A stretch of 64,000 bases of DNA from Gallionella sp. (GTDB lineage: Bacteria; Pseudomonadota; Gammaproteobacteria; Burkholderiales; Gallionellaceae), in the NCBI GenBank assembly GCA_022340615.1, contig JAJDNO010000007.1:61084-125083 (forward strand), read 5' to 3'. The number at the start of each line of letters is the position of its first letter. Position 1 is the stretch's first letter. The notes below the pieces were generated by a model. It did no database searches. It was not told where the DNA came from and saw nothing but the letters and a program-made list of their open reading frames with translations. Positions 1-64,000 of this stretch are shown here, one piece after another. The translations under genes were made by a program, and so were the position numbers.

Positions 1-2
1 CA

Positions 3-3868
<3,866 letters not shown>

Positions 3869-3869
<1 letters not shown>

Positions 3870-4204
3870 TGCGTGCGGTCACGCTGATCCTGGTTGCTCT
3901 CCTGCTCTTGCTGCAGTACCCGCTGTGGCTTGGCAAGGGCAGCTGGCTGCAGGTGTGGGATCTGCACCGCCAGGTCGAGGCGCAGCAGCAACTCAACCAG
4001 CAGACCCGGATGCGTAATGCGGTGCTCAATGCCGAGGTGCTTGATCTCAAGCAGGGTACTGCAGCCATCGAAGAGCGTGCGCGCAGCGAACTGGGCATGA
4101 TCAAGCGCAACGAGGTTTTCTATCAGATATTGGATGACCCGAAGCATAAATCTGCAGGCGAGCTAACCGCACAGCCTTCCGCAGCTGCCACCGCCCCACA
4201 TTGA
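3869..4204 (+). CDS. ftsB: Cell division protein FtsB
   Basis: FtsB is a small bitopic divisome protein that joins FtsL and FtsQ and helps activate septal peptidoglycan synthesis. The 111-residue product has one N-terminal membrane segment (about residues 3-21, rich in Leu/Val) and then a Gln/Leu-rich coiled coil (about 30-75) ending in the conserved [19 protein letters not shown] block. A short Ala/Pro-rich tail follows. Its position directly after eno, with overlapping ATG and TGA, is the classic location and supports the call. The role comes from family knowledge; the membrane segment and coiled coil are visible in the sequence. Confidence 0.93.
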
Positions 4205-4275
4205 TCCTTATCTTCCCGTCCGGGCTTGCCGGCATTTGTGCGGCCGGATCTGCTGGTATCCGCGTGGTGAACAGC

Positions 4276-4304
4276 CGGGAAAAGCGGCTTTGCCCGTTAT
4301 TTAT
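4276..4304 (+). terminator. Probable rho-independent terminator after ftsB
   Basis: CGGG (4276-4279) pairs with CCCG (4293-4296), and inside it AAAG pairs with CTTT around a three-base CGG loop with one mismatch. A T-rich TTATTTAT follows. It lies about 70 bases after the ftsB stop and would separate the pyrG-ftsB operon from the riboswitch-controlled gene. Confidence 0.5.
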
Positions 4305-4454
4305 GTAATATATTGATCAGTCAGGATAATATGGTTTATTCGCGATTGTGTATTCCGGCGATCCTTAACCGGCCATCTGAAAACTTACCGTTCATCAGTA
4401 TAAAACAACCGTTGATTACTGCAGTTTTTGACTAATCGGCGGTTATTAAATACT

Positions 4455-4535
4455 CTGCAGTCACTTGGCAAACCTGTTGAAAAGCAGGGACGCAAAATCA
4501 CCGGCCTAAGGGAAACTATGGCGGCGGGACTGCAA
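4455..4535 (+). promoter_or_regulatory. Cyclic di-GMP-I (GEMM) riboswitch aptamer
   Basis: This stretch matches the GEMM/c-di-GMP-I consensus closely. GCAGTC (4457-4462) pairs with GACTGC (4528-4533) to close the fold. CCTGTT (4473-4478) and AGCAGG (4483-4488) form a helix capped by a GAAA tetraloop. GGGACGCAAA follows at 4487-4496. The second arm holds a textbook 11-nt tetraloop receptor, CCTAAG (4505-4510) with TATGG (4517-4521). After the aptamer there is a hairpin AACACG/CGTGTT (4534-4554) and a possible CCATT/AATGG stem (4577-4596) overlapping the ribosome binding site of the gene at 4606. A TTGACT at 4428 is a possible -35, but no good -10 was found. Whether ligand turns the gene on or off cannot be told by eye. 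Confidence 0.88.
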
Positions 4536-4605
4536 CACGGGGAATATTCGTGTTAGTGACCCACCTGCCTCCTGTGCCATTTTGAATGATGAATGGGAGC
4601 GCAAA

Positions 4606-5043
4606 ATGGAAACCTGGATATCTGCTTCGCATTTCACGCGGGCACAGGCAACAATGCTGAAGCTCGGGCTTGGGTTGATGCTGGTCGGATATGCCATTTC
4701 TTCACATGCAGCCCCAGCCGGCTTTGATAATTCCGCCCCCGGTTTCGATGTTATTTCCCTTCCACTTGCCTTTTCAGTGACCGGAGTCGACCAATCTTCC
4801 GGCCTGACTAAAAACGATCAGTTGCCCGGCCGATTTGGTTTCGGTAAATTACCGGACTTGCGCCCTTATTTCGATCTGAAGAAAGTGACCGCATGGGTGG
4901 CCAGCATCCGCTGGCATGTGTCTGAAGAGGACAGCCATCCATCCTTTTCACCGCGGCTGCAGGTGGAATCCAGGAATAATCTGATATCGATCAGGCCGAC
5001 CAGCCACTCGATTACAGTGGAGTGGAGCACTAAGCTGGATTGA
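4606..5043 (+). CDS. Small exported protein under c-di-GMP riboswitch control, function unknown
   Basis: This is a 145-residue protein I do not recognise. It opens with a charged/polar stretch and a hydrophobic segment (about residues 16-34, rich in Leu/Gly) ending in SHAA before PAG, which looks like a Sec signal peptide with cleavage after Ala. The mature part (~110 residues) has no cysteine and is rich in Ser, Pro and beta-favouring residues. I start at ATG 4606 because GGGAG at 4595-4599 sits six bases upstream; the frame is open from a TTG at 4582. The gene lies directly behind the c-di-GMP-I aptamer, so a role in the motile/sessile switch (matrix, adhesion or surface protein) is inferred. 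It is convergent with the P-type ATPase. Confidence 0.75.
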   Translation: METWISASHFTRAQATMLKLGLGLMLVGYAISSHAAPAGFDNSAPGFDVISLPLAFSVTGVDQSSGLTKNDQLPGRFGFGKLPDLRPYFDLKKVTAWVASIRWHVSEEDSHPSFSPRLQVESRNNLISIRPTSHSITVEWSTKLD

Positions 5044-5055
5044 CCGTCCGGGCTT

Positions 5056-7614
5056 TTACGTATCAAGGTTAGATCCAATCACGCGCTTCACCCCGGCGCT
5101 GAGCAACAAAATGCTGAATGCGGCCAGTACTGCGGTAGCCAACAAATGCGGGGCATCTACCGAGAAATGGAACAGTTCACGCAGAACAGGGATATTGAAT
5201 ATCATCGCCAGTCCGGCGGCGCCTCCCAGCACTATCCACCAGAGAGCAGGATTCCCGCCCGACCAGGATCTGCGCCACGACATTCCCAGTGATCGATTGC
5301 TGAACACCAGCGCGATATTGCCGGTGACCATCGCAACGAACACCAGTGCCCGCACGGTATTTTCTTCATAACCCCGCGATATTCCCCACACATAAATGGC
5401 GGCAATCGCCACCAGTGACACGCAACCCTGCAGCAGGCTACCGGCAAGCAATTTTCCGCCGAACAGCGGTTGCTTTGCCTGTCGTGGCGGCCTCTGCATG
5501 ATACCGGCTGCTTCGGGTTCGGCCTCGAAGAAAATCGAGCAGGCCGGGTCAATGATCATCTGCAGGAACATGATGTGCGCGGGCAGCAGCAGCAGCGGTT
5601 CGCCGAGCACCACCGGCAGCAGCGCCATTCCGACGATCGGGATGTGCACCGCCAGCACGTAGCTCATTGCCTTGCGCAGGTTGTCATAGACACGGCGTCC
5701 CAGGCGGATGGTCGCGACCAGCGACGCAAAATCATCGTCCAGCAGCACCAGGCCGGCGGCTTCGCGCGCCACATCGGTACCTCTCTTGCCCATCGCAACT
5801 CCGATATGCGCGGCTTTTAGCGCAGGGGCATCATTCACACCATCACCTGTCATCGCGACGATCTCACCGTTGTCCTTGAAGGCGTCCACCAGGCGCAACT
5901 TCTGTTGCGGCACGATGCGTGCGAATACCTGCACGGTGCGCAGTCTGGCGCGCAAAGCTTCGTCGGAAAGCGTGTCCAGATTGGCACCGGTCAATACCTG
6001 GTCGGCCGGCAGGCCCAGTTCACGCGCGATCGCCTGTGCAGTGCCGGCATGGTCTCCGGTGATCATCACGACACGGATGCTTGCCGCATGGCATTGCGCG
6101 ATGGCTTCAGTGACGTCCGGGCGCAGCGGGTCTTGCAGGCCGAGCAGTCCGACAAAGGAGAACTCGATGTCATGCTGCTGCACCGGCCACTGATGCTCCG
6201 GGTCTTGGCCGGGCCTGAGTTCCGCTCGCGCCACTCCCAGCACGCGCAACCCCAGGGCCGCCATTTCGGCCGCAACTTCAGCAATTGCACCTGCCTCTGT
6301 CACGGGCAGGTGGCAAAGGTCGACAATAGCTTCCGGCGAGCCCTTGGCTGCGACGACATGATGTTCCTTGCCGTCGCCCTGCCAGACATGGGACATCGCA
6401 AGCAGGTCGGGACTCAAGCTGTATTCATGGACCAGTTGCCATGCCTCATGCAGGTGTTCGCTGCCGCTCAGGGTGCGTTGCCCCAATTCGTGCAGTGCGC
6501 GCTCCATCGGGTCGAACGGTTCGCGCTCGCTGGCCAGGATGCCGAACTCCACCAGTTCGTGCCAGGGCTCCGGCAAAGTGCCATTGCGATCCACATTCAG
6601 CATTTGGCCGTTGCTGTACAGCTTGCTGATCACCATGCGATTCTCGGTCAGCGTGCCGGTCTTGTCGGTGCACAGCACGGTGGTAGCTCCCAGCGTTTCG
6701 ATCGCGTCGAGCCGCCGCGTCAGCACATTCCGTTGCGAAATCCGCCAAGCGCCCAGCGCCATGAACACAGACAGGATCACAGGGAATTCTTCAGGGAGGG
6801 ATGCCATCGCCAGGCTGATACCGGCCAGCAACGCGTCCAGCCAGTGGCCGCGTGTAATGCCATAAACCAGCACCAGCAGCATGCAGAGAGCACCGGCGGA
6901 TATCGCCAGACGTCGCACCAGTCCGGCGGTCTGGATACGCAGCGGTGAAATGCCGGAACGCGTGTCATCGAGCGATTTTCCGATCTGCCCGATCGCGCTG
7001 GATTTGCCGGTGGCGGTCACCAGGGCAATGCCGCTGCCCTGCACCAGTATCGTTCCCGCGTACACGAATGGCTGGTCGTCGCCGCCCGGCAGGAGAACAG
7101 TCGAATCCGCGCTGCCCGGTCGTTTCCGAACTGGAACCGATTCGCCGGTCAGCATCGACTCGTCGGCAGACAGGTCGTTGCAGCTCAGCAACACCGCGTC
7201 TGCGGCGACGCGGTCTCCTTCCTTGAGCAGCATCAGGTCGCCCGGCACCACCTCCCGTCCCGCAATGCGCTGCTGCCTGCCGTCGCGTATCACCAACGCA
7301 CGCGGACTGGACAGGTCGCGCAGCGCTTCCAGCACTCGCTGGCTTTTGTGCTGTTGCGACACGGTCATCACGATGATCAGCACCACGAAGAACAGCAGCA
7401 TCAGCGCGTCCTGCGCATCGCCCAGCAACAGGTAAATCGCGCCGGCAAAGACCAGCAACAGGAACATCGGCTCACGCAACGCACCGGCAACGGAGTGCCA
7501 CAGGCGATGCGGTCGGGGCGTATTCAGCTCGTTGTATCCGGATACGGCAAGGCGCTGTTGCGCTTCTGCCGCACTCAACCCGGTAATTGATACTCGTGCT
7601 TTCATCGTGCTCAT
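5056..7614 (-). CDS. Cation-transporting P-type ATPase (P2-like)
   Basis: This inner-membrane ATP-driven cation pump has about 852 residues from the start at 7614 (MSTMKAR...). It has an N-terminal cation-ATPase domain, the actuator TGES motif, the phosphorylated Asp317 in DKTGTLTEN, the hinge TGDGVNDAPALK, and a C-terminal cluster of membrane helices like the Cation_ATPase_C domain. The M4 segment reads LPEEFPVIL rather than the PEGLP of Ca2+ pumps or the PEMLP of MgtA, so the ion is not assigned. The frame stays open upstream to 7809, but that extension lacks family similarity. It is divergent from cytochrome b561, and the 229 bases between them are AT-rich and probably hold both promoters. 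Confidence 0.88.
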   Translation of the reverse strand: MSTMKARVSITGLSAAEAQQRLAVSGYNELNTPRPHRLWHSVAGALREPMFLLLVFAGAIYLLLGDAQDALMLLFFVVLIIVMTVSQQHKSQRVLEALRDLSSPRALVIRDGRQQRIAGREVVPGDLMLLKEGDRVAADAVLLSCNDLSADESMLTGESVPVRKRPGSADSTVLLPGGDDQPFVYAGTILVQGSGIALVTATGKSSAIGQIGKSLDDTRSGISPLRIQTAGLVRRLAISAGALCMLLVLVYGITRGHWLDALLAGISLAMASLPEEFPVILSVFMALGAWRISQRNVLTRRLDAIETLGATTVLCTDKTGTLTENRMVISKLYSNGQMLNVDRNGTLPEPWHELVEFGILASEREPFDPMERALHELGQRTLSGSEHLHEAWQLVHEYSLSPDLLAMSHVWQGDGKEHHVVAAKGSPEAIVDLCHLPVTEAGAIAEVAAEMAALGLRVLGVARAELRPGQDPEHQWPVQQHDIEFSFVGLLGLQDPLRPDVTEAIAQCHAASIRVVMITGDHAGTAQAIARELGLPADQVLTGANLDTLSDEALRARLRTVQVFARIVPQQKLRLVDAFKDNGEIVAMTGDGVNDAPALKAAHIGVAMGKRGTDVAREAAGLVLLDDDFASLVATIRLGRRVYDNLRKAMSYVLAVHIPIVGMALLPVVLGEPLLLLPAHIMFLQMIIDPACSIFFEAEPEAAGIMQRPPRQAKQPLFGGKLLAGSLLQGCVSLVAIAAIYVWGISRGYEENTVRALVFVAMVTGNIALVFSNRSLGMSWRRSWSGGNPALWWIVLGGAAGLAMIFNIPVLRELFHFSVDAPHLLATAVLAAFSILLLSAGVKRVIGSNLDT

Positions 7615-7843
7615 GCCGGCGGACCAGATTCGTTGCGATGATGGAAGCATACCCTGATCGCGATCAAGGAGTAAGCCACAGGAAGTTTTGTCTGGATTGC
7701 GGAACAAAAGTACTGCGCGAGCGGCGCGTTTAGGGTAAATTGCGATCCTTTTATATAAATAATGGAACGGACAGAAACGGATATATCCGCCCTGTTCCAT
7801 GCTAGGCAAATCGACTGGTTACATACAATGGGAGCATGAGGTT

Positions 7844-8374
7844 ATGACGCAATACAGCAAGCGCATGGTGATCGTTCATTGGCTGACTTTGGCATTGTTG
7901 ATCGTTGCCTGGTATCTGGGCGACAGCCTGGGCGACGCGATCGACGAGAGCAAGTCGACCCTGGCCGGATATCTGGTCCATATGGCGGTGGGAGTTTCGA
8001 TACTGGTACTGGTACTGTCGCAACTGTTTTTTCGCCACAGGGACGGCACTCCGCCGATGCTGAAAGACAAACCGGTATTCCTGGCCGCCGCCAAGGGCGT
8101 CCATCACCTGCTGTACACCGTGCTGTTGCTGTTGCCGTTCAGCGGCATCATGACCGTGATTACCAGCACGGCCGGCAAGGCTCTGCTGGCCGGGGATGCT
8201 GGCCTGCTGCCCAAGGCGCATGGCTACCACGGCGTGTTTGCGCATTCCGTGCATGAAGTCCTGGTCAATGTGCTGATCGGGCTGGCGGTGGTGCATCTGC
8301 TCGGCGCGCTGAAACACCAGTTCGTGATGAAAGATGGGTTGATTGAACGCATGAAGCTGCCCAGTAATGACTGA
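7844..8374 (+). CDS. Cytochrome b561 family protein
   Basis: This 176-residue integral membrane di-heme b-type cytochrome belongs to the bacterial CybB/YceJ group, which moves electrons between quinol and periplasmic partners. Four hydrophobic helices are visible. Histidines suited to heme ligation lie in the first helix (IVHWL), the second (LVHMAVG), the third (GVHHLLY) and the last region (HEVLVN, VVHLLG). The start is ATG 7844, with a GAGG a few bases upstream; earlier in-frame starts would add unrelated sequence. It is read away from the P-type ATPase and converges on the GIDE-domain gene. The physiological partner is not evident from the neighbours. Confidence 0.85.
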   Translation: MTQYSKRMVIVHWLTLALLIVAWYLGDSLGDAIDESKSTLAGYLVHMAVGVSILVLVLSQLFFRHRDGTPPMLKDKPVFLAAAKGVHHLLYTVLLLLPFSGIMTVITSTAGKALLAGDAGLLPKAHGYHGVFAHSVHEVLVNVLIGLAVVHLLGALKHQFVMKDGLIERMKLPSND

Positions 8375-8399
8375 TCTGCGCTGACCGAGCGGTTCCGGG

Positions 8400-8416
8400 G
8401 CGGGCCAGCAACCCGC
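8400..8416. terminator. Possible bidirectional hairpin between convergent genes
   Basis: GCGGG (8400-8404) and CCCGC (8412-8416) form a short GC-rich stem between the convergent cytochrome b561 and GIDE-domain genes. The following TCCTTGTCGTT is only weakly T-rich, so this is a tentative terminator. Confidence 0.3.
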
Positions 8417-8427
8417 TCCTTGTCGTT

Positions 8428-9327
8428 CTAGAAACGGGCGGATTGCATTACCCAGCCTATCCCGCCCAGCGCTCCGAAGAAGATCAGCAGATGCACCCAG
8501 CTCCACAACAGGTAGCGACGCGATAGCCTGGCCTGGTCGAGATTGCTGACCAGGAACAACTCCCCGCCACGCGGGCGGCTGATGATGTTGATATCGGCTT
8601 GCGCCTCGGCTTCTCGCCTCATGTTCGCCACTTCGCGCCTGGCGGCAGACCGCGCCAGCATCCATTCCTGCATATCCAGCGTGCCGTTGCCGTCCAGATC
8701 GAAGCGCTTGAGCAATGCCGGCATGTCCTTTTTCCATTCCGCCAGCAGTGCACCTATTTCTTCACGGGTGTCGAATTCCAGGCTGCTGCCACCCTGGGTG
8801 CGGAATTGGCCAATCACGTAAATGCTGTCGTGTTCGATCAGTTTCCACTCGGTATAGCGGTAATCGCCATCGTGCCATTGGTCGCGGTGACGGGTCAGTA
8901 TCTCGGCATTTTCCGGATCGACAACGCACTCACCGGTTTCGTCGCGCAGGATGAAGGTGTCGTAGCTTTCGCCCCGGTCTACGGTCTTCCAATTGCCTTC
9001 CGATTCACGTTGTTCGATGTGATAGCGGCACCACAGGCAGGGCAGCAGGCTGAGCTGCCCGATCACGGGTTCGCCGAACGGGTGGCCGCGTCCGGCAAGT
9101 TCCACATAACCCTGTACGGCAGAGGCGATCTTCGAGGTCGGGGTGTCGCGTATGGTGCGCAGCCTGTTCAGCGCAGACAGCCAGGCCAGTATGCTGATCG
9201 TAGCCATCAGTGACAGCACGAACAGCCAGCCGTTGCGGGACTCCAGCCAGAGTCCGACCAGCAACAGCAGCAGCTGAGCCCCCGAGGTGACCAGGTGAGC
9301 GTAATCGCGGCGCAGCGAGACCAGCAT
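8428..9327 (-). CDS. GIDE-domain membrane protein with an EF-hand
   Basis: This 299-residue membrane protein resembles the GIDE/E3-ligase-like family found near LemA genes in bacteria. Two hydrophobic segments lie near residues 15-55 and another near 275-295. Between them is the GIDE-like region with the LSLLPCLWCRYHIEQRE block (about 91-109) and VDRGESYDTFILRD. Residues 210-221 form a canonical EF-hand loop, with Asp210, Asp212, Asn214, Thr216, Asp218 and Glu221 in the calcium-ligand positions. The gene follows lemA by 16 bases on the same strand, so the two probably form one operon and one membrane complex. Its molecular activity is unknown; ubiquitin ligase function is not implied in bacteria. 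Confidence 0.75.
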   Translation of the reverse strand: MLVSLRRDYAHLVTSGAQLLLLLVGLWLESRNGWLFVLSLMATISILAWLSALNRLRTIRDTPTSKIASAVQGYVELAGRGHPFGEPVIGQLSLLPCLWCRYHIEQRESEGNWKTVDRGESYDTFILRDETGECVVDPENAEILTRHRDQWHDGDYRYTEWKLIEHDSIYVIGQFRTQGGSSLEFDTREEIGALLAEWKKDMPALLKRFDLDGNGTLDMQEWMLARSAARREVANMRREAEAQADINIISRPRGGELFLVSNLDQARLSRRYLLWSWVHLLIFFGALGGIGWVMQSARF

Positions 9328-9343
9328 GATCAGGCGATCGCAA

Positions 9344-9910
9344 TCAGCTGAATAGCGCTTTCATGTCCACATCTGCTTTCTCGCTGGCGCTGAATTCCAG
9401 CAGCGGCTTTTCGCCGAAGTTGAACATGCCGGCGATGATGCTGGCGGGGAAAACTTCGATCTGCACGTTGTTGATGTTCACCGCTTCGTTGTACAGCTCG
9501 CGGCGATCGGCGATGCCGTTCTCCAGCGAGGTGATGCGGTTCTGCAGACGGATGAAATTTTCATTGGCTTTCAGTTCCGGGTAGGCTTCCGCGACCGCAA
9601 AGATGTTGCCCAGGCCGGCGCGCAACGCACCTTCCGCCTGGCCCAGCGCACCGATGTCCTGGCGTTCGCGGGCGGCATGCACCTGGGCACGCGCCGCAAT
9701 CACTTTCTCCAGTGTGGCCTGTTCGAATTGTTTGTATTGTTTGCATACTTCGACCAGCTTGGGCAGTTCGTCGTGACGCTGTTTGAGCAGCACATCAATG
9801 TTGGCCCACGCCTTGGACACGGCGTGCTTGACGCTGACCAGATGGTTGTAAAGACTGATGCTGTAGATCACCAGCACCACGACGACGCCGAAAAATATCA
9901 GCATGCCCAT
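9344..9910 (-). CDS. lemA: LemA family protein
   Basis: This 188-residue protein has one N-terminal membrane segment (about residues 3-18) and a long all-helical body. The family-typical elements are NHLVSVKHAVSKAWANIDVLL, cut here to its core AWANIDVLLKQRHDELPKL, then the YPELKANENF region near residue 120 and LEFSASEKADVDM near the C-terminus. The start ATG follows GGGGGAAAT. LemA proteins are anchored with the bulk predicted outside or at the membrane surface. Their function is unsettled, but they very often pair with GIDE-like or TPM-domain membrane proteins, as here. Confidence 0.92.
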   Translation of the reverse strand: MGMLIFFGVVVVLVIYSISLYNHLVSVKHAVSKAWANIDVLLKQRHDELPKLVEVCKQYKQFEQATLEKVIAARAQVHAARERQDIGALGQAEGALRAGLGNIFAVAEAYPELKANENFIRLQNRITSLENGIADRRELYNEAVNINNVQIEVFPASIIAGMFNFGEKPLLEFSASEKADVDMKALFS

Positions 9911-10093
9911 ATTTCCCCCTTTTACATGAATGAGTCTGTCTGCGGGGAGATTGTGCCACTGATTTGAACGATGGGCGAATTTCCCGCATGTGCGTTTTAT
10001 CGTGGAATTACCGTGTACCGTTCCGTCTTGATTCGCGACACTGATCTTGATACGGTAACCGCTGCGGAACCCGACTGTCTGGCGGGAGATTCA

Positions 10094-10858
10094 ATGAACA
10101 TCGCTGTGCTCGGCTGTTATGGCGGTATCGGCGGCGCGCGGCGCACCACCGCGCTGCTGCTGGACGACGACGTGCTGGTCGACGCCGGCACAGGCGTCGG
10201 CGAACTGGACCTGGACCAGATGGCGCGGGTTGAGCACGTCTTCCTGACCCATTCGCATCTTGATCACTGCGCGTTCATCCCGCTCCTTGCGGATGCGGTG
10301 GCCTTTTTGCGCAAGCGGCCGCTCCTTGTGCATGCGCTGCCGCAAACCATTGCGGCACTCCGGGAAAACCTGCTCAACGGGGTACTGTGGCCGGATTACA
10401 CAGCGCTGCCGACGGCAGAGGTTCCCTATATCCGTTTCGTCCCGGTCGCTCTTGGCGATACCGTGCGGCTGGGCCGCCGGCGCATCACTCCGTTGCCGGC
10501 CCGCCATGCGGTCCCCGCCGTGGGTTACCGGCTGGATAGCGGGGAGGGCAGTTTCGTTTACTCGGGCGACACTACGGACTGCGAAGAATTCTGGGTGGCG
10601 CTGAACCGGATCGATAAGCTGCGCTACCTGATGATCGAAACCACCCTCCTCAACGAAAATGCCGGCGCGGCTGCGCGGTCCGGGCATATGACGGCCGAAT
10701 TGCTGGCGCAGGGTCTGGCTCGACTGCAGCGCCCGGTGCAGTTGCTGATCACCCATATGGAGCCGGGCAGGGAGGATGCAATCTTCGCGGAAGTCTGCGC
10801 CGCCTGTGCAGGCTATCAGCCGGCCAGGCTGGAGCAGGGGCGGCAGTTCGAAGTTTAG
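10094..10858 (+). CDS. Metallo-beta-lactamase-fold hydrolase, probable 3',5'-cyclic-nucleotide phosphodiesterase type
   Basis: This 254-residue enzyme has the metallo-beta-lactamase fold. The zinc motif HSHLDH lies at residues 53-58, followed by a histidine in PARHAVPAVGY, an aspartate in YSGDTTD and a C-terminal histidine in THMEPGRE. Together these give the usual two-metal site. The pattern fits the class of MBL proteins annotated as cAMP/cGMP phosphodiesterases (PdsA/COG5212-like) better than glyoxalase II or RNase Z, but that substrate is an inference. ATG 10094 is chosen because GGGAG sits just upstream and the glycine-rich LGCYGG strand starts the fold. It converges on the spermidine-synthase-like gene, two bases away. 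Confidence 0.65.
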   Translation: MNIAVLGCYGGIGGARRTTALLLDDDVLVDAGTGVGELDLDQMARVEHVFLTHSHLDHCAFIPLLADAVAFLRKRPLLVHALPQTIAALRENLLNGVLWPDYTALPTAEVPYIRFVPVALGDTVRLGRRRITPLPARHAVPAVGYRLDSGEGSFVYSGDTTDCEEFWVALNRIDKLRYLMIETTLLNENAGAAARSGHMTAELLAQGLARLQRPVQLLITHMEPGREDAIFAEVCAACAGYQPARLEQGRQFEV

Positions 10859-10860
10859 GC

Positions 10861-11616
10861 TTACAGTTTCAGCAGGTTGTCCGGGCAAGTCCGGGCGCGC
10901 TCCAGGCGCGCGATGCAGGGCATCAGGTTGAGGCCGGTTTCCTTGCGCAGGGACTGTGCATTTTCCCTCAGCTCATGCAGCGACATTTCGACCGGAAAGC
11001 CTTCGGCTGCCAGCGCGATTGCATTGCCGCTTTCGCACGAGGGAAAAGCCAGCACCCGATCATCGAATGCCGCGGCGATCCGCGAGATGCTGCGGTCCAG
11101 GCGATGATTGCTGGTGAGCAGGTTGACAGACAGGATACCCAGGTTGTCCAGGCGTTTCCGGCAATACTGGTAAAACAGCTCGCTATCGAGCTCGCCCGAG
11201 CTTGCAAACTGGTCATAGCCGTCTACCAGGATCAGGTCGAATTTTCGCTCGCTGAGTCCCACGTATTCCATTCCGTCGCCAATCACGATGCTGATGCGCC
11301 TGGGATCTTCGGGCAGCCTGAAAAACTGCCGAGCGGCTGCGACCACATCCGGTTCGATTTCGATCACGGTCAGATGCGCGAGCGGGAAGTTGCGATAAAG
11401 GAATTTGATCAGCGATGCAGCACCCAGTCCGATCAGCAGCACCTTGCGCGGCCAGCTGCTGTTGTCGCGCAACAGCAGTGCCGCCATCATCTCGCGGGTA
11501 TATTCGAGCTCCAGATTCCATGGCCGCGCAATGCGCATCGCGCCCTGTATCCAGTCCGAGCCGAAGTGCAGATAGCGCACGCCTGCTTCTTCGGAAATGT
11601 CGATGGGTGTTGCCAA
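10861..11616 (-). CDS. Spermidine-synthase-like SAM-dependent protein
   Basis: This 251-residue protein has the Rossmann core of the spermidine synthase superfamily. Motif I is VLLIGLGAASL at about residues 58-68, the acidic residue ending the next strand is in TVIEIEPDVV, and VIGDGMEYV and DLILVDGYD follow. The N-terminal beta domain of true SpeE enzymes is short, and the polyamine-binding residues cannot be confirmed, so I call it spermidine-synthase-like, not SpeE. Translation appears to begin at TTG 11616, immediately after the nnrD stop codon with no gap. That implies coupling, and no good ribosome binding site is visible. Confidence 0.7.
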   Translation of the reverse strand: MATPIDISEEAGVRYLHFGSDWIQGAMRIARPWNLELEYTREMMAALLLRDNSSWPRKVLLIGLGAASLIKFLYRNFPLAHLTVIEIEPDVVAAARQFFRLPEDPRRISIVIGDGMEYVGLSERKFDLILVDGYDQFASSGELDSELFYQYCRKRLDNLGILSVNLLTSNHRLDRSISRIAAAFDDRVLAFPSCESGNAIALAAEGFPVEMSLHELRENAQSLRKETGLNLMPCIARLERARTCPDNLLKL

Positions 11617-12474
11617 CTAGCTGTCCAGCCAGGCATTCAGCAGATAACGCGCCCAGTCGGTCAACTCACTCGCGGTCATGCCGATCCCGGCGTGCTGTTC
11701 AGCCAGCGCATCGCCCGCTGCGCCGTGCAAATGCACGGCAAGCCGGAGCGCATCGTCGGCACTCATTCCCTGCGCGATGAAGGCGGCGATCATCCCGGTC
11801 AGTACGTCGCCCATGCCTGCGCTGCTCATGCCCGGGTTGCCGGTGTCGTTGACGAACAATTTTCCGTCTCGCGTCGCACACAGGCTGCCCGCGCCCTTTA
11901 ACACCACGCTGCACCTGAATTTCTGCGCCATTTCCCGCGCAGCTGTGACGCGATCCGCCTGTATCTGTTGCGTAGTGCAGTCCAATAATCGCGCTGCCTC
12001 ACCCGGGTGCGGAGTGATCACCGTGCCTGGCCTGCGGTCGCGCAGGTCGTCCTGCAGGTCGGCATGCCGGGCGATCAGGTTCAGCGCGTCCGCATCCAGC
12101 ACCAGCGGCATGTTGCGCCGAAGCAACTGGTACAGCAGCTTCTGCGCGATGACCGAGGTGCCCAGGCCGCATCCGGCCGCATACACGTCGACATCGGGCA
12201 GATTCATTGCGGCAGATGCGTCATGCAGCATCAGTTCAGGCTGGATCAAGTCGACAGCCGGCGGGCTGTCGGCCAGCAGTCCTGCATGCACGCAGCCTGC
12301 ACCCAGTTTGAGCGCGGCACGGGCAGCCATCAGCGCTGCGCCTACCATGCCGTTCGCGCCGCCGATGATCGCGACTGTGCCGAACAGGCCTTTATGGCTG
12401 TCGAGCGGGCGCCTGGGGAAGTTTGCAATGACCCGCTTGCGGGTGAGGGCTGTGACGCGTCGGTTCATTTTCAC
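11617..12474 (-). CDS. nnrD: ADP-dependent (S)-NAD(P)H-hydrate dehydratase
   Basis: NnrD repairs damaged nicotinamide cofactors by dehydrating the S form of NAD(P)HX using ADP. The 285-residue protein has the ribokinase-like fold: GLFGTVAIIGGANGMVGAA (residues 30-48), HPGEAARLL, VVLKGAGSL and the ATP-site GNPGMSSAGMGDVLTG near residue 215. The epimerase half (NnrE) found in many fused homologues is absent. The start is GTG 12474 or ATG 12468, with no clear Shine-Dalgarno for either. The gene is divergent from purL and ends flush with the TTG of the next gene. Confidence 0.9.
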   Translation of the reverse strand: MKMNRRVTALTRKRVIANFPRRPLDSHKGLFGTVAIIGGANGMVGAALMAARAALKLGAGCVHAGLLADSPPAVDLIQPELMLHDASAAMNLPDVDVYAAGCGLGTSVIAQKLLYQLLRRNMPLVLDADALNLIARHADLQDDLRDRRPGTVITPHPGEAARLLDCTTQQIQADRVTAAREMAQKFRCSVVLKGAGSLCATRDGKLFVNDTGNPGMSSAGMGDVLTGMIAAFIAQGMSADDALRLAVHLHGAAGDALAEQHAGIGMTASELTDWARYLLNAWLDS

Positions 12475-12477
12475 GAA

Positions 12478-12506
12478 TCATTCATATGAATGTCGCATAG
12501 TATAAT
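12478..12506 (+). promoter_or_regulatory. Candidate sigma70 promoter of purL
   Basis: A perfect -10 TATAAT lies at 12501-12506, 31 bases before the purL ATG and inside the short divergent gap with nnrD. The -35 at 17-bp spacing (TCATTC at 12478) is poor, so either an activator helps or the -35 contact is weak. No PurR-type operator was recognised. Confidence 0.4.
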
Positions 12507-12537
12507 CCCGACCCGGAATTTTATTTTGGACATCACC

Positions 12538-15500
12538 ATGTTTCGAGTTTCTATCGGTTCCGCCGCGTTGTCCGAATTTCGTCTGCTCAAGCTGCGTAGC
12601 GCGCTGCAATCGGTCGCGCCCGGCGTGCGTCTCGCTGACACCCGCCACTGCTATTTCATCGCGCTGAATGGAAGCGCAGCTTCCGGTGCACAGTCTGCGA
12701 ATGAGCAAGCGGCGCAAGGCGCCGGGTTCGGCAAGGCGCAGGCCAGGCTGCTGGACAGGGTGCTGGGCCTGACTGCAGGCGCCGGCGAACCCAAAAAAGC
12801 CGATACCCTGCAGCGCGTGCTGGTGGTGCCGCGCCTCGGCACGATTTCACCGTGGTCCACCAAGGCCACCGACATCGCACTTCATTGCGGCCTTACGGCC
12901 GTGCAGCGCATCGAGCGGGGTGTCGTGTATTACCTGGAAACCGGTAACGGCAGGCCGCTGGACAAGGCGGAACGGGCGGCCGTGCTGGCGCAGCTGCATG
13001 ACCGGATGACCGAGTCGGTACTCGACAACATTGACAGCGCGGCGGAAAAAATATTCAGCCATGGCAAGCCGCAACCGCTCGAAACGGTGGATGTGCTGAA
13101 GGGCGGCAGCAAGGCGCTGCACAAGGCCAACCGGGAGATGGGGCTGGCGCTATCCGAGGACGAGATCGAGTATCTGGTCGAAAATTTCCAGAAGCTGGAG
13201 CGCAACCCGACCGATGTCGAGCTGATGATGTTCGCCCAGGCAAACTCGGAGCATTGCCGCCACAAGATTTTCAACGCGGACTGGGTGATCGACGGCGAGC
13301 CGCAGGACATTTCGCTGTTCGGCATGATACGCAACACCCACAAGGTCAGCCCGCACGGTACGGTGGTCGCTTATTCGGACAACTCGTCAGTGATCGAAGG
13401 CGCGCGCGTGCAGCGCTTCTATCCGCGTGCAGATGGCGACTATGCTTTCAGCGAGGAATTGACGCATATCCTGATGAAGGTCGAGACCCATAACCATCCC
13501 ACTGCGATCGCGCCGTTCCCGGGTGCCGCGACCGGCTCCGGCGGTGAGATACGCGACGAGGGTGCGACCGGCAGCGGTTCCAAACCCAAGGCCGGGCTGA
13601 CCGGATTCTCGGTATCGAACCTGAACATCCCCGGCTTTGAACAGCCCTGGGAATCCGATTACGGCAAACCGGACCGCATTGTGTCGGCCTTGCAGATCAT
13701 GCTGGAAGGGCCGATCGGCGGTGCGGCATTCAACAACGAATTCGGCCGCCCGAACCTGGCCGGCTATTTCCGCACCTTCGAGGAAAACGTCAGCGGCGAG
13801 ATGCGCGGCTATCACAAGCCGATCATGCTGGCCGGGGGGGTCGGCAATATCGCGGCGATCCACACCCAGAAGCATGAATTGCCGGTCGGCGCGCTGGTGG
13901 TGCACCTGGGCGGACCGGGCATGCTGATTGGCCTGGGCGGCGGCGCCGCATCCAGCATGGATACCGGCAGCAACGCAGAAAACCTTGATTTCGATTCGGT
14001 GCAGCGCGGCAATCCGGAAATGCAGCGCCGTGCGCAGGAAGTGATCGACCGCTGCTGGCAGATGGGCGCGAACAATCCGATCCTGTCGATACACGATGTC
14101 GGGGCGGGCGGCATGTCCAACGCGCTGCCGGAACTGGTGCACGGCGGCGGTCGCGGCGCGAGCTTCGAGTTGCGCAAGATCCCGCTGGACGAGACCGGCA
14201 TGTCGCCTAAACAGATCTGGTGCAACGAGTCGCAGGAACGCTACGTGCTGGCGATCCCCCCGGAGCGCCTGGAGGAATTCAGCGCGCTGTGCGAACGGGA
14301 GCGCTGCCCGTTCGAAGTGGTCGGCGTCGCGACCGCGGAAGACCGGCTGACTGTGCATGACAAGGAATTCGGCGATTATCCGGTGGACATGCCGCTGTCG
14401 GTACTGCTCGGCAAGCCGCCGAAAATGACGCGCAATGTCACGCGCGAAACGCCACGGCTGACTGCCTGCGATACCGGGCAGATCGATTTGCGCGACGCGA
14501 TCGAGCGTGTGCTGCGTTTGCCGTCGGTGGCGAACAAGACTTTCCTGATCAGCATCGGCGACCGCACCGTCGGCGGCATGACCGCGCGCGACCAGATGGT
14601 CGGCCCATGGCAGGTGCCGGTTGCCGATGTCGCCGTCACGCTGATGGGTTTCAGCACGAATCGCGGTGAAGCATTCGCGATCGGCGAACGCACCCCGCTG
14701 GCGCTGGTGAATGCGCCCGCATCGGGTCGCATGGCGGTGGGCGAGGCGATCACCAATATCGCGGCGGCGCGCATCGACAGGATCGGCGACATCAAACTGT
14801 CGGCGAACTGGATGGCTGCCGCCGGACATCACGGTGAAGATGCAGCGCTGTTCGACACAGTGCGCGCGGTGGGCATGGAGCTTTGCCCGCAGTTGGGTAT
14901 CAGCATCCCGGTCGGCAAGGATTCGATGTCGATGAAGACGGTATGGCATGACGGATCGAAAAAGAAATCCGTCACTGCGCCGCTGTCGCTGATCGTGACC
15001 GCGTTTGCCCCTACGCCGGATGCGCGCGAAACCCTGACCCCGCAGATTGCGCCATTCATGGATACCGCACTGCTGCTGGTCGACCTCGGGCAGGGCAAGA
15101 AGCGCATGGGCGGTTCTGCTCTGGCCCAGGTTTACAAGCAGGTCGGCGATGTCGCGCCGGATGTCGACGATGCGCTGGTGCTCAAGTCATTCTTCTCGCT
15201 GATACAGCGGCTCAATGAAGAGGGCAAGCTGTTCAGCTATCACGACCGGTCCGATGGCGGGGCGTTAGTGACATTGTGCGAGATGGCCTTTGCCGGACAC
15301 ATCGGTCTTTCCATCAGTCTTGACGAAATGCAAGGCGACACGCTGCGTGTGCTGTTCAATGAAGAACTGGGCGCGGTGATCCAGGTGCGCAACCGCGACG
15401 TGCAGCACGTGATGGATCTGGCACATGACGCGGGGTTAAAGGGCGTGCAGAAGATCGCCACACTGAACCAGACCGGCATGATCGAGATTTCGCGCGGCAA

Positions 15501-16467
15501 CGAACTACTGTTCAGCGAAAGCGGCGTGAAGCTGCAGCGCATCTGGTCGGAGACCAGCTACCAGATGCAGAAACTGCGCGACAATCCCGAATGTGCCCGG
15601 CAGGAGTTCGACCGTCTGCTGGATGCTGCCGATCCGGGCCTGCACGTCAAATCAACCTATGCACTGAACGAAAATATTTCCCCGTTGCTGTTGCTGACCA
15701 AGCCGAAGATCGCGATCCTGCGCGAGCAGGGCGTGAACGGCCAGATCGAAATGGCGGCTGCATTCGACCGCGCCGGGTTTGCCGCGACGGACGTGCACAT
15801 GAGCGATATCATCAGCGGGCGCATTTCATTGCGCGACTTCAAGGGTATCGCCGCGTGCGGCGGGTTCTCCTACGGGGACGTGCTGGGGGCAGGCGAAGGC
15901 TGGGCGAAATCCATATTGTTCAATCCGCGCGCTAGAGACCAGTTCGAAGCTTTCTTCAAGCGCAGGGACACCTTCGCGCTGGGCGTATGCAACGGTTGCC
16001 AGATGATGAGCAACCTGCACGAGATCATTCCGGGCGCGGAAAACTGGGCGCATTTCTCGCGCAACCGTTCCGAGCAATTCGAGGCGCGCTTCGTGATGGT
16101 GGAAGTGCAGCCTTCGCCGTCGATCTTCTTCAGGGACATGGCGGGCAGCCGCATGCCGATCGTGGTGTCGCACGGCGAAGGCTATGCCGATTTCGGCGAC
16201 AGCAAACGCCTCAAGGCGGCGCAGAAACTGGTCACAATGCGCTATGTCGATCATCGCGGCAATGCGACTGAAACCTATCCGCTCAACCCGAACGGTTCGC
16301 CGCAGGGGATCACCGGCCTGACCACGCCGAACGGGCGCTTTACCATCATGATGCCGCATCCCGAACGGGTGTTCCGCGCGGTACAGAATTCCTGGCATCC
16401 CTACGGCTGGCAGGAAAACGGTGCATGGCTGAGGATGTTCCAGAATGCAAGGAAGTGGGTGGGCTAG
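12538..16467 (+). CDS. purL: Phosphoribosylformylglycinamidine synthase
   Basis: PurL converts FGAR to FGAM with ATP and glutamine in de novo purine synthesis. It is the large single-chain proteobacterial type, about 1309 residues against ~1295 in E. coli. In order there is an N-terminal PurS-like region, a linker, two AIR-synthase-type halves (with ETHNHPTAI and [11 protein letters not shown] around residues 315-345) and a C-terminal class I glutaminase. The glutaminase nucleophile is Cys1151 in GVCNGCQMM and the His/Glu pair is in MPHPERV. ATG 12538 begins the expected MFRVSIG sequence; the open frame extends back to 12490 but across the promoter. Confidence 0.97.
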
Positions 16468-16532
16468 CAATCCGATGATGAAGTTGATATGGCGGCCGGA
16501 TGGCATGCCGCGAGTAAAGTTGAAAGCAGGGG

Positions 16533-16550
16533 GCCAGCTCAGCGGCTGGC
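16533..16550 (+). terminator. Hairpin downstream of purL
   Basis: GCCAGC (16533-16538) and GCTGGC (16545-16550) form a six-pair stem with a six-base loop, 66 bases after the purL stop. There is no T run after it. The rest of the 274-base gap before the lipoprotein gene shows nothing else I can name. Confidence 0.3.
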
Positions 16551-16741
16551 AGAGGCATTAGAGGCTGAAAATGGCCGAACCCGACCCAACGCGGGGCGAT
16601 GGGTGTCCGAACACAGAAGCACTGGAGGGAAGGGCCGGCTATCTTTTGTAACGAATTGTGCTAATGTCAGCATTATCAAAGAGGTTACGTTCAAGTTGTG
16701 CCTTGATGGGCATTCCTTTTTTAATTTTCGGGGTAATCGAC

Positions 16742-17251
16742 ATGAAAAAAATTGCAGTCATATTTGTTTCATTGCTTTTTGCAGCCTGTGCCAGCGCTCC
16801 GAAGTCGTCCACTCAAACTGGCGAAAACGGGGCTTCCCAGCCATCAGCCGCGACAACAGCGTCCGTTTCGCCATCAGAAATTGAATCGACGAAATTGGCC
16901 GATGAAGTGCAAACCCTTGAACAACAAAGCATCTACTTTGACAAGGATCAGTCTTCAATCAAACCTGAATACAAGGATATTCTTCAGAAGCAGGCCGATT
17001 TCCTCAAAGCGAATAAAAATGACACGGTGACGATACAAGGAAACTGCGACGAGCGTGGCAGTCCGGAATTTAACCTTGCTCTGGGAGATAAGCGTGCCGA
17101 TGCGGCCCGAAAGAGCCTGGAATTGCTGGGCGTTCCGGCTTCACAGATCAGGACGGTAAGCTTTGGACTGGAGAAACCGCGCCTTACATGTCATGAAGAG
17201 AAGTGCTGGAAGGAGAATCGCAGGGACGATTTCGTTCATACGCTTGATTAG
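16742..17251 (+). CDS. Pal-like OmpA-family lipoprotein
   Basis: This 169-residue outer-membrane lipoprotein would tether the envelope to peptidoglycan. The signal peptide ends in the lipobox FAAC (Cys at about residue 17), then a Ser/Thr/Ala-rich linker, then an OmpA C-terminal domain from about residue 60. YFDKDQSSI, GNCDERGSPEFNLALGDKRA and the final arginine-rich stretch are typical of Pal. It is a lone gene, not next to tolQRAB, and its tail ends in FVHTLD, so it may be a Pal paralogue. The ATG at 16742 follows GGGGT and starts the signal peptide; an upstream in-frame start at 16658 would put residues before the signal. Confidence 0.85.
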   Translation: MKKIAVIFVSLLFAACASAPKSSTQTGENGASQPSAATTASVSPSEIESTKLADEVQTLEQQSIYFDKDQSSIKPEYKDILQKQADFLKANKNDTVTIQGNCDERGSPEFNLALGDKRADAARKSLELLGVPASQIRTVSFGLEKPRLTCHEEKCWKENRRDDFVHTLD

Positions 17252-17455
17252 CACTGCTTTCTTCAAAACGAAAGGGATGGGCTAAAGCTCATCCCGGACA
17301 TTACGGGCGTGGCTGAATTTGTTTCCGGTTAAGGTGGCTTGTGCCATTCAGCACCGATTGGTTACTCCGGCCGGGCGGTCAGATCAGCCGATATGATCCA
17401 TATCTGCCCGGAAGCCATATCCGGCCAGAAGCAGTGGGTTGATTTGAACTGTTTG

Positions 17456-17998
17456 TCAGAACAGGTCAACTTCAGAAGCCAGCGAGGTTGTCGTGATTTC
17501 CAGATTGCCGATGATTTGCTTCCAATCGTCGCCGTGGTGAGTTCCGATATATTCAAGGAAGGATGCCTCCGGATCATTCAGCAGGATACCGATCGCATAC
17601 CCATCGGCATTGTCTGTGATCTTCATCAGCACATCGTATTTGGAACCGCTCGCCATGGCATCATCGGTAACGACAGGGGCAGGATCGAAGAATAACCTTG
17701 GGATTTCCATGCGCAGCGCTTCGGTAAAATCGGATTGTATGGCTGATTTCGCTTCTTCGAAGCTGCGAAAACCCGAGTAGTGCCCGAAGGGGCGTATTTC
17801 GAAATACTGCTGCACAGGCGGTGCAATATCCTGTTCATGTGCCGCCTCGAAAGCCGCTTCTATCTCAGAACGGTCAGCCCCCTTGGGGCGTATCCTGATG
17901 ATGAGTGCCTCGGTAATGCCGGCAAACCCGTTTTCCTGGAAATATTGAACGATGCGCTCGGCGGCCTCGTTAGCCTTGAGGGTGGAAGTGTTTTTCAT
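17456..17998 (-). CDS. Hypothetical protein, soluble
   Basis: This 180-residue product, from the ATG that begins MKNTSTLKANE, is a protein I do not recognise. It has no signal peptide or membrane segment and is acidic, with a plausible alpha/beta pattern. The middle carries RPFGHYSGFRSFEEAKSAI and the C-terminal part GTHHGDDWKQIIG. The frame extends upstream to 18055 with two other possible starts; none has a strong ribosome binding site. It is transcribed away from the antiporter-like gene at 18156, and a 16-base palindrome lies between them. Codon use resembles its neighbours. No function is proposed. Confidence 0.6.
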   Translation of the reverse strand: MKNTSTLKANEAAERIVQYFQENGFAGITEALIIRIRPKGADRSEIEAAFEAAHEQDIAPPVQQYFEIRPFGHYSGFRSFEEAKSAIQSDFTEALRMEIPRLFFDPAPVVTDDAMASGSKYDVLMKITDNADGYAIGILLNDPEASFLEYIGTHHGDDWKQIIGNLEITTTSLASEVDLF

Positions 17999-18090
17999 GG
18001 CAACCCGCGTTATAAAGTAGGAGCACATTTTACCTAAAGCCGGCAAGGAACGCACTCGCTCGATAGATGGAGCTGTGAATATAAACAGCG

Positions 18091-18106
18091 TTCAGGCATG
18101 CCTGAA
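18091..18106. promoter_or_regulatory. Perfect 16-base palindrome in a divergent promoter region
   Basis: TTCAGGCATGCCTGAA is fully self-complementary without a loop, as expected for a site bound by a protein dimer. It sits 93 bases upstream of the minus-strand hypothetical gene and 50 bases upstream of the antiporter-like gene. A -10-like TAGAAT at 18123-18128 would put it over the -35 region of the plus-strand gene. Confidence 0.45.
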
Positions 18107-18155
18107 TTTTCCCCAGTCAGGGTAGAATTGCGGCTCATCAATAAGCTTGGCAGTC

Positions 18156-19151
18156 GTGAACATCTCAATCGCAACCATCCAGGGATATCTTTTACATCCA
18201 TTGACGCTGCTTGCCGTGTTCCTGGCGGCGAGCCTGATGATGATCTGGCGTCTGCATGCAATGGAGAGCAAGGGCTTCGAAGGCACCGTTCTCGGCACGC
18301 TGATCATGCCCTACTGCTCGGGATTCCCCAATCTTGTGTTCGCCTATGTCATGAGCAGTTCGCCCAGAAATGGCGGCCTGGTCATCGAGAACAGCCTCGT
18401 CAATAATGTCACCAACCTGACGTTGATCCTCGGCGTGGCCGCGTTCTTCGGTTCGGCGGCCGTGGTCCAGAAAAACGTCTCAAAGCGGAAAGCCAGACAG
18501 CATGCGGAATTCCACCGCATCAACAGGCTGAATCTGCTGTTCACCCTGATCGCGTTGTTCCTGTTTACCGGCACGCTCTGGGCGCTGGCCAAGGACGGGG
18601 TGCTGGATTTCTACGATGGTCTGGTGCTGATCGGCCTGTTCGTGTTCTGGCAGGTGTTGCACGTGTTCGAGGTACTCAAGGACAACATACGTAAGGACAA
18701 GGCGTTCCACTGGTCGCTGCTGATCGACATCCTGCTGCTCGGTGTCAGCGCCTACTTTGTGTACTTCTCGGTCAACCATCTGGTGGACTGGGTGTCGACC
18801 AGCAAGAGCCCGTACCTTAGCTTTGCCAAGTTGGGCTGGTTCAGCGGCTTGCTGATGGTGGTGCCGAATGCCATCCTTGCGCTTTATTACACGCGTATCG
18901 GCAGGCAGGACATCGTCATGACTTCCCAGGTCGGCGACGGGCATATCTGCATCCCGATGTGCATTGGCCTTTTCGCGGTTTTCAGGCCCATTCACATTCC
19001 AGCTTTCTTCCAGATGGGCACCTTGATCATCCTCGGCGCAGGTTTGGTCCATTTCCTGTGCATCTCCATCCTCGGCAGAGTCCCGCGCACGGTCGGCGTT
19101 GGTCTTGTCGGCGTATATGCCGTGTACCTGTACAAAGGACTCCTGCAATAG
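18156..19151 (+). CDS. Ca2+/cation antiporter (CaCA)-like membrane protein
   Basis: This integral membrane protein of about 331 residues has roughly ten hydrophobic helices in two related halves, the architecture of sodium/calcium exchangers. The first alpha-repeat-like segment reads CSGFPNLVFAYVM followed by ENSLVNNVTNLTLILG. The second reads VPNAILALYYTR, then QVGDGHICIPMCIGL. Both keep the helix-turn pattern and the Asn/Gly positions, but they differ from the usual GTSLPE and GSNIFN signatures, so substrate and ions are open. The start is uncertain: GTG 18156 is taken, and TTG 18147 is possible; neither has a good ribosome binding site. It converges on sseA. Confidence 0.7.
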   Translation: MNISIATIQGYLLHPLTLLAVFLAASLMMIWRLHAMESKGFEGTVLGTLIMPYCSGFPNLVFAYVMSSSPRNGGLVIENSLVNNVTNLTLILGVAAFFGSAAVVQKNVSKRKARQHAEFHRINRLNLLFTLIALFLFTGTLWALAKDGVLDFYDGLVLIGLFVFWQVLHVFEVLKDNIRKDKAFHWSLLIDILLLGVSAYFVYFSVNHLVDWVSTSKSPYLSFAKLGWFSGLLMVVPNAILALYYTRIGRQDIVMTSQVGDGHICIPMCIGLFAVFRPIHIPAFFQMGTLIILGAGLVHFLCISILGRVPRTVGVGLVGVYAVYLYKGLLQ

Positions 19152-19211
19152 GGTTGGCGTTTCGGTTGATTGTTGCCGACCGAGAATGCATGGATATTTC
19201 CGCTGTGATAT

Positions 19212-20042
19212 TCAGCGTTCAACCGCGCGTCCGGGATCGGCGCACCATTCGCTCCAGCTGCCTGCATATAAAAGAGAGCCGCCGAGCCCGGCATGTTCCA
19301 TGGCCAACAGGTTGACGCATGCCGTTACGCCGGAGCCGCACGAATGAATCACGTCGGATGGTCGGATGTTTGCAAGCAATCCGGAAAATTCCTTTCCAAG
19401 AATTTCCGGGGATTTGAATTGATTACCTTCCAGGTTGTTCTTGAAGAAGCGATTCAACGAGCCTGGAATATGGCCTGCCACCGGATCAAGCGTTTCATTT
19501 TGTCCCTGAAAGCGATCAGCCGAGCGCGCATCGATGATGGTTTTGCGTTGCGAAGCAAGATTATCAAGAATTTCATCGACCAAAACCAACCCCTGGTACG
19601 CCACAGGCTTGGGCTTTTTTCCAAGCGGAGCAGGGGAACGTATTGCTGTGTCGAGTTGCCCCTTCCATGATTCCAATCCTCCATCCAGCACTTGCACCTT
19701 GTCATGATCGACAGCCCTCAACATCCACCACAAGCGACTGGCAAACGCCGAGCCCTGGCTGTCATAGGCAATCACATGTGTATCGGGAGCGATACCCAGA
19801 CGTTGTCTTGTCATTGCCCAATCATCGGGATCCGGAAGTGGATGGCGTCCATTTGTCCCTGTTTTGGTGCCGGATAGATCGGTATCCAGATCGACATGAA
19901 TCGCGCCTGGAATGTGACCCTTTGCGTAAGCTTCTCGTCCGGCCGACACCCGGGCCAGATCAAAGCGACAATCGCAAATCAAAACGTTTGCGCTACTATC
20001 TAATAGTGTTTGCAACTGGTTTGTTGTGATGAGTGGAGTCAT
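19212..20042 (-). CDS. sseA: 3-mercaptopyruvate sulfurtransferase
   Basis: This two-domain rhodanese of about 276 residues transfers sulfur from 3-mercaptopyruvate to thiols or cyanide. The inactive N-terminal rhodanese domain covers roughly residues 1-140 (with GHIPGAIHVDLDTDLSG). The active C-terminal domain holds Cys235 in the loop CGSGVTAC. That loop type marks mercaptopyruvate sulfurtransferases, whereas thiosulfate sulfurtransferases have CRKGV. ATG 20042 is chosen over the in-frame TTG at 20048; no clear ribosome binding site is visible. It stands alone, with the large regulator gene upstream on the same strand. Confidence 0.88.
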   Translation of the reverse strand: MTPLITTNQLQTLLDSSANVLICDCRFDLARVSAGREAYAKGHIPGAIHVDLDTDLSGTKTGTNGRHPLPDPDDWAMTRQRLGIAPDTHVIAYDSQGSAFASRLWWMLRAVDHDKVQVLDGGLESWKGQLDTAIRSPAPLGKKPKPVAYQGLVLVDEILDNLASQRKTIIDARSADRFQGQNETLDPVAGHIPGSLNRFFKNNLEGNQFKSPEILGKEFSGLLANIRPSDVIHSCGSGVTACVNLLAMEHAGLGGSLLYAGSWSEWCADPGRAVER

Positions 20043-20188
20043 ATTCAAGAACGTCTAATCGAACTCCGCTGTGGCAAGAAGCAGAGTTTAATGATATCAA
20101 GTTCGATGCCCGAAAGCAGATATTCGCCAATTTCTGCCAACGACCCAAAGCGGAACTGCGTTCGGACAGACCATATCCAATGATATTT

Positions 20189-20214
20189 GACAAAGCAATT
20201 TAGCTAGCTTTGTC
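20189..20214 (-). terminator. Inverted repeat after the regulator gene
   Basis: GACAAAGC (20189-20196) pairs with GCTTTGTC (20207-20214), an eight-base perfect stem with a ten-base loop that itself contains TAGCTA. It lies just past the stop of the minus-strand regulator. The sequence after it in that direction is AT-rich but not a clean T run, so termination is likely but not certain. Confidence 0.45.
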
Positions 20215-20231
20215 CAAGACTCCGGCGGTTG

Positions 20232-23200
20232 TTAGTCCATACGTAGCCGCGCGTCGAGCCCCGAGGAATCCAGACTCTTCTCGATCGCATCCGCAATTTC
20301 GTGCGCCTTGGCAGCGTGAGGTTGCGCGTCGTCGAGTTGTCCCTGCTCAGCAAGCAGACGAGCCAGTGCGACCTGCGAGTCCATCTGCAGTCGTACTCGG
20401 CCGATATTTTCTGCCATTGCCGCTGCGCGGAATAACTCTGCCTGCGCTGCAGCGTAATTTTTTTCAGCAAACATGGCTTCACCGCGCCAGCGTCGCGCAA
20501 TTGCTTCTAGTTCGCGCAGGCCATTCGCTACGGCGATCGCAAGCAATTCATCAGCATATTTACGGCAGCGGCTCGTGTCACCGGCTGAAAGCGCGATCTC
20601 CGCCAACCCTTCAAGACACCGTACCATCATGTAACGTTCGGCAGTTCTGCGCGTTTGTTCGAGTGTGTTCTGCAGTGCTGGCGTGTCGATTATTTGCCCG
20701 AGCCGCGAGCGCGCGATGGCAAGGTTGGTTTGGATCGCGGCACGCCAGAACAGGATGCCGGTGTCGCGCCCGAGCGCGAGTCCGCGTTCCAGATATTCGG
20801 CGGCGAGTTCGTTCAGGCCGAGATCGAGCAGCAGATGGCCGATGCAATCGATGGCGATGAGTTGATAGCGGGACTGCTTGAGACTCTCGAGCCAGTTCAG
20901 GGTCTTTTGCAGATCGGTCCACGCCTCGCCGTAACGGCCGGTGCATCCCCGGACATGGTCGATCCCGATCAGCGTCGGGCCAAAATGCCACTGCAAGTCC
21001 GCAGCACGCGCAATGTCGAGTGCCGCCTCGAAGTTCGCCATGGCGCGCGGGTAGTCGCCGAGCCCCTTGCTGCCGAGGCAGGCGTGGCCGATCATCATCA
21101 GATTTTCGGACTCGTAGCTCTTGTCGGCGATGCCGCGGGCCAGTTCGAGCGAGCGGGTGTAGCACGCGATCGCCGCTGCGGGCTCGGCGTTCGCGAAGTG
21201 CGCCTCGCCGCGGCCGTGCCAGGCCTGCACCGCGACCAGGTCGGTGAAACCGGTGCGCTCGCAGATCTCGACCGCCTGCTGGTGGAACTTGATCGCCTGA
21301 TCGTTCTGGCCGTTGCTCCACGCGACCGTGCCAAGGTGATAAAGGGTGTCGGCGGCGTGGCGCTCGTCGTTCATCGCGCGTGATTCCGCCAGCGCTTCGT
21401 TGAGGCAGGCAGTCGCTTCTTCATATTGGTCCGCGCGCCGGTAGGCCATGCCCAACTGGATCAGTGCATCGCGGGTCTTTTCCCGTTCACCGCCGGCGCG
21501 CAATGCATCGATGACGCGGCGCATGTCAGCCACGGCGCCTCGTGTCTGTCCGGCCTGAGCGCGTGCCGACCCGCGCTGCTCATAGATCGCCAGACGTTGT
21601 TGCTCATCGAGTGAATCCGGGTGCGCCTCCGAAAGAGCGACCGCGCGATCCAGCCAATGCAGCGCATCGCGCATCGCGAACAGCTTCTGCGAGTGTTGTG
21701 CGGCGCGCACCAGGTAGTGCAGCGCCTTGGCCCAGACATGCGCGCGCTCGTAGTGTTCGGCAAGCTGCGCATCTAGTTCTTTCATCGTGCCTTCGCCGCG
21801 GCGCTCCAGCACTTCCGCCACCGACTGGTGCAACAACCTGCGCCGTGCACCGCTGATGTCGCGATAGGCCACCTCGCGCAGCTTGTCGTGGCTGAAGTCG
21901 TAGACGCCGCCCTCGGCTTCCTCGAGCAGCAAACGACGCTTGACCAGCGCCTCCAACGCGTCGAGCAGCTGCGCTTCGGGTTCCTGTGTCACACCGAGCA
22001 GCGTGTCGAAGTCAAAGCGCCGGCCGAGCACCGCGGCGGTTTCGAGCAACGGCCGGAATTCCTTGGGGACATGCGCGAGGCGCACGCGCACTGCTGCTCG
22101 CAACGCGTCCGGGAGCAAACCCGGCGTGTCATTCGCGCGCGGTTCCAACTGCGTCTCACCCTCGCTGATGGATTGCAGGATCGACATCAGGAAGAATGGG
22201 TTGCCTTCGGTTTCGAGCTGCAATCGCTCGGCCAGGCCGGGCGCTGCCAGGTTCGTGCCAAGATTTCCTCCGGGATGCTCATTGGCGAGTGCCGCGATCA
22301 GGCTCTCGGTGTCTGCATAACCCAGTCGTGCGAGCGGTACGCGTCGCGCGTCGGTGTCGCGGCGTAAGCTTTCGACCAGTTGCGCAAAACGTTCGTCGCT
22401 GTCGACCGCGTCGTCACGATATGCATAGATCAATAGCACCGGGCGCTGCGCGGCGTGGCGCGCTAGGTAATGAAGCACTTGCGCGCTGGCATCGTCGGCC
22501 CACTGGAAATCGTCCACCATCAGTACGGCCGGACGACCGTCACGCGATGCCTCGAGCAACTGGTCCACGGCTCGTGACAGGCGTGCCTGGCGTGCTTCGG
22601 GAAAATCGTTCGACAGTTGCGGCAGGTTCGGAAAACGTTCGCCGATCTCGGGAACCAGGGCGGCGAGTTCAGCGAGCGACACGGGCGCGAGGGTGCGCAA
22701 CGCCGCGGTCGATACGCGCTCGAGTGCGCGAGTGACCAGGTCGACCACTGGCTGGTAGGGCATCGCGCGTTCTATCTCGTAGCAGTTGGTGGTCAGCGTC
22801 GGCAGGTCCTGGGCGTGAGCATAGCGCGTGACTTCGCGCAGCAATCGGCTCTTGCCGATGCCCGGCTCGCCTTCTATCAGCACGGTGTACCCGGTGCCTG
22901 CGGTGAGCCGCGAGATCAGTCCGATCAGCTGACCGTACTCATTATTGCGTCCGACCAGGGGTGTGGGATCGCTGGCGGGAGAATCTGCAGGGGAATTGAT
23001 CGCTGTGGTATGCGTGTCGCTGTTGACCGGGGTGGGGTCCATCCGCAAACGCTTGGTGGCGTTCTGTGCGCGTGCCGCATCGAGGAAGTCGCGCCGCTCC
23101 GCCTCGGGTATCGCGAGCGCCGCGGCGAGCCGGTCGGCAAGCCACCTGGAAGGGCGTCGTTCGTCGGCCTCGATCTTTCTGATGGTGAATCCCGAGCAGA

Positions 23201-23312
23201 ACACCTGCTCGGCGAGCACCTGCTGGGTGAGGTCCAGCGCCTTGCGCCGGCGCCGCAACCAGTAGCCAAACGAATCTGTCCGATCCTCCACCCCGCCTGA
23301 CCCCCGCTGCAT
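20232..23312 (-). CDS. Large XRE-type HTH / P-loop ATPase / TPR transcriptional regulator
   Basis: This is a 1026-residue cytosolic protein. Residues 15-80 form an XRE-like helix-turn-helix (LRRRRKALDLTQQVLAEQV...IRKIEADERRPS). A P-loop, GEPGIGKS, sits at residues 148-155, with a Walker B-like VLMVDDFQWADD near 270, as in MalT/LuxR-type signal ATPases. From about residue 560 to the end the chain is Ala/Leu/Arg-rich and repeats in TPR fashion (LYHLGTVAWSNGQNDQA, YTRSLELARGIADK). Such proteins couple a ligand or partner to DNA binding. The gene is notably GC-rich and opens away from a methyltransferase cluster. Two 12-base direct repeats lie just upstream of its start, so autoregulation and control of the divergent genes are inferred. 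Confidence 0.85.
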   Translation of the reverse strand: MQRGSGGVEDRTDSFGYWLRRRRKALDLTQQVLAEQVFCSGFTIRKIEADERRPSRWLADRLAAALAIPEAERRDFLDAARAQNATKRLRMDPTPVNSDTHTTAINSPADSPASDPTPLVGRNNEYGQLIGLISRLTAGTGYTVLIEGEPGIGKSRLLREVTRYAHAQDLPTLTTNCYEIERAMPYQPVVDLVTRALERVSTAALRTLAPVSLAELAALVPEIGERFPNLPQLSNDFPEARQARLSRAVDQLLEASRDGRPAVLMVDDFQWADDASAQVLHYLARHAAQRPVLLIYAYRDDAVDSDERFAQLVESLRRDTDARRVPLARLGYADTESLIAALANEHPGGNLGTNLAAPGLAERLQLETEGNPFFLMSILQSISEGETQLEPRANDTPGLLPDALRAAVRVRLAHVPKEFRPLLETAAVLGRRFDFDTLLGVTQEPEAQLLDALEALVKRRLLLEEAEGGVYDFSHDKLREVAYRDISGARRRLLHQSVAEVLERRGEGTMKELDAQLAEHYERAHVWAKALHYLVRAAQHSQKLFAMRDALHWLDRAVALSEAHPDSLDEQQRLAIYEQRGSARAQAGQTRGAVADMRRVIDALRAGGEREKTRDALIQLGMAYRRADQYEEATACLNEALAESRAMNDERHAADTLYHLGTVAWSNGQNDQAIKFHQQAVEICERTGFTDLVAVQAWHGRGEAHFANAEPAAAIACYTRSLELARGIADKSYESENLMMIGHACLGSKGLGDYPRAMANFEAALDIARAADLQWHFGPTLIGIDHVRGCTGRYGEAWTDLQKTLNWLESLKQSRYQLIAIDCIGHLLLDLGLNELAAEYLERGLALGRDTGILFWRAAIQTNLAIARSRLGQIIDTPALQNTLEQTRRTAERYMMVRCLEGLAEIALSAGDTSRCRKYADELLAIAVANGLRELEAIARRWRGEAMFAEKNYAAAQAELFRAAAMAENIGRVRLQMDSQVALARLLAEQGQLDDAQPHAAKAHEIADAIEKSLDSSGLDARLRMD

Positions 23313-23345
23313 TAGATGCGTTTGATTCTAGCAGCTAAGGCCCCG

Positions 23346-23369
23346 TTTTTGTCCCGCTTTTTGTCCCGC
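23346..23369. repeat. Two tandem 12-base direct repeats, candidate operator
   Basis: TTTTTGTCCCGC occurs twice in direct succession (23346-23357 and 23358-23369). The repeats lie 33-57 bases upstream of the regulator start and about 140 bases before the divergent methyltransferase. A 12-base period is near one helical turn, which suits a protein binding repeats on one face of the DNA. Confidence 0.5.
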
Positions 23370-23511
23370 TTTGCGTTACCCACTGTCCTCAGTCCAGGAG
23401 TGAAATAGCGCCATGTCGATCGTCTACACCAGAACCGGATCAGGCGACGCGCAACAGGACCGCGTTGCCATACCCAGACAAGTCCTCTTAAACACCTCAA
23501 GGAGAACAAAC

Positions 23512-24345
23512 ATGTCAACAGTCATTTCAACACCAGCGCCCGCCATTGATCTTGCGGCCGTGAAGAGCAAGCAACAACTTGCCTGGTCGTCCGGAGACTA
23601 TGCCGTCGTCGGCACCACACTGCAGATCGTCGGTGAATCATTGTGCGAAGCGCTCGACCTGCGTGCCGGCGAAAAGGTACTCGATGTCGCCGCCGGTAAC
23701 GGCAATGCGACGCTTGCAGCCGCGAGGCGCTGGTGCGATGTGACCTCGAGCGATTACGTTCCGACACTGCTCGAGCGCGGCCGCGCCCGGGCAAGCGCCG
23801 AAGGTTTGCCGGTGAAGTTCGAGCAGGCGGACGCGGAGAACCTGCAATATGCCGAGGGGAGTTTCGATGTCGTGATGTCCACCTTTGGCGTGATGTTCAC
23901 GCCAGACCAGGAGAAAGCCGCCGCCGAGATGGCGCGCGTCTGCAAGCCCGGCGGTCGGATCGGTCTCGCGAACTGGACGCCGACCAGCTTCGTCGGCGAG
24001 ATCTTCAAGCTGATAGGCCGTTACATTCCGCCTGCGGCCGGTGTGAAGTCGCCCGGACTGTGGGGCACCGAAGCGCGGTTGCGCGAAATTTTCGGCACGC
24101 GGCTCGACACGATCGCGATTGAACACAAGGATTTCGTGTTCCGCTACCACAGCGCGGCCCATTGGGTGGAAGTGTTTCGCACTTTCTACGGGCCTTTGCA
24201 CAAGGCGTTCTCGGCACTCGACACAGAGTTGCAGGAATCACTCACCGCCGACTTGATCGCCCTGGCTGAAAGTTTCAATCGCGCAACCGACGGCACGCTG
24301 GTGGCACCGAGTGAATACGTCGAGGTGGTGATCAGGCGCAGGTAG
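23512..24345 (+). CDS. Class I SAM-dependent methyltransferase
   Basis: This 277-residue protein has the UbiE/Methyltransf_11 type of Rossmann fold. The SAM-binding motif VLDVAAGNGNATLAAARR lies at about residues 60-77, the acidic end of the next strand is in SDYVPTLLERGR, and motif II/III is FDVVMSTFGVMFTPDQ followed by VCKPGGRIGLANWTP. The substrate is unknown. ATG 23512 is set by a near-perfect AAGGAG about eight bases upstream; the frame is open further up to 23413. It heads a set of plus-strand genes, each with an AAGGAG-type ribosome binding site, that ends in an MddA-like methyltransferase, and it diverges from the XRE-ATPase-TPR regulator. Confidence 0.85.
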   Translation: MSTVISTPAPAIDLAAVKSKQQLAWSSGDYAVVGTTLQIVGESLCEALDLRAGEKVLDVAAGNGNATLAAARRWCDVTSSDYVPTLLERGRARASAEGLPVKFEQADAENLQYAEGSFDVVMSTFGVMFTPDQEKAAAEMARVCKPGGRIGLANWTPTSFVGEIFKLIGRYIPPAAGVKSPGLWGTEARLREIFGTRLDTIAIEHKDFVFRYHSAAHWVEVFRTFYGPLHKAFSALDTELQESLTADLIALAESFNRATDGTLVAPSEYVEVVIRRR

Positions 24346-24425
24346 GCGCGGATAAGGATACGGCATCGGCAGAATACTGCGGCCGAAATGCTGGCAATAC
24401 ACAACCTAAATTAAAGGAGAACGAA

Positions 24426-24659
24426 ATGAAACCAAGCATCAGCGACGTGATGATCCACATCAATGAGACCCTGAGCGAAGAAGCCCGCTCGACGCTCGAA
24501 GAAAGCATGCGGCAGATAGAGGGCGTGATCGCGCCCAGGTTCAACCCGGGCAAGGATCACCTGATGGTGATCGCCTTCAACCCCGACAAGACCAGCTCGG
24601 CGGCGCTGTTGGCCAAGGCGCGTTCCGCCGGTTATACCGCGCAGCTGATCGGCGGGTGA
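24426..24659 (+). CDS. Small HMA-fold-like protein without the CxxC pair
   Basis: This 77-residue protein begins at ATG 24426 behind AAAGGAGA. The order of elements (MIHINETLSEEARSTLEESM, then EGVIAPRFN, then LMVIAFNPDKTSSAALLAKARSAGY) resembles the beta-alpha-beta-beta-alpha-beta ferredoxin fold of heavy-metal-associated domains. There is no cysteine, so the metal-binding CxxC is missing and copper carriage is unlikely. The fold assignment is by pattern only. It sits between the soluble methyltransferase and the MddA-like gene and is probably co-transcribed with both. Confidence 0.65.
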   Translation: MKPSISDVMIHINETLSEEARSTLEESMRQIEGVIAPRFNPGKDHLMVIAFNPDKTSSAALLAKARSAGYTAQLIGG

Positions 24660-24735
24660 TCGCGATAACGGATCGGCACGTAAACCAACAACCGGACGTA
24701 CGAACCCATCAACCTTCGATTAAGGAGACATTATC

Positions 24736-25485
24736 ATGAAAAGAATCACGGTATTCACATACGGCGTTATCTGTTACGCCATATTCATCGCAACCTTCCT
24801 GTACACCATCGGCTTCGTCGGCAACTTGGTCGTACCGAAGTCCATAGACTCGACGCCGTCCGGAACACTGGGACAGGCATTGCTGATCAACGCTGTGCTG
24901 CTCGGAATCTTTTCCATTCAGCACAGTGTGATGGCGCGCCCCGGTTTCAAGCGCTGGTGGACGCGCTTCGTACCGCAACCGGTCGAGCGAAGTACCTACG
25001 TGTTGTTCTCGAGCCTGGCGCTGATCCTGCTGTTCGCTTACTGGCAGCCGATCGGTGGCGTGATCTGGCAGGTGCAGAACCCGGTCGGTCAGGCGGTCCT
25101 CTACGGGCTCTGCGTCCTGGGCTGGGGGATCGTGCTGGTTGCGACCTTCCTGATCAACCACTTTGATCTTTTCGGTCTGCGTCAGGTGTGGCTCTACCTG
25201 CGCGGGAAAGAAGATCACCCGCTCGCGTTTGTCACGCCCGGACTATACCGGCTCGTGCGCCATCCGATCTATGTCGGTTTTATTTTTGCCATCTGGGCGA
25301 CGCCGACCATGACCGTTGCGCATCTGTTCTTTGCGCTGCTCACGACGGGATACATTCTGGTCGGTATTCGTTTCGAAGAACGCGATCTCGTGGATTTTCA
25401 CGGCGAGCGTTACAGCGAGTACAGAAAGCAGGTGCCGATGCTGGTGCCGCGTCTCGGTGGTCGACCCTATGAGGCCGGCGAGTAA
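24736..25485 (+). CDS. mddA: MddA-like membrane S-methyltransferase (methanethiol S-methyltransferase family)
   Basis: This 249-residue polytopic membrane protein has five or so hydrophobic helices and the C-terminal isoprenylcysteine methyltransferase/NnrU-like signature LVRHPIYVGFIFAIWATPTM near residues 172-191, followed by FEERDLVDFHGERYSEYRKQVPML. The layout and the HSVMARPGFKRWWTR segment fit MddA, which methylates methanethiol to dimethyl sulfide; that substrate is inferred from family resemblance. TAAGGAGACATTATC precedes the ATG. It lies last of the three larger genes in the divergent cluster, and its soluble methyltransferase neighbour suggests a shared methylation theme. Confidence 0.75.
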   Translation: MKRITVFTYGVICYAIFIATFLYTIGFVGNLVVPKSIDSTPSGTLGQALLINAVLLGIFSIQHSVMARPGFKRWWTRFVPQPVERSTYVLFSSLALILLFAYWQPIGGVIWQVQNPVGQAVLYGLCVLGWGIVLVATFLINHFDLFGLRQVWLYLRGKEDHPLAFVTPGLYRLVRHPIYVGFIFAIWATPTMTVAHLFFALLTTGYILVGIRFEERDLVDFHGERYSEYRKQVPMLVPRLGGRPYEAGE

Positions 25486-25563
25486 GAGGGAGGCTAGCTA
25501 GCAAGAGGCTTTGGAAATGGGGGGCAGCATGTGCCGCGCCCCGCTGCGATCAGGAGTCGACAA

Positions 25564-25701
25564 ATGAACACGGTGACATATAACCATGGCATGCGATTCT
25601 GGAAACGATTGGGTATGGCCGGATTCGCATTCTTTCTGTTGAAGGGCTTGGTCTGGCTGGCTATCCCGGTCGTAATGTACTTGTTTGGATCCGCGGGTTA
25701 G
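25564..25701 (+). CDS. 45-residue single-span membrane peptide
   Basis: A short open frame starts at ATG 25564 with AGGAG seven bases upstream and ends at TAG 25699-25701. The 45-residue product has a basic N-terminus (HGMRFWKRLG), one hydrophobic helix (about residues 18-42: GFAFFLLKGLVWLAIPVV) and almost no tail, so it should sit in the inner membrane with its N-terminus inside. I do not recognise a named family, although short proteins with a FFLLKGLVWL core are familiar as hypothetical neighbours in proteobacteria. It trails mddA by about 80 bases and may belong to the same operon. Confidence 0.6.
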   Translation: MNTVTYNHGMRFWKRLGMAGFAFFLLKGLVWLAIPVVMYLFGSAG

Positions 25702-25884
25702 CGACGCCGGCCACTGGCGTGTACCACCGTGACAGTGATAGTGGGCCCCGCTCCCGGAAGCGAGAAGTTGATAGCCGCCTCGTGCGTGAGCAGGTCTGAA
25801 ACAACGTTTGGAAGTGGTTGCGTCCGGCTGCAGCAGCTACTTTATTTTTCTAATGCAATCTTATTAAACTGAAAGGAACTCATT

Positions 25885-26247
25885 ATGACTACTTCACTAT
25901 ATCAACGTCTTGGTGCAGCCGACGGCATTGCCCGTCTTGTGGAAGATGCGATCGATGCGCATCTGGTCAATCCCATCGTCAAAACCCGTTTCGAAAAGAT
26001 CAAGGACATCGAATTCGCCAAAAAGATGGCGCGCGAATTTTTCTGTGCAGGCGCCGGCGGCCCGGAACCTTACACCGGCAAGGACATGCTCACCGCGCAT
26101 AAAGGCATGAACATCAGCGAGCAGGAGTACCTGGCGGTAACGGATGACATTGTTGGTGCAATGAACAAACATAAACTCGACGATAGTACCAAGAATGACG
26201 TGATCGCCATTCTCTATTCGCTGAAGGACAACATCATTCGCGTATGA
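25885..26247 (+). CDS. glbN: Truncated hemoglobin, group I
   Basis: This 120-residue heme protein binds O2 or NO and is cytosolic. It has the group I (TrHbN) pattern: YQRLGAADGIARLVEDAI at the start, PHE-type residues around REFFCAGAGGPEPYTGKDM, and the proximal histidine in LTAHKGMNIS at about residue 72. The ATG at 25885 follows GAAAGGAAC. The upstream 180 bases contain an AT-rich stretch that could hold its promoter, but no named operator was identified. A strong GC hairpin follows the gene. Detoxification of NO or oxygen handling are the family roles; no neighbour fixes which. Confidence 0.92.
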   Translation: MTTSLYQRLGAADGIARLVEDAIDAHLVNPIVKTRFEKIKDIEFAKKMAREFFCAGAGGPEPYTGKDMLTAHKGMNISEQEYLAVTDDIVGAMNKHKLDDSTKNDVIAILYSLKDNIIRV

Positions 26248-26271
26248 CAAAAAAGATTAACCCGATATTTT

Positions 26272-26299
26272 GGGGCGCGCAACAAATGCGGCGCGCCCC
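26272..26299 (+). terminator. Strong GC hairpin after glbN
   Basis: GGGGCGCGC (26272-26280) pairs perfectly with GCGCGCCCC (26291-26299) around a ten-base loop, 25 bases after the glbN stop. It is followed by TCAGTTTGG, so the T run is poor but the stem is very stable. Confidence 0.6.
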
Positions 26300-26409
26300 T
26301 CAGTTTGGGCGCTGGGCGAATAACATCACAGGAGCCAGGATTTTAAAAAAGTTATATAGTGGACGCAAACAACATACGCGGCCAGATAAATGAAATGTAG
26401 GGGGTGTTC

Positions 26410-27909
26410 ATGGGCAAGCGATTCGACAGCATACTGGGCACCATCGGCAACACGCCGGTGATACGCATCAACAAACTGGCTCCCGAGGGTGTCAATCTCT
26501 ACGTCAAGGCAGAGTCCTTCAATCCGATGGGATCGGTAAAGGACCGGCTGGCGCTGGGAGTGATCGAGGACGCCGAACGCCGTGGTGAACTCAAGCCCGG
26601 ACAGACTATCGTCGAAGCCACCAGCGGCAATACCGGCATCGGCCTGGCCATGGTCTGCGCACAGAAGGGCTATCCACTGGTCATCGTCATGTCCGAGAGC
26701 TTCAGCGTGGAGCGGCGCAAGCTGATTCGATTCCTCGGCGCCAAGGTCGTCCTGACACCGGCCCCCCAAAAGGCTTCGGGGATGGTGGCGAAAGCCGAGG
26801 AGTTGGCCAAAGCGCATGGCTGGTGGCAACCGCGTCAGTTCGAGAACCCGGCCAACGCGGAGGTTCATGCACGAACCACCGCCGTGGAGATCCTCGAGGA
26901 CTTCGCCGATGTTTCGCTCGACTATTGGGTCACCGGTTTCGGCACGGGCGGCACGCTGAACGGCGTATCGCGAGTATTGAAGGAGAAGAGTCCGCATACG
27001 CAGATTATCGTCTGCGAGCCGGACAATTCGCCGGTGCTGGCCAGTGGCATTGCACAGCCAAGGCACAGCGACGGATCCCAAAGCGCCAGCCATCCCCGCT
27101 CCCGGCCGCATTTGATGCAGGGCTGGACTCCGGACTTTATACCGAAGCTTGTGGAACAGGTCACTGAGAGCGATCGTATCGACGGGTTTGTGATGATCGA
27201 TGGGCAGGAGGCGCTGCGATGTGCCAGGGAGTTGGCGCGGCAGGAAGGCATCTTCGTCGGCATCTCGGCGGGCGCCACGTTTTCGGGTGCGCTGCAAGTC
27301 GCCCAAGTCGCGCCGCGGGGCGCCAACCTTCTGTGCATGCTGCCCGATACCGGAGAACGCTACCTTTCCACACCGCTGTTCGATGACGTTGACATCGAGA
27401 TGACCGAGGAAGAAATAAAAATATCGAAATCGACGCCTGGATACCGATTCGATGTTGCAGCAGCTCCGAACAAAACACCCGCATCTGCGTCGACGCAAGT
27501 GGCGAATGACCTGGACGCATCGGTCACCCGCGAGATTGATGCGATTTTGCACGATCCGGATCAGTCTGTCGTGATGTTCGCCTACGAGTGGTGCGAGTTC
27601 TGCGGTGCGGCCCGAAAAATGTTTGCAGAATACGGCATCGCCTATACTTCGGTCGATCTCGACTCGGTCGCCTACCAGCAAGACGACCGCGGCATCAGGA
27701 TGCACGAAGTGCTGAAGCGCCGCACCGGATCGATCAGCTTGCCTCTTATTTTTATCGGGGGAAGCTACGAGGGCGGCTGCATTGATGTGTTCAACAGCCT
27801 GAAGTCAGGGCAACTGCACACCCGTTTGCAAAGTAGCGGCGTCAGCTTCGATCCTTCAGTCCAGACCGATCCCTATGAACATCTTCCCAAATGGTTGCAT
27901 CCGCGTTGA
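26410..27909 (+). CDS. Cysteine synthase fused to a glutaredoxin-like domain
   Basis: This 499-residue fusion has a first part (residues 1-~335) that is a PLP-dependent O-acetylserine sulfhydrylase: Lys44 in NPMGSVKDR, the phosphate loop EATSGNTGIG near 73-82, FGTGGT near 179, and GIFVGISAGATF near 278. An insert of charged/Ser-rich residues (about 215-232) precedes the HLMQGWTPDFIP segment. After a linker, residues ~360-480 form a glutaredoxin/thioredoxin-fold domain with Cys395 and Cys398 in WCEFC and a cis-proline region SISLPLIFIGG. The start is ATG 26410 behind GGGGG. The combination suggests cysteine synthesis under thiol redox control, or reduction of a disulfide or persulfide at the same site; this is an inference. 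Confidence 0.87.
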   Translation: MGKRFDSILGTIGNTPVIRINKLAPEGVNLYVKAESFNPMGSVKDRLALGVIEDAERRGELKPGQTIVEATSGNTGIGLAMVCAQKGYPLVIVMSESFSVERRKLIRFLGAKVVLTPAPQKASGMVAKAEELAKAHGWWQPRQFENPANAEVHARTTAVEILEDFADVSLDYWVTGFGTGGTLNGVSRVLKEKSPHTQIIVCEPDNSPVLASGIAQPRHSDGSQSASHPRSRPHLMQGWTPDFIPKLVEQVTESDRIDGFVMIDGQEALRCARELARQEGIFVGISAGATFSGALQVAQVAPRGANLLCMLPDTGERYLSTPLFDDVDIEMTEEEIKISKSTPGYRFDVAAAPNKTPASASTQVANDLDASVTREIDAILHDPDQSVVMFAYEWCEFCGAARKMFAEYGIAYTSVDLDSVAYQQDDRGIRMHEVLKRRTGSISLPLIFIGGSYEGGCIDVFNSLKSGQLHTRLQSSGVSFDPSVQTDPYEHLPKWLHPR

Positions 27910-27935
27910 GTTTGCAAAGGTTTACCGCTACCCGA

Positions 27936-28307
27936 TCACCAGTGTGTTTCCAGCCCGGCCTTCCAGTCATCCACGAACTTCTGTAGCGAATCGACGAAGT
28001 CCTGATCCTGATCGGTGCGGTTGATTGTGGCATGAATATAGGTATGCTGCGGGTTCGGCTGATGTCCGGTAGTCACGGTCCATTGAAAGGCATTGGGACA
28101 GCCTGGCAAGGAAAAACGCACGCCATTGCGCATATCTTCGCGGTTGGTATGGAACGTCCCCCACACGCAGTAGATTTCGCCACTCGACTCTGCATCGCTC
28201 AGCACCTTTTCGATCGATGCACACCACTGCGGCAGTTCGCCGATAGTCAGACGGCGCTGCAAATCTTCTGCCGAGGCAGGAATAATAGTCGTGGCAAAAA
28301 ATTCCAT
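27936..28307 (-). CDS. Hypothetical protein, 123 residues
   Basis: This is a compact soluble protein I do not recognise. It begins MEFFATTIIPASAEDL and has aromatic-rich beta-like strands (GEIYCVWGTFHTN, NGVRFSLPG, AFQWTVTTG, HTYIHATINR) and a C-terminal helix (FVDSLQKFVDDWKAGL). Two cysteines (in QWCAS and PGCPN) are present, but not as a motif. There is no signal peptide. It converges on the cysteine synthase-glutaredoxin fusion 26 bases away, which gives no functional clue. The ribosome binding site is weak, yet the length and even composition make it a likely real gene. Confidence 0.6.
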   Translation of the reverse strand: MEFFATTIIPASAEDLQRRLTIGELPQWCASIEKVLSDAESSGEIYCVWGTFHTNREDMRNGVRFSLPGCPNAFQWTVTTGHQPNPQHTYIHATINRTDQDQDFVDSLQKFVDDWKAGLETHW

Positions 28308-28623
28308 CTATATATGTTAATCCGAAACGATATGGCACGCGCACGAAAAAGAAATACTGCGTAAAGACGTCGTGACCTTCTGCTTCACGTTGCTGAACTC
28401 CATTTTGCAAAATTGATTGCATGAAAGTTGCCATTCGCGAACGGCAGTTTTTGGCACAAGGCGGAAATTCATAAGTCTTGATGTGCTCCCCGAAACCGGC
28501 CGGCCGTTGCACTCTTCAAATCGCCCATCCTGAACACAATTTAATGGGTGTAACAAATTCCCCGGCACGATCTCGGACGACTGGTCCGAAAGTGCAGGGG
28601 AAATGTTTCTCGTTCAGTGTTCC
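28308..28623. other. Gene-free stretch between pfp and the 123-residue gene
   Basis: No convincing coding frame was found in these 316 bases. A six-pair hairpin TCGGAC (28573-28578)/GTCCGA (28584-28589) lies about 35 bases past the pfp stop and may end that transcript. The rest probably carries the promoter of the minus-strand gene ending at 27936. Confidence 0.4.
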
Positions 28624-29877
28624 CTAGATTTTGAAACCGGCCAGCTTTTTCGGCACCGCGAGATTTTTCAGGCTTACATACTGCGGCATGCCATCCTTGA
28701 ACGGCGGATAGTCCTCGCCCTTGATCAGCGGCGACAGGTAGGTGCGGCATTTGTCGGTGATGCCGAATCCGTCCGGCGTGATGAAGTTGCGCGGCATGAA
28801 TTTCTCGACGTTCGCAACCTTGGACAGCGGCGCGACGCCGATCTTCCATTTGTAGGGCTTGTCGGAGATGCGGTCGACAGTGGGCATCACCGCATTCTGT
28901 CCCTTGATCGCGAGTTCCACTGCGGATTTACCCAGTGCGTAGGCCTGGTCGACGTCGGTCTTCGACGCGATGTGGCGCGCGGCGCGCTGCAGGTAATCGG
29001 CCACGGCCCAGTGGAATTTGTAGCCGAGCGCGTCCTTGACCATGTTGGCGACGACCGGTGCCGCGCCGCCGAGCTGCGCATGGCCGAACGCGTCGCGCGT
29101 GCCCTGTTCGGCAAGGAATTTCCCGTCCGGGTAATGGCAGCCTTCCGAAACCACCACGCTGCAATAGCCGTGCTTCTTGACCATTGCATTCACTTTGGCG
29201 AGGAATTTCTTCTGGTCGAATTCGATCTCGGGGAACAGGATCACGACAGGGATGCCGTGGTCTTCGACCAGTCCGCCTGCCGCGGCGATCCATCCCGCAT
29301 GGCGGCCCATCACTTCGAGCACGAATACCTTGGTTGATGTCTTGGCCATGGAACGAACGTCGAAGCTGGCTTCCAGCGTCGAGACGGCAATGTATTTCGC
29401 GACCGATCCGAAGCCGGGACAGCAGTCGGTGATCGGCAGGTCGTTGTCCACGGTCTTCGGAACATGGATCGCCTGCACCGGATAGCCGAGCTTTTCGGAG
29501 AGTTGCGAAACCTTGTAGCAGGTGTCGGCGGAGTCGCCGCCGCCGTTATAGAAGAAGTAACCGATGTTGTGCGCCCTGAAGACTTCGATCAGGCGTTCGT
29601 ATTCTCGTTTGTTGGCTTCCAGGCTTTTGAGCTTGTAGCGGCAGGAGCCGAATGCGCCGGAGGGCGTGTAGCGCAGCGAAGAGATGGCCTTCGCGGACTC
29701 TTTGGTGGTGTCGATCAGGTCTTCGGTCAGAGCGCCGATGATGCCGTTGCGGCCGGCGTAGACCTTGCCGATCTTGTCCTTGTGTTTGCGTGCGGTTTCG
29801 ATTACCCCGCAGGCGGAAGCGTTGATGACTGCCGTGACCCCGCCGGACTGCGCGTAAAAAGCATTCTTCTTTGACAT
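28624..29877 (-). CDS. pfp: Pyrophosphate-dependent 6-phosphofructokinase
   Basis: This 417-residue enzyme phosphorylates fructose 6-phosphate reversibly with PPi in place of ATP. The donor-site motif NGGGDSADT near residue 100 keeps the aspartate typical of PPi enzymes (ATP enzymes have Gly there). The lysine of PKTVDNDLP near residue 130 is also the PPi-type residue. GFGSVAKYIAVS and EVMGRHAGWIAAA complete the sugar-phosphate site. The start ATG 29877 is preferred because AGGAG lies seven bases upstream; an ATG at 29883 is too close to it. With the H+-pyrophosphatase at 34 kb it points to a PPi-linked energy economy. Confidence 0.93.
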   Translation of the reverse strand: MSKKNAFYAQSGGVTAVINASACGVIETARKHKDKIGKVYAGRNGIIGALTEDLIDTTKESAKAISSLRYTPSGAFGSCRYKLKSLEANKREYERLIEVFRAHNIGYFFYNGGGDSADTCYKVSQLSEKLGYPVQAIHVPKTVDNDLPITDCCPGFGSVAKYIAVSTLEASFDVRSMAKTSTKVFVLEVMGRHAGWIAAAGGLVEDHGIPVVILFPEIEFDQKKFLAKVNAMVKKHGYCSVVVSEGCHYPDGKFLAEQGTRDAFGHAQLGGAAPVVANMVKDALGYKFHWAVADYLQRAARHIASKTDVDQAYALGKSAVELAIKGQNAVMPTVDRISDKPYKWKIGVAPLSKVANVEKFMPRNFITPDGFGITDKCRTYLSPLIKGEDYPPFKDGMPQYVSLKNLAVPKKLAGFKI

Positions 29878-30051
29878 GAACATTCTCCTGGGTTGTTGAA
29901 TTCGGTTTATGAAGGTATTTCTTTTTCCTGCCTGTCTGTCTGGATTTCAAAAATTGAATGTTACGGTATTTTCAGGAACACGGTAAAAGTACCTGTCCGG
30001 TGCGCTGTCCGGCGGGATGATTTCTGTTCCTTGGAATGCAGCATGCGGGGT

Positions 30052-30483
30052 TCAATTGGTTATTCGCAATCCCAAATTTCCAGTTGCCAGAAAAATTTCC
30101 CGGAGCAGGCACAGCAAGCCGGCAATCAGCGCAAACATCGTTAGTATGAAAAGCAGCGAGACGGTGCGAGATGGATCAAGGCTCGTCACCGCGCCCAGAA
30201 AAAGTGCCGCGATGACGATGCAGACCAGCAGCGCCGAAATCGTACACAGGCTGACAGCCCAATTGATCCATCGCATTCTGCGCGTAAGCAACGGCAACTC
30301 TTCTCTATGCGCAGGTTTGATTTGTCCATTCGGATTGCCCAGTGCCCTGGAACGATCAACGATGCGGGCGAGACGACTTGTGATTACATTGAGTATTGCG
30401 CCGATGCCGGTCAGGAGAAATACCGGTGCAACAGACAGTTGTATCACATGAGCGACTGTGGTGACGTCAGTGGTGTTTTGCAT
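30052..30483 (-). CDS. DUF2721-like integral membrane protein
   Basis: This 143-residue inner-membrane protein begins MQNTTDVTTVAHVIQLSVAP. It has three hydrophobic helices, near residues 12-34, 75-100 and 106-130, and the basic cytosolic segment SRLARIVDRSRAL plus LLTRRMRWINWAV between the first two. This matches the DUF2721 pattern, for which no function is established. A GGGG lies upstream of ATG 30483; a longer start at 30522 is possible. It lies on the same strand as, and about 70 bases downstream of, the GGDEF-EAL gene, so read-through from that operon is possible. Confidence 0.75.
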   Translation of the reverse strand: MQNTTDVTTVAHVIQLSVAPVFLLTGIGAILNVITSRLARIVDRSRALGNPNGQIKPAHREELPLLTRRMRWINWAVSLCTISALLVCIVIAALFLGAVTSLDPSRTVSLLFILTMFALIAGLLCLLREIFLATGNLGLRITN

Positions 30484-30552
30484 TTTTAACCCCGAATAGA
30501 ATGCTGGAAGCGAATATTTCATACAGTTAAATTAACACAGTCCCTGATCAAT

Positions 30553-33381
30553 TCATGGCATGAGAGCGGATTCATTTTCCTTGATAAATGCAATCCACCG
30601 GTCACTGGCTATCGGCTTGCTCAAGTAATAGCCCTGAATGCTGTCGCAATGCAACTCCCGCAACAGATTGAGTTGTTCCAGTGTTTCCACGCCTTCTGCA
30701 ACAACGGTCATGTGCAGAGTATGACCAAGCTGGATGATCACCTGGACGACGGCCCTTGCATCATCATCCGTCAGAATGTCGTCGATGAAAGACTTGTCTA
30801 TTTTCAGCTCGTCTATCGGCAGATTTCTCAAGTAGGAAATGGATGAGTATCCGGTGCCGAAGTCGTCAATTGATACCTTCATCCCCATCGCGCGCAGTTC
30901 TTCAAGAATCTCAACCGCAATTTCATGATTGTTCATCAGTACGCTTTCGGTGACTTCGATATCCAGCGCGCTGGCTGGAGTATCCGTAGCGTGAAGCGCT
31001 TCCTTGAAGATATCCGGCAAGCTGGTATTTTGAAGTTGCCTTCCGGAAATATTAATGGATATTCGTGTGTCATTGATGCCTGCCGAACGCAAAGCAACGT
31101 GTTGATGACAGGCATTCCATATGACTTGCCTGCCCAGTTCTTCAATCAGTCCGGTAACTTCGGCAATACCAATGAACTCGCCAGGTGAAACTATGCCGCG
31201 AACCGGGTGAAACCAGCGAATCAAAGCTTCTGCCCCGCCCAGTTTTCCGGTATGGATATTCAGTTTGGGCTGGTAGAACATTTTGAACTCGCCGTTCGCC
31301 AGACCAAAGCGCAACTCTTGTTCCAGTTGCATGTTTTTCAGAGCCTGCCTGTTCATCGAATCTTCAAAATAAGTGAACCGGCCACGCCCCATTTCTTTGG
31401 CGCGGTACATGGCAGTATCTGCATTTCTCAGCAAGATTTCGCTGTCGTCTCCGTCTTTTCCTGAAAGGGCGATACCGATACTGACACCCATAATAAATTT
31501 CTGGCCACCGATTTCAAAAGGTGAAGAGAATTCTTCCAGAATGTGTTTAGCCACGGCGGTCGCACTGTGTATGCCATTGATGCCGGGAATGATCATGGCA
31601 AATTCATCGCCGCCGAGACGCGCGACAGTGTCACTTTCGCGTTTGCATTTCCGCATGCGTTGCCCGACCTGCTTCAACAGTTCATCGCCGGCCGAGTGGC
31701 CGAGTGAATCGTTGACGTTCTTGAAGTGATCAAGATCGATAAACAGCAAGGCCAGATTTCCGTGTTCTCGACTGGCGAAGGCTAGTTCTCCGGACAGGCG
31801 TTCCTTGAACAGGAGGCGATTGGGCAGTCCCGTTAAGGGATCGTGGCGCGCCTGATAGATCAGTTGCTCATCACGTGCAGAGGAAGACAGTGCGACCCCG
31901 ATGCGATCGCCCAGGTCTTTGACTTGCATCTGCACGGAAGGCAGCAGATCTTCCTGATTGGCGAACTCCAGACAGATAAAGGCATGCAGGCTGCCTTCAG
32001 AGATTATCGGCAGGATGAAGCAGGGCCCAGTTGGAACAGACGGCATCCGGAAAATGTAGCGACTGAGGGCTTCAGTGCGCTCCAGCCAGAATCCGTTCAC
32101 CTTGGCAGTGAACTCCCGCAATGCCGGTGCGTCAACCGAAACGCGGCTCATCTCGATATGCTGATCCTGGCCCGGGCCAAGAAAATAGACACGCGCTTCA
32201 CCTGTTGCATCCTGATCCGGCACGATGATGCCGATGAAGCCTGCAACGCCTAGCTTGCGGATACGTGGCAGTACGATTTCGAAAACCGGATCGATATTCA
32301 TTTTGGCCAGGATGACCTGATCTATGCTGGACAGCACCTTGAGTGTGCCGAGCTGGTTCCCGAGCCGGCTGGTCATGTCATTGAACGACTTGGCCAATTC
32401 ACCAAATTCATCGCTGCGCTTGATGTCAACACGATGTTCGAAATCCTCTTCGGCAATGCGCCGCGTCCCGTTGATCAATTTCTCCAGCGGGCCCATGGTG
32501 CGCCGAATAAGGCTGATGCTGAGCAACAGCACCATCAGCAGGGCCAGTACAGCAACCCCGCTGAAAATGTGGCTGAAGTTGTTCACGGGCTGCATTGCAA
32601 AACTGAGTGGTTGCACGGAAATGGCGGACCAGGAGGCGGTATTGAATTGAGGCTTCAAATAAAGCTCCCACTGCCCCATGATGCTGGTGTCGTTGCCGAT
32701 CTGCACATTCATTGAGGCTGCGGGATTGCCTATCCTTTGCGCCAGCATGGCTGAAACTGCCTCGAGTTCGGCTTGCGAGCAGAACAGCATCACACCATTC
32801 CCGGCAAACATGCACTGGCCGGTTTCGTAGGGATAGTAGTCCTTTTTGCCCCAAAGCCGGATTGGCTTCAGCTCTGCCAGCAATGCAAAATGACCGGGGT
32901 GTTTGGCATCGATCAATTGCAACATCTGGACGCTGGGTTTATGTCCGGGATCAGTCCGGACGAGCACAACCGGTTTGCCTTCCAGCAGGGTATCAAGCTC
33001 GGGCTTTCCGATTTCAGGCCAGTCAAGTTTATTGCCAATAATCGGAATGGGATGTGCATCTGGCCCAACGATTGCCAAGCTGGAATACAGTTCTTTCAGT
33101 GACGCAATCACTTCCTGATTGGGCAACAGATTCCCTTTGCGCGCTAGCAGCGCTGACCGCTCAAGATTGCCTTGAATAGACACAAGTCGCTGATCCACCG
33201 CCATCGCAAATTCTTTGCTGGTCTTGATCAGTCTGGTGCGCGTCTGATCGGTGAGAATGCCCCGGACCTGGCTGTACGTGAGCGTGGCCATTACCAGTAT
33301 CGGAAGGAGGGCAGCGAGCACGAACAGGATGAAAATGCGCTGCGCCACTTTGCCGCGCAGGAGTGTTGTTTCCAGTTTCAT
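30553..33381 (-). CDS. Membrane GGDEF-EAL protein with HAMP and GAF-like regions
   Basis: This sensor of about 942 residues is for cyclic di-GMP turnover. The N-terminal helix (about 14-32) and a second helix (about 275-300) flank a periplasmic sensing region. A HAMP linker (RRTMGPLEKLINGTRRIAEEDF) and a GAF-like region follow. GGDEF is intact at 590-594, with an inhibitory RESD (RxxD) just upstream. The EAL domain is intact too, with EAL at 718-720 and DDFGTGYSS later. Either activity may dominate. The start ATG 33381 lies 13 bases after the pilin-like gene, whose stop overlaps a GAGG. With the c-di-GMP riboswitch at 4.4 kb it shows active c-di-GMP signalling. Confidence 0.92.
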   Translation of the reverse strand: MKLETTLLRGKVAQRIFILFVLAALLPILVMATLTYSQVRGILTDQTRTRLIKTSKEFAMAVDQRLVSIQGNLERSALLARKGNLLPNQEVIASLKELYSSLAIVGPDAHPIPIIGNKLDWPEIGKPELDTLLEGKPVVLVRTDPGHKPSVQMLQLIDAKHPGHFALLAELKPIRLWGKKDYYPYETGQCMFAGNGVMLFCSQAELEAVSAMLAQRIGNPAASMNVQIGNDTSIMGQWELYLKPQFNTASWSAISVQPLSFAMQPVNNFSHIFSGVAVLALLMVLLLSISLIRRTMGPLEKLINGTRRIAEEDFEHRVDIKRSDEFGELAKSFNDMTSRLGNQLGTLKVLSSIDQVILAKMNIDPVFEIVLPRIRKLGVAGFIGIIVPDQDATGEARVYFLGPGQDQHIEMSRVSVDAPALREFTAKVNGFWLERTEALSRYIFRMPSVPTGPCFILPIISEGSLHAFICLEFANQEDLLPSVQMQVKDLGDRIGVALSSSARDEQLIYQARHDPLTGLPNRLLFKERLSGELAFASREHGNLALLFIDLDHFKNVNDSLGHSAGDELLKQVGQRMRKCKRESDTVARLGGDEFAMIIPGINGIHSATAVAKHILEEFSSPFEIGGQKFIMGVSIGIALSGKDGDDSEILLRNADTAMYRAKEMGRGRFTYFEDSMNRQALKNMQLEQELRFGLANGEFKMFYQPKLNIHTGKLGGAEALIRWFHPVRGIVSPGEFIGIAEVTGLIEELGRQVIWNACHQHVALRSAGINDTRISINISGRQLQNTSLPDIFKEALHATDTPASALDIEVTESVLMNNHEIAVEILEELRAMGMKVSIDDFGTGYSSISYLRNLPIDELKIDKSFIDDILTDDDARAVVQVIIQLGHTLHMTVVAEGVETLEQLNLLRELHCDSIQGYYLSKPIASDRWIAFIKENESALMP

Positions 33382-33394
33382 CGGCCAGTTAACC

Positions 33395-33844
33395 TCAGAA
33401 GTCGGAAGCCAGACCGATAAACTGACCATCGTTTATCCGAATCACGTCGTCCCGGGCGTCCTTCTGGGTAATCTGCAGTTGCGTGACTCCGTCCTTGCCC
33501 ATGCTGTAAAGGTCGAAGTCCGTGTTGAGCGGATTCAGCGCTTTATCCTTGCGAAGATTGCCTTTGCCTGTCTGCGTGGTGATATTCAGGTACTGGTAGG
33601 GATGCCCCCAGGGATCGAGTTTGTTTCCCACCCCTGCATCGGCAAGAGTTGCGGGATACTCGCGATTTTCGGTGTAATAATGGTCGATGAGCGTGCTCAT
33701 TTCGGCGATATCGCTTACCGCTTTCTGGACATTGGTGCGATCTTTATAGCTGCCATACATCGGAATCGCAATGGCGGCGAGGACGGCAATAATCGCAATG
33801 ACCATCATCAATTCTATTAGTGTAAAACCCGCACGATTTTTCAT
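33395..33844 (-). CDS. GspG-like pseudopilin (type IV pilin superfamily)
   Basis: This 149-residue protein has a short basic leader (MKNRAG), the prepilin peptidase site before FTLIE, and the usual hydrophobic N-terminal helix with Glu at position 5 of the mature form. The C-terminal domain shows LDPWGHPYQYLN and YSMGKDG, the signature of the type II secretion major pseudopilin GspG. ATG at 33844 fits the leader; the frame stays open further upstream. It is separated from other T2SS genes and is followed 13 bases later by the GGDEF-EAL gene, an orphan arrangement that suggests a dedicated pseudopilus part or a sensor partner. Confidence 0.88.
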   Translation of the reverse strand: MKNRAGFTLIELMMVIAIIAVLAAIAIPMYGSYKDRTNVQKAVSDIAEMSTLIDHYYTENREYPATLADAGVGNKLDPWGHPYQYLNITTQTGKGNLRKDKALNPLNTDFDLYSMGKDGVTQLQITQKDARDDVIRINDGQFIGLASDF

Positions 33845-33960
33845 TGCATTCTTTCGCTGTAATATTATTGCAACAATTATACTTTGAGTTATGCCGGTTA
33901 CTAGGGTATTCGTCGCCAGCGCAACATCAGCCGCCGGAATACCAGGAGGCGATCCAGGCA

Positions 33961-33993
33961 TTCGTATGTCCGGAAGAAACCCGGACATACGAA
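33961..33993 (-). terminator. 13-base perfect inverted repeat after hppA
   Basis: TTCGTATGTCCGG (33961-33973) and CCGGACATACGAA (33981-33993) are perfect complements around a seven-base loop, about 36 bases past the hppA stop. No T run follows on the minus strand, but the stem is long enough to stop or process transcripts between hppA and the pseudopilin operon. Confidence 0.5.
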
Positions 33994-34028
33994 AATGATC
34001 AGTGCGAGATTCGGTCTGTCGGACGGGC

Positions 34029-36062
34029 TCAGATCAGCGGTACGATCAGCAACGCGACGATGTTGATGATCTTGATCAGCGGGTTCACCGCAGGGCCGGC
34101 GGTGTCCTTGTAGGGGTCGCCGACCGTATCACCGGTGACCGCCGCCTTGTGTGCTTCCGAGCCCTTGCCGCCGAAGTTTCCTTCCTCGATGTATTTCTTC
34201 GCGTTATCCCATGCACCGCCGCCGGTGGTCATCGAGATCGCTACGAATATGCCGGTCACGATGGTGCCGACGAGTACGCCACCCAGCGCCTGTGCACCGA
34301 GTGTCAGCCCGACGATGACCGGCACGGCCACGGGCAGCAGCGACGGGATGATCATTTCCTTGATCGCTGCCTTGGTCAGCATGTCCACGCAGGTGCCGTA
34401 TTCCGGCTTGCCGGTGCCTTCCATGATGCCGGGAATCTCCTTGAACTGGCGGCGCACTTCAACCACCACCGAACCCGCGGCGCGGCCAACCGCTTCCATG
34501 CCCATCGCGGCGAACAGGTAGGGCACCATGCCGCCGATGAACAGGCCGATGATCACCATGTGATTGGACAGGTCGAAGGTCAATCCGGGATGGTCGGTGG
34601 AAAGCGCATGGGTATAGTCGGCAAACAGCACCAGCGCAGCCAGACCGGCAGAGCCGATCGCGTAGCCCTTGGTGACCGCCTTGGTGGTATTGCCCACCGC
34701 ATCGAGTGGGTCGGTGATGTTGCGGACCGCTTCGGGCAACCCGGCCATTTCGGCAATGCCGCCAGCGTTGTCGGTAATCGGGCCGTAAGCGTCAAGTGCG
34801 ACGATGATGCCCGCCATGGATAGCATCGACGTAGCGGCGATCGCAATGCCGTACAGGCCACCCAGTGCGTAGGCACCGTAGATTGCCAGACACACGGCCA
34901 GCACCGGCGCCGCGGTGGATTTCATCGACACGCCCAGGCCGGCGATCACGTTGGTGCCGTGGCCGGTCGTGGATGCCTGTGCGATGTGGCGCACGGGACC
35001 GAACTCGGTTGCGGTGTAATACTCGGTGATCCATACCATCGCGCCGGTCAGCGCGAGTCCGATCAGCGAGGACAGGTAGAGATCCATCGATGAAACCAGT
35101 TTGTCGCCTATCATCACGCCATTGCCCAGCAGCCAGGTTGTCACCGGGTAGAACGAGATCACCGCCAGCAGGCCGGACACCAGCAGGCCTCGATACAACG
35201 CGTTCATGATCTTGCCACCCGTGCGCGCATTGACGAAGAACGTGCCGATGATGGAGGCGATGATCGAGACACCGCCCAGCACCAGCGGGTAGATCACTGC
35301 ATTCGGTGAACCGGTAATCAACAGGCCGCCAAGCACCATGGTGGCGATGATGGTCACCGCATAGGTTTCGAACAGGTCCGCGGCCATGCCGGCACAGTCG
35401 CCGACGTTGTCGCCGACGTTATCGGCGATCACCGCCGGGTTGCGGGGGTCGTCTTCCGGAATGCCGGCTTCGACCTTGCCGACCAGGTCTGCGCCGACGT
35501 CCGCTCCCTTGGTGAAGATGCCGCCACCGAGACGGGCGAAGATGGATATCAGCGAACTGCCGAAAGCCAGTCCAACCAGCGAATGGGTGGCTTCGGTCGC
35601 GTTCGCACCCATCACCGTGGTCAGGAATACGAAGTAGCCGGTCACGCCGAGCAGCCCCAGGCCAACGACCAGCAGGCCGGTAATCGCGCCTCCCCTGAAG
35701 GCAACGTTTAGCGCGGCATTTAATCCTTCAGTGGCGGCCTGTGCGGTGCGCACATTCGCGCGCACCGACACGTTCATCCCGATATACCCGGTCAAACCGG
35801 AGAGCATCGCACCGATCGCGAAGCCGACGGCGGTCGGCCATTTCAGCGCGATCAGGATAACGATAAACAGGATCGCACCGACGATGCCGATGGTGGTGTA
35901 TTGACGGTTCAGGTAGGCTTGCGCGCCTTCCTGTACTGCAGCGGCAATCTCGCGCATGCGATCATTGCCGGTAGGTTTACCGAGTATCCATTTGATTGAA
36001 AAGATGCCGTAAAAGATTGCAACAACAGCGCACAACAATGCAAATCCAAGACCACCTGACAT
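34029..36062 (-). CDS. hppA: K+-independent H+-translocating pyrophosphatase
   Basis: This 677-residue polytopic inner-membrane enzyme hydrolyses PPi and pumps protons. About 16 hydrophobic helices are visible. The PPi-binding core [20 protein letters not shown], given here as its key part [13 protein letters not shown] near residue 190, is intact, as are the [16 protein letters not shown] acidic motifs. The segment [10 protein letters not shown] near 455 has Lys in the position that is Ala in K+-dependent enzymes, marking the K+-independent H+ type. ATG 36062 follows GGGGAGGTATC. It works with the PPi-type PFK at 28.6 kb to save ATP. Confidence 0.96.
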
Positions 36063-36190
36063 GATACCTCCCCTTAAGAATAATCAGCCAATCGCCCTTG
36101 CATAAAGTGCATGCCAGAGCTTCCACAAGCAACTACAGGCTGTAAGGATACTTCCAATTTGAAATAGGCGCCGTGCCTTTGTTGGTTATA

Positions 36191-36236
36191 GCGATATGCC
36201 CTTACGGGCGATAACGATGTGCCCTAAAGGGTTATG
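36191..36236. repeat. Two tandem short hairpins downstream of the osmolyte-type operon
   Basis: GCCC-TTAC-GGGC (within 36191-36210) is followed by GTGCCCT-AAA-GGG (within 36211-36236). The pair looks like an imperfect repeat of a CGATRTGCCCT unit. It lies in the 256-base gap between the glycosyltransferase stop and hppA, so a terminator or processing role is plausible. The rest of the gap shows the hppA leader only. Confidence 0.35.
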
Positions 36237-36318
36237 AGGCCGGCATTTGCATGGTGGGCGGATTTGCGGATCCGGATGTGTCAGCGCAGGATTTGTTGTG
36301 TGATGCCTGAGGATACGG

Positions 36319-37527
36319 TTATTTGTTGTCTTCTTCGACGGCGATCCTGAGCATTTCGAAAATGTCCGGGATGGCCGATATCACCCGGTTCCAGTTCGGG
36401 ATCAGCGGGGTGCTCATCGGGTTTTCCATGAATATCTGCGCGGCCAGACCGATCGCATTGGTGAAGGTTTCGACCGCCTTGGCTTCTTCGTGGCGGTCGA
36501 AATCCAGCCCGTTGATCATCGCGTCCGCCTCGTATTTCAGCAAGGTGTCTTCCGCCTGCCGCAAATAGGTCACCAGCAGCGACTTGAACAGACCGTCCGA
36601 AAATACCACGCCTTCCGAGGCGAGCGTGCGGAAGATCGATTTGCAGATATCGACTGCCATTTTCTTCAGCCCTTTCCCCGCATCGTCCGGAGAAAGCGCC
36701 TGGTGCTTGTGCTCGTAGGTCGCGGCGATGTCCACCTGGCAGACGCGGCGCGGCGAATAATTGCGGTGCACCTCGGCCAGCGAGCCGACTTCCAGTCCCC
36801 AGTCCCAGGGTATCCGGTTCACACGCGCCAGGTCGGTGGTCATGCAGAATTCGCCGGCGAGCGGATAGCGGAAGCTGTCCAGGAAAGCCAGGAATTTATG
36901 CTGCCCGACCAGTTGCTGTATCGAGCGTACCAGCGGCGTCACCAGCAGGCGCGTGACCCGCCCGTTCATCTTGTTGGACACGCGGCTGTAATATCCCTTG
37001 CAGAACACGAAGTCCAGATACGGGTTGGCCACCGGATAACACAGCCTGGCCAGCAGTTCGCGGTTATAGGTGACGATGTCGCAGTCGTGCAGCGCGATCA
37101 CATCCGAGCGGCCGCGCGCCAGAACATAACCGTAGGCCAGCCACGCGGACCGGCCCTTGCCTGGCTGCCCCACATCCAGTCCGTTGCGCGCCAGCGTCTC
37201 ATAGACTTCGGTAATCCTTTTGCCGTTGTTGTGGATGATCCTGACTTCCGTGGGTATCGTCGCCATCAGTTCGCGCACCCGCTGCAGCTCCTGTTCTGAT
37301 GCCTGGTCAAGCGCCAGAACGATCTCGTTGAGGTACTTTACCTTGGTCAGTTCCTGGATGATGCCGGGCATCGCCGGCCCTTCGAATTCCGAATACAGCG
37401 CCGGCAGCACCAGTGCGACCGGCTTTGTTTTCGAGAATCTGAGCAGCTCCGATTCCAGCCGCTCCAGCGACGATTTGCCGAGCTGGTGCAAGGTCGTGAT
37501 GATGCCGGTCTGGTAAAAATCGCTCAT
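36319..37527 (-). CDS. GT81-like glycosyltransferase (glucosyl-3-phosphoglycerate synthase relative)
   Basis: This 402-residue cytosolic glycosyltransferase of the GT-A fold resembles GpgS/MpgS enzymes that join a sugar nucleotide to 3-phosphoglycerate. Visible parts are VLPALYSEFEGPAMPGI (about 39-55), PGKGRSAWLAYGYVLARG with the acidic metal motif HDCDIVTYN (about 145-155), and the acceptor region YPLAGEFCMTTDLA followed by WDWGLEVGSLAEVHRN, which matches the GpgS pattern. The donor sugar is not fixed by eye. AGGAGG precedes the ATG. It is the last gene of the six-gene operon, with the channel-like gene 32 bases upstream. Confidence 0.75.
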   Translation of the reverse strand: MSDFYQTGIITTLHQLGKSSLERLESELLRFSKTKPVALVLPALYSEFEGPAMPGIIQELTKVKYLNEIVLALDQASEQELQRVRELMATIPTEVRIIHNNGKRITEVYETLARNGLDVGQPGKGRSAWLAYGYVLARGRSDVIALHDCDIVTYNRELLARLCYPVANPYLDFVFCKGYYSRVSNKMNGRVTRLLVTPLVRSIQQLVGQHKFLAFLDSFRYPLAGEFCMTTDLARVNRIPWDWGLEVGSLAEVHRNYSPRRVCQVDIAATYEHKHQALSPDDAGKGLKKMAVDICKSIFRTLASEGVVFSDGLFKSLLVTYLRQAEDTLLKYEADAMINGLDFDRHEEAKAVETFTNAIGLAAQIFMENPMSTPLIPNWNRVISAIPDIFEMLRIAVEEDNK

Positions 37528-37558
37528 GGCGGCCTCCTGATGCCGAATTTGCAGTCGA

Positions 37559-38263
37559 TCAGATGTGTTCGATTTCGTCTTTCGCGGCGTCTTCGCGTTT
37601 TGTAACGGCTTCGTTTTCGATCATTCGTTTGGCCGCATTGATGCCGCCGACCCCGAACGAGATTGCAAGCGCAATCACGATACCGCCGAAAACGATGGAG
37701 AAAGCAGCCAGTACGATGCTGGGGGCGATTTGCAGCTGTTCCATCACCATCGCCAGAATCAGAACGATCAGCAGCGTGTTGACCGCCTTGGCAAGCAGCT
37801 TTGCGTAGTGGAAGCCGCTGTTCGCGGCGGTGATCAGCACGGTACGGCTGATGAATCCGGAAATCAGGTAGCCGATGACCATGATCATCGCGGCGGAGAA
37901 CAGGCGCGGAATATAGCTGAAGAACTGCCCGACCAGCTGGTCGATCGCGGTTATCTGCAGCGCGTTCAGGCCGGTCATCAGCGTGACGATGATCAGCATC
38001 CAGAACACGATTTCGCCCAGTATCACCGACGGTTTGGCCCACATGTCGCCTTTGCGCATCAGCTTGGTGAAGCCCATGCGGTCCGACCAGCTGTCGAACT
38101 TTATCGCTGTCAGGAATTTCACCAGAAGCAGCCTGATCACCCTGGCAATCACGATCCCGACGATCAGGATCACCAGCATCGCCAGCAGGTTGGGCACGAA
38201 AGCCTTGAACCTCAGGAACAGTTCCTTCAAAGGTTCAAGGATAAGATCGAGAAAGTTTCCCAT
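37559..38263 (-). CDS. Mechanosensitive-channel-like membrane protein (conserved TM-helix type)
   Basis: This 234-residue inner-membrane protein carries four hydrophobic segments arranged as two repeats of the conserved TM helix seen in small MscS relatives: FVPNLLAMLVILIVGIVIAR near 24-43, and FFSYIPRLFSAAMIMVIGYLI near 120. There is a charged cytosolic tail (KRMIENEAVTKREDAA). The MscS beta-domain is missing, so it is not a full MscS channel. GGAGG lies before ATG 38263. It is encoded between two glycosyltransferases of an osmolyte-type operon, so a role in sensing or releasing solute on osmotic change is inferred. Confidence 0.75.
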   Translation of the reverse strand: MGNFLDLILEPLKELFLRFKAFVPNLLAMLVILIVGIVIARVIRLLLVKFLTAIKFDSWSDRMGFTKLMRKGDMWAKPSVILGEIVFWMLIIVTLMTGLNALQITAIDQLVGQFFSYIPRLFSAAMIMVIGYLISGFISRTVLITAANSGFHYAKLLAKAVNTLLIVLILAMVMEQLQIAPSIVLAAFSIVFGGIVIALAISFGVGGINAAKRMIENEAVTKREDAAKDEIEHI

Positions 38264-38280
38264 GTCACACCTCCAGTCAT

Positions 38281-39540
38281 TTACTTCCAGTGGCTTGCAA
38301 GATATTCCTTGCCGTTTTCAAATTCAATGCAGAGTTTTTCGATTTCAGCCTCGGCTTCCTGCTGCCCCATGTCTGCTGCCTGCATGATGAACGAGGCCGT
38401 CTTGCCGACATACAGCGGGGTCATCGACTTGATCAGTTGTTCGGTCGGCAACTTCTTGCTGTGAAACGCAAGCGCATAGTCATAGATCAAACGTGACCAC
38501 AGGCTGACCGGAAAATGAAAGTCATCGTCGCCCTGTGTGCCCAGCCTTTCGATTTCCCTGAAATCACCCGCTCCCAGGATGTCGACCCAGATTTCGCCCA
38601 GGTTGTGCAGTCCTTCCCGGAATGTGTTCAGCATTCTCGTGGTGTTGACATTGACCGGTTCCAGTCCGACGGAATATTCGAAGCCGAATGCCGGGACCGC
38701 TTCCGAGCCGCGTATCGGCATCCATATGTCTGCATAAGTATCCATCAGCGCGAAGGTTGCGCTGACCACCTGGTAGAGCATGTTGCTCAGGTCGGTGCCG
38801 GGATCCTTGGCATCATGAATTTTCGCGCCGAGGAACGACTGGGTGACCTTGAAACCATTCGCTATCGCCGTCGTGGTCATCCAGATGTCGATGCCGAAAC
38901 GCGCGACATCGGTTTCCCACACATCCTTGGTCAGGTAGAACCTGGCCAGACTACCGGAAAACCCGAAGTCGCCGCCGATCGGCTGGCGCACCCGCTTGCC
39001 GTAAAGCGCGCGGGTGAGCGGATAGACGATGCTGTTGGTAATGGTGCCGTCGAACTTGTGGCGGTGATACAGCGGGGCGACATAATCATGGCCGCCGGCC
39101 AGCACCGGCTTGACCAGCAGTTCGATCCATTCCGGGGTAATGCTGCGGAGATCGGAATCCACGACGGCACAGGCTTTTGCGTCCAGTGCATCGGCGATCT
39201 CGAAGATGGTCCGAAACGCGCTGCCTTTGCCGGGGATGCCGGCATAGGGGAATGCGATTTTCGAAACGGGCGCCATGCGGTGATGCAACAGGATCGCATT
39301 GAAATCGTCGATCGAGGTGTTGCGCACCACATCCATCGTCCCGTCGCTTGAGCCTCCGTCGGAATTGACGATCACCGCCTTGTGATCCGGAAAGTATTTG
39401 GCCAGTCCGGCCTGGATCGCGCGTACCACATGACCGATGGTTCGCGCATTATTGAAGCTGGGTATGCCGACGAGGATGTCGGCCTGCCCGATGCGTTCCA
39501 GTTGCTCATGTACTTCCGTTCTGAAGGCGGCGGTTTTCAT
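38281..39540 (-). CDS. GT2/GT78-like glycosyltransferase
   Basis: This 419-residue cytosolic GT-A glycosyltransferase opens with ADILVGIPSFNNARTIGHVV, the sugar-nucleotide strand. NSDGGSSDGT follows near residue 65, then the metal motif VDSDLRSITPEW (DSD near 135). RQPIGGDFGFSGSLA and ARFGIDIWMTTTAIANG resemble the acceptor region of mannosylglycerate synthases. GGGAGG precedes ATG 39540. The second glycosyltransferase of the operon lies one gene downstream, so the two may act in sequence to build a disaccharide on glycerate; the substrates are not proven. Confidence 0.7.
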   Translation of the reverse strand: MKTAAFRTEVHEQLERIGQADILVGIPSFNNARTIGHVVRAIQAGLAKYFPDHKAVIVNSDGGSSDGTMDVVRNTSIDDFNAILLHHRMAPVSKIAFPYAGIPGKGSAFRTIFEIADALDAKACAVVDSDLRSITPEWIELLVKPVLAGGHDYVAPLYHRHKFDGTITNSIVYPLTRALYGKRVRQPIGGDFGFSGSLARFYLTKDVWETDVARFGIDIWMTTTAIANGFKVTQSFLGAKIHDAKDPGTDLSNMLYQVVSATFALMDTYADIWMPIRGSEAVPAFGFEYSVGLEPVNVNTTRMLNTFREGLHNLGEIWVDILGAGDFREIERLGTQGDDDFHFPVSLWSRLIYDYALAFHSKKLPTEQLIKSMTPLYVGKTASFIMQAADMGQQEAEAEIEKLCIEFENGKEYLASHWK

Positions 39541-39562
39541 GGCCGGTTACCTCCCTGGAAAT

Positions 39563-41791
39563 TCAGTCAACTTGCGTGTGCGCTTGCTCCACTTTGTTTT
39601 GCTGCCGAGCCGTATCCAGCAGCACGATCTGTATGTCCATCACGTTGGTGCCGGTCGGCCCGGTCTTGAAATGGCAACGGGTCCCTGATTCACTGTCGAG
39701 CTTGTCGAAAAATGCATAGGAATCGTTGTTGCCCAGATAGTGCTGCGGATCGATGCCCAGTTTTTTCGCTTGCTCGATCGTGTCGCCATCGACCATTGCG
39801 CCGGCGGCATCGGTCGGTCCGTCGGTACCGTCGGTGCCTGCGGACAGCATCGCCACACCATGCAGGCCATCGACCTCAAGCCCGAATACCAGCGCGAGCT
39901 GCTGATTCCTGCCGCCCTTGCCGTTGCCATGCACCGTGACGGTGGTCTCGCCGCCGTATAACAGGCAATGCCGCTGTTCCGGTTCCATGCCGGCGAGTTC
40001 GTCGCGTGCGGCCTGCGCCAGCAACCTTGCCGTATCGTCTGCATCGCCCTGAAGTGTATCGGAAATTATCCTGGCTGAATACCCGAGCTGCGTCGAACGC
40101 AGCTGTGCGGCGGCCAGTGCCTGGTTTATCCCGGCGACGATCACGTTGCGCGTCCTGGTCAGGCAGGCATCATTTTCCTTTACGGTTTCCACTACCCGTC
40201 CGGCGATGCCGCGCTGCAGGTAGTCCGCGACGCGGGCAGGCAGTTTTTCAAGCAATCCGAATTTTTCGATCACCGCCCATGCCTCCGCAAAGGTCGAGTT
40301 GTCCGGCGAAGTCGGTCCCGACGCGATCACGTCGAGCGGATCGCCGATCACGTCGGAGACAATCAGCGTCACCAGTCGGGCGGGGAAGGACGCTTCGGCC
40401 AGCCTGCCGCCTTTTACCCTGGACAGATGTTTGCGCACCGCGTTCAGCTCGAAAATATTTGCGCCCGCATTCAGCAGCAGCCGGGTCGTTTCCTGCTTAT
40501 CCTGCAGCGTGACGCCTTCGACCGGTGCGATCATCAGCGCCGACGCGCCGCCCGAGATCAGGCCGATCACCAGCGTCTTTTCATCGGCCACACTCGCCAT
40601 GTCGAGGATGCGCTGCGTGCCCGCGATGCCGGCCTGGTTCGGTACCGGGTGGGCGGCTTCCACCTGGTCGATGATTGTCAGCGGCGCGGTATGCCCGTCC
40701 TTGACCACAATCAGACCGGCCGCGATTTTGTTGCCGATCAGTGTTTCCAGCGCCAATGCCATGCGTGCGGTTGCCTTGCCCGCACCGACCACGATGATGC
40801 GCTCGAATTCGGCAAGGTCGTAAGTTTCCCCTGCAACAAGCAAATGATCGTGCTCCATCCGTACCGCATTGAGCACCGCGTTGTAGGGATCGACCGCCGC
40901 GAGTGCGGCGTCAAAGATGCCGGCAAGTTCCAGACGGTGTACCGGCGAACCTGCTGCAGATTCGTCAGCCAGCAGGCTGAGCACGGTTTCGTTCCAGCCT
41001 GCCGGGCCGGGAAGGCTGGTTTTCAGCAAATCCGCCATGTCGATCCGGTTATCGAAGCTGCCATTCCTGTGTTTGACCAGCACCGGTTGATCGACTTCCG
41101 TCAGCATCGCCAGGTCGTTCAGGCTGTCGCCGAGCGCGATGCTCCGGATCTCGCCGAATTGTCTTTCGTAGAGCGCAATCAGCTTGCTCACTGCGGGCCC
41201 TTTGTCGTGACTGCCCATGAGGTGGAACAAACGGCCCTGGGTCCAGCGCAGCCCGGCGGCTTCGATCGCATCCAGGAAACTCTGGTCAGGTTCGCCGTCA
41301 AATATGAACGGCTCGTCGAAATCGCGCTGCTGTGCCGCGATCGCGTCCTTTTCGGCAAGGCCGGTCAGCGCCGCGACTTCCGCGACGCTCATGTCCGCAA
41401 AGCCGCGCACCTTTGCATCGCACTGCGCGCGCAAACGGACGAACTGTTTCCTGATTTCCCTGTACGGCATGCCCAGCCGGATCAGCTGGTATTCATTCGC
41501 CGGTTCGGCATCGATAGCAAACTGGAAATATCCACGCGGGATGAAGATGCCGCCGCCGTTTTCGGAGATGAACGGGTGAGGGTTGTTCAGATGCATGCGG
41601 CAAGTTTCAATTTCGGCGCGCGTTTTGCTGGAGCAAAATATTAGCGGAATCCCTTTATCCGCTATCAAGCTTAAAGCGGGTAACGCTGCCGCATATGAAT
41701 AGTTCGCCTCATCCAGCAGCGTTCCATCCAGGTCGGTGAAGATGATGGTTTTTTTCATCGCAGAGTGGCCCTGACTCGGCTGGCTGATCAT
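39563..41791 (-). CDS. Fusion of HAD phosphoglycerate-type phosphatase and MOFRL glycerate kinase
   Basis: This 742-residue protein starts with a HAD phosphatase (Asp20/Asp22 in TDLDGTLLDEANYS, then FCSSKTR, ENGGGIF, and GDSLNDLAML near 225) of the mannosyl-3-phosphoglycerate phosphatase type. From about residue 295 it is a MOFRL-family glycerate 2-kinase (VVGAGKATARMALALE, SGGASAL, NAVRKHLSRVKGGRLA, GGETTVTV...GGRNQQLAL, SAGTDGTDGPTDAAGA). The start overlaps the rhombosortase stop (ATGA); a second start at 41758 begins at MKKTIIF. Dephosphorylating a glycosyl-phosphoglycerate and phosphorylating free glycerate in one chain would link making and recycling of a glycosylglycerate. That link is an inference. 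Confidence 0.82.
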   Translation of the reverse strand: MISQPSQGHSAMKKTIIFTDLDGTLLDEANYSYAAALPALSLIADKGIPLIFCSSKTRAEIETCRMHLNNPHPFISENGGGIFIPRGYFQFAIDAEPANEYQLIRLGMPYREIRKQFVRLRAQCDAKVRGFADMSVAEVAALTGLAEKDAIAAQQRDFDEPFIFDGEPDQSFLDAIEAAGLRWTQGRLFHLMGSHDKGPAVSKLIALYERQFGEIRSIALGDSLNDLAMLTEVDQPVLVKHRNGSFDNRIDMADLLKTSLPGPAGWNETVLSLLADESAAGSPVHRLELAGIFDAALAAVDPYNAVLNAVRMEHDHLLVAGETYDLAEFERIIVVGAGKATARMALALETLIGNKIAAGLIVVKDGHTAPLTIIDQVEAAHPVPNQAGIAGTQRILDMASVADEKTLVIGLISGGASALMIAPVEGVTLQDKQETTRLLLNAGANIFELNAVRKHLSRVKGGRLAEASFPARLVTLIVSDVIGDPLDVIASGPTSPDNSTFAEAWAVIEKFGLLEKLPARVADYLQRGIAGRVVETVKENDACLTRTRNVIVAGINQALAAAQLRSTQLGYSARIISDTLQGDADDTARLLAQAARDELAGMEPEQRHCLLYGGETTVTVHGNGKGGRNQQLALVFGLEVDGLHGVAMLSAGTDGTDGPTDAAGAMVDGDTIEQAKKLGIDPQHYLGNNDSYAFFDKLDSESGTRCHFKTGPTGTNVMDIQIVLLDTARQQNKVEQAHTQVD

Positions 41792-42414
41792 GCGGCGCTT
41801 TTACGCGCGGCATTCCTGGGCATGAAGTTTGGCGACAGGTGCAGCAACGCAAACAGAATAACTGCGACAACGGCACCGGTCAGGTGGCTTAGTGGAACCG
41901 GCACGAAGTTCCCGCCGCCGACAACCAGCAGCAGGGATTTTCCCGACACCAGCTCGAACCAGAGCTTGGCCGACAAAGCTGCCAGCATTGCAGCGCACAG
42001 CCAGCGCCAGCTTCCCTGTTCGGTCATGCCCTGCAGGCACAGATACACGACGGCAGCGGTTACGACGCCGGAAAGGCCGCCATAGAATTGCAGCACGGGT
42101 TCGAACAGGTAGATCGCCATGCCGATCAGCGCGGCTGCAGAGATACACAGCTTCATGAAATGATGGTAGCCGCGCTGTTCGATCATCGTGCCTGCGATCA
42201 GGAACGCGGCCATATCCATGGCAAGATGCGCATCCGAGAGATGGACCAGGTTCCCGGTCAGAAGCCGCCACAGTTCGCCATGAGCGATCGCGGACCGGTC
42301 GTAGATCAGCAACTGTCCAAGCCAGGGCACGAAATGAACCAGCAGTGCTGCGGCGCAGATCGCCAGCGTCCGGACCGGCAGACGTGCTTTGCTCAGGAGC
42401 GCTTGCGCAGCCAC
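41788..42414 (-). CDS. rrtA: Rhombosortase
   Basis: This 208-residue intramembrane serine protease of the rhomboid superfamily processes proteins with GlyGly-CTERM tails. About six helices are visible. GELWRLLTGNLVHLSDAHLAMD near 46-67 matches the rhombosortase loop, the nucleophile Ser115 lies in GGLSGV, and the catalytic His177 in PLSHLTG. The gene overlaps the last 22 bases of the lipoprotein gene that has such a tail, so enzyme and substrate are coupled. Its stop overlaps the start of the phosphatase-kinase fusion, making it part of the same operon. Confidence 0.85.
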   Translation of the reverse strand: MAAQALLSKARLPVRTLAICAAALLVHFVPWLGQLLIYDRSAIAHGELWRLLTGNLVHLSDAHLAMDMAAFLIAGTMIEQRGYHHFMKLCISAAALIGMAIYLFEPVLQFYGGLSGVVTAAVVYLCLQGMTEQGSWRWLCAAMLAALSAKLWFELVSGKSLLLVVGGGNFVPVPLSHLTGAVVAVILFALLHLSPNFMPRNAARKSAA

Positions 42415-43292
42415 AGGAAACCTCCGCCCAGTCCGGCGAGCAGCAGCAGCGAGACCGGATCGATGGCGCCACCGCCGGTGCCTCCGCTATAACCCGGGGA
42501 ATTGACGACTTTGTATTCTTGCGGGCGCTCTTTGACCTTTTCCTTGAACTGCGTGAGCTGTTCGTTCAGGTTCACGATCAGATGTTTCGCCGCTTCGTCG
42601 AAACCCTTGCCACTGTCGATGCGCAGCTGCTGGCTCTGGTTGACCAGTGTGGCTGAACCCTTGATGCGGCTCAGGCCGGGTGCGCGGAACAGCATCTTGC
42701 GGCTGGGTATGTCGTAGACGACCGCATCGAGCATGGTCTGCGTGTCGTTCTTTTCGCCGGGAATCACATAGGCGCCGACGATGGTCCAGTAGGTTAGGCT
42801 CGCTATACCTTCATCGGTAAACTGTACCTGGTCGTAGGACAGCAACGCGATCACGTCCACGCCATACATGGTGCGTATCTGGTCGAGGTTCGCAAAACTG
42901 CCGCCCGGTGTGAGATAGACCGATGGGATGATCTCGATATCCTTGACGAATGGATATTCCCTGAATCGGTCGGCAACCGCTTTCATCAGGCCCATCTTGC
43001 GCTCTTCGGTCAGCGCCGGGCCGCCATCCATGTATCTCGGGAAAATGCCGGTGGATTGCCTGCTGCGTCCGCGGTACGAACTTTCTGCCGGTACGAATGC
43101 GATGCCCACGTGCAACGGCAGCTTGAGTACCGGGATACCGGGTGTGACGACAGGATCCTTGGTGTTCGGGAAAAGATAATCGACCACACTGGTCGCATTT
43201 TTCGTCGTGCCGGTCGCGCAGCCACCAGCCAGAACAAGGGTGAAAAACGAGCAAGCGAGTAAAAGCAGACGACGTACGTTGATGAGCTTCAT
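42393..43292 (-). CDS. Rhombotarget-type lipoprotein with GlyGly-CTERM tail
   Basis: This 299-residue exported protein has a signal peptide ending at a lipobox (VLAGGC, Cys at about residue 24). The body contains DYLFPNTKDPVVTPGIPVL, RFREYPFVKDIEIIPSVYL and DAVVYDIPSRKMLFRAPG. The C-terminus is GGTGGGAIDPVSLLLLAGLG followed by a basic LRKRS end: a Gly-rich motif, a helix, and positive charge, the classic GlyGly-CTERM signal. It should be lipidated at the N-terminus and cleaved at the C-terminus by the adjacent rhombosortase. ATG 43292 is six bases after GGGAG. It heads the six-gene operon; the 287 bases upstream hold no gene. Confidence 0.85.
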   Translation of the reverse strand: MKLINVRRLLLLACSFFTLVLAGGCATGTTKNATSVVDYLFPNTKDPVVTPGIPVLKLPLHVGIAFVPAESSYRGRSRQSTGIFPRYMDGGPALTEERKMGLMKAVADRFREYPFVKDIEIIPSVYLTPGGSFANLDQIRTMYGVDVIALLSYDQVQFTDEGIASLTYWTIVGAYVIPGEKNDTQTMLDAVVYDIPSRKMLFRAPGLSRIKGSATLVNQSQQLRIDSGKGFDEAAKHLIVNLNEQLTQFKEKVKERPQEYKVVNSPGYSGGTGGGAIDPVSLLLLAGLGGGFLWLRKRS

Positions 43293-43579
43293 CATGTTCT
43301 CCCTAATACAAAATTTCCGATCAAAGAATTTCGATGCAAAGAATAAATGAATACAGGATGGGCCAGGAATGCAAGAGAAGAAGAAGCTCCTGTTGCAATT
43401 CAACGATGCTGCAGTTTTCACAATTGCCGGTTGCCTATTCTAGCACCGGGAATCGGAGGGATTTTGATCGATGGTGGTGTAGTGGATAGTAATCAGGCAG
43501 CGACACCATCCTGTCGGCAGACTTGCCTCGATACGGATTATATATCTGAACTGTATGCCAGCCAGGTCTGGAGACTATC

Positions 43580-43987
43580 CTAGTCTTCAATAAGGGCGGC
43601 TGCGCCTGCCGCCGCGATCTGGCCATCCTGGAACGAACGCACGCCGCTGATCCCCAGACCGCCCACGACCACGCCGCCGATCTGCAGCGGTACGCCGCCC
43701 TCGGCCGGAATAACGCCCGGGAGGGCTAGGTGTATCAGTCGCCCGCTCAATACCGCATCCTCGGAGGTTTTGGTCGGTCGCTGAAATGCCACCGCCGCAT
43801 GGGCCTTCTGGATTGCCGTTTCGACGCTGCCAAACTGGGTGTTGTGGCTTCGTTCCAGATAAAGCAGGTGACCGCCATCGTCAACCACTGCGATCACCAC
43901 GCGCCAGTCGTTGCTTTTTGCTTCGGCTTCTGCGGCGGCGGCGATCCGTTTGGCATTTTCCAGCGTGAGTACCGGTTTGTGCCCCAT
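43580..43987 (-). CDS. GlcG/HbpS-like (DUF336) protein
   Basis: This roughly 135-residue cytosolic protein of the GlcG/HbpS family shows LTLENAKRIAAAAEAEAKSN, VVDDGGHLLYLER, and the C-terminal glycine-rich PAEGGVPLQIGGVVVGGLGISG, all typical. Members bind heme or small cofactors or sit beside glycolate genes; the role here is unknown. ATG 43987 is assumed, but a GTG at 44005 overlapping the adk stop is possible. It is the last gene of the exbB-exbD-lpxK-Trm112-kdsB-adk run. Confidence 0.8.
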   Translation of the reverse strand: MGHKPVLTLENAKRIAAAAEAEAKSNDWRVVIAVVDDGGHLLYLERSHNTQFGSVETAIQKAHAAVAFQRPTKTSEDAVLSGRLIHLALPGVIPAEGGVPLQIGGVVVGGLGISGVRSFQDGQIAAAGAAALIED

Positions 43988-44001
43988 GCTTGATGGCAAA
44001 G

Positions 44002-45433
<1,432 letters not shown>

Positions 45434-45437
<4 letters not shown>

Positions 45438-45622
45438 TGAATTTTTTCGACTTCTTCGGGGGTAAGCTTGCGCGCCTCGTCGACCAGCATGACCGGGATA
45501 TCGTCGGCGATTTTGTAGGCCAGTCGATCCGCCTTGCAGATCAGTTCCTGCGCGGCTTTCTGATAGATCAGCGGGGATTTGCACAGCGGGCAAACGAGGA
45601 TATCAAGCAGTTTGGTGTCCAT
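45434..45622 (-). CDS. Trm112 family protein (YcaR type)
   Basis: This 62-residue small zinc-ribbon-like protein shows [10 protein letters not shown] at residues 10-19, [21 protein letters not shown] and the acidic end [14 protein letters not shown]. It is the usual gene between lpxK and kdsB. Trm112-like proteins bind and activate methyltransferases in other organisms; a bacterial role is not settled. The start overlaps the lpxK end by 20 bases, so the run is tightly coupled. Confidence 0.93.
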
Positions 45623-46595
45623 GGGAGTCGATCTTTCGCAATATGAGATCTGTCAGGGCCGGGTCGATCCGGGCATCAACTCGCAATACCCAGTAACGTG
45701 CATCAGCGAATGCGCTACATTTTACCGCATCTTTTTCGGTCATGAGTATCGCATCGCATTCTGCGAAGGAAAGATCAGCCGCATCATAGTCATGATGGTC
45801 GGGAAAGGCATGCGGTGTATACGTGATGCCCAGTGTTTCCAGATGCCGGAAATAGCGTTCCGGGTTGCCGATTCCGGCGATGGCATGGATATTGGGCTTG
45901 CTGAAGTCTGCAGCGGTGGCTGTCTGCAGCGGATCGAGCAGGTTATAGAAAATATCGCCGCCAAGACTCATCGCATATTCGCCAGCTGCGGTTTCGCCGC
46001 CGTTCACCACGATTGCATCCACTGATTGCAATCGCGAAACCGGTTCACGCAGCGGACCGGCGGGCAGCATGTATCCGTTGCCGAAGCGTCTCATGCCATC
46101 GATTACCGCAATTTCCACGTCGCGCTGCAAACGGTAATGCTGCAGGCCGTCATCGCACAGCACGATATTGCACTGCGGGCAGGCCTGCAGCGCCGCCTGG
46201 GCTGTCGCAACGCGATCCGCCCCGACCCACACCGGGCAAATATCGCGCCGCGCCATCAGCAGCGGTTCATCCCCGACTTGTGCCGCGGAGCTTGACGGGC
46301 TTGCTGCCTGCGGGCTGGAGACGGAGCGGCCATAACCGCGGCTGATGATCAGCGGATGCCATCCGCGCTCGACGAGTTGCTGCGCCAATGCAAGCGTGAG
46401 CGGGGTTTTGCCGGTTCCACCGACACTGATGTTGCCGATTACGATCACGGGCAGCAGCAACTGATGGCTGGGAAGGAAGCTGCTCAGATACAGTTCGCGG
46501 CGCAGGGCCACCAGCGCGCGGAATACCAGGCTGACCGGATACAGGATCAGATGGAGGCGGGAGACTCGGTACCAGTGGTTTTGCAGCTGGAGCAC
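45603..46595 (-). CDS. lpxK: Tetraacyldisaccharide 4'-kinase
   Basis: LpxK phosphorylates the lipid A disaccharide at the 4' position, at the inner face of the inner membrane. The 330-residue protein has an N-terminal hydrophobic anchor, the P-loop [11 protein letters not shown] near residues 54-64, ISRGYG at about 86-91, and [22 protein letters not shown] near 142-163. GTG 46595 is the likely start. It lies downstream of exbD and overlaps the Trm112 gene. Like kdsB it supports LPS synthesis. Confidence 0.95.
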
Positions 46596-46607
46596 GTTTG
46601 AGAGCCG

Positions 46608-47027
46608 CTATTCAGACTGGTTCTGCGTGGTGAAGGTGATCCGGGCATATCCTGCACGACGGGCTGCTTCCATGATGTTGATCACGGATTGATGCGTGGC
46701 TTTGGCATCCGCATCGATGACGATGGTCGGATCTTTCTGGCCGCCTGCTGCCGCTTTCAGGGAAGCTGCGAGCGCATCAACACCGGTATAGGACAAACCC
46801 TTGTTGTTGACTGCATAATGTTCTGAGGCATCCACGGTAACAGTGATCGGATTCGCTTTTGTGCCTGCGGTCTGTCCGCCGGCCTGTGGCAGGTTGATCT
46901 TCAATTCCGAGAACTTGGCGTAGCTGGTGGTCACCATCATGAATATCAATATGACCAGCAATACATCGATCATCGGGATCAGGTTGATCTCCGGTTCCTC
47001 GCGTCTGCGTCCCAGTCGGAAATTCAT
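46608..47027 (-). CDS. exbD: ExbD/TolR family protein
   Basis: This 139-residue proton-channel partner has one membrane helix (INLIPMIDVLLVILIFMMV, with the conserved Asp near residue 22) and a periplasmic domain. DASEHYAVNNKGLSY and KATHQSVINIMEAARRAGY are typical of ExbD/TolR. It follows exbB by six bases. Without a tonB nearby, the ExbD or TolR role cannot be separated; the gene's place in the lpxK operon is the standard betaproteobacterial one. Confidence 0.92.
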   Translation of the reverse strand: MNFRLGRRREEPEINLIPMIDVLLVILIFMMVTTSYAKFSELKINLPQAGGQTAGTKANPITVTVDASEHYAVNNKGLSYTGVDALAASLKAAAGGQKDPTIVIDADAKATHQSVINIMEAARRAGYARITFTTQNQSE

Positions 47028-47033
47028 CGCGGC

Positions 47034-47642
47034 CTAGATCGTGCGCTGGCTGTGAACGATCGCTACCAGCTTGATAGCCTGTTGCTCCATCTCCATGGTC
47101 AGGCTGTCCACTTGCGAACGGAAGTGCCGGTAGAAAATCATGCTCGGAATCGCCACGATCAGTCCGAAAGCCGTGTTGTACAGCGCGACAGAGATTCCGT
47201 GTGCAAGTATCGCGGGTGAGTTGCCAACCGCTGATTGCGAGCCAAAGATCTCAATCATTCCGACCACTGTTCCAAACAGACCCAGTAAAGGGCTGATGGA
47301 GGCGATCGTGCCCAGCGTGGTGAGAAAGCGCCCGAGATCATGCGAGACTGCGCGTCCTGCTTCTTCGACGGATTCCTTCATCACTTCAGGGGTGCTTTTG
47401 ATATTTCTCAGGCCTGCCGCGAAAATACGTCCCAGCGGTGAACTGTCGGCAAGCCGGGTCAACATCCCGTCGCTGACACCGCGTTGTTTGAGTTCCTTGA
47501 TGACTTCGTCCAGCAGGGCTGGAGGTGAAATGCGTTGGCTGCGCAAAAACATGAGACGTTCAATGATCAGGCCGACTGCAATGATGGATGCAACAAGTAA
47601 AAAATATATCGGCCAGCCGGCCGCTTCAACAATTGCAAACAC
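47034..47642 (-). CDS. exbB: ExbB/TolQ/MotA-family proton channel protein
   Basis: This 202-residue inner-membrane protein has three helices, near residues 11-30, 110-132 and 150-172. The conserved motifs FLTTLGTIASISPLLGLFGTVVGMI and NTAFGLIVAIPSMIFYRHF, given here as cores SPLLGLFGTV and GLIVAIP, are those of the ExbB/TolQ family. Translation starts at GTG 47642 behind GGAGAAACCGC. It heads the operon exbB-exbD-lpxK-Trm112-kdsB-adk. The 346 bases between it and the divergent xseA hold the promoters and a cluster of DnaA-box-like nonamers. Confidence 0.93.
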   Translation of the reverse strand: MFAIVEAAGWPIYFLLVASIIAVGLIIERLMFLRSQRISPPALLDEVIKELKQRGVSDGMLTRLADSSPLGRIFAAGLRNIKSTPEVMKESVEEAGRAVSHDLGRFLTTLGTIASISPLLGLFGTVVGMIEIFGSQSAVGNSPAILAHGISVALYNTAFGLIVAIPSMIFYRHFRSQVDSLTMEMEQQAIKLVAIVHSQRTI

Positions 47643-47988
47643 GCGGTTTCTCCAAATGTGCTTAAATTATCAGGGCGCAACTGTAGCCTGTCGAATTCAG
47701 TTGAGCAACCTTTCTAAGGATTTACTTCAGCACTATTTTGTTAAGTTGCCATTTGAAAAGAGTATTTCTGTTTATTCACAAATACTGTTGATAACTTTGT
47801 GGATGAGCCTTCGGAAATCCGCTTTAACATGGTGTCATAAAAGAGATTTTATTAAATTGCCTATTATTTGTTAATGACAATTTATCATAATAAACAATGA
47901 GATGCCATATGTTGTCGGTTGTGCTGCCTGAAGAAGCCGCGAAAAGCGGCGAGTTTCCTTGCCGTGTGGATTATTCCGGATTGTCAAG
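47643..47988. promoter_or_regulatory. AT-rich divergent intergenic region with DnaA-box-like nonamers
   Basis: This 346-base gap between exbB and xseA is clearly AT-rich against its flanks. Three nonamers close to the DnaA box lie within 35 bases: TTATTCACA (47772-47780, one mismatch), TGTTGATAA (47786-47794, reverse of TTATCAACA) and TGTGGATGA (47798-47806, reverse of TCATCCACA). No coding frame was found. Promoters for both genes should be here. Confidence 0.45.
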
Positions 47989-49272
47989 ATGAATTCGAAC
48001 ATTTTTTCCGACGAAAAGACACGAGTATTTCGGGTCGCAGAACTCAACTTTGCAATCAAGCAGTTGCTTGAAAGCAGTATTCCGCTGATGTGGGTACGCG
48101 GTGAAATTTCAAATCTGGTAAGGGCCGCTTCGGGCCATATTTATTTTTCATTGAAAGACGATCAGGCGCAGGTCCGCTGCGTGATGTTCCGTCATAAAAA
48201 CCAGTTGCTGAAAGAGCCGATCGCCAGCGGCCAACAGGTTGAAGTGCTGGCGGTCGCCACTCTGTATGAGCAGCGCGGCGACTTTCAGCTGACGGTTGAA
48301 CAGATGCGCCCGGCCGGGCTGGGCATACTGTATGAACGATTCGAGCGGCTTAAACAGTTGCTGGAAAGCCAGGGACTGTTCTCTGCAGATCGCAAGCGTG
48401 CCTTGCCGGCTTTTCCGAGCTGCATCGGCATTGTCACCTCGCCGCAAGCTGCTGCATTGCGCGATGTGCTCACCACCCTGAGAAAGCGCCTTCCCGGCGT
48501 GCCCGTGGTGCTGTATCCCGCGCCGGTGCAGGGAGCAGGCAGTGCGGAAAAGATTGCTGCAGCCATTGCGGTCGCCAACCGTCGTGCGGAATGTGACGTG
48601 CTGATCGTCTGCCGCGGCGGCGGAAGCATCGAAGACCTGTGGGCGTTCAACGAGGAAGCCGTCGCGCGGGCGATCGCCGCCAGCGAAATTCCGATCGTCA
48701 GCGGTGTCGGCCACGAGACCGATTTCACGATCGCGGATTTCGTTGCCGACGAGCGCGTCCCGACCCCGACCGCAGCCGCGCAGCGCGTAGTTCCGGATCG
48801 TCATGCACTGCTCCGGGTTTTGCAGGACCAGGCGCAGCACCTGCAGCGTGCACAGCGCAATCGTCTGCAGAATGCGATGCAGGCGGTGGACTATCTGCAG
48901 CGCCGCCTGGTGCATCCCGCACAACAGATGCAGCGCCAGGCGTTGCAGCTGGATCAACTGCAACAGCGCATGCAGCGCGCAACAAACAGCAGAATGACTG
49001 ACTTTGGCGGCCGCTTAAGCCGGATAGCGGACAGCTTTGTCAGGTCGATGCGAGCGGAACAGTTGCAGCGTTCAGGGCGGGTAGACAATGCCGACAAGCA
49101 CCTGATCCTGCTTGACCCGGCCAAGGTACTGGCACGGGGCTACAGCATGGTGCAGGATGCGAGCGGCAACGTGGTGTCCGATGCGGGGAAACTGGCGGTT
49201 GGCTCGGAATTGAGGATCACGTTTGCAAAGGGCTGGGCAAGGAGCGAAGTGAAGGATCGCGGAACCGATTGA
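47989..49272 (+). CDS. xseA: Exodeoxyribonuclease VII large subunit
   Basis: This 427-residue subunit of exonuclease VII degrades single-stranded DNA. An N-terminal OB-fold (VAELNFAIKQLLESSIPLMW...GEISN) is followed by the nuclease domain with CIGIVTSPQAAALRDVL near residue 137, VLIVCRGGGSIEDLWAFNEE near 205 and GVGHETDFTIADFVAD near 243, then a long Gln/Arg-rich coiled coil and the C-terminal VLARGYSMV motif. ATG 47989 is the natural start. The small subunit xseB is not in the window. It is divergent from exbB. Confidence 0.96.
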   Translation: MNSNIFSDEKTRVFRVAELNFAIKQLLESSIPLMWVRGEISNLVRAASGHIYFSLKDDQAQVRCVMFRHKNQLLKEPIASGQQVEVLAVATLYEQRGDFQLTVEQMRPAGLGILYERFERLKQLLESQGLFSADRKRALPAFPSCIGIVTSPQAAALRDVLTTLRKRLPGVPVVLYPAPVQGAGSAEKIAAAIAVANRRAECDVLIVCRGGGSIEDLWAFNEEAVARAIAASEIPIVSGVGHETDFTIADFVADERVPTPTAAAQRVVPDRHALLRVLQDQAQHLQRAQRNRLQNAMQAVDYLQRRLVHPAQQMQRQALQLDQLQQRMQRATNSRMTDFGGRLSRIADSFVRSMRAEQLQRSGRVDNADKHLILLDPAKVLARGYSMVQDASGNVVSDAGKLAVGSELRITFAKGWARSEVKDRGTD

Positions 49273-49343
49273 GAAGGTTTGCGAGTCAGTCAGGCCATTT
49301 GCATTAGGCCACTCTGTTACTGCGTCATCGCAATCCGAATCGT

Positions 49344-50050
49344 CTAGAAAACATAACGATAGCCAAAGTTCAGGGAGATATCGGTTACCTGGATTGAGTA
49401 GCCGTCCTGCTGCATGCTCGGTCCGGCTGCTGAGAGCAGGAATCCCCAGTTATCCCAGCGACCTTCCAGTAGCAGACTCGATGCGAGATGCAGTTCGGTG
49501 GTCTTGTGCGAGAAATAGACGCGATCCTGTGTCGCGGAATCGGTCAGGATGATATTCCCGTCGAAGGTCGCTATCCCCGCTCCTAGGCCTTCCCGGCCTT
49601 GAAGTAGGTGCCCTGACGGAGATTTCCCCACAGGTAGAACAGAGTCGGTACCACATATGCAAACTTGCCGCTTCCACCGGTGCCCAGATACAGGTAGGTA
49701 TTGTTCGAGGTTGCCTGCTGGTCCATATGAAACGACGACAGGTTGAACATGAAGTCATATCCAAAATGGGAATCTGCAAAAAATGCCGGGCGGGTGCTGT
49801 AACTGAGAAAATACGACCTTTGGTTGCGCTGCACCAGCTTGCCGGTGGCGTTGTCGGAGAGCCGTTTGACGGTCAGGTCCGCTTCGCGTCCGCCTATGCC
49901 AATCGCGAGGCTGCTGCCGTTGGTCAGATAATCCAATATCGCATCAGAGTAAGATGCAGGTACCGGCTGCTGGTCCTGCGCCTGTGCCGGGCATACGAAC
50001 CCGAGCGCGATCAGCAGCAATCCCTTCCGGCAATATCCCCTTGTTTTCAC
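49344..50050 (-). pseudogene. Outer-membrane beta-barrel-type protein broken by a one-base frameshift
   Basis: Two overlapping frames read as one protein. From GTG 50050 come a signal peptide ([13 protein letters not shown]) and beta-strand-like sequence down to GTYFKAGKA, stopping at a TAG near 49583. The frame one base off continues as EGLGAGIATFDGN and runs on to an FGYRYVF end, the terminal-aromatic signature of outer-membrane barrels. Dropping one G from the GCCGGGAAGGCC run near 49590 joins them into about 234 residues. The family is not recognised; alternating strands suggest a small barrel. It may be a real loss, a slippage site, or a base-call error. Confidence 0.65.
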
Positions 50051-50075
50051 AAGCTGCTCCCTCGTGCATATCCTG

Positions 50076-50111
50076 GTTGCAGTTGCAGTTGCAGTTGCAG
50101 TTGCAGTTTCA
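50076..50111. repeat. Hexanucleotide repeat (GTTGCA), five perfect units
   Basis: GTTGCA is repeated five times at 50076-50105, followed by one degenerate unit, GTTTCA (50106-50111). The array lies 25 bases upstream of the GTG of the frameshifted outer-membrane gene on the minus strand, in or near its promoter, and about 190 bases before aroA on the other strand. Copy-number change would alter promoter spacing. Confidence 0.85.
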
Positions 50112-50304
50112 GGGCGACGGCGATGTCGATCGTCCGTTCTTCCCCATTTTTTCCGGAATATACATCATCGCAAATGCGCATCCTACCGAACAGCATGGAA
50201 GATGCCGGCAATATCCTTGCGCGAAACGATGCTTCTATCGCAGCAGCTCGGGGCTTTGCGGTATCATTGCGTTTCAGCAAATCTGCGATGCAATTCAATT
50301 TGTA

Positions 50305-52278
50305 ATGACGTCCGAAAACTTCATCGATCTCCCCCCTTTGTTCAGCGCGCGCGGCACGGTTACGCTGCCCGGCTCTAAAAGCATTTCCAACCGCATCCTG
50401 CTGCTGTCGGCGCTGGCGCAGGGCACGACTGAAATACGCGATGTGCTGCTGTCAGATGATACCGGGCGCATGCTCAATGCCTTGCGCATGCTGGGCGTAG
50501 AAGTTGAGGAACTGGAACCACTGGTGTTCCGCGTGACTGGCTGTGGCGGGAATTTTCCGGTCAAGCAGGCGGAGCTGTTTCTCGGCAATGCCGGTACCGC
50601 GTTCCGTCCGCTGACGGCGGCGCTGGCGCTGTCCGGCGGCGAGTACCGGCTGTCGGGGGTGCCGCGCATGCACGAGCGGCCGATCGGCGACCTGGTCGAT
50701 GCGCTGCGCGAACTCGGCGCCGATATCGAATGCGTGGACAATGAAGGTTTTCCGCCGCTGCAGATCCATCCGGCGACACTGGGCGATGCGGATCGTGTCG
50801 GCGTGCGCGGCGATGTATCCAGCCAGTTCCTGACCGCTTTGCTGATGGCATTGCCATTGCTGGATCGCGAAGTTACCGTGGATGTGGTCGGCGAGTTGAT
50901 TTCCAAGCCTTATATCGAAATCACGCTGGCGATGATGGAACGCTTCGGCGTGAAAGTGCAAAGGGATGGCTGGCGCAGCTTCAGGATTGCGGCGGGCAGC
51001 CGCTATCGATCGCCCGGCGTGATCTACGTGGAAGGCGATGCGTCGTCGGCATCCTATTTTCTTGCCGCCGGTGCGATCGGCGGCGGGCCGGTGCGTATCG
51101 AAGGGGTGGGCAGCGGCAGCATACAGGGAGATGTGCGTTTCGCCGATGCGCTGGCACAGATGGGTGCACAGATCGAAATGGGTGCGAACTGGATTGAGGC
51201 GAGGGCGCCGCAATCGGCGAGGCTCAGCGCGATTGATCTGGATTGCAACCACATTCCCGATGCGGCAATGACGCTGGCGGTGGCCGCGCTGTTTGCCGAG
51301 GGCACGACCACGCTGCGCAACATCGCCAGCTGGCGAGTCAAGGAAACCGACCGCATCGCAGCAATGTCGACCGAGTTGCGCAAAGTCGGCGCGACGGTGG
51401 AAGAAGGGCAGGACTATATCCGCATCACCCCTCCGACATGCATACGCCATGCAGCCATCGACACCTACGACGATCACCGCATGGCGATGTGTTTTTCGCT
51501 GGCTGCGTTTGGCGCCGAAGGCGTGCGCATCAACGATCCGCGCTGTGTCGCAAAGACTTTCCCGAATTATTTTACGGTGCTGCATGATGTAGTCCGGGCT
51601 GTGCCGGTGATCGCGATCGACGGGCCGTCTGCATCCGGCAAGGGCACGGTGGCGCAACTGGTAGCTGCGAGGCTGGGATTCCATTACCTGGACAGCGGTG
51701 CGCTGTACCGCTTGCTGGCGTTCGCTGCACAGCGCGACCATGTTCAACTGACCGATGAATCGCGTCTGACAGAGCTGGCCGATCGCATGGATATCCGCTT
51801 TGAGGGAAAGGACATCTTTCTGGATGGCGCGCCGGTCGGCGACGAATTGCGCGGCGAGAAATGCGCAGCCGCGGCCTCCGTTGTGGCAGCCCTGCCCGGG
51901 GTGCGCGCCGCGCTTTTGAACAAGCAGCATGCCTTCCGCAGGGCTCCCGGGCTGGTTGCGGATGGCCGCGATATGGGGTCGGTAGTTTTTCCGGACGCGG
52001 TGCTGAAGATATTTCTTACAGCCAGTGCCGAGGCTCGTGCCGATCGCCGATATAAGCAGTTGATGGAGAAAGGGATCGATGCTAATATCGCCGCCCTTTT
52101 GATGGATATTCGTGTGCGCGACGAGCGTGATTCGAAACGCAACGCATCTCCGTTGCAACAGGCACCGGGAGCAAGCCTGCTGGACACCACGGCGCTGAGC
52201 ATCGATGAAGCTGTACAGGACATCGAGCAGGCGGCGCGGAAAATGTTGGCAGACTATCCGGTAAAAAGCTTTAAATAA
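50305..52278 (+). CDS. aroA-cmk: Bifunctional EPSP synthase / cytidylate kinase
   Basis: This single frame of 657 residues joins two normally separate enzymes. Residues 1-~430 are 3-phosphoshikimate 1-carboxyvinyltransferase: [17 protein letters not shown] near 17-33, [15 protein letters not shown] near 95, [11 protein letters not shown] near 346 and the DDHRMAM motif near 390. From about residue 433 it is CMP kinase: P-loop GPSASGKGT near 440-448, [12 protein letters not shown] and [13 protein letters not shown]. No stop or start separates the parts; a GTG at 51601 could allow a separate Cmk. The start ATG 50305 precedes [13 protein letters not shown]; the frame upstream runs through the hexamer repeat and is not real coding. 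rpsA follows as in many genomes. Confidence 0.93.
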
Positions 52279-52374
52279 CAGGCCCCAGAAGACTGATCGT
52301 CTGACGGGATCTTTAACTAACCCTCTGCACCGATTTGTTTTTTTCGGGCAGATAATATTTTTTAGGTGTATCCG
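52279..52374 (+). promoter_or_regulatory. rpsA leader with hairpin and boxA-like element
   Basis: The 96 bases before rpsA hold AGAC (52290-52293)/GTCT (52299-52302), flanked by CCC and GGG, forming an imperfect hairpin. GATCTTTAACTAA (52308-52320) shares GATCTTTAA with the rRNA leader at 63849. A T run and an AT-rich GATAATATTTTTTAGG leading to the ribosome binding site follow. The element suggests NusB/S10-type antitermination or S1 autoregulation; both are inference. Confidence 0.4.
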
Positions 52375-54099
52375 ATGAACGCAACCTCAACCGCAGCAAC
52401 AGCAGTACAAGATCCCGATAGTTTTGCAGCAATGTTTGAAGAAAGCCTGACGCGCAAGGAAATGCGCGCAGGCGAATTGATTACCGCGCAGGTAGTGCGC
52501 GTCGACCACAACATGGTGGTCGTGAATGCCGGACTGAAGTCCGAAAGTTTGATTCCGATCGAGGAATTCCTCGACGCCAAGGGCGAATTGGAAGTTGCCG
52601 CGGGTGATTTTGTCACCGTCGCGATCGAATCGCTGGAAAACGGCTATGGAGAAACCAAGCTGTCGCGTGAAAAAGCCAAGCGCCTGGCTGCATGGCACGA
52701 GCTGGAAATCGCGATGGAAGAAGGCAAGATCGTGGAAGGCTATGTCAGCGGCAAGGTCAAGGGCGGTCTGACCGCGATGGTCAACGGTATCCGCGCATTC
52801 CTGCCGGGTTCGCTGGTAGATATTCGTCCGGTCAAGGACACCACGCCTTACGAAAACAAGACCATGGAGCTGAAGGTCATCAAGCTGGACCGCAAGCGCA
52901 ATAACGTGGTGGTTTCCCGTCGCGCCGTGCTGGAAGCAAGCATGGGTGCAGACCGAGAGGCGATCCTTGAGAATCTGAAGGAAGGCGCAATCGTCAAGGG
53001 CGTGGTCAAGAACATCACCGACTACGGTGCATTCGTTGACCTTGGCGGCATTGACGGCTTGCTGCATATCACAGATCTGGCCTGGCGCCGCGTCAAGCAT
53101 CCGTCCGAAGTGTTGACCGTCGGCGACGAGATCGAGGCCAAGATTCTGAAATTCGATCAGGAGAAGAACCGTGTATCCCTGGGCATCAAGCAGATGGGCG
53201 ATGATCCATGGAACGGTCTGGCGCGTCGCTACCCGCAGGGTACGCGCATGTTCGGCAAGGTGACCAACCTGACTGACTACGGCGCATTCGTCGAGATCGA
53301 ACAGGGTATTGAAGGACTGGTGCACGTTTCTGAAATGGACTGGACCAACAAGAACGTTCATCCTTCCAAGGTTGTAAGCCTGGGCGATGAAGTCGAGGTG
53401 ATGATTCTGGAAATCGACGAAGCGCGTCGCCGCATCTCGCTGGGTATGAAGCAATGCCAATCCAACCCCTGGGATGATTTCCAGATCAACCACAAGAAAG
53501 GCGACAAGGTTAAGGGCCAGATCAAGTCGATCACCGACTTCGGCGTATTCATCGGTCTGGATGGCGGTATCGACGGTCTGGTGCATCTGTCGGACCTGTC
53601 CTGGAGCCAGCCCGGCGAAGAAGCCGTACGCAGCTACAAGAAGGGCGACGAAGTCGAAGCAGTGGTGTTGGCTATCGACGTTGATCGCGAGAGGATCTCC
53701 CTGGGTATCAAGCAACTGGAAGGAGATCCATTCGGCGGTTTCGCCTCCAGCCATGAGAAGGGTGCTGTGGTTACCGGCACCGTAAAGTCTCTTGATGCCA
53801 AGGGTGCCGTGATTGCGCTGGAAGGCGATGTAGAGGCATATCTGAAGTCTTCCGAAGTATCGGCTGACCGCGTCGAGGATATTCGAACCCATCTCAAGGA
53901 AGGTGACAGCGTTACAGCAGTCATCATCAACGTTGATCGCAAGAATCGCGGCATCAACCTGTCGATCAAGGCTCTGAACAAAACTGAGGATACCGCGGCG
54001 TTGCAGAAGCTTTCAGCAGAAAGCAATGCGAGTGCCGGCACCACCAATCTGGGCGCTTTGCTGAAGGCCAAGATGGGCGGTAACAAGACTGAAGCTTAA
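52375..54099 (+). CDS. rpsA: 30S ribosomal protein S1
   Basis: S1 is the large mRNA-binding protein of the small subunit. The 574-residue chain holds six S1/OB repeats, each ending in a run like RISLGMKQ or [14 protein letters not shown], with the middle repeats marked by [18 protein letters not shown] and [19 protein letters not shown], cut here to TDYGAFV and TDFGVFI. ATG 52375 starts [12 protein letters not shown] behind TTTAGGTG; a frame from 52366 is less likely. It sits between the aroA-cmk fusion and ihfB, the standard order in proteobacteria. The gene is likely strongly expressed and self-regulated. Confidence 0.97.
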
Positions 54100-54114
54100 G
54101 ATTGAGGTTCTGAC

Positions 54115-54402
54115 ATGATTCGTTCTGATCTGATTGCCAAACTGGCCGAGTTGCATCCGCAACTGCTGGCCAAGGATGCGGAGCTCGCCGTGAAGGTGAT
54201 TCTGGATGCACTGTCTGCAACGCTATCGCGTGGCGGACGTGTCGAGATTCGCGGTTTCGGCAGCTTTGGCCTGAATTACCGTCCGCCGCGTCAGGGGCGC
54301 AACCCCAAGACCGGCGACAAGGTGAAGGTGCCGGCAAAATATGTCCCGCACTTCAAGGCAGGCAAGGAGCTCAGGGAGCGAGTCTGCGAACAAAAGACCT
54401 GA
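54115..54402 (+). CDS. ihfB: Integration host factor beta subunit
   Basis: This 95-residue DNA-bending protein of the HU/IHF family pairs with IHF-alpha. [22 protein letters not shown] begins the helical part; the DNA-inserting beta arm region shows [31 protein letters not shown], given here as cores RGFGSFGL and [10 protein letters not shown], including the key Pro near residue 64. GAGGTTCTGAC precedes the ATG. It follows rpsA and is closed by a clear terminator. The rpsA-ihfB pairing is standard. Confidence 0.97.
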
Positions 54403-54424
54403 TTTCCGGGACAACACTTCAAAT

Positions 54425-54458
54425 GGCGGCATATCGCAAGGTATCGCCGCCTTTTTTT
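54425..54458 (+). terminator. Rho-independent terminator after ihfB
   Basis: GGCGGC (54425-54430) pairs with GCCGCC (54446-54451), with an inner ATA/TAT extension around a GCAAG-type loop. It is followed at once by seven T (54452-54458). This is a clear intrinsic terminator 23 bases after ihfB and separates it from lapA. Confidence 0.85.
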
Positions 54459-54493
54459 ATGCTATCGTTGCGGTGAATTTGACGGGATATACC

Positions 54494-54781
54494 ATGCGTT
54501 ATTTCAACTGGATTATTCGAGTACTGCTGTTCATCGCGCTGCTTGGTTTTGCGGCAAAGAACAATCAGCCGATCACGCTGAAATATTATTTCGGCTATGA
54601 ATGGCAGTCCTACCTCGTGATAGCGCTGCTGATTTTTTTTGCTGTCGGTGCTGTCGTGGGTGTGCTTGCGATGTTCCCGAAAATGGTGCGGCAGCGACGT
54701 GAAATTTTCGCCCTGAAGCGCCAGCTCCGCGCCAGGGAAAAGCTGGCCGATCTCGATGAAACGCAACAATTGCCGGGATAA
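54494..54781 (+). CDS. lapA: Lipopolysaccharide assembly protein A domain protein (LapA)
   Basis: This 95-residue inner-membrane protein has two helices (about 3-21 and 43-63) and a cytosolic basic/coiled tail (RQRREIFALKRQLRAREKL). KNNQPITLKYYFG between the helices is typical of the DUF1049/LapA family. It starts at ATG 54494 (MRYFNW); the frame runs further up through the terminator, which is not coding. LapB follows 11 bases later; together they coordinate LPS synthesis and transport and control of LpxC stability. Confidence 0.92.
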   Translation: MRYFNWIIRVLLFIALLGFAAKNNQPITLKYYFGYEWQSYLVIALLIFFAVGAVVGVLAMFPKMVRQRREIFALKRQLRAREKLADLDETQQLPG

Positions 54782-54792
54782 CCGCATTAATT

Positions 54793-55968
54793 ATGGAATT
54801 CCAATTCTGGATGCTGCTGATATTTCCGCTGTTTTTTGGAATGGGATGGCTGGCCGCACGCATTGATATTAAAGAGCTGCTTTCGGAATCGAGCGTGCTT
54901 CCGAATTCGTATTTTCAGGGGCTGAATTTCCTGCTCAACGAGCAACAGGACAAGGCCATCGAAGCATTCATCGAAGTGGTCAAGGTTGATCCGCAGACTG
55001 TCGAATTGCACTTTGCTCTGGGCAGCCTGTTTCGCCGCCGTGGCGAAGTGGACAGGGCGCTGCGCATGCACCACAACCTTGTCGACAGGGCGGATCTGGA
55101 CGATGACAAACGACAGCATGCAATATTCGAACTGGCCCAGGACTACCTGAAGGCGGGTATCCTGGACCGTGCCGAAAGTCTGTTCAGTGAACTGGAAAAC
55201 ACCATGTATGCCAGGCAGTCCCTGGAATTCCTTCTGGAGTTGTTTCAGAAAGAGCATGACTGGTTCAAGGCGATTACGGTGGCTAAACGCCTTGCGCAGG
55301 TTTCCGGGGAATCCTACAACCGTCAGGCTGCTTTTTTCTATTGCGAGATGGCGAGCGAAGAGAACGAGGCTGGAAATTTCGCTTCAGCCCGCGAACATTT
55401 GCAGCAGGCGTTGCGGATTGACCAGAATTCGGTTCGTGCAACCATGATGCTGGGCGACATGCTGGCCAGCGAGGGCAGGCATGCCGATGCAATCGATACC
55501 TGGAGAAGCATCGAGTCTCAGGATGCGCAATATTTGCCACTGGTTGCGGAACGTATGTTGAATTCCTATCGCAGCCTGGATCGTGAAGCAGAAGGCATCG
55601 CACTACTGCGTGAGTATCTGGGAAAATACCATTCCCTGGACCTGATGAATGTGGTGTTTACCGGGGTGCTGAAAAACGAAGGATCGTCTGCGGCCTATCA
55701 ATTGGTTCGCGATGAACTGAAGCGAAATCCGACCTTGCTCGGCCTGGACAAATTGCTGGAAGCGCGGTTGCTGGAAATGCCCGGAGAAATGCGTTCCGAT
55801 GTCGAGCTGGTCAAGGATCTGGTTCACAAGCGCACCCGCAACCTGGCCACCTACCATTGTGCTCATTGCGGTTTCAAGGCGCGCCAGTTCTATTGGCATT
55901 GTCCGGCTTGCCAGGCCTGGGGCAGCTATTCCCCACGACGAGGCGAAGAAACCGGAGCACCACTGTGA
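54793..55968 (+). CDS. lapB: Lipopolysaccharide assembly protein B (LapB/YciM)
   Basis: This 391-residue protein has an N-terminal membrane anchor (about residues 4-20), several TPR repeats (about 45-320, for example [21 protein letters not shown]) and a C-terminal rubredoxin-like zinc domain with paired cysteines in YHCAHCGF and [12 protein letters not shown]. LapB is a regulator of LpxC turnover that holds LPS enzymes together at the inner membrane. It lies directly after lapA. Its stop overlaps the GTG of pyrF. Confidence 0.95.
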
Positions 55969-56672
55969 ACGATCCCAGAATCATCGTCGCGCTGGATTAC
56001 CCGGATGCCCAGCCCGCTCTGGCGCTGGCCGACAGGCTGGAGCCTTCGCAGTGCCGGTTGAAAGTCGGCAAACAGCTGTTTACCGCCACCGGCCCCCACT
56101 TGCTTGAGTCGCTCATGAAGCGTGGTTTTGAAATTTTCCTGGATTTGAAATTCCACGACATTCCCAATACCACTGCGCAGGCGTGCAGAGCGGCGGCCAG
56201 CCTCGGCGTGTGGATGGTCAATGTGCATGCTCTGGGCGGGCGAAAGATGCTGGAAGCGGCACGTGATGCAGTTGCAGGCACTTCACAGAAGCCCAGGCTG
56301 ATTGCAGTAACCCTGCTGACCAGCATGGCGCAACAGGATCTTCACGATATTGGAATCAATGCAACGCCCGCAGAGATGGTGTTGCGCCTGGCGACACTGG
56401 CACGGGACAGCGGACTCGATGGCGTAGTGTGCTCAGCTCATGAATCAGCTTTGTTGCGCAAGCATTGCGGCAGTGAATTTTGCCTGGTGACGCCGGGCAT
56501 TCGTCCGTCACAGGCCAGCCTTGATGACCAGTCTAGGGTGATGACGCCTCGAGCGGCCATGGAAGCGGGCTCAAGCTACCTGGTGATCGGACGTCCGATC
56601 ACCCAGGCTGCAGATCCGTTGCGCGCGCTGCTTGGAATCAATCAGGAACTTGAAAACAGGGGTGCAGTATGA
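55965..56672 (+). CDS. pyrF: Orotidine 5'-phosphate decarboxylase
   Basis: PyrF removes CO2 from OMP to give UMP. The 235-residue protein starts at GTG 55965 (overlapping the lapB stop), [14 protein letters not shown]. The catalytic tetrad is in [12 protein letters not shown] (Asp60, Lys62, Asp65), with the phosphate-binding TPGIRPSQ near residue 185 and GRPIT near the end. The order lapB-pyrF is usual in this group. UMP made here feeds the pyrG step at the left of the window. Confidence 0.96.
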
Positions 56673-56687
56673 ATTTGAAGGGTATAC

Positions 56688-57647
56688 ATGGATATGACCA
56701 CGCTACCGGAGTTTGACGAAGCCAGGATATTGGTGGTTGGCGATGTGATGCTGGATCGTTACTGGTTCGGTGATGTCAGCCGCATTTCGCCTGAGGCACC
56801 GGTCCCGGTGCTCAAGGTCGAGCGTGTCGACGAGCGACCGGGCGGTGCAGCCAACGTGGCGCGCAACATAGCAGCGCTCGGCGCGCATGCCACTCTGCTT
56901 TCGGTGGTCGGGAACGACGAAGCGGGGGGCTGTCTGGAAAATCTGCTCAGCGAGCAACACAATCTTGCAGCGCTGCTTCATCGCGACAACACCTTTTCCA
57001 CCATTATCAAGTTGCGCGCGATCGCGCGCCACCAGCAGTTGCTGCGAATTGATTTCGAGACACCGCCGAGCCATGAGGTATTGCACGCTGCGCTTGAAAA
57101 TTATCGGGTCCAGCTGCCTCTGGCAGAGGTCGTGATTCTTTCAGACTACGGAAAGGGCGGATTGACACATATAGCAGAAATGATCTGTCTTGCACGGGAT
57201 GCAGGAAAACCGGTCCTGGTTGATCCGAAGGGTGATGATTACGCCCGCTACCGAGGAGCAACCATACTGACACCAAACCGAAGTGAATTTCGTGAAGTTG
57301 CAGGCAGCTGGAAGACTGATACCGAATTCAACGAAAAAGCGGAAAAATTGCGTACTGAATTGCAGCTTGATGCGTTGCTGGTCACGCGTAGCGAAGAAGG
57401 CATGAGTCTGTTCCGCTCCAATGAAGTTCATCACGAGCCAACCCATACCCGCGAGGTATTTGATGTCAGTGGTGCCGGCGATACGGTGATTGCCACGCTG
57501 GCTGTGATGCTTGCGAGTGGCGCAGATTTTCCGGATGCGATGCGTATAGCGAATCGTGCGGCTGGCATCGTGGTTGGGAAGCTGGGGACTGCGGTAGTCA
57601 GCCGTGACGAGATTGAGAGGGATATGGCTATTGCAACGAATGAATAG
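56688..57647 (+). CDS. hldA: D-glycero-beta-D-manno-heptose-7-phosphate kinase
   Basis: This 319-residue ribokinase-family enzyme phosphorylates heptose 7-phosphate at position 1 in LPS core heptose synthesis. [27 protein letters not shown], cut here to [11 protein letters not shown] near 16-26, [17 protein letters not shown] near 50 and the catalytic [17 protein letters not shown] near 256 are present. It is the monofunctional kinase: the C-terminal adenylyltransferase half of E. coli HldE is missing, as in many Betaproteobacteria. ATG 56688 follows GAAGGGTATAC. hldD is next. Confidence 0.93.
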
Positions 57648-57736
57648 GCCCCCGAGATTGTGAGCGCTCATGCGGGCGTCCTGTTTCCTTTGCTTTGCTG
57701 CAGGACCTCACCCCTGAAAATTTGAGGAGAATACCA

Positions 57737-58735
57737 ATGTATTACATCATCACCGGCGCCGCCGGATTTATCGGATCAAACCTGGTCAAAGCGCTAAACG
57801 AGCGTGGAGAGAACAATATCATCGTTGTCGATAATCTCAAGAATGCAGACAAATTCAGGAATCTGGTTGATTGCGAGATTGCCGATTATCTCGACAAGGC
57901 GGACTTCCTGGAGAAATTGCAGGACGGTTTTTTCGATGGATTGGTCAGTGCGGTTCTGCACCAGGGTGCTTGTTCTGACACCATGGAAACCGATGGCCGC
58001 TACATGATGGAGAATAATTACCGGTACACGCTGGAATTGCTGAATTACTGCCAGAATGAAGAGATTCCGTTCCTGTATGCATCTTCGGCCTCGGTGTATG
58101 GTGGTAGCAGCGTATTCAAGGAGAGCCGGGAATTTGAAGCACCGTTAAACGTGTATGCCTATTCCAAATTCCTGTTCGATCAGATCGTGCGCCGCCGCTG
58201 GCAAAAGCGCAGCGCGCAGGTCGTCGGGTTCCGCTACTTCAATGTGTACGGTCCGCGCGAACAACACAAGGGACGCATGGCATCGGTCGCTTATCATTTC
58301 TTCAACCAGTATCAGGCCGAGGGCCGGGTAAAATTGTTCGAAGGATGTGATGGTTACGCCAACGGAGCGCAACTGCGTGATTTCGTGTCGATCGAGGATG
58401 TGGTCAAGGTGAATATGCATTTTCTGGATAATCCCGGCAAGTCGGGAATATTCAACCTGGGTACCGGCCAGGCGCAAAGTTTCAACGACGTCGCGGTGGC
58501 AACCATCAATACTTTGCGCAAAGCAGAATCCAAACCGGAACTTGGTCTTGCCGAGATGCAGAAGCAGGGGCTGATCAGTTACATCCCATTCCCGGAAGCA
58601 CTGCGCGGAAAATATCAGAGTTACACCCAGGCGGATATGGGTGCGTTGCGCAATTGCGGTTACACAGAAGATTTTCTGAGCGTGGAGCAGGGTGTAGCAA
58701 GGTATGTAGATCAGATGCTAAGCGCGGCAAAATAA
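57737..58735 (+). CDS. hldD: ADP-glyceromanno-heptose 6-epimerase
   Basis: This 332-residue NADP-dependent epimerase converts ADP-D,D-heptose to the L,D form used in the LPS inner core. The Rossmann motif [10 protein letters not shown] begins at residue 6, and the SDR catalytic Tyr/Lys pair sits in [10 protein letters not shown] near residue 140. [20 protein letters not shown] and [18 protein letters not shown], given as cores [10 protein letters not shown] and [11 protein letters not shown], are family-typical. ATG 57737 is set by GAGGAGA 57724-57730. It is followed by cysM. Confidence 0.96.
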
Positions 58736-58756
58736 AAAATTGTTCAATCAGGAAAT

Positions 58757-59650
58757 ATGCGAGTGTATCCAACGATAGAAAAATTTGTAGGGAATACCCC
58801 GCTGGTGAAACTGAAACGTATCCCGGGAAATACCAGCAATGTGTTGCTCGCCAAACTGGAAGGCAATAATCCCGCCGGATCGGTAAAGGACAGACCCGCG
58901 CTTTCGATGATCACTCACGCCGAGCAGCGCGGCGAGATCAAGCCCGGCGATACGCTGATCGAAGCGACCAGCGGTAATACCGGCATTGCGCTTGCGATGG
59001 CCGCAGCGATGCGCGGCTATAAAATGATACTGGTCATGCCGGAGAACCAGAGTATGGAACGCCGCCAGACTATGCGTGCATTTGGCGCGGAACTGGTGCT
59101 GACCAGCAAAGAGGGAAGCATGGAGCTGGCACGCGATACGGCCGAGAATCTGCGCGCCGCAGGCAATGGCATCATCCTTGATCAATTCTCCAACCCGGAT
59201 AATCCGTTGGCGCATTATGAAGGTACCGCACCGGAAATCTGGCGCGATACGAACGGCAAGATCACGCACTTCGTAAGCAGTATGGGCACTACCGGAACCA
59301 TCATGGGTTGCTCTCGATATTTCAAGGAAATGAACCGCAACATCCAGGTAATAGGAGTGCAGCCGGAAGAAGGCGCCCAGATACCCGGCATCCGGAAATG
59401 GCCGCAGGCCTATTTGCCGAAAATCTATGACGGCAAATATGTGGATAAGCTGGAATATGTGGGGCAGACGGATGCTGAAGATATGACGCGTCGCCTGGCG
59501 TGCGAAGAAGGCATATTTTGCGGCATCTCTTCCGGCGGGGCGCTAAGTGTCGCGCTGCGCATCTCACAGCAAACCGAAAACTCGGTGATTGCGTTCATCG
59601 TCTGCGACCGTGGTGACCGCTATCTTTCAACGGGAATTTTCCCCGTCTGA
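58757..59650 (+). CDS. cysM: Cysteine synthase B
   Basis: This 297-residue PLP enzyme makes cysteine from O-acetylserine and sulfide or thiosulfate. Lys44 sits in NPAGSVKDR, the substrate loop is EATSGNTGIALAMA near 72, VSSMGTTGTIMG near 175, and the PLP-phosphate GISSGGALS near 257. CysM-type RPALSMI follows the lysine. CAGGAAAT precedes the ATG at 58757. It is a second cysteine synthase in the window, beside the glutaredoxin fusion at 26.4 kb. It converges on amiC. Confidence 0.95.
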   Translation: MRVYPTIEKFVGNTPLVKLKRIPGNTSNVLLAKLEGNNPAGSVKDRPALSMITHAEQRGEIKPGDTLIEATSGNTGIALAMAAAMRGYKMILVMPENQSMERRQTMRAFGAELVLTSKEGSMELARDTAENLRAAGNGIILDQFSNPDNPLAHYEGTAPEIWRDTNGKITHFVSSMGTTGTIMGCSRYFKEMNRNIQVIGVQPEEGAQIPGIRKWPQAYLPKIYDGKYVDKLEYVGQTDAEDMTRRLACEEGIFCGISSGGALSVALRISQQTENSVIAFIVCDRGDRYLSTGIFPV

Positions 59651-59705
59651 TATGCGCATGTCGGCCTGATATTGCAATTGTTGCTTCGAGCAATGGAGCG
59701 GATTG

Positions 59706-60974
59706 CTAGTTTTGCGCAATTCTTGGTTTTGACAACGGAGGGTTCTGGGCAAAGTAGCGGTCGATGCCGCTTACAATCGCATGTGCAACCTTCGCTTGAT
59801 AACGGGGGTCGTCCAGGCGTCGCTCTTCGCTTGGGTTGCTGATGAATGCAGTCTCAACCAGAATGGACGGAATGTCTGGCGATTTGAGCACCGCGAATCC
59901 GGCCTGCTCCACATGTCCGCGATGAAGCCGGTTGATATCCCCGAGTTTGTTAAGCACAAATTTCGCAAGTTTCATGCTGTCGTTGATTGTCGCGGTTTGT
60001 GACAGGTCGAGCAAGGTGCGCGCGAGGTAGGGATCTTTTTCTGAGATATTGACCCCGCCGATCAGGTCAGCTTCGTTCTCATTCTTTGCCAGCCAGCGTG
60101 CGGCGGCGCTGGTCGCGCCGTGTTCGGACAACGCAAATACAGACGAGCCGCGTGCTTTAGAATTGATAAATGCATCCGCATGGATGGAAACGAACAGGTC
60201 TGCATTGGCCTTGCGTGCCTTGGCGACCCGACCCATCAGCGGAATGAAATAATCTCCATCCCGTATCATTACGCCGCGCATATTCGGTTCTCTGTCGATC
60301 AATGTTTTTACCTTGCGTGCAATTGCCAGGGTCACATTCTTTTCGAGGGAACCGTGCCTGCCACGGGCACCGGAATCTTCGCCACCGTGCCCTGCATCGA
60401 TCGCGATGATCAGGGTGCGCGCGTGTATCCCCGGCGGAGCCGGCGGCTGACTTGTATCAGGGGACTGCTTGTCAGATGCAGAGGAGGGGGACTGATTGCC
60501 TGTGGCAGGCGTGCTCGCAGCTCCGGGTAAGTTGTTCAGCAAAGCCATCAATGGATCAACAGGCTGCTCCGGATACACGTCCAGCACCAGGCGATAGCCA
60601 TATTCCGCAACCGGTTTGAGAACGAATAACTGCGGTTTGACCTCTGCTTTCAGGTCCAGCACCAGACGCACTACCCCCGGTTTGAAGCGCCCTACGCGCA
60701 CGCTCCTGATATAGGGATCATTGCTGTTTACCAGTTTGGGCAGGTTGTTGAGTATCTTGTCGGGCCGCACATTATCCAGGTCGATTACCAGTCGTTCCGG
60801 ATTGCTCAAGCTGAACATGTTGTAGTGGATGGCATGCCTGGACTCGAGTGTCATGCGCGTGTAGTCTTGTGCCGGCCAGATGCGTGCCGCACTGACGGTG
60901 GTGGTAACAGCTTGCGCTTGTGGCAGCCAGAAAATAACGGATAACGAAACGAGTTTTAAAATTGCTCTAAACAT
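59706..60974 (-). CDS. amiC: N-acetylmuramoyl-L-alanine amidase (AmiC type, with AMIN domain)
   Basis: This 422-residue exported cell-wall amidase separates daughter cells. The signal peptide ends at QAQA, then an AMIN domain (about 25-140: ARIWPAQDYTRMTLESRHAI), a Pro/Ser/Thr linker (about 155-190) and the zinc amidase_3 domain with IAIDAGHGGEDSGARG near 198, SLEKNVTLAIARK, SIHADAF and VETAFISNPSE. Its start overlaps the tsaE end by 19 bases; the tsaE-amiC pair is conserved. Confidence 0.95.
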   Translation of the reverse strand: MFRAILKLVSLSVIFWLPQAQAVTTTVSAARIWPAQDYTRMTLESRHAIHYNMFSLSNPERLVIDLDNVRPDKILNNLPKLVNSNDPYIRSVRVGRFKPGVVRLVLDLKAEVKPQLFVLKPVAEYGYRLVLDVYPEQPVDPLMALLNNLPGAASTPATGNQSPSSASDKQSPDTSQPPAPPGIHARTLIIAIDAGHGGEDSGARGRHGSLEKNVTLAIARKVKTLIDREPNMRGVMIRDGDYFIPLMGRVAKARKANADLFVSIHADAFINSKARGSSVFALSEHGATSAAARWLAKNENEADLIGGVNISEKDPYLARTLLDLSQTATINDSMKLAKFVLNKLGDINRLHRGHVEQAGFAVLKSPDIPSILVETAFISNPSEERRLDDPRYQAKVAHAIVSGIDRYFAQNPPLSKPRIAQN

Positions 60975-61396
60975 TCCCGTCCTGAGGGTGTGTTACCTTT
61001 AATGCCGACATCGCGTCCATCGGGCAGAATTTCAAAAGTGATGTCGATATCAGCCTTCGGAATGAAACCCATTGCCTTTTCGGGCCATTCAATGAGAAAT
61101 ATATTGCGCCCATCAAACTCATCGCGGAATCCGGCTGCTTCCCATTCCGCTTCATCGTTCAAGCGATACAGATCGAAGTGGCGTAAGTCTAACCCATTGA
61201 TATGGTATGGTTCAACCAGGGTATATGTAGGACTCTTAATCCTGCCTGAATAACCCATTGCATTCATGATGCCGCGGACCAGGGTCGTCTTGCCTGCACC
61301 CAGATCTCCATGCAGAAAAATCACCATTCCCGGCCTTAGTCTTTTAGCGAGACGCCCAGCCAGCGCGATGGTCGCACTTTCATCATCTAGATGCAT
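60956..61396 (-). CDS. tsaE: tRNA threonylcarbamoyladenosine biosynthesis ATPase TsaE
   Basis: This 146-residue P-loop ATPase acts with TsaB and TsaD in making t6A37 on tRNA. The P-loop is HGDLGAGKTTLVRG at about 30-43 (from ATG 61396), and SPTYTLVEPY and LRHFDLYRL follow, with EWPEKA near residue 105. The start at 61396 begins MHLDDESATIALAG; the frame stays open further upstream, but that overlaps the divergent queG start. Its C-terminal end overlaps amiC. Confidence 0.95.
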   Translation of the reverse strand: MHLDDESATIALAGRLAKRLRPGMVIFLHGDLGAGKTTLVRGIMNAMGYSGRIKSPTYTLVEPYHINGLDLRHFDLYRLNDEAEWEAAGFRDEFDGRNIFLIEWPEKAMGFIPKADIDITFEILPDGRDVGIKGNTPSGRECLEQF

Positions 61397-61420
61397 TCTG
61401 ATTGGGCTATCATCGAGTTT

Positions 61421-62491
61421 ATGCAAAAAATAATCCCTCAACAGGTTGACTGGTTGGTGCTTGCCGCACGAATACGCGAGTGGGCACATGAGCTTGGCTT
61501 CCAGGCTGCAGGTGTCAGCAATACTGACCTGGCCGTGGCTGAAAGCGGTTTGTTTGAATGGCTTTCACAAGGCTGGAATGGCGAGATGGATTATATGGCA
61601 AAACATGGCACCAAACGTAGTCGCCCGGAAGAACTGGTGCGCGGTACATTGCGAGTGATTTCCCTGCGAATGAACTACTTTCCGCCCAATGCACGAGAGA
61701 GCTGGGAGGTTTTGGCTGAGAATGAAAGCGCCTATATTTCGCGTTATGCCCTGGGGCGGGATTATCACAAGGTGATGCGAGATCGCCTTGCGAAACTGGC
61801 CGAAAAAATACGTGCCGAAGTATCGGAATACGACGGGCGTGTATTCACGGACAGTGCGCCCGTGATGGAGGTTGAACTGGCACGCAAAGCCGGCCTGGGT
61901 TGGCGCGGCAAGCACACATTGCTGCTAACGAGGGAACAGGGTTCGTGGTTCTTTCTCGGTGAAATATTTGTGAACCTGCCGCTGCCGGTGGATGCACCTC
62001 AACAGGAACACTGCGGTTCCTGCACGCGCTGTATCGACGTATGCCCTACGCACGCGATTATTGAACCATACAGGCTGGACGCGCGACGTTGTATTTCCTA
62101 TCTCACCATCGAACTCAAGGGAGCAATACCGATTGAACTGCGCCCCCTGATTGGCAATCGAATCTATGGATGCGACGATTGCCAGTTAGTGTGTCCATGG
62201 AACGGCTTTGCGCAAACCACGGTTGAGCCGGATTTTGCGGTGCGGCATGGACTGGATGACGTGTCGCTCGCCGAATTGTTCGCGTGGGATGAAGAAGAGT
62301 TCAAGGTCAGGCTCGCGGGCAGTGCTATCTATCGAATCGGCCATGAACAATGGCTGCGCAATATAGCTGTAGCTTTGGGTAATGCACCCAGGGGTGCGGC
62401 GGTGAAAGCGGTACTGGAACGGCGCGCCAACCATGAATCGGAATTGGTGCGGGAACACGTTGAGTGGGCACTGCTGCAACACTCGATATGA
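61421..62491 (+). CDS. queG: Epoxyqueuosine reductase
   Basis: This 356-residue iron-sulfur cobalamin enzyme reduces epoxyqueuosine to queuosine in tRNA. LGFQAAGVSN starts the fold. RYALGRDYHKVMRDRLAKLAEKI is the typical core (part: YALGRDYHKV). Two [4Fe-4S] cysteine sets are visible: CGSCTRCIDVCPT near residue 194 and GCDDCQLVCPWN near 250. A C-terminal HEAT-like repeat ends the chain. ATG 61421 is taken; an ATG at 61391 overlapping tsaE is possible. Confidence 0.94.
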   Translation: MQKIIPQQVDWLVLAARIREWAHELGFQAAGVSNTDLAVAESGLFEWLSQGWNGEMDYMAKHGTKRSRPEELVRGTLRVISLRMNYFPPNARESWEVLAENESAYISRYALGRDYHKVMRDRLAKLAEKIRAEVSEYDGRVFTDSAPVMEVELARKAGLGWRGKHTLLLTREQGSWFFLGEIFVNLPLPVDAPQQEHCGSCTRCIDVCPTHAIIEPYRLDARRCISYLTIELKGAIPIELRPLIGNRIYGCDDCQLVCPWNGFAQTTVEPDFAVRHGLDDVSLAELFAWDEEEFKVRLAGSAIYRIGHEQWLRNIAVALGNAPRGAAVKAVLERRANHESELVREHVEWALLQHSI

Positions 62492-62510
62492 CCGATGGCC
62501 AGTGGTCCCA

Positions 62511-63332
62511 TCAATAGATGAACCGGGCGTGCAATTCTTCCAGGTTCAACTCACGCAAAATATACTCGATTCTCTCGCGTGCATTTTGTCTCGGTACGCC
62601 GGTACGGCGTGCGATTATCAGTTCGTTCTTTATCGAATGTTCCCAGCCGATCAGTTCGGTTACGGTTATCTGATAGCCATGCGACTCCAGCAGCAAACAT
62701 CTCAGAACATTGGTGAGGTGGCTGCCGAATTCTCGGGTGTGTATCGGATGCCTCCAGATTTCGGAAAGTGGTGTTTTGCCAAATGACTGATTCTTGTTTT
62801 TATTTAAGGCGGCCGCCACTTCAGCCTGACAGCATGGTACAAGCACAATGAATTTTGCCTGTTTGTGCAGAGCGAATTTGATTGCGTCGTCGGTTGCGGT
62901 GTCGCAGGCATGCAGTGCGGTGACCACATTTATTTGTTCGGGTATCTGTGGTGATGTGATGGATTCTTCGACGGACAGATTCAGAAACGACATCCTCGCA
63001 AAACCTAGCCTTGATGCAAGATGCTGTGATTTGCTGACTAATTCATTGCGGGTTTCAATTCCGTAAACATGTGCTGTCTCGCGCATTTTCAGGAATAAAT
63101 CGTAGATGATGAAACCGAGGTAGGATTTTCCGGCTCCGTGATCTGCAATCACCAGCGTGTTTTCGGTTGCCAGCACTTCATTCAACAACGGTTCGATAAA
63201 GCGAAACAAGTGATATACCTGCTTCAACTTGCGCCTGCTGTCCTGGTTGAGCTTTCCATCACGAGTAAGTATGTGCAGCTCTTTGAGCAGTTCGATGGAT
63301 TGGTCGGGCCTGATTTCGGGAATTTGACTCAT
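62511..63332 (-). CDS. Methyltransf_32-like SAM-dependent methyltransferase
   Basis: This is a 273-residue protein from ATG 63332 (MSQIPEIRPDQS). The SAM motif IADHGAGKSYLGFIIYDL lies near residue 60, YGIETRNEL ends the next strand, and ALHACDTATDDAIKFAL near 140 and VLVPCCQAE near 165 complete a set seen in the METTL25/Methyltransf_32 group, likely RNA or protein methyltransferases. Its substrate is unknown. The frame runs upstream through the broken SemiSWEET gene, but that part is an out-of-frame reading of it and is not coding. It converges on queG. Confidence 0.78.
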   Translation of the reverse strand: MSQIPEIRPDQSIELLKELHILTRDGKLNQDSRRKLKQVYHLFRFIEPLLNEVLATENTLVIADHGAGKSYLGFIIYDLFLKMRETAHVYGIETRNELVSKSQHLASRLGFARMSFLNLSVEESITSPQIPEQINVVTALHACDTATDDAIKFALHKQAKFIVLVPCCQAEVAAALNKNKNQSFGKTPLSEIWRHPIHTREFGSHLTNVLRCLLLESHGYQITVTELIGWEHSIKNELIIARRTGVPRQNARERIEYILRELNLEELHARFIY

Positions 63333-63346
63333 GTCGTGTATATTAT

Positions 63347-63607
63347 TTAGCAGAACTTGTTTTTCATCGCCAATACGTCCCCTGTCAATGCCAGCGTGAA
63401 CGAATTGGCCATGATGATAGATCATGGTTCGATCAGTATCCCGCAGACTAGCCACAGTGCGACCCCGATCGTGAACATACCCATTGATATGCCAGCAGTG
63501 TGCTTGGTGCGCCATATCTTTCACGCCTGAGGAATGAAAGCTATGGCGGTAAGTGTCGCAGCGGCACTGCCTATGAAGTCGGCAAGGTCAATTGATTGCA
63601 GATCCAC
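63347..63607 (-). pseudogene. SemiSWEET-like (PQ-loop) sugar transporter with two in-frame TGA codons
   Basis: Read on the minus strand from GTG 63607 to TAA 63347-63349, one frame gives DFIGSAAATLTAIAFIPQA, then TGA, then KIWRTKHTAGISMGMF and TIGVALWLVCGILIEP, then TGA, then SIIMANSFTLAL and a short tail. This is a SemiSWEET/MtN3-type half-transporter of about 86 residues: the PQ motif, the WRTK segment and the IxxAN motif are all there. Both TGA codons fall where Trp would fit, as if TGG had mutated. Other genes here use TGA as stop, so it is called a pseudogene. Confidence 0.75.
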
Positions 63608-63720
63608 TGAGGTGATTATAGCGCCACGCTAACTGTATTGCCCCGAATGCAGCATCTGGAATTGCGCTTTCTATGCTAGGCGGCCGACGACCATATTTAC
63701 GGTGAGAATCCATATATTGT

Positions 63721-63749
63721 TTGACGCACAAAAAATGCTTTGCTATAGT
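63721..63749 (+). promoter_or_regulatory. Near-consensus sigma70 promoter for the initiator tRNA
   Basis: The -35 TTGACG (63721-63726) and the -10 TATAGT (63744-63749) are separated by exactly 17 bases. A GC-containing GGCGG follows the -10, resembling a stringent-control discriminator. Transcription would begin near 63756, about nine bases ahead of the tRNA. Confidence 0.8.
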
Positions 63750-63764
63750 GGCGGTCTTCGCTGA

Positions 63765-63838
<74 letters not shown>

Positions 63839-63845
63839 CCCTCAG

Positions 63846-64000
63846 CCCGATCTTTAAAAAACAAACGAACAATCGACGAGTGTAGGTGCTTGGTTTTTGG
63901 GAAGTTTGTATATTCGGAAGGATATGCAGACGACTTTAAAAATAAGTAGTACTTACACAAAGTTGAAAAGAATCATGTCAATGATTCACTTTGAGTAAGA
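63846..64000 (+). promoter_or_regulatory. rRNA operon leader (boxA-like element and long hairpin), gene beyond the window
   Basis: GATCTTTAAAAAA (63849-63861) followed by GAGTGTAGGTGCTTG resembles the leader that precedes 16S rRNA genes in Betaproteobacteria. At 63952-63999 there is a long hairpin: CTTAC/GTAAG, CAAAGT/ACTTTG and GAATCAT/ATGATTC around a GTCA loop, with a one-base mismatch and a six-base bulge. The 16S gene itself would start after 64000 and is not visible. Confidence 0.6.

Follow-up and report, generated by a model that had tools for sequence, protein, structure and literature searches.

A candidate two-route glycosylglycerate operon with an MscS-like partner protein in a Gallionella-like bacterium

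How bacteria adjust osmolyte production to turgor is known mainly from work on transporters and on gene transcription. In Rhodothermus marinus, mannosylglycerate is made by one route from free glycerate and by another from phosphoglycerate. The reference list of PMC8490865 includes Borges 2004 on two-route mannosylglycerate synthesis in this organism. The Ggs of Persephonella marina is said to be a single-step enzyme. CmpX, which presumably belongs to PF05552, is a small MscS homologue. Passages of PMC10965496 describe the regulation of a sensor kinase by CmpX, and passages of PMC2874817 name GpgS/GpgP of P. marina. The pairing of a mechanosensitive protein with a glycosylglycerate synthase was not found among the papers listed in searches of the open-licence PMC literature, where most subscription papers are absent.

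The locus described here lies in a window of 64,000 nucleotides, the whole stretch of DNA that was analysed, from a Gallionella-like bacterium. Six minus-strand genes occur in the order RLIPO, RSORT, HAD-GK, GGS, MSC, GT81-like. All are present at 36319-43292, where the original prediction had placed a run of close or overlapping genes, and the recomputed gaps of -22, -4, 22, 17 and 31 bases agree with its spacing of 0-32 bases or overlap. In the family search of the six genes, the match to PF00535 was weak. The features are as follows.

34029..36062, minus strand: membrane pyrophosphatase, bordering the insertion site on the right (family search, L031 comparison)
36319..37527, minus strand: GT81-like, glucosyl-3-phosphoglycerate-synthase-type transferase, 402 aa (NF040724, structure profile)
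37559..38263, minus strand: MSC, 234-aa membrane protein with two PF05552 stretches and MscS TM-like hairpins (Pfam, structure profile, model)
37562..37579, minus strand: MSC C-terminal tail D-E-I-E-H-I (tail pattern counts)
38281..39540, minus strand: GGS-like glycosyltransferase, 419 aa, mannosylglycerate-synthase-like (sequence profile, predicted fold, residues)
39037..39048, minus strand: GGS G165-T166-I167-T168, aligned to acceptor residues of MtGpgS (kept in 81/81)
39151..39159, minus strand: DxD metal motif of GGS, D128 and D130 (kept in 81/81)
39563..41791, minus strand: HAD-GK, HAD-IIB phosphatase/glycerate-kinase fusion, 742 aa (domain and structure-profile matches)
39623..40927, minus strand: class-II (DUF4147/MOFRL) glycerate-kinase domain, residues 289-723 (Pfam, 2b8n)
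40976..41746, minus strand: HAD phosphatase domain, MPGP family, residues 16-272 (TIGR01486)
41788..42414, minus strand: RSORT, rhombosortase, outside the recurring unit (TIGR03902, 116 bits, over cut-off)
42393..43292, minus strand: RLIPO, rhombotarget lipoprotein, outside the recurring unit (TIGR04179, 324 bits, over cut-off)
43580..44655, minus strand: HbpS-like gene and adenylate kinase, bordering the insertion site on the left (family search, L031 comparison)

We infer single-operon transcription from the gene spacing. The scan for promoter-like sites picked up 2 where 3.8 would be expected; both belong to the plus strand, and the minus strand has none. There were 12 terminator-like sites, with 7.0 (sd 2.3) expected. 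Three of these belong to the minus strand and fall within RLIPO and GT81-like, with none between genes.

Four of the six genes may form a two-route glycosylglycerate operon in which MSC would tie GGS or its product to membrane tension, a reading on which our judgement is evenly balanced. In route 1, GT81-like would use 3-phosphoglycerate as the acceptor for a sugar, after which the HAD domain would remove the phosphate. In route 2, GGS would link the sugar to free D-glycerate in a single step. The fused kinase may return free glycerate to 2-phosphoglycerate, and the tail of MSC, predicted to be cytoplasmic, may be a docking site for the synthase or for a partner in control. As in R. marinus, one organism would have two pathways leading to the same glycosylglycerate; unlike there, the two predicted routes are encoded in one gene cluster, which also holds a fused phosphatase-kinase and a gene for a membrane partner, and the sugar is likely glucose rather than mannose. 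The enzyme logic is the same as that of GpgS/GpgP plus Ggs in P. marina, Ggs being likened by description and not by sequence. Glucosylglycerate is the likely product; the genome encodes both GlgC and GDP-mannose synthesis genes, so that donor supply leaves the choice of sugar undecided. Counting against this reading, the kinase and GGS would draw on the same glycerate, and both GT81-like and the kinase score under their NCBIfam equivalog cut-offs.

The glycosylglycerate enzyme set proposed in the original prediction is backed by the phosphatase, by the resemblance of GT81-like to GpgS/MpgS and by the predicted fold of GGS. The HAD domain passes TIGR01486, the mannosyl-3-phosphoglycerate phosphatase family (228 bits, cut-off 164.75), and falls under the strict mannosyl-3-phosphoglycerate phosphatase cut-off of TIGR02461 (216.1 vs 244.35 bits); both Asp of its DxD and both Asp of GDxxND are kept in 35/35 alignment rows. 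In the kinase domain, DUF4147 (282 bits) and MOFRL (134 bits), the domains of class II glycerate 2-kinases, were found, and structure 2b8n was matched at E 1.1e-88; the domain's score is under the NF041176 equivalog cut-off (225.7 vs 550 bits). DNA similarity of HAD-GK to the nearest relative, L031, begins at 41758, which is Met12, and on this sequence comparison Met12 is likely the true start. With this start, the 4-base overlap of RSORT and HAD-GK turns into a 29-base gap. GT81-like matches GpgS/MpgS structures by profile and covers positions 2-399 of 402 of the NF040724 (GpgS) profile, under the equivalog cut-off (358.4 bits vs 700). In its family the DxD is kept in 43/43 members, as are Gly and Arg of the GRVT motif, with Thr in 42/43.

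GGS is predicted to be a direct glycosylglycerate synthase. Its predicted fold, GT-A plus a C-terminal helical domain, is like that of mannosylglycerate synthase (MgS, R. marinus, GT78; PDB 2bo4/2bo7), and in predicted-structure comparison this direct glycerate transferase is the closest fold, at 17% identity in the structural alignment. The GGS gene adjoins an MscS-like gene, a possible difference from MgS. No match of the window GGS to PF21969 (MGS_GT) was obtained at E<=1; its relative P0099 barely exceeds the cut-off (27.9 vs 27), and PF21969 is present as a precomputed domain in further relatives. GGS G165-T166-I167-T168 aligns with MtGpgS G184-R185-V186-T187, Thr standing in place of Arg. 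The roles of the MtGpgS acceptor residues are treated in parts of PMC2581804 and PMC7185993, and the MgS-D-glycerate complex is described in a part of the former. From this alignment, Thr166-Ile167-Thr168 appears compatible with glycerate as acceptor. A section of PMC7185993 places GT78 among families with phosphate-linked acceptors; this placing fits poorly with the MgS fold read as 'free glycerate'. Among the matches listed, 7 of 120 GGS relatives carry the JGI name 'glucosylglycerate synthase' and many GGS-type genes are currently labelled 'glycosyltransferase involved in cell wall biosynthesis'. An ordinary GT2 cell-wall enzyme was considered for GGS and is ruled out by fold rank and acceptor motif.

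MSC matches the TM pore hairpin of MscS in profile and predicted-structure comparisons. Among Pfam channel families only PF05552 was found; the model is all-helical without the MscS beta domain, and its score of 95.9 falls slightly short of the 100 required by the NF033912 channel profile. A Foldseek search with the model returned no matches at E below 0.001, and in the structure comparison unrelated helical proteins equalled MscS in score, one of them ranking first. ORF lengths in the family are 215-278 aa, with the exception of one of 97, shortened by a contig end. Its predicted location is the inner membrane, the C-terminal tail facing the cytoplasm. The tail pattern, which was defined after inspecting the family, occurs in 61 of 78 GGS-linked MSC, is missed by the other 17, and occurs in 0 of 15 sister proteins. 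MSC shares the TM hairpin of MscS and of small MscS homologues of the CmpX type, and the reported control of a sensor kinase by CmpX may serve as a precedent for a regulatory role of MSC. Unlike proteins of the MscS/CmpX type, MSC lacks the beta domain, has an apparently duplicated hairpin and a special tail, and is closely paired with one synthase.

Recurrence was judged from the closest 80 of at least 549 GGS loci, some with short stored stretches. In this sample MSC stands beside GGS in 78/80 loci and is the most constant partner of this transferase, one of two in the cluster, a pairing missed by the original prediction; in one locus (L056) GGS is present without MSC. GT81-like occurs in 47 of these 80 loci and was not found in the stored stretch, in some cases short, of 33. 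In 23 of the 80, HAD, GGS, MSC and GT81-like share a strand and all fall within 4.5 kb of GGS; in 32, they are present anywhere in the stored stretch. Tree distances of GGS and MSC correlate (Pearson 0.82, 78 taxa), and those among HAD, kinase and GT81-like correlate at 0.92-0.97; the former value fits co-inheritance, yet is not special. Across 274 genomes of the class, the GGS search gave a full-length match in its own genome only, with two others short and weak. In 398 genomes of the phylum the profile, too, found no genome but its own, apart from 10 further matches that were short. A plasmid search yielded 4 distant records; around the one of these whose neighbours were read, a haloarchaeal relative (33% identical), no MSC gene is annotated.

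The presence of MSC beside GGS in 78 of the closest 80 of at least 549 loci suggests that cells would likely couple osmolyte synthesis to membrane tension. A specific form, in which MSC is a turgor sensor docking GGS through its conserved tail and synthesis is switched directly by membrane tension, is put forward tentatively and is rather unlikely as it stands. A plain release valve, with MSC as a minimal MscS-like pore letting osmolyte out on downshock and leaving the synthase untouched, is somewhat unlikely. It would suit the MscS hairpin and the osmotic-shock set (full MscS-like, K/H- and Ca/Na-antiporter-like genes) found in some distant GGS loci; where full MscS-like genes share the locus, however, a second valve looks redundant. 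Moreover, MSC pairs with one enzyme and not with osmolyte synthesis generally, as the counts for GGS and GT81-like (78 and 47 of those 80) argue, and GGS-paired MSC carry a tail missing from the 15 sister proteins.

The two transferases could also act in series, GT81-like and HAD forming a glycosylglycerate that GGS would extend by a second sugar to a di-glycosyl glycerate resembling mannosylglucosylglycerate. One gene cluster does hold both transferases and a phosphatase, and a glycerate kinase next to an enzyme needing free glycerate is otherwise odd; but the 33 sampled loci without a detected GT81-like and the direct glycerate transferase fold of GGS make this distinctly unlikely. According to PMC2581804 and PMC2674218, mycobacterial methylglucose lipopolysaccharide (MGLP) synthesis begins with GpgS, and GGS might similarly supply glucosylglycerate to prime a glucan. 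In 10 of the closest 80 of at least 549 loci the gene immediately upstream of GGS is GlgC-like, and trehalose-from-glucan genes occur in more than 10 of them. Against this, no glucan-synthase family recurs in Gallionella-type operons, where the recurring neighbours are limited to HAD(-kinase), MSC and GT81-like, and osmotic and ion genes are among GGS neighbours elsewhere, leaving a primer role highly improbable.

The original prediction named a gene set not conserved together in relatives as a ground for refuting it; the four osmolyte genes do recur together, and the rhombosortase pair does not. RSORT carries G-L-S-G at 113-116 and His177, and RLIPO has a lipobox-like N-terminus and a GlyGly C-tail; a TIGR03902 protease thus adjoins a TIGR04179 target with a GlyGly tail, as in a rhombosortase system. 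The same adjacent protease and target are described in sections of PMC3237569 as dedicated rhombosortase/GlyGly-CTERM pairs, and the pair itself is nothing new; unlike those pairs, it adjoins osmolyte genes, in this genome only among loci examined. That the pair belongs to the operon as its own surface-sorting pair, as first proposed, is suggested by the overlapping genes in the window. It is extremely improbable, given that the pair is in the stored stretch of 0/80 related loci (closest 80 of at least 549), is located away from such an osmolyte operon in G661 and G678, and is missing at the same site in L031. Of the 12 fusion-type operons among these 80, 10 have upstream sequence of over 2.5 kb in that stretch, and they lack the pair as well. 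The pair appears to be an independent module of a type already described.

A synthase co-inherited with one MscS-like protein across phyla would make a direct link from synthesis to tension testable with two genes. Additionally, the GGS-MSC pair may help to flag glycosylglycerate synthesis in groups without cultured members. If direct switching by membrane tension is true, it would represent a one-step, post-translational osmotic control unit common to Nitrospirota, desulfobacteria, Acidobacteriota, Myxococcota and Gallionella-type bacteria.

The window is part of contig C19; the genome as a whole amounts to 2.27 Mb in 78 contigs. Where close relatives of the encoded proteins carry an organism name, it is mostly Gallionella or Gallionellaceae. 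As stated in the original prediction, six minus-strand genes lie together. The gaps between them are -22, -4, 22, 17 and 31 bases (negative values are overlaps), in the following order:

42393..43292, minus strand, rhombotarget lipoprotein
41788..42414, minus strand, rhombosortase
39563..41791, minus strand, HAD phosphatase/glycerate kinase fusion (likely start Met12 at 41758)
38281..39540, minus strand, mannosylglycerate-synthase-like transferase (GGS)
37559..38263, minus strand, small MscS-like membrane protein (MSC)
36319..37527, minus strand, GT81-like transferase

Both the rhombotarget lipoprotein and the rhombosortase score over their family cut-offs. According to family searches, the HAD phosphatase belongs to the mannosyl-3-phosphoglycerate-phosphatase family and is fused to a DUF4147/MOFRL glycerate kinase, GGS is a GT2-like transferase, and the GT81-like protein is a GpgS-type transferase. 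MSC has 234 aa and carries two PF05552 stretches. No minus-strand promoter-like sites were found by scanning the intergenic stretches 36063-36318 and 43293-43579, which flank the inserted block.

To examine how this gene set recurs, an alignment of GGS was run against the genome collection. It matched at least 549 relatives, and the window proteins were used to search all ORFs of the best 80 loci. By record name, these 80 comprise Nitrospirota (36), Pseudomonadota (19), Thermodesulfobacteriota (9), Myxococcota (3), Acidobacteriota (3), Aminicenantota (1) and 9 unassigned loci. The stored stretches vary in length: 62 of the 80 loci include at least 5 kb upstream of GGS, and the part upstream of the fusion gene exceeds 2.5 kb in 10 of the 12 loci that have a HAD-kinase fusion. 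In 78 of these best 80 loci, MSC is the next gene after GGS and shares its strand; the exceptions are a contig edge (L052) and a locus with other genes at the place of MSC (L056). The GT81-like gene was found in 47 of the 80, HAD in 35, the kinase in 29 and the HAD-kinase fusion in 12. The original prediction had proposed all six genes as one candidate glycosylglycerate osmolyte operon. Four of the genes recur together: in 23 of the 80 loci, HAD, GGS, MSC and the GT81-like gene share a strand and span no more than 4.5 kb. The rhombosortase part is not supported, as neither the rhombosortase nor the rhombotarget lipoprotein was found in any of the 80 stored stretches by ORF search.

The order HAD(-kinase), GGS, MSC, GT81-like is displayed by most of the loci named Gallionella, Sulfuricella or Rhodoferax. 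In three Rhodoferax-named MAGs (L044-L046), HAD, GGS, MSC and GT81-like genes are present and the kinase was not found in the stored stretch; therefore, the kinase may be dispensable. In many of the more distant loci, GGS-MSC comes after TreY, TreZ, TreT-like, GlgC-like or GH57-like genes, or has MscS-like, potassium/proton antiporter-like or calcium/sodium antiporter-like genes nearby. These neighbour families were named from one representative each, with the cut-off passed by the TreY, TreZ and potassium/proton antiporter representatives and not by the GlgC, TreT, MscS and calcium/sodium matches; the GH57 label is our interpretation of a family for which NCBIfam gave no match. A 228-aa protein (L079:653-1339), also without an NCBIfam match, turns up at 10 of the 80 loci, and at 8 of these its gene comes right before a TreT-like gene. 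On a Halorussus salilacus plasmid (L152), a GGS relative with 33% identity adjoins a methyltransferase gene, and no MSC gene is annotated there.

Within the order, full-length GGS (74-100% identical) exists in 10 of 399 genomes; exactly these 10 also have an MSC match above 300 bits, at coordinates next to those of GGS. The next-best MSC match falls to 189 bits, with the profile matched at some level in 103 of the 399 genomes. Of 20 loci with weaker MSC matches (L162-L181), none has GGS within about 1.5 kb; these sister MscS-like proteins of other genomes of the order have ORFs of 222-305 aa and varied neighbours, and an acidic His tail is absent from all 15 recovered. The genome of the window also encodes a more distant second MSC-like protein (G000:C55:32543-33169, 82.6 bits). 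In the phylum sample, full-length GGS was found in this genome only (1 of 398). The unit is patchy in distribution, since an MSC match is missing from all 10 other genomes of the genus that were searched.

At the insertion site, in relatives of the same genus, the adk-hbpS-like block adjoins the pyrophosphatase gene and the operon is absent. Within stored stretches of about 1.5 kb on each side, both flank blocks were seen in 9 of 18 loci from other genomes, and operon DNA was detected by blastn in none of the 18. Four of the relative loci (L138-L141) were read at larger scale: in L138-L140 the adk, hbpS-like and pyrophosphatase genes are consecutive, and in L141 the pyrophosphatase gene is present while adk, hbpS-like and operon genes are all missing in 13 kb. 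At another locus, L031, the four-gene operon occupies the same site as in the window, 193 bases after the hbpS-like gene, without the rhombosortase pair, and its DNA similarity to the window begins at 41758.

Of 60 genomes searched from the family, 3 encode the rhombotarget lipoprotein, namely that of the window, G661 and G678. In both of the latter the lipoprotein gene is followed by a rhomboid-type gene. In G661, the lipoprotein and the operon lie on different contigs; in G678, a search for MSC found no match. Because the operon of L031 lacks the pair, and the pair stands apart from the operon in G661 and G678, the rhombosortase pair is a separable module, located upstream of the operon in the window. 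Dedicated neighbours of this rhombosortase-target type are known already (PMC3237569). The G661 locus (L135:6409-8765) has two rhombotarget lipoprotein genes in tandem and then a single rhombosortase gene; the profile match of the first lipoprotein gene runs across stop codons.

For the sugar, glucose is the favoured candidate on sequence grounds, because of the GpgS-type profile and the GlgC-like genes directly upstream of GGS, the latter in 10 of the best 80 of at least 549 loci. Genes for both ADP-glucose and GDP-mannose are present in the genome of the window, however. Taken together, the HAD-kinase fusion, GGS, MSC and the GT81-like transferase stand roughly an even chance of forming the predicted glycosylglycerate system, in which two routes would lead to the product and the kinase would serve salvage. 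GGS would be the direct synthase and MSC its tension-linked partner, with a predicted role in either control of the enzyme or release of its product.
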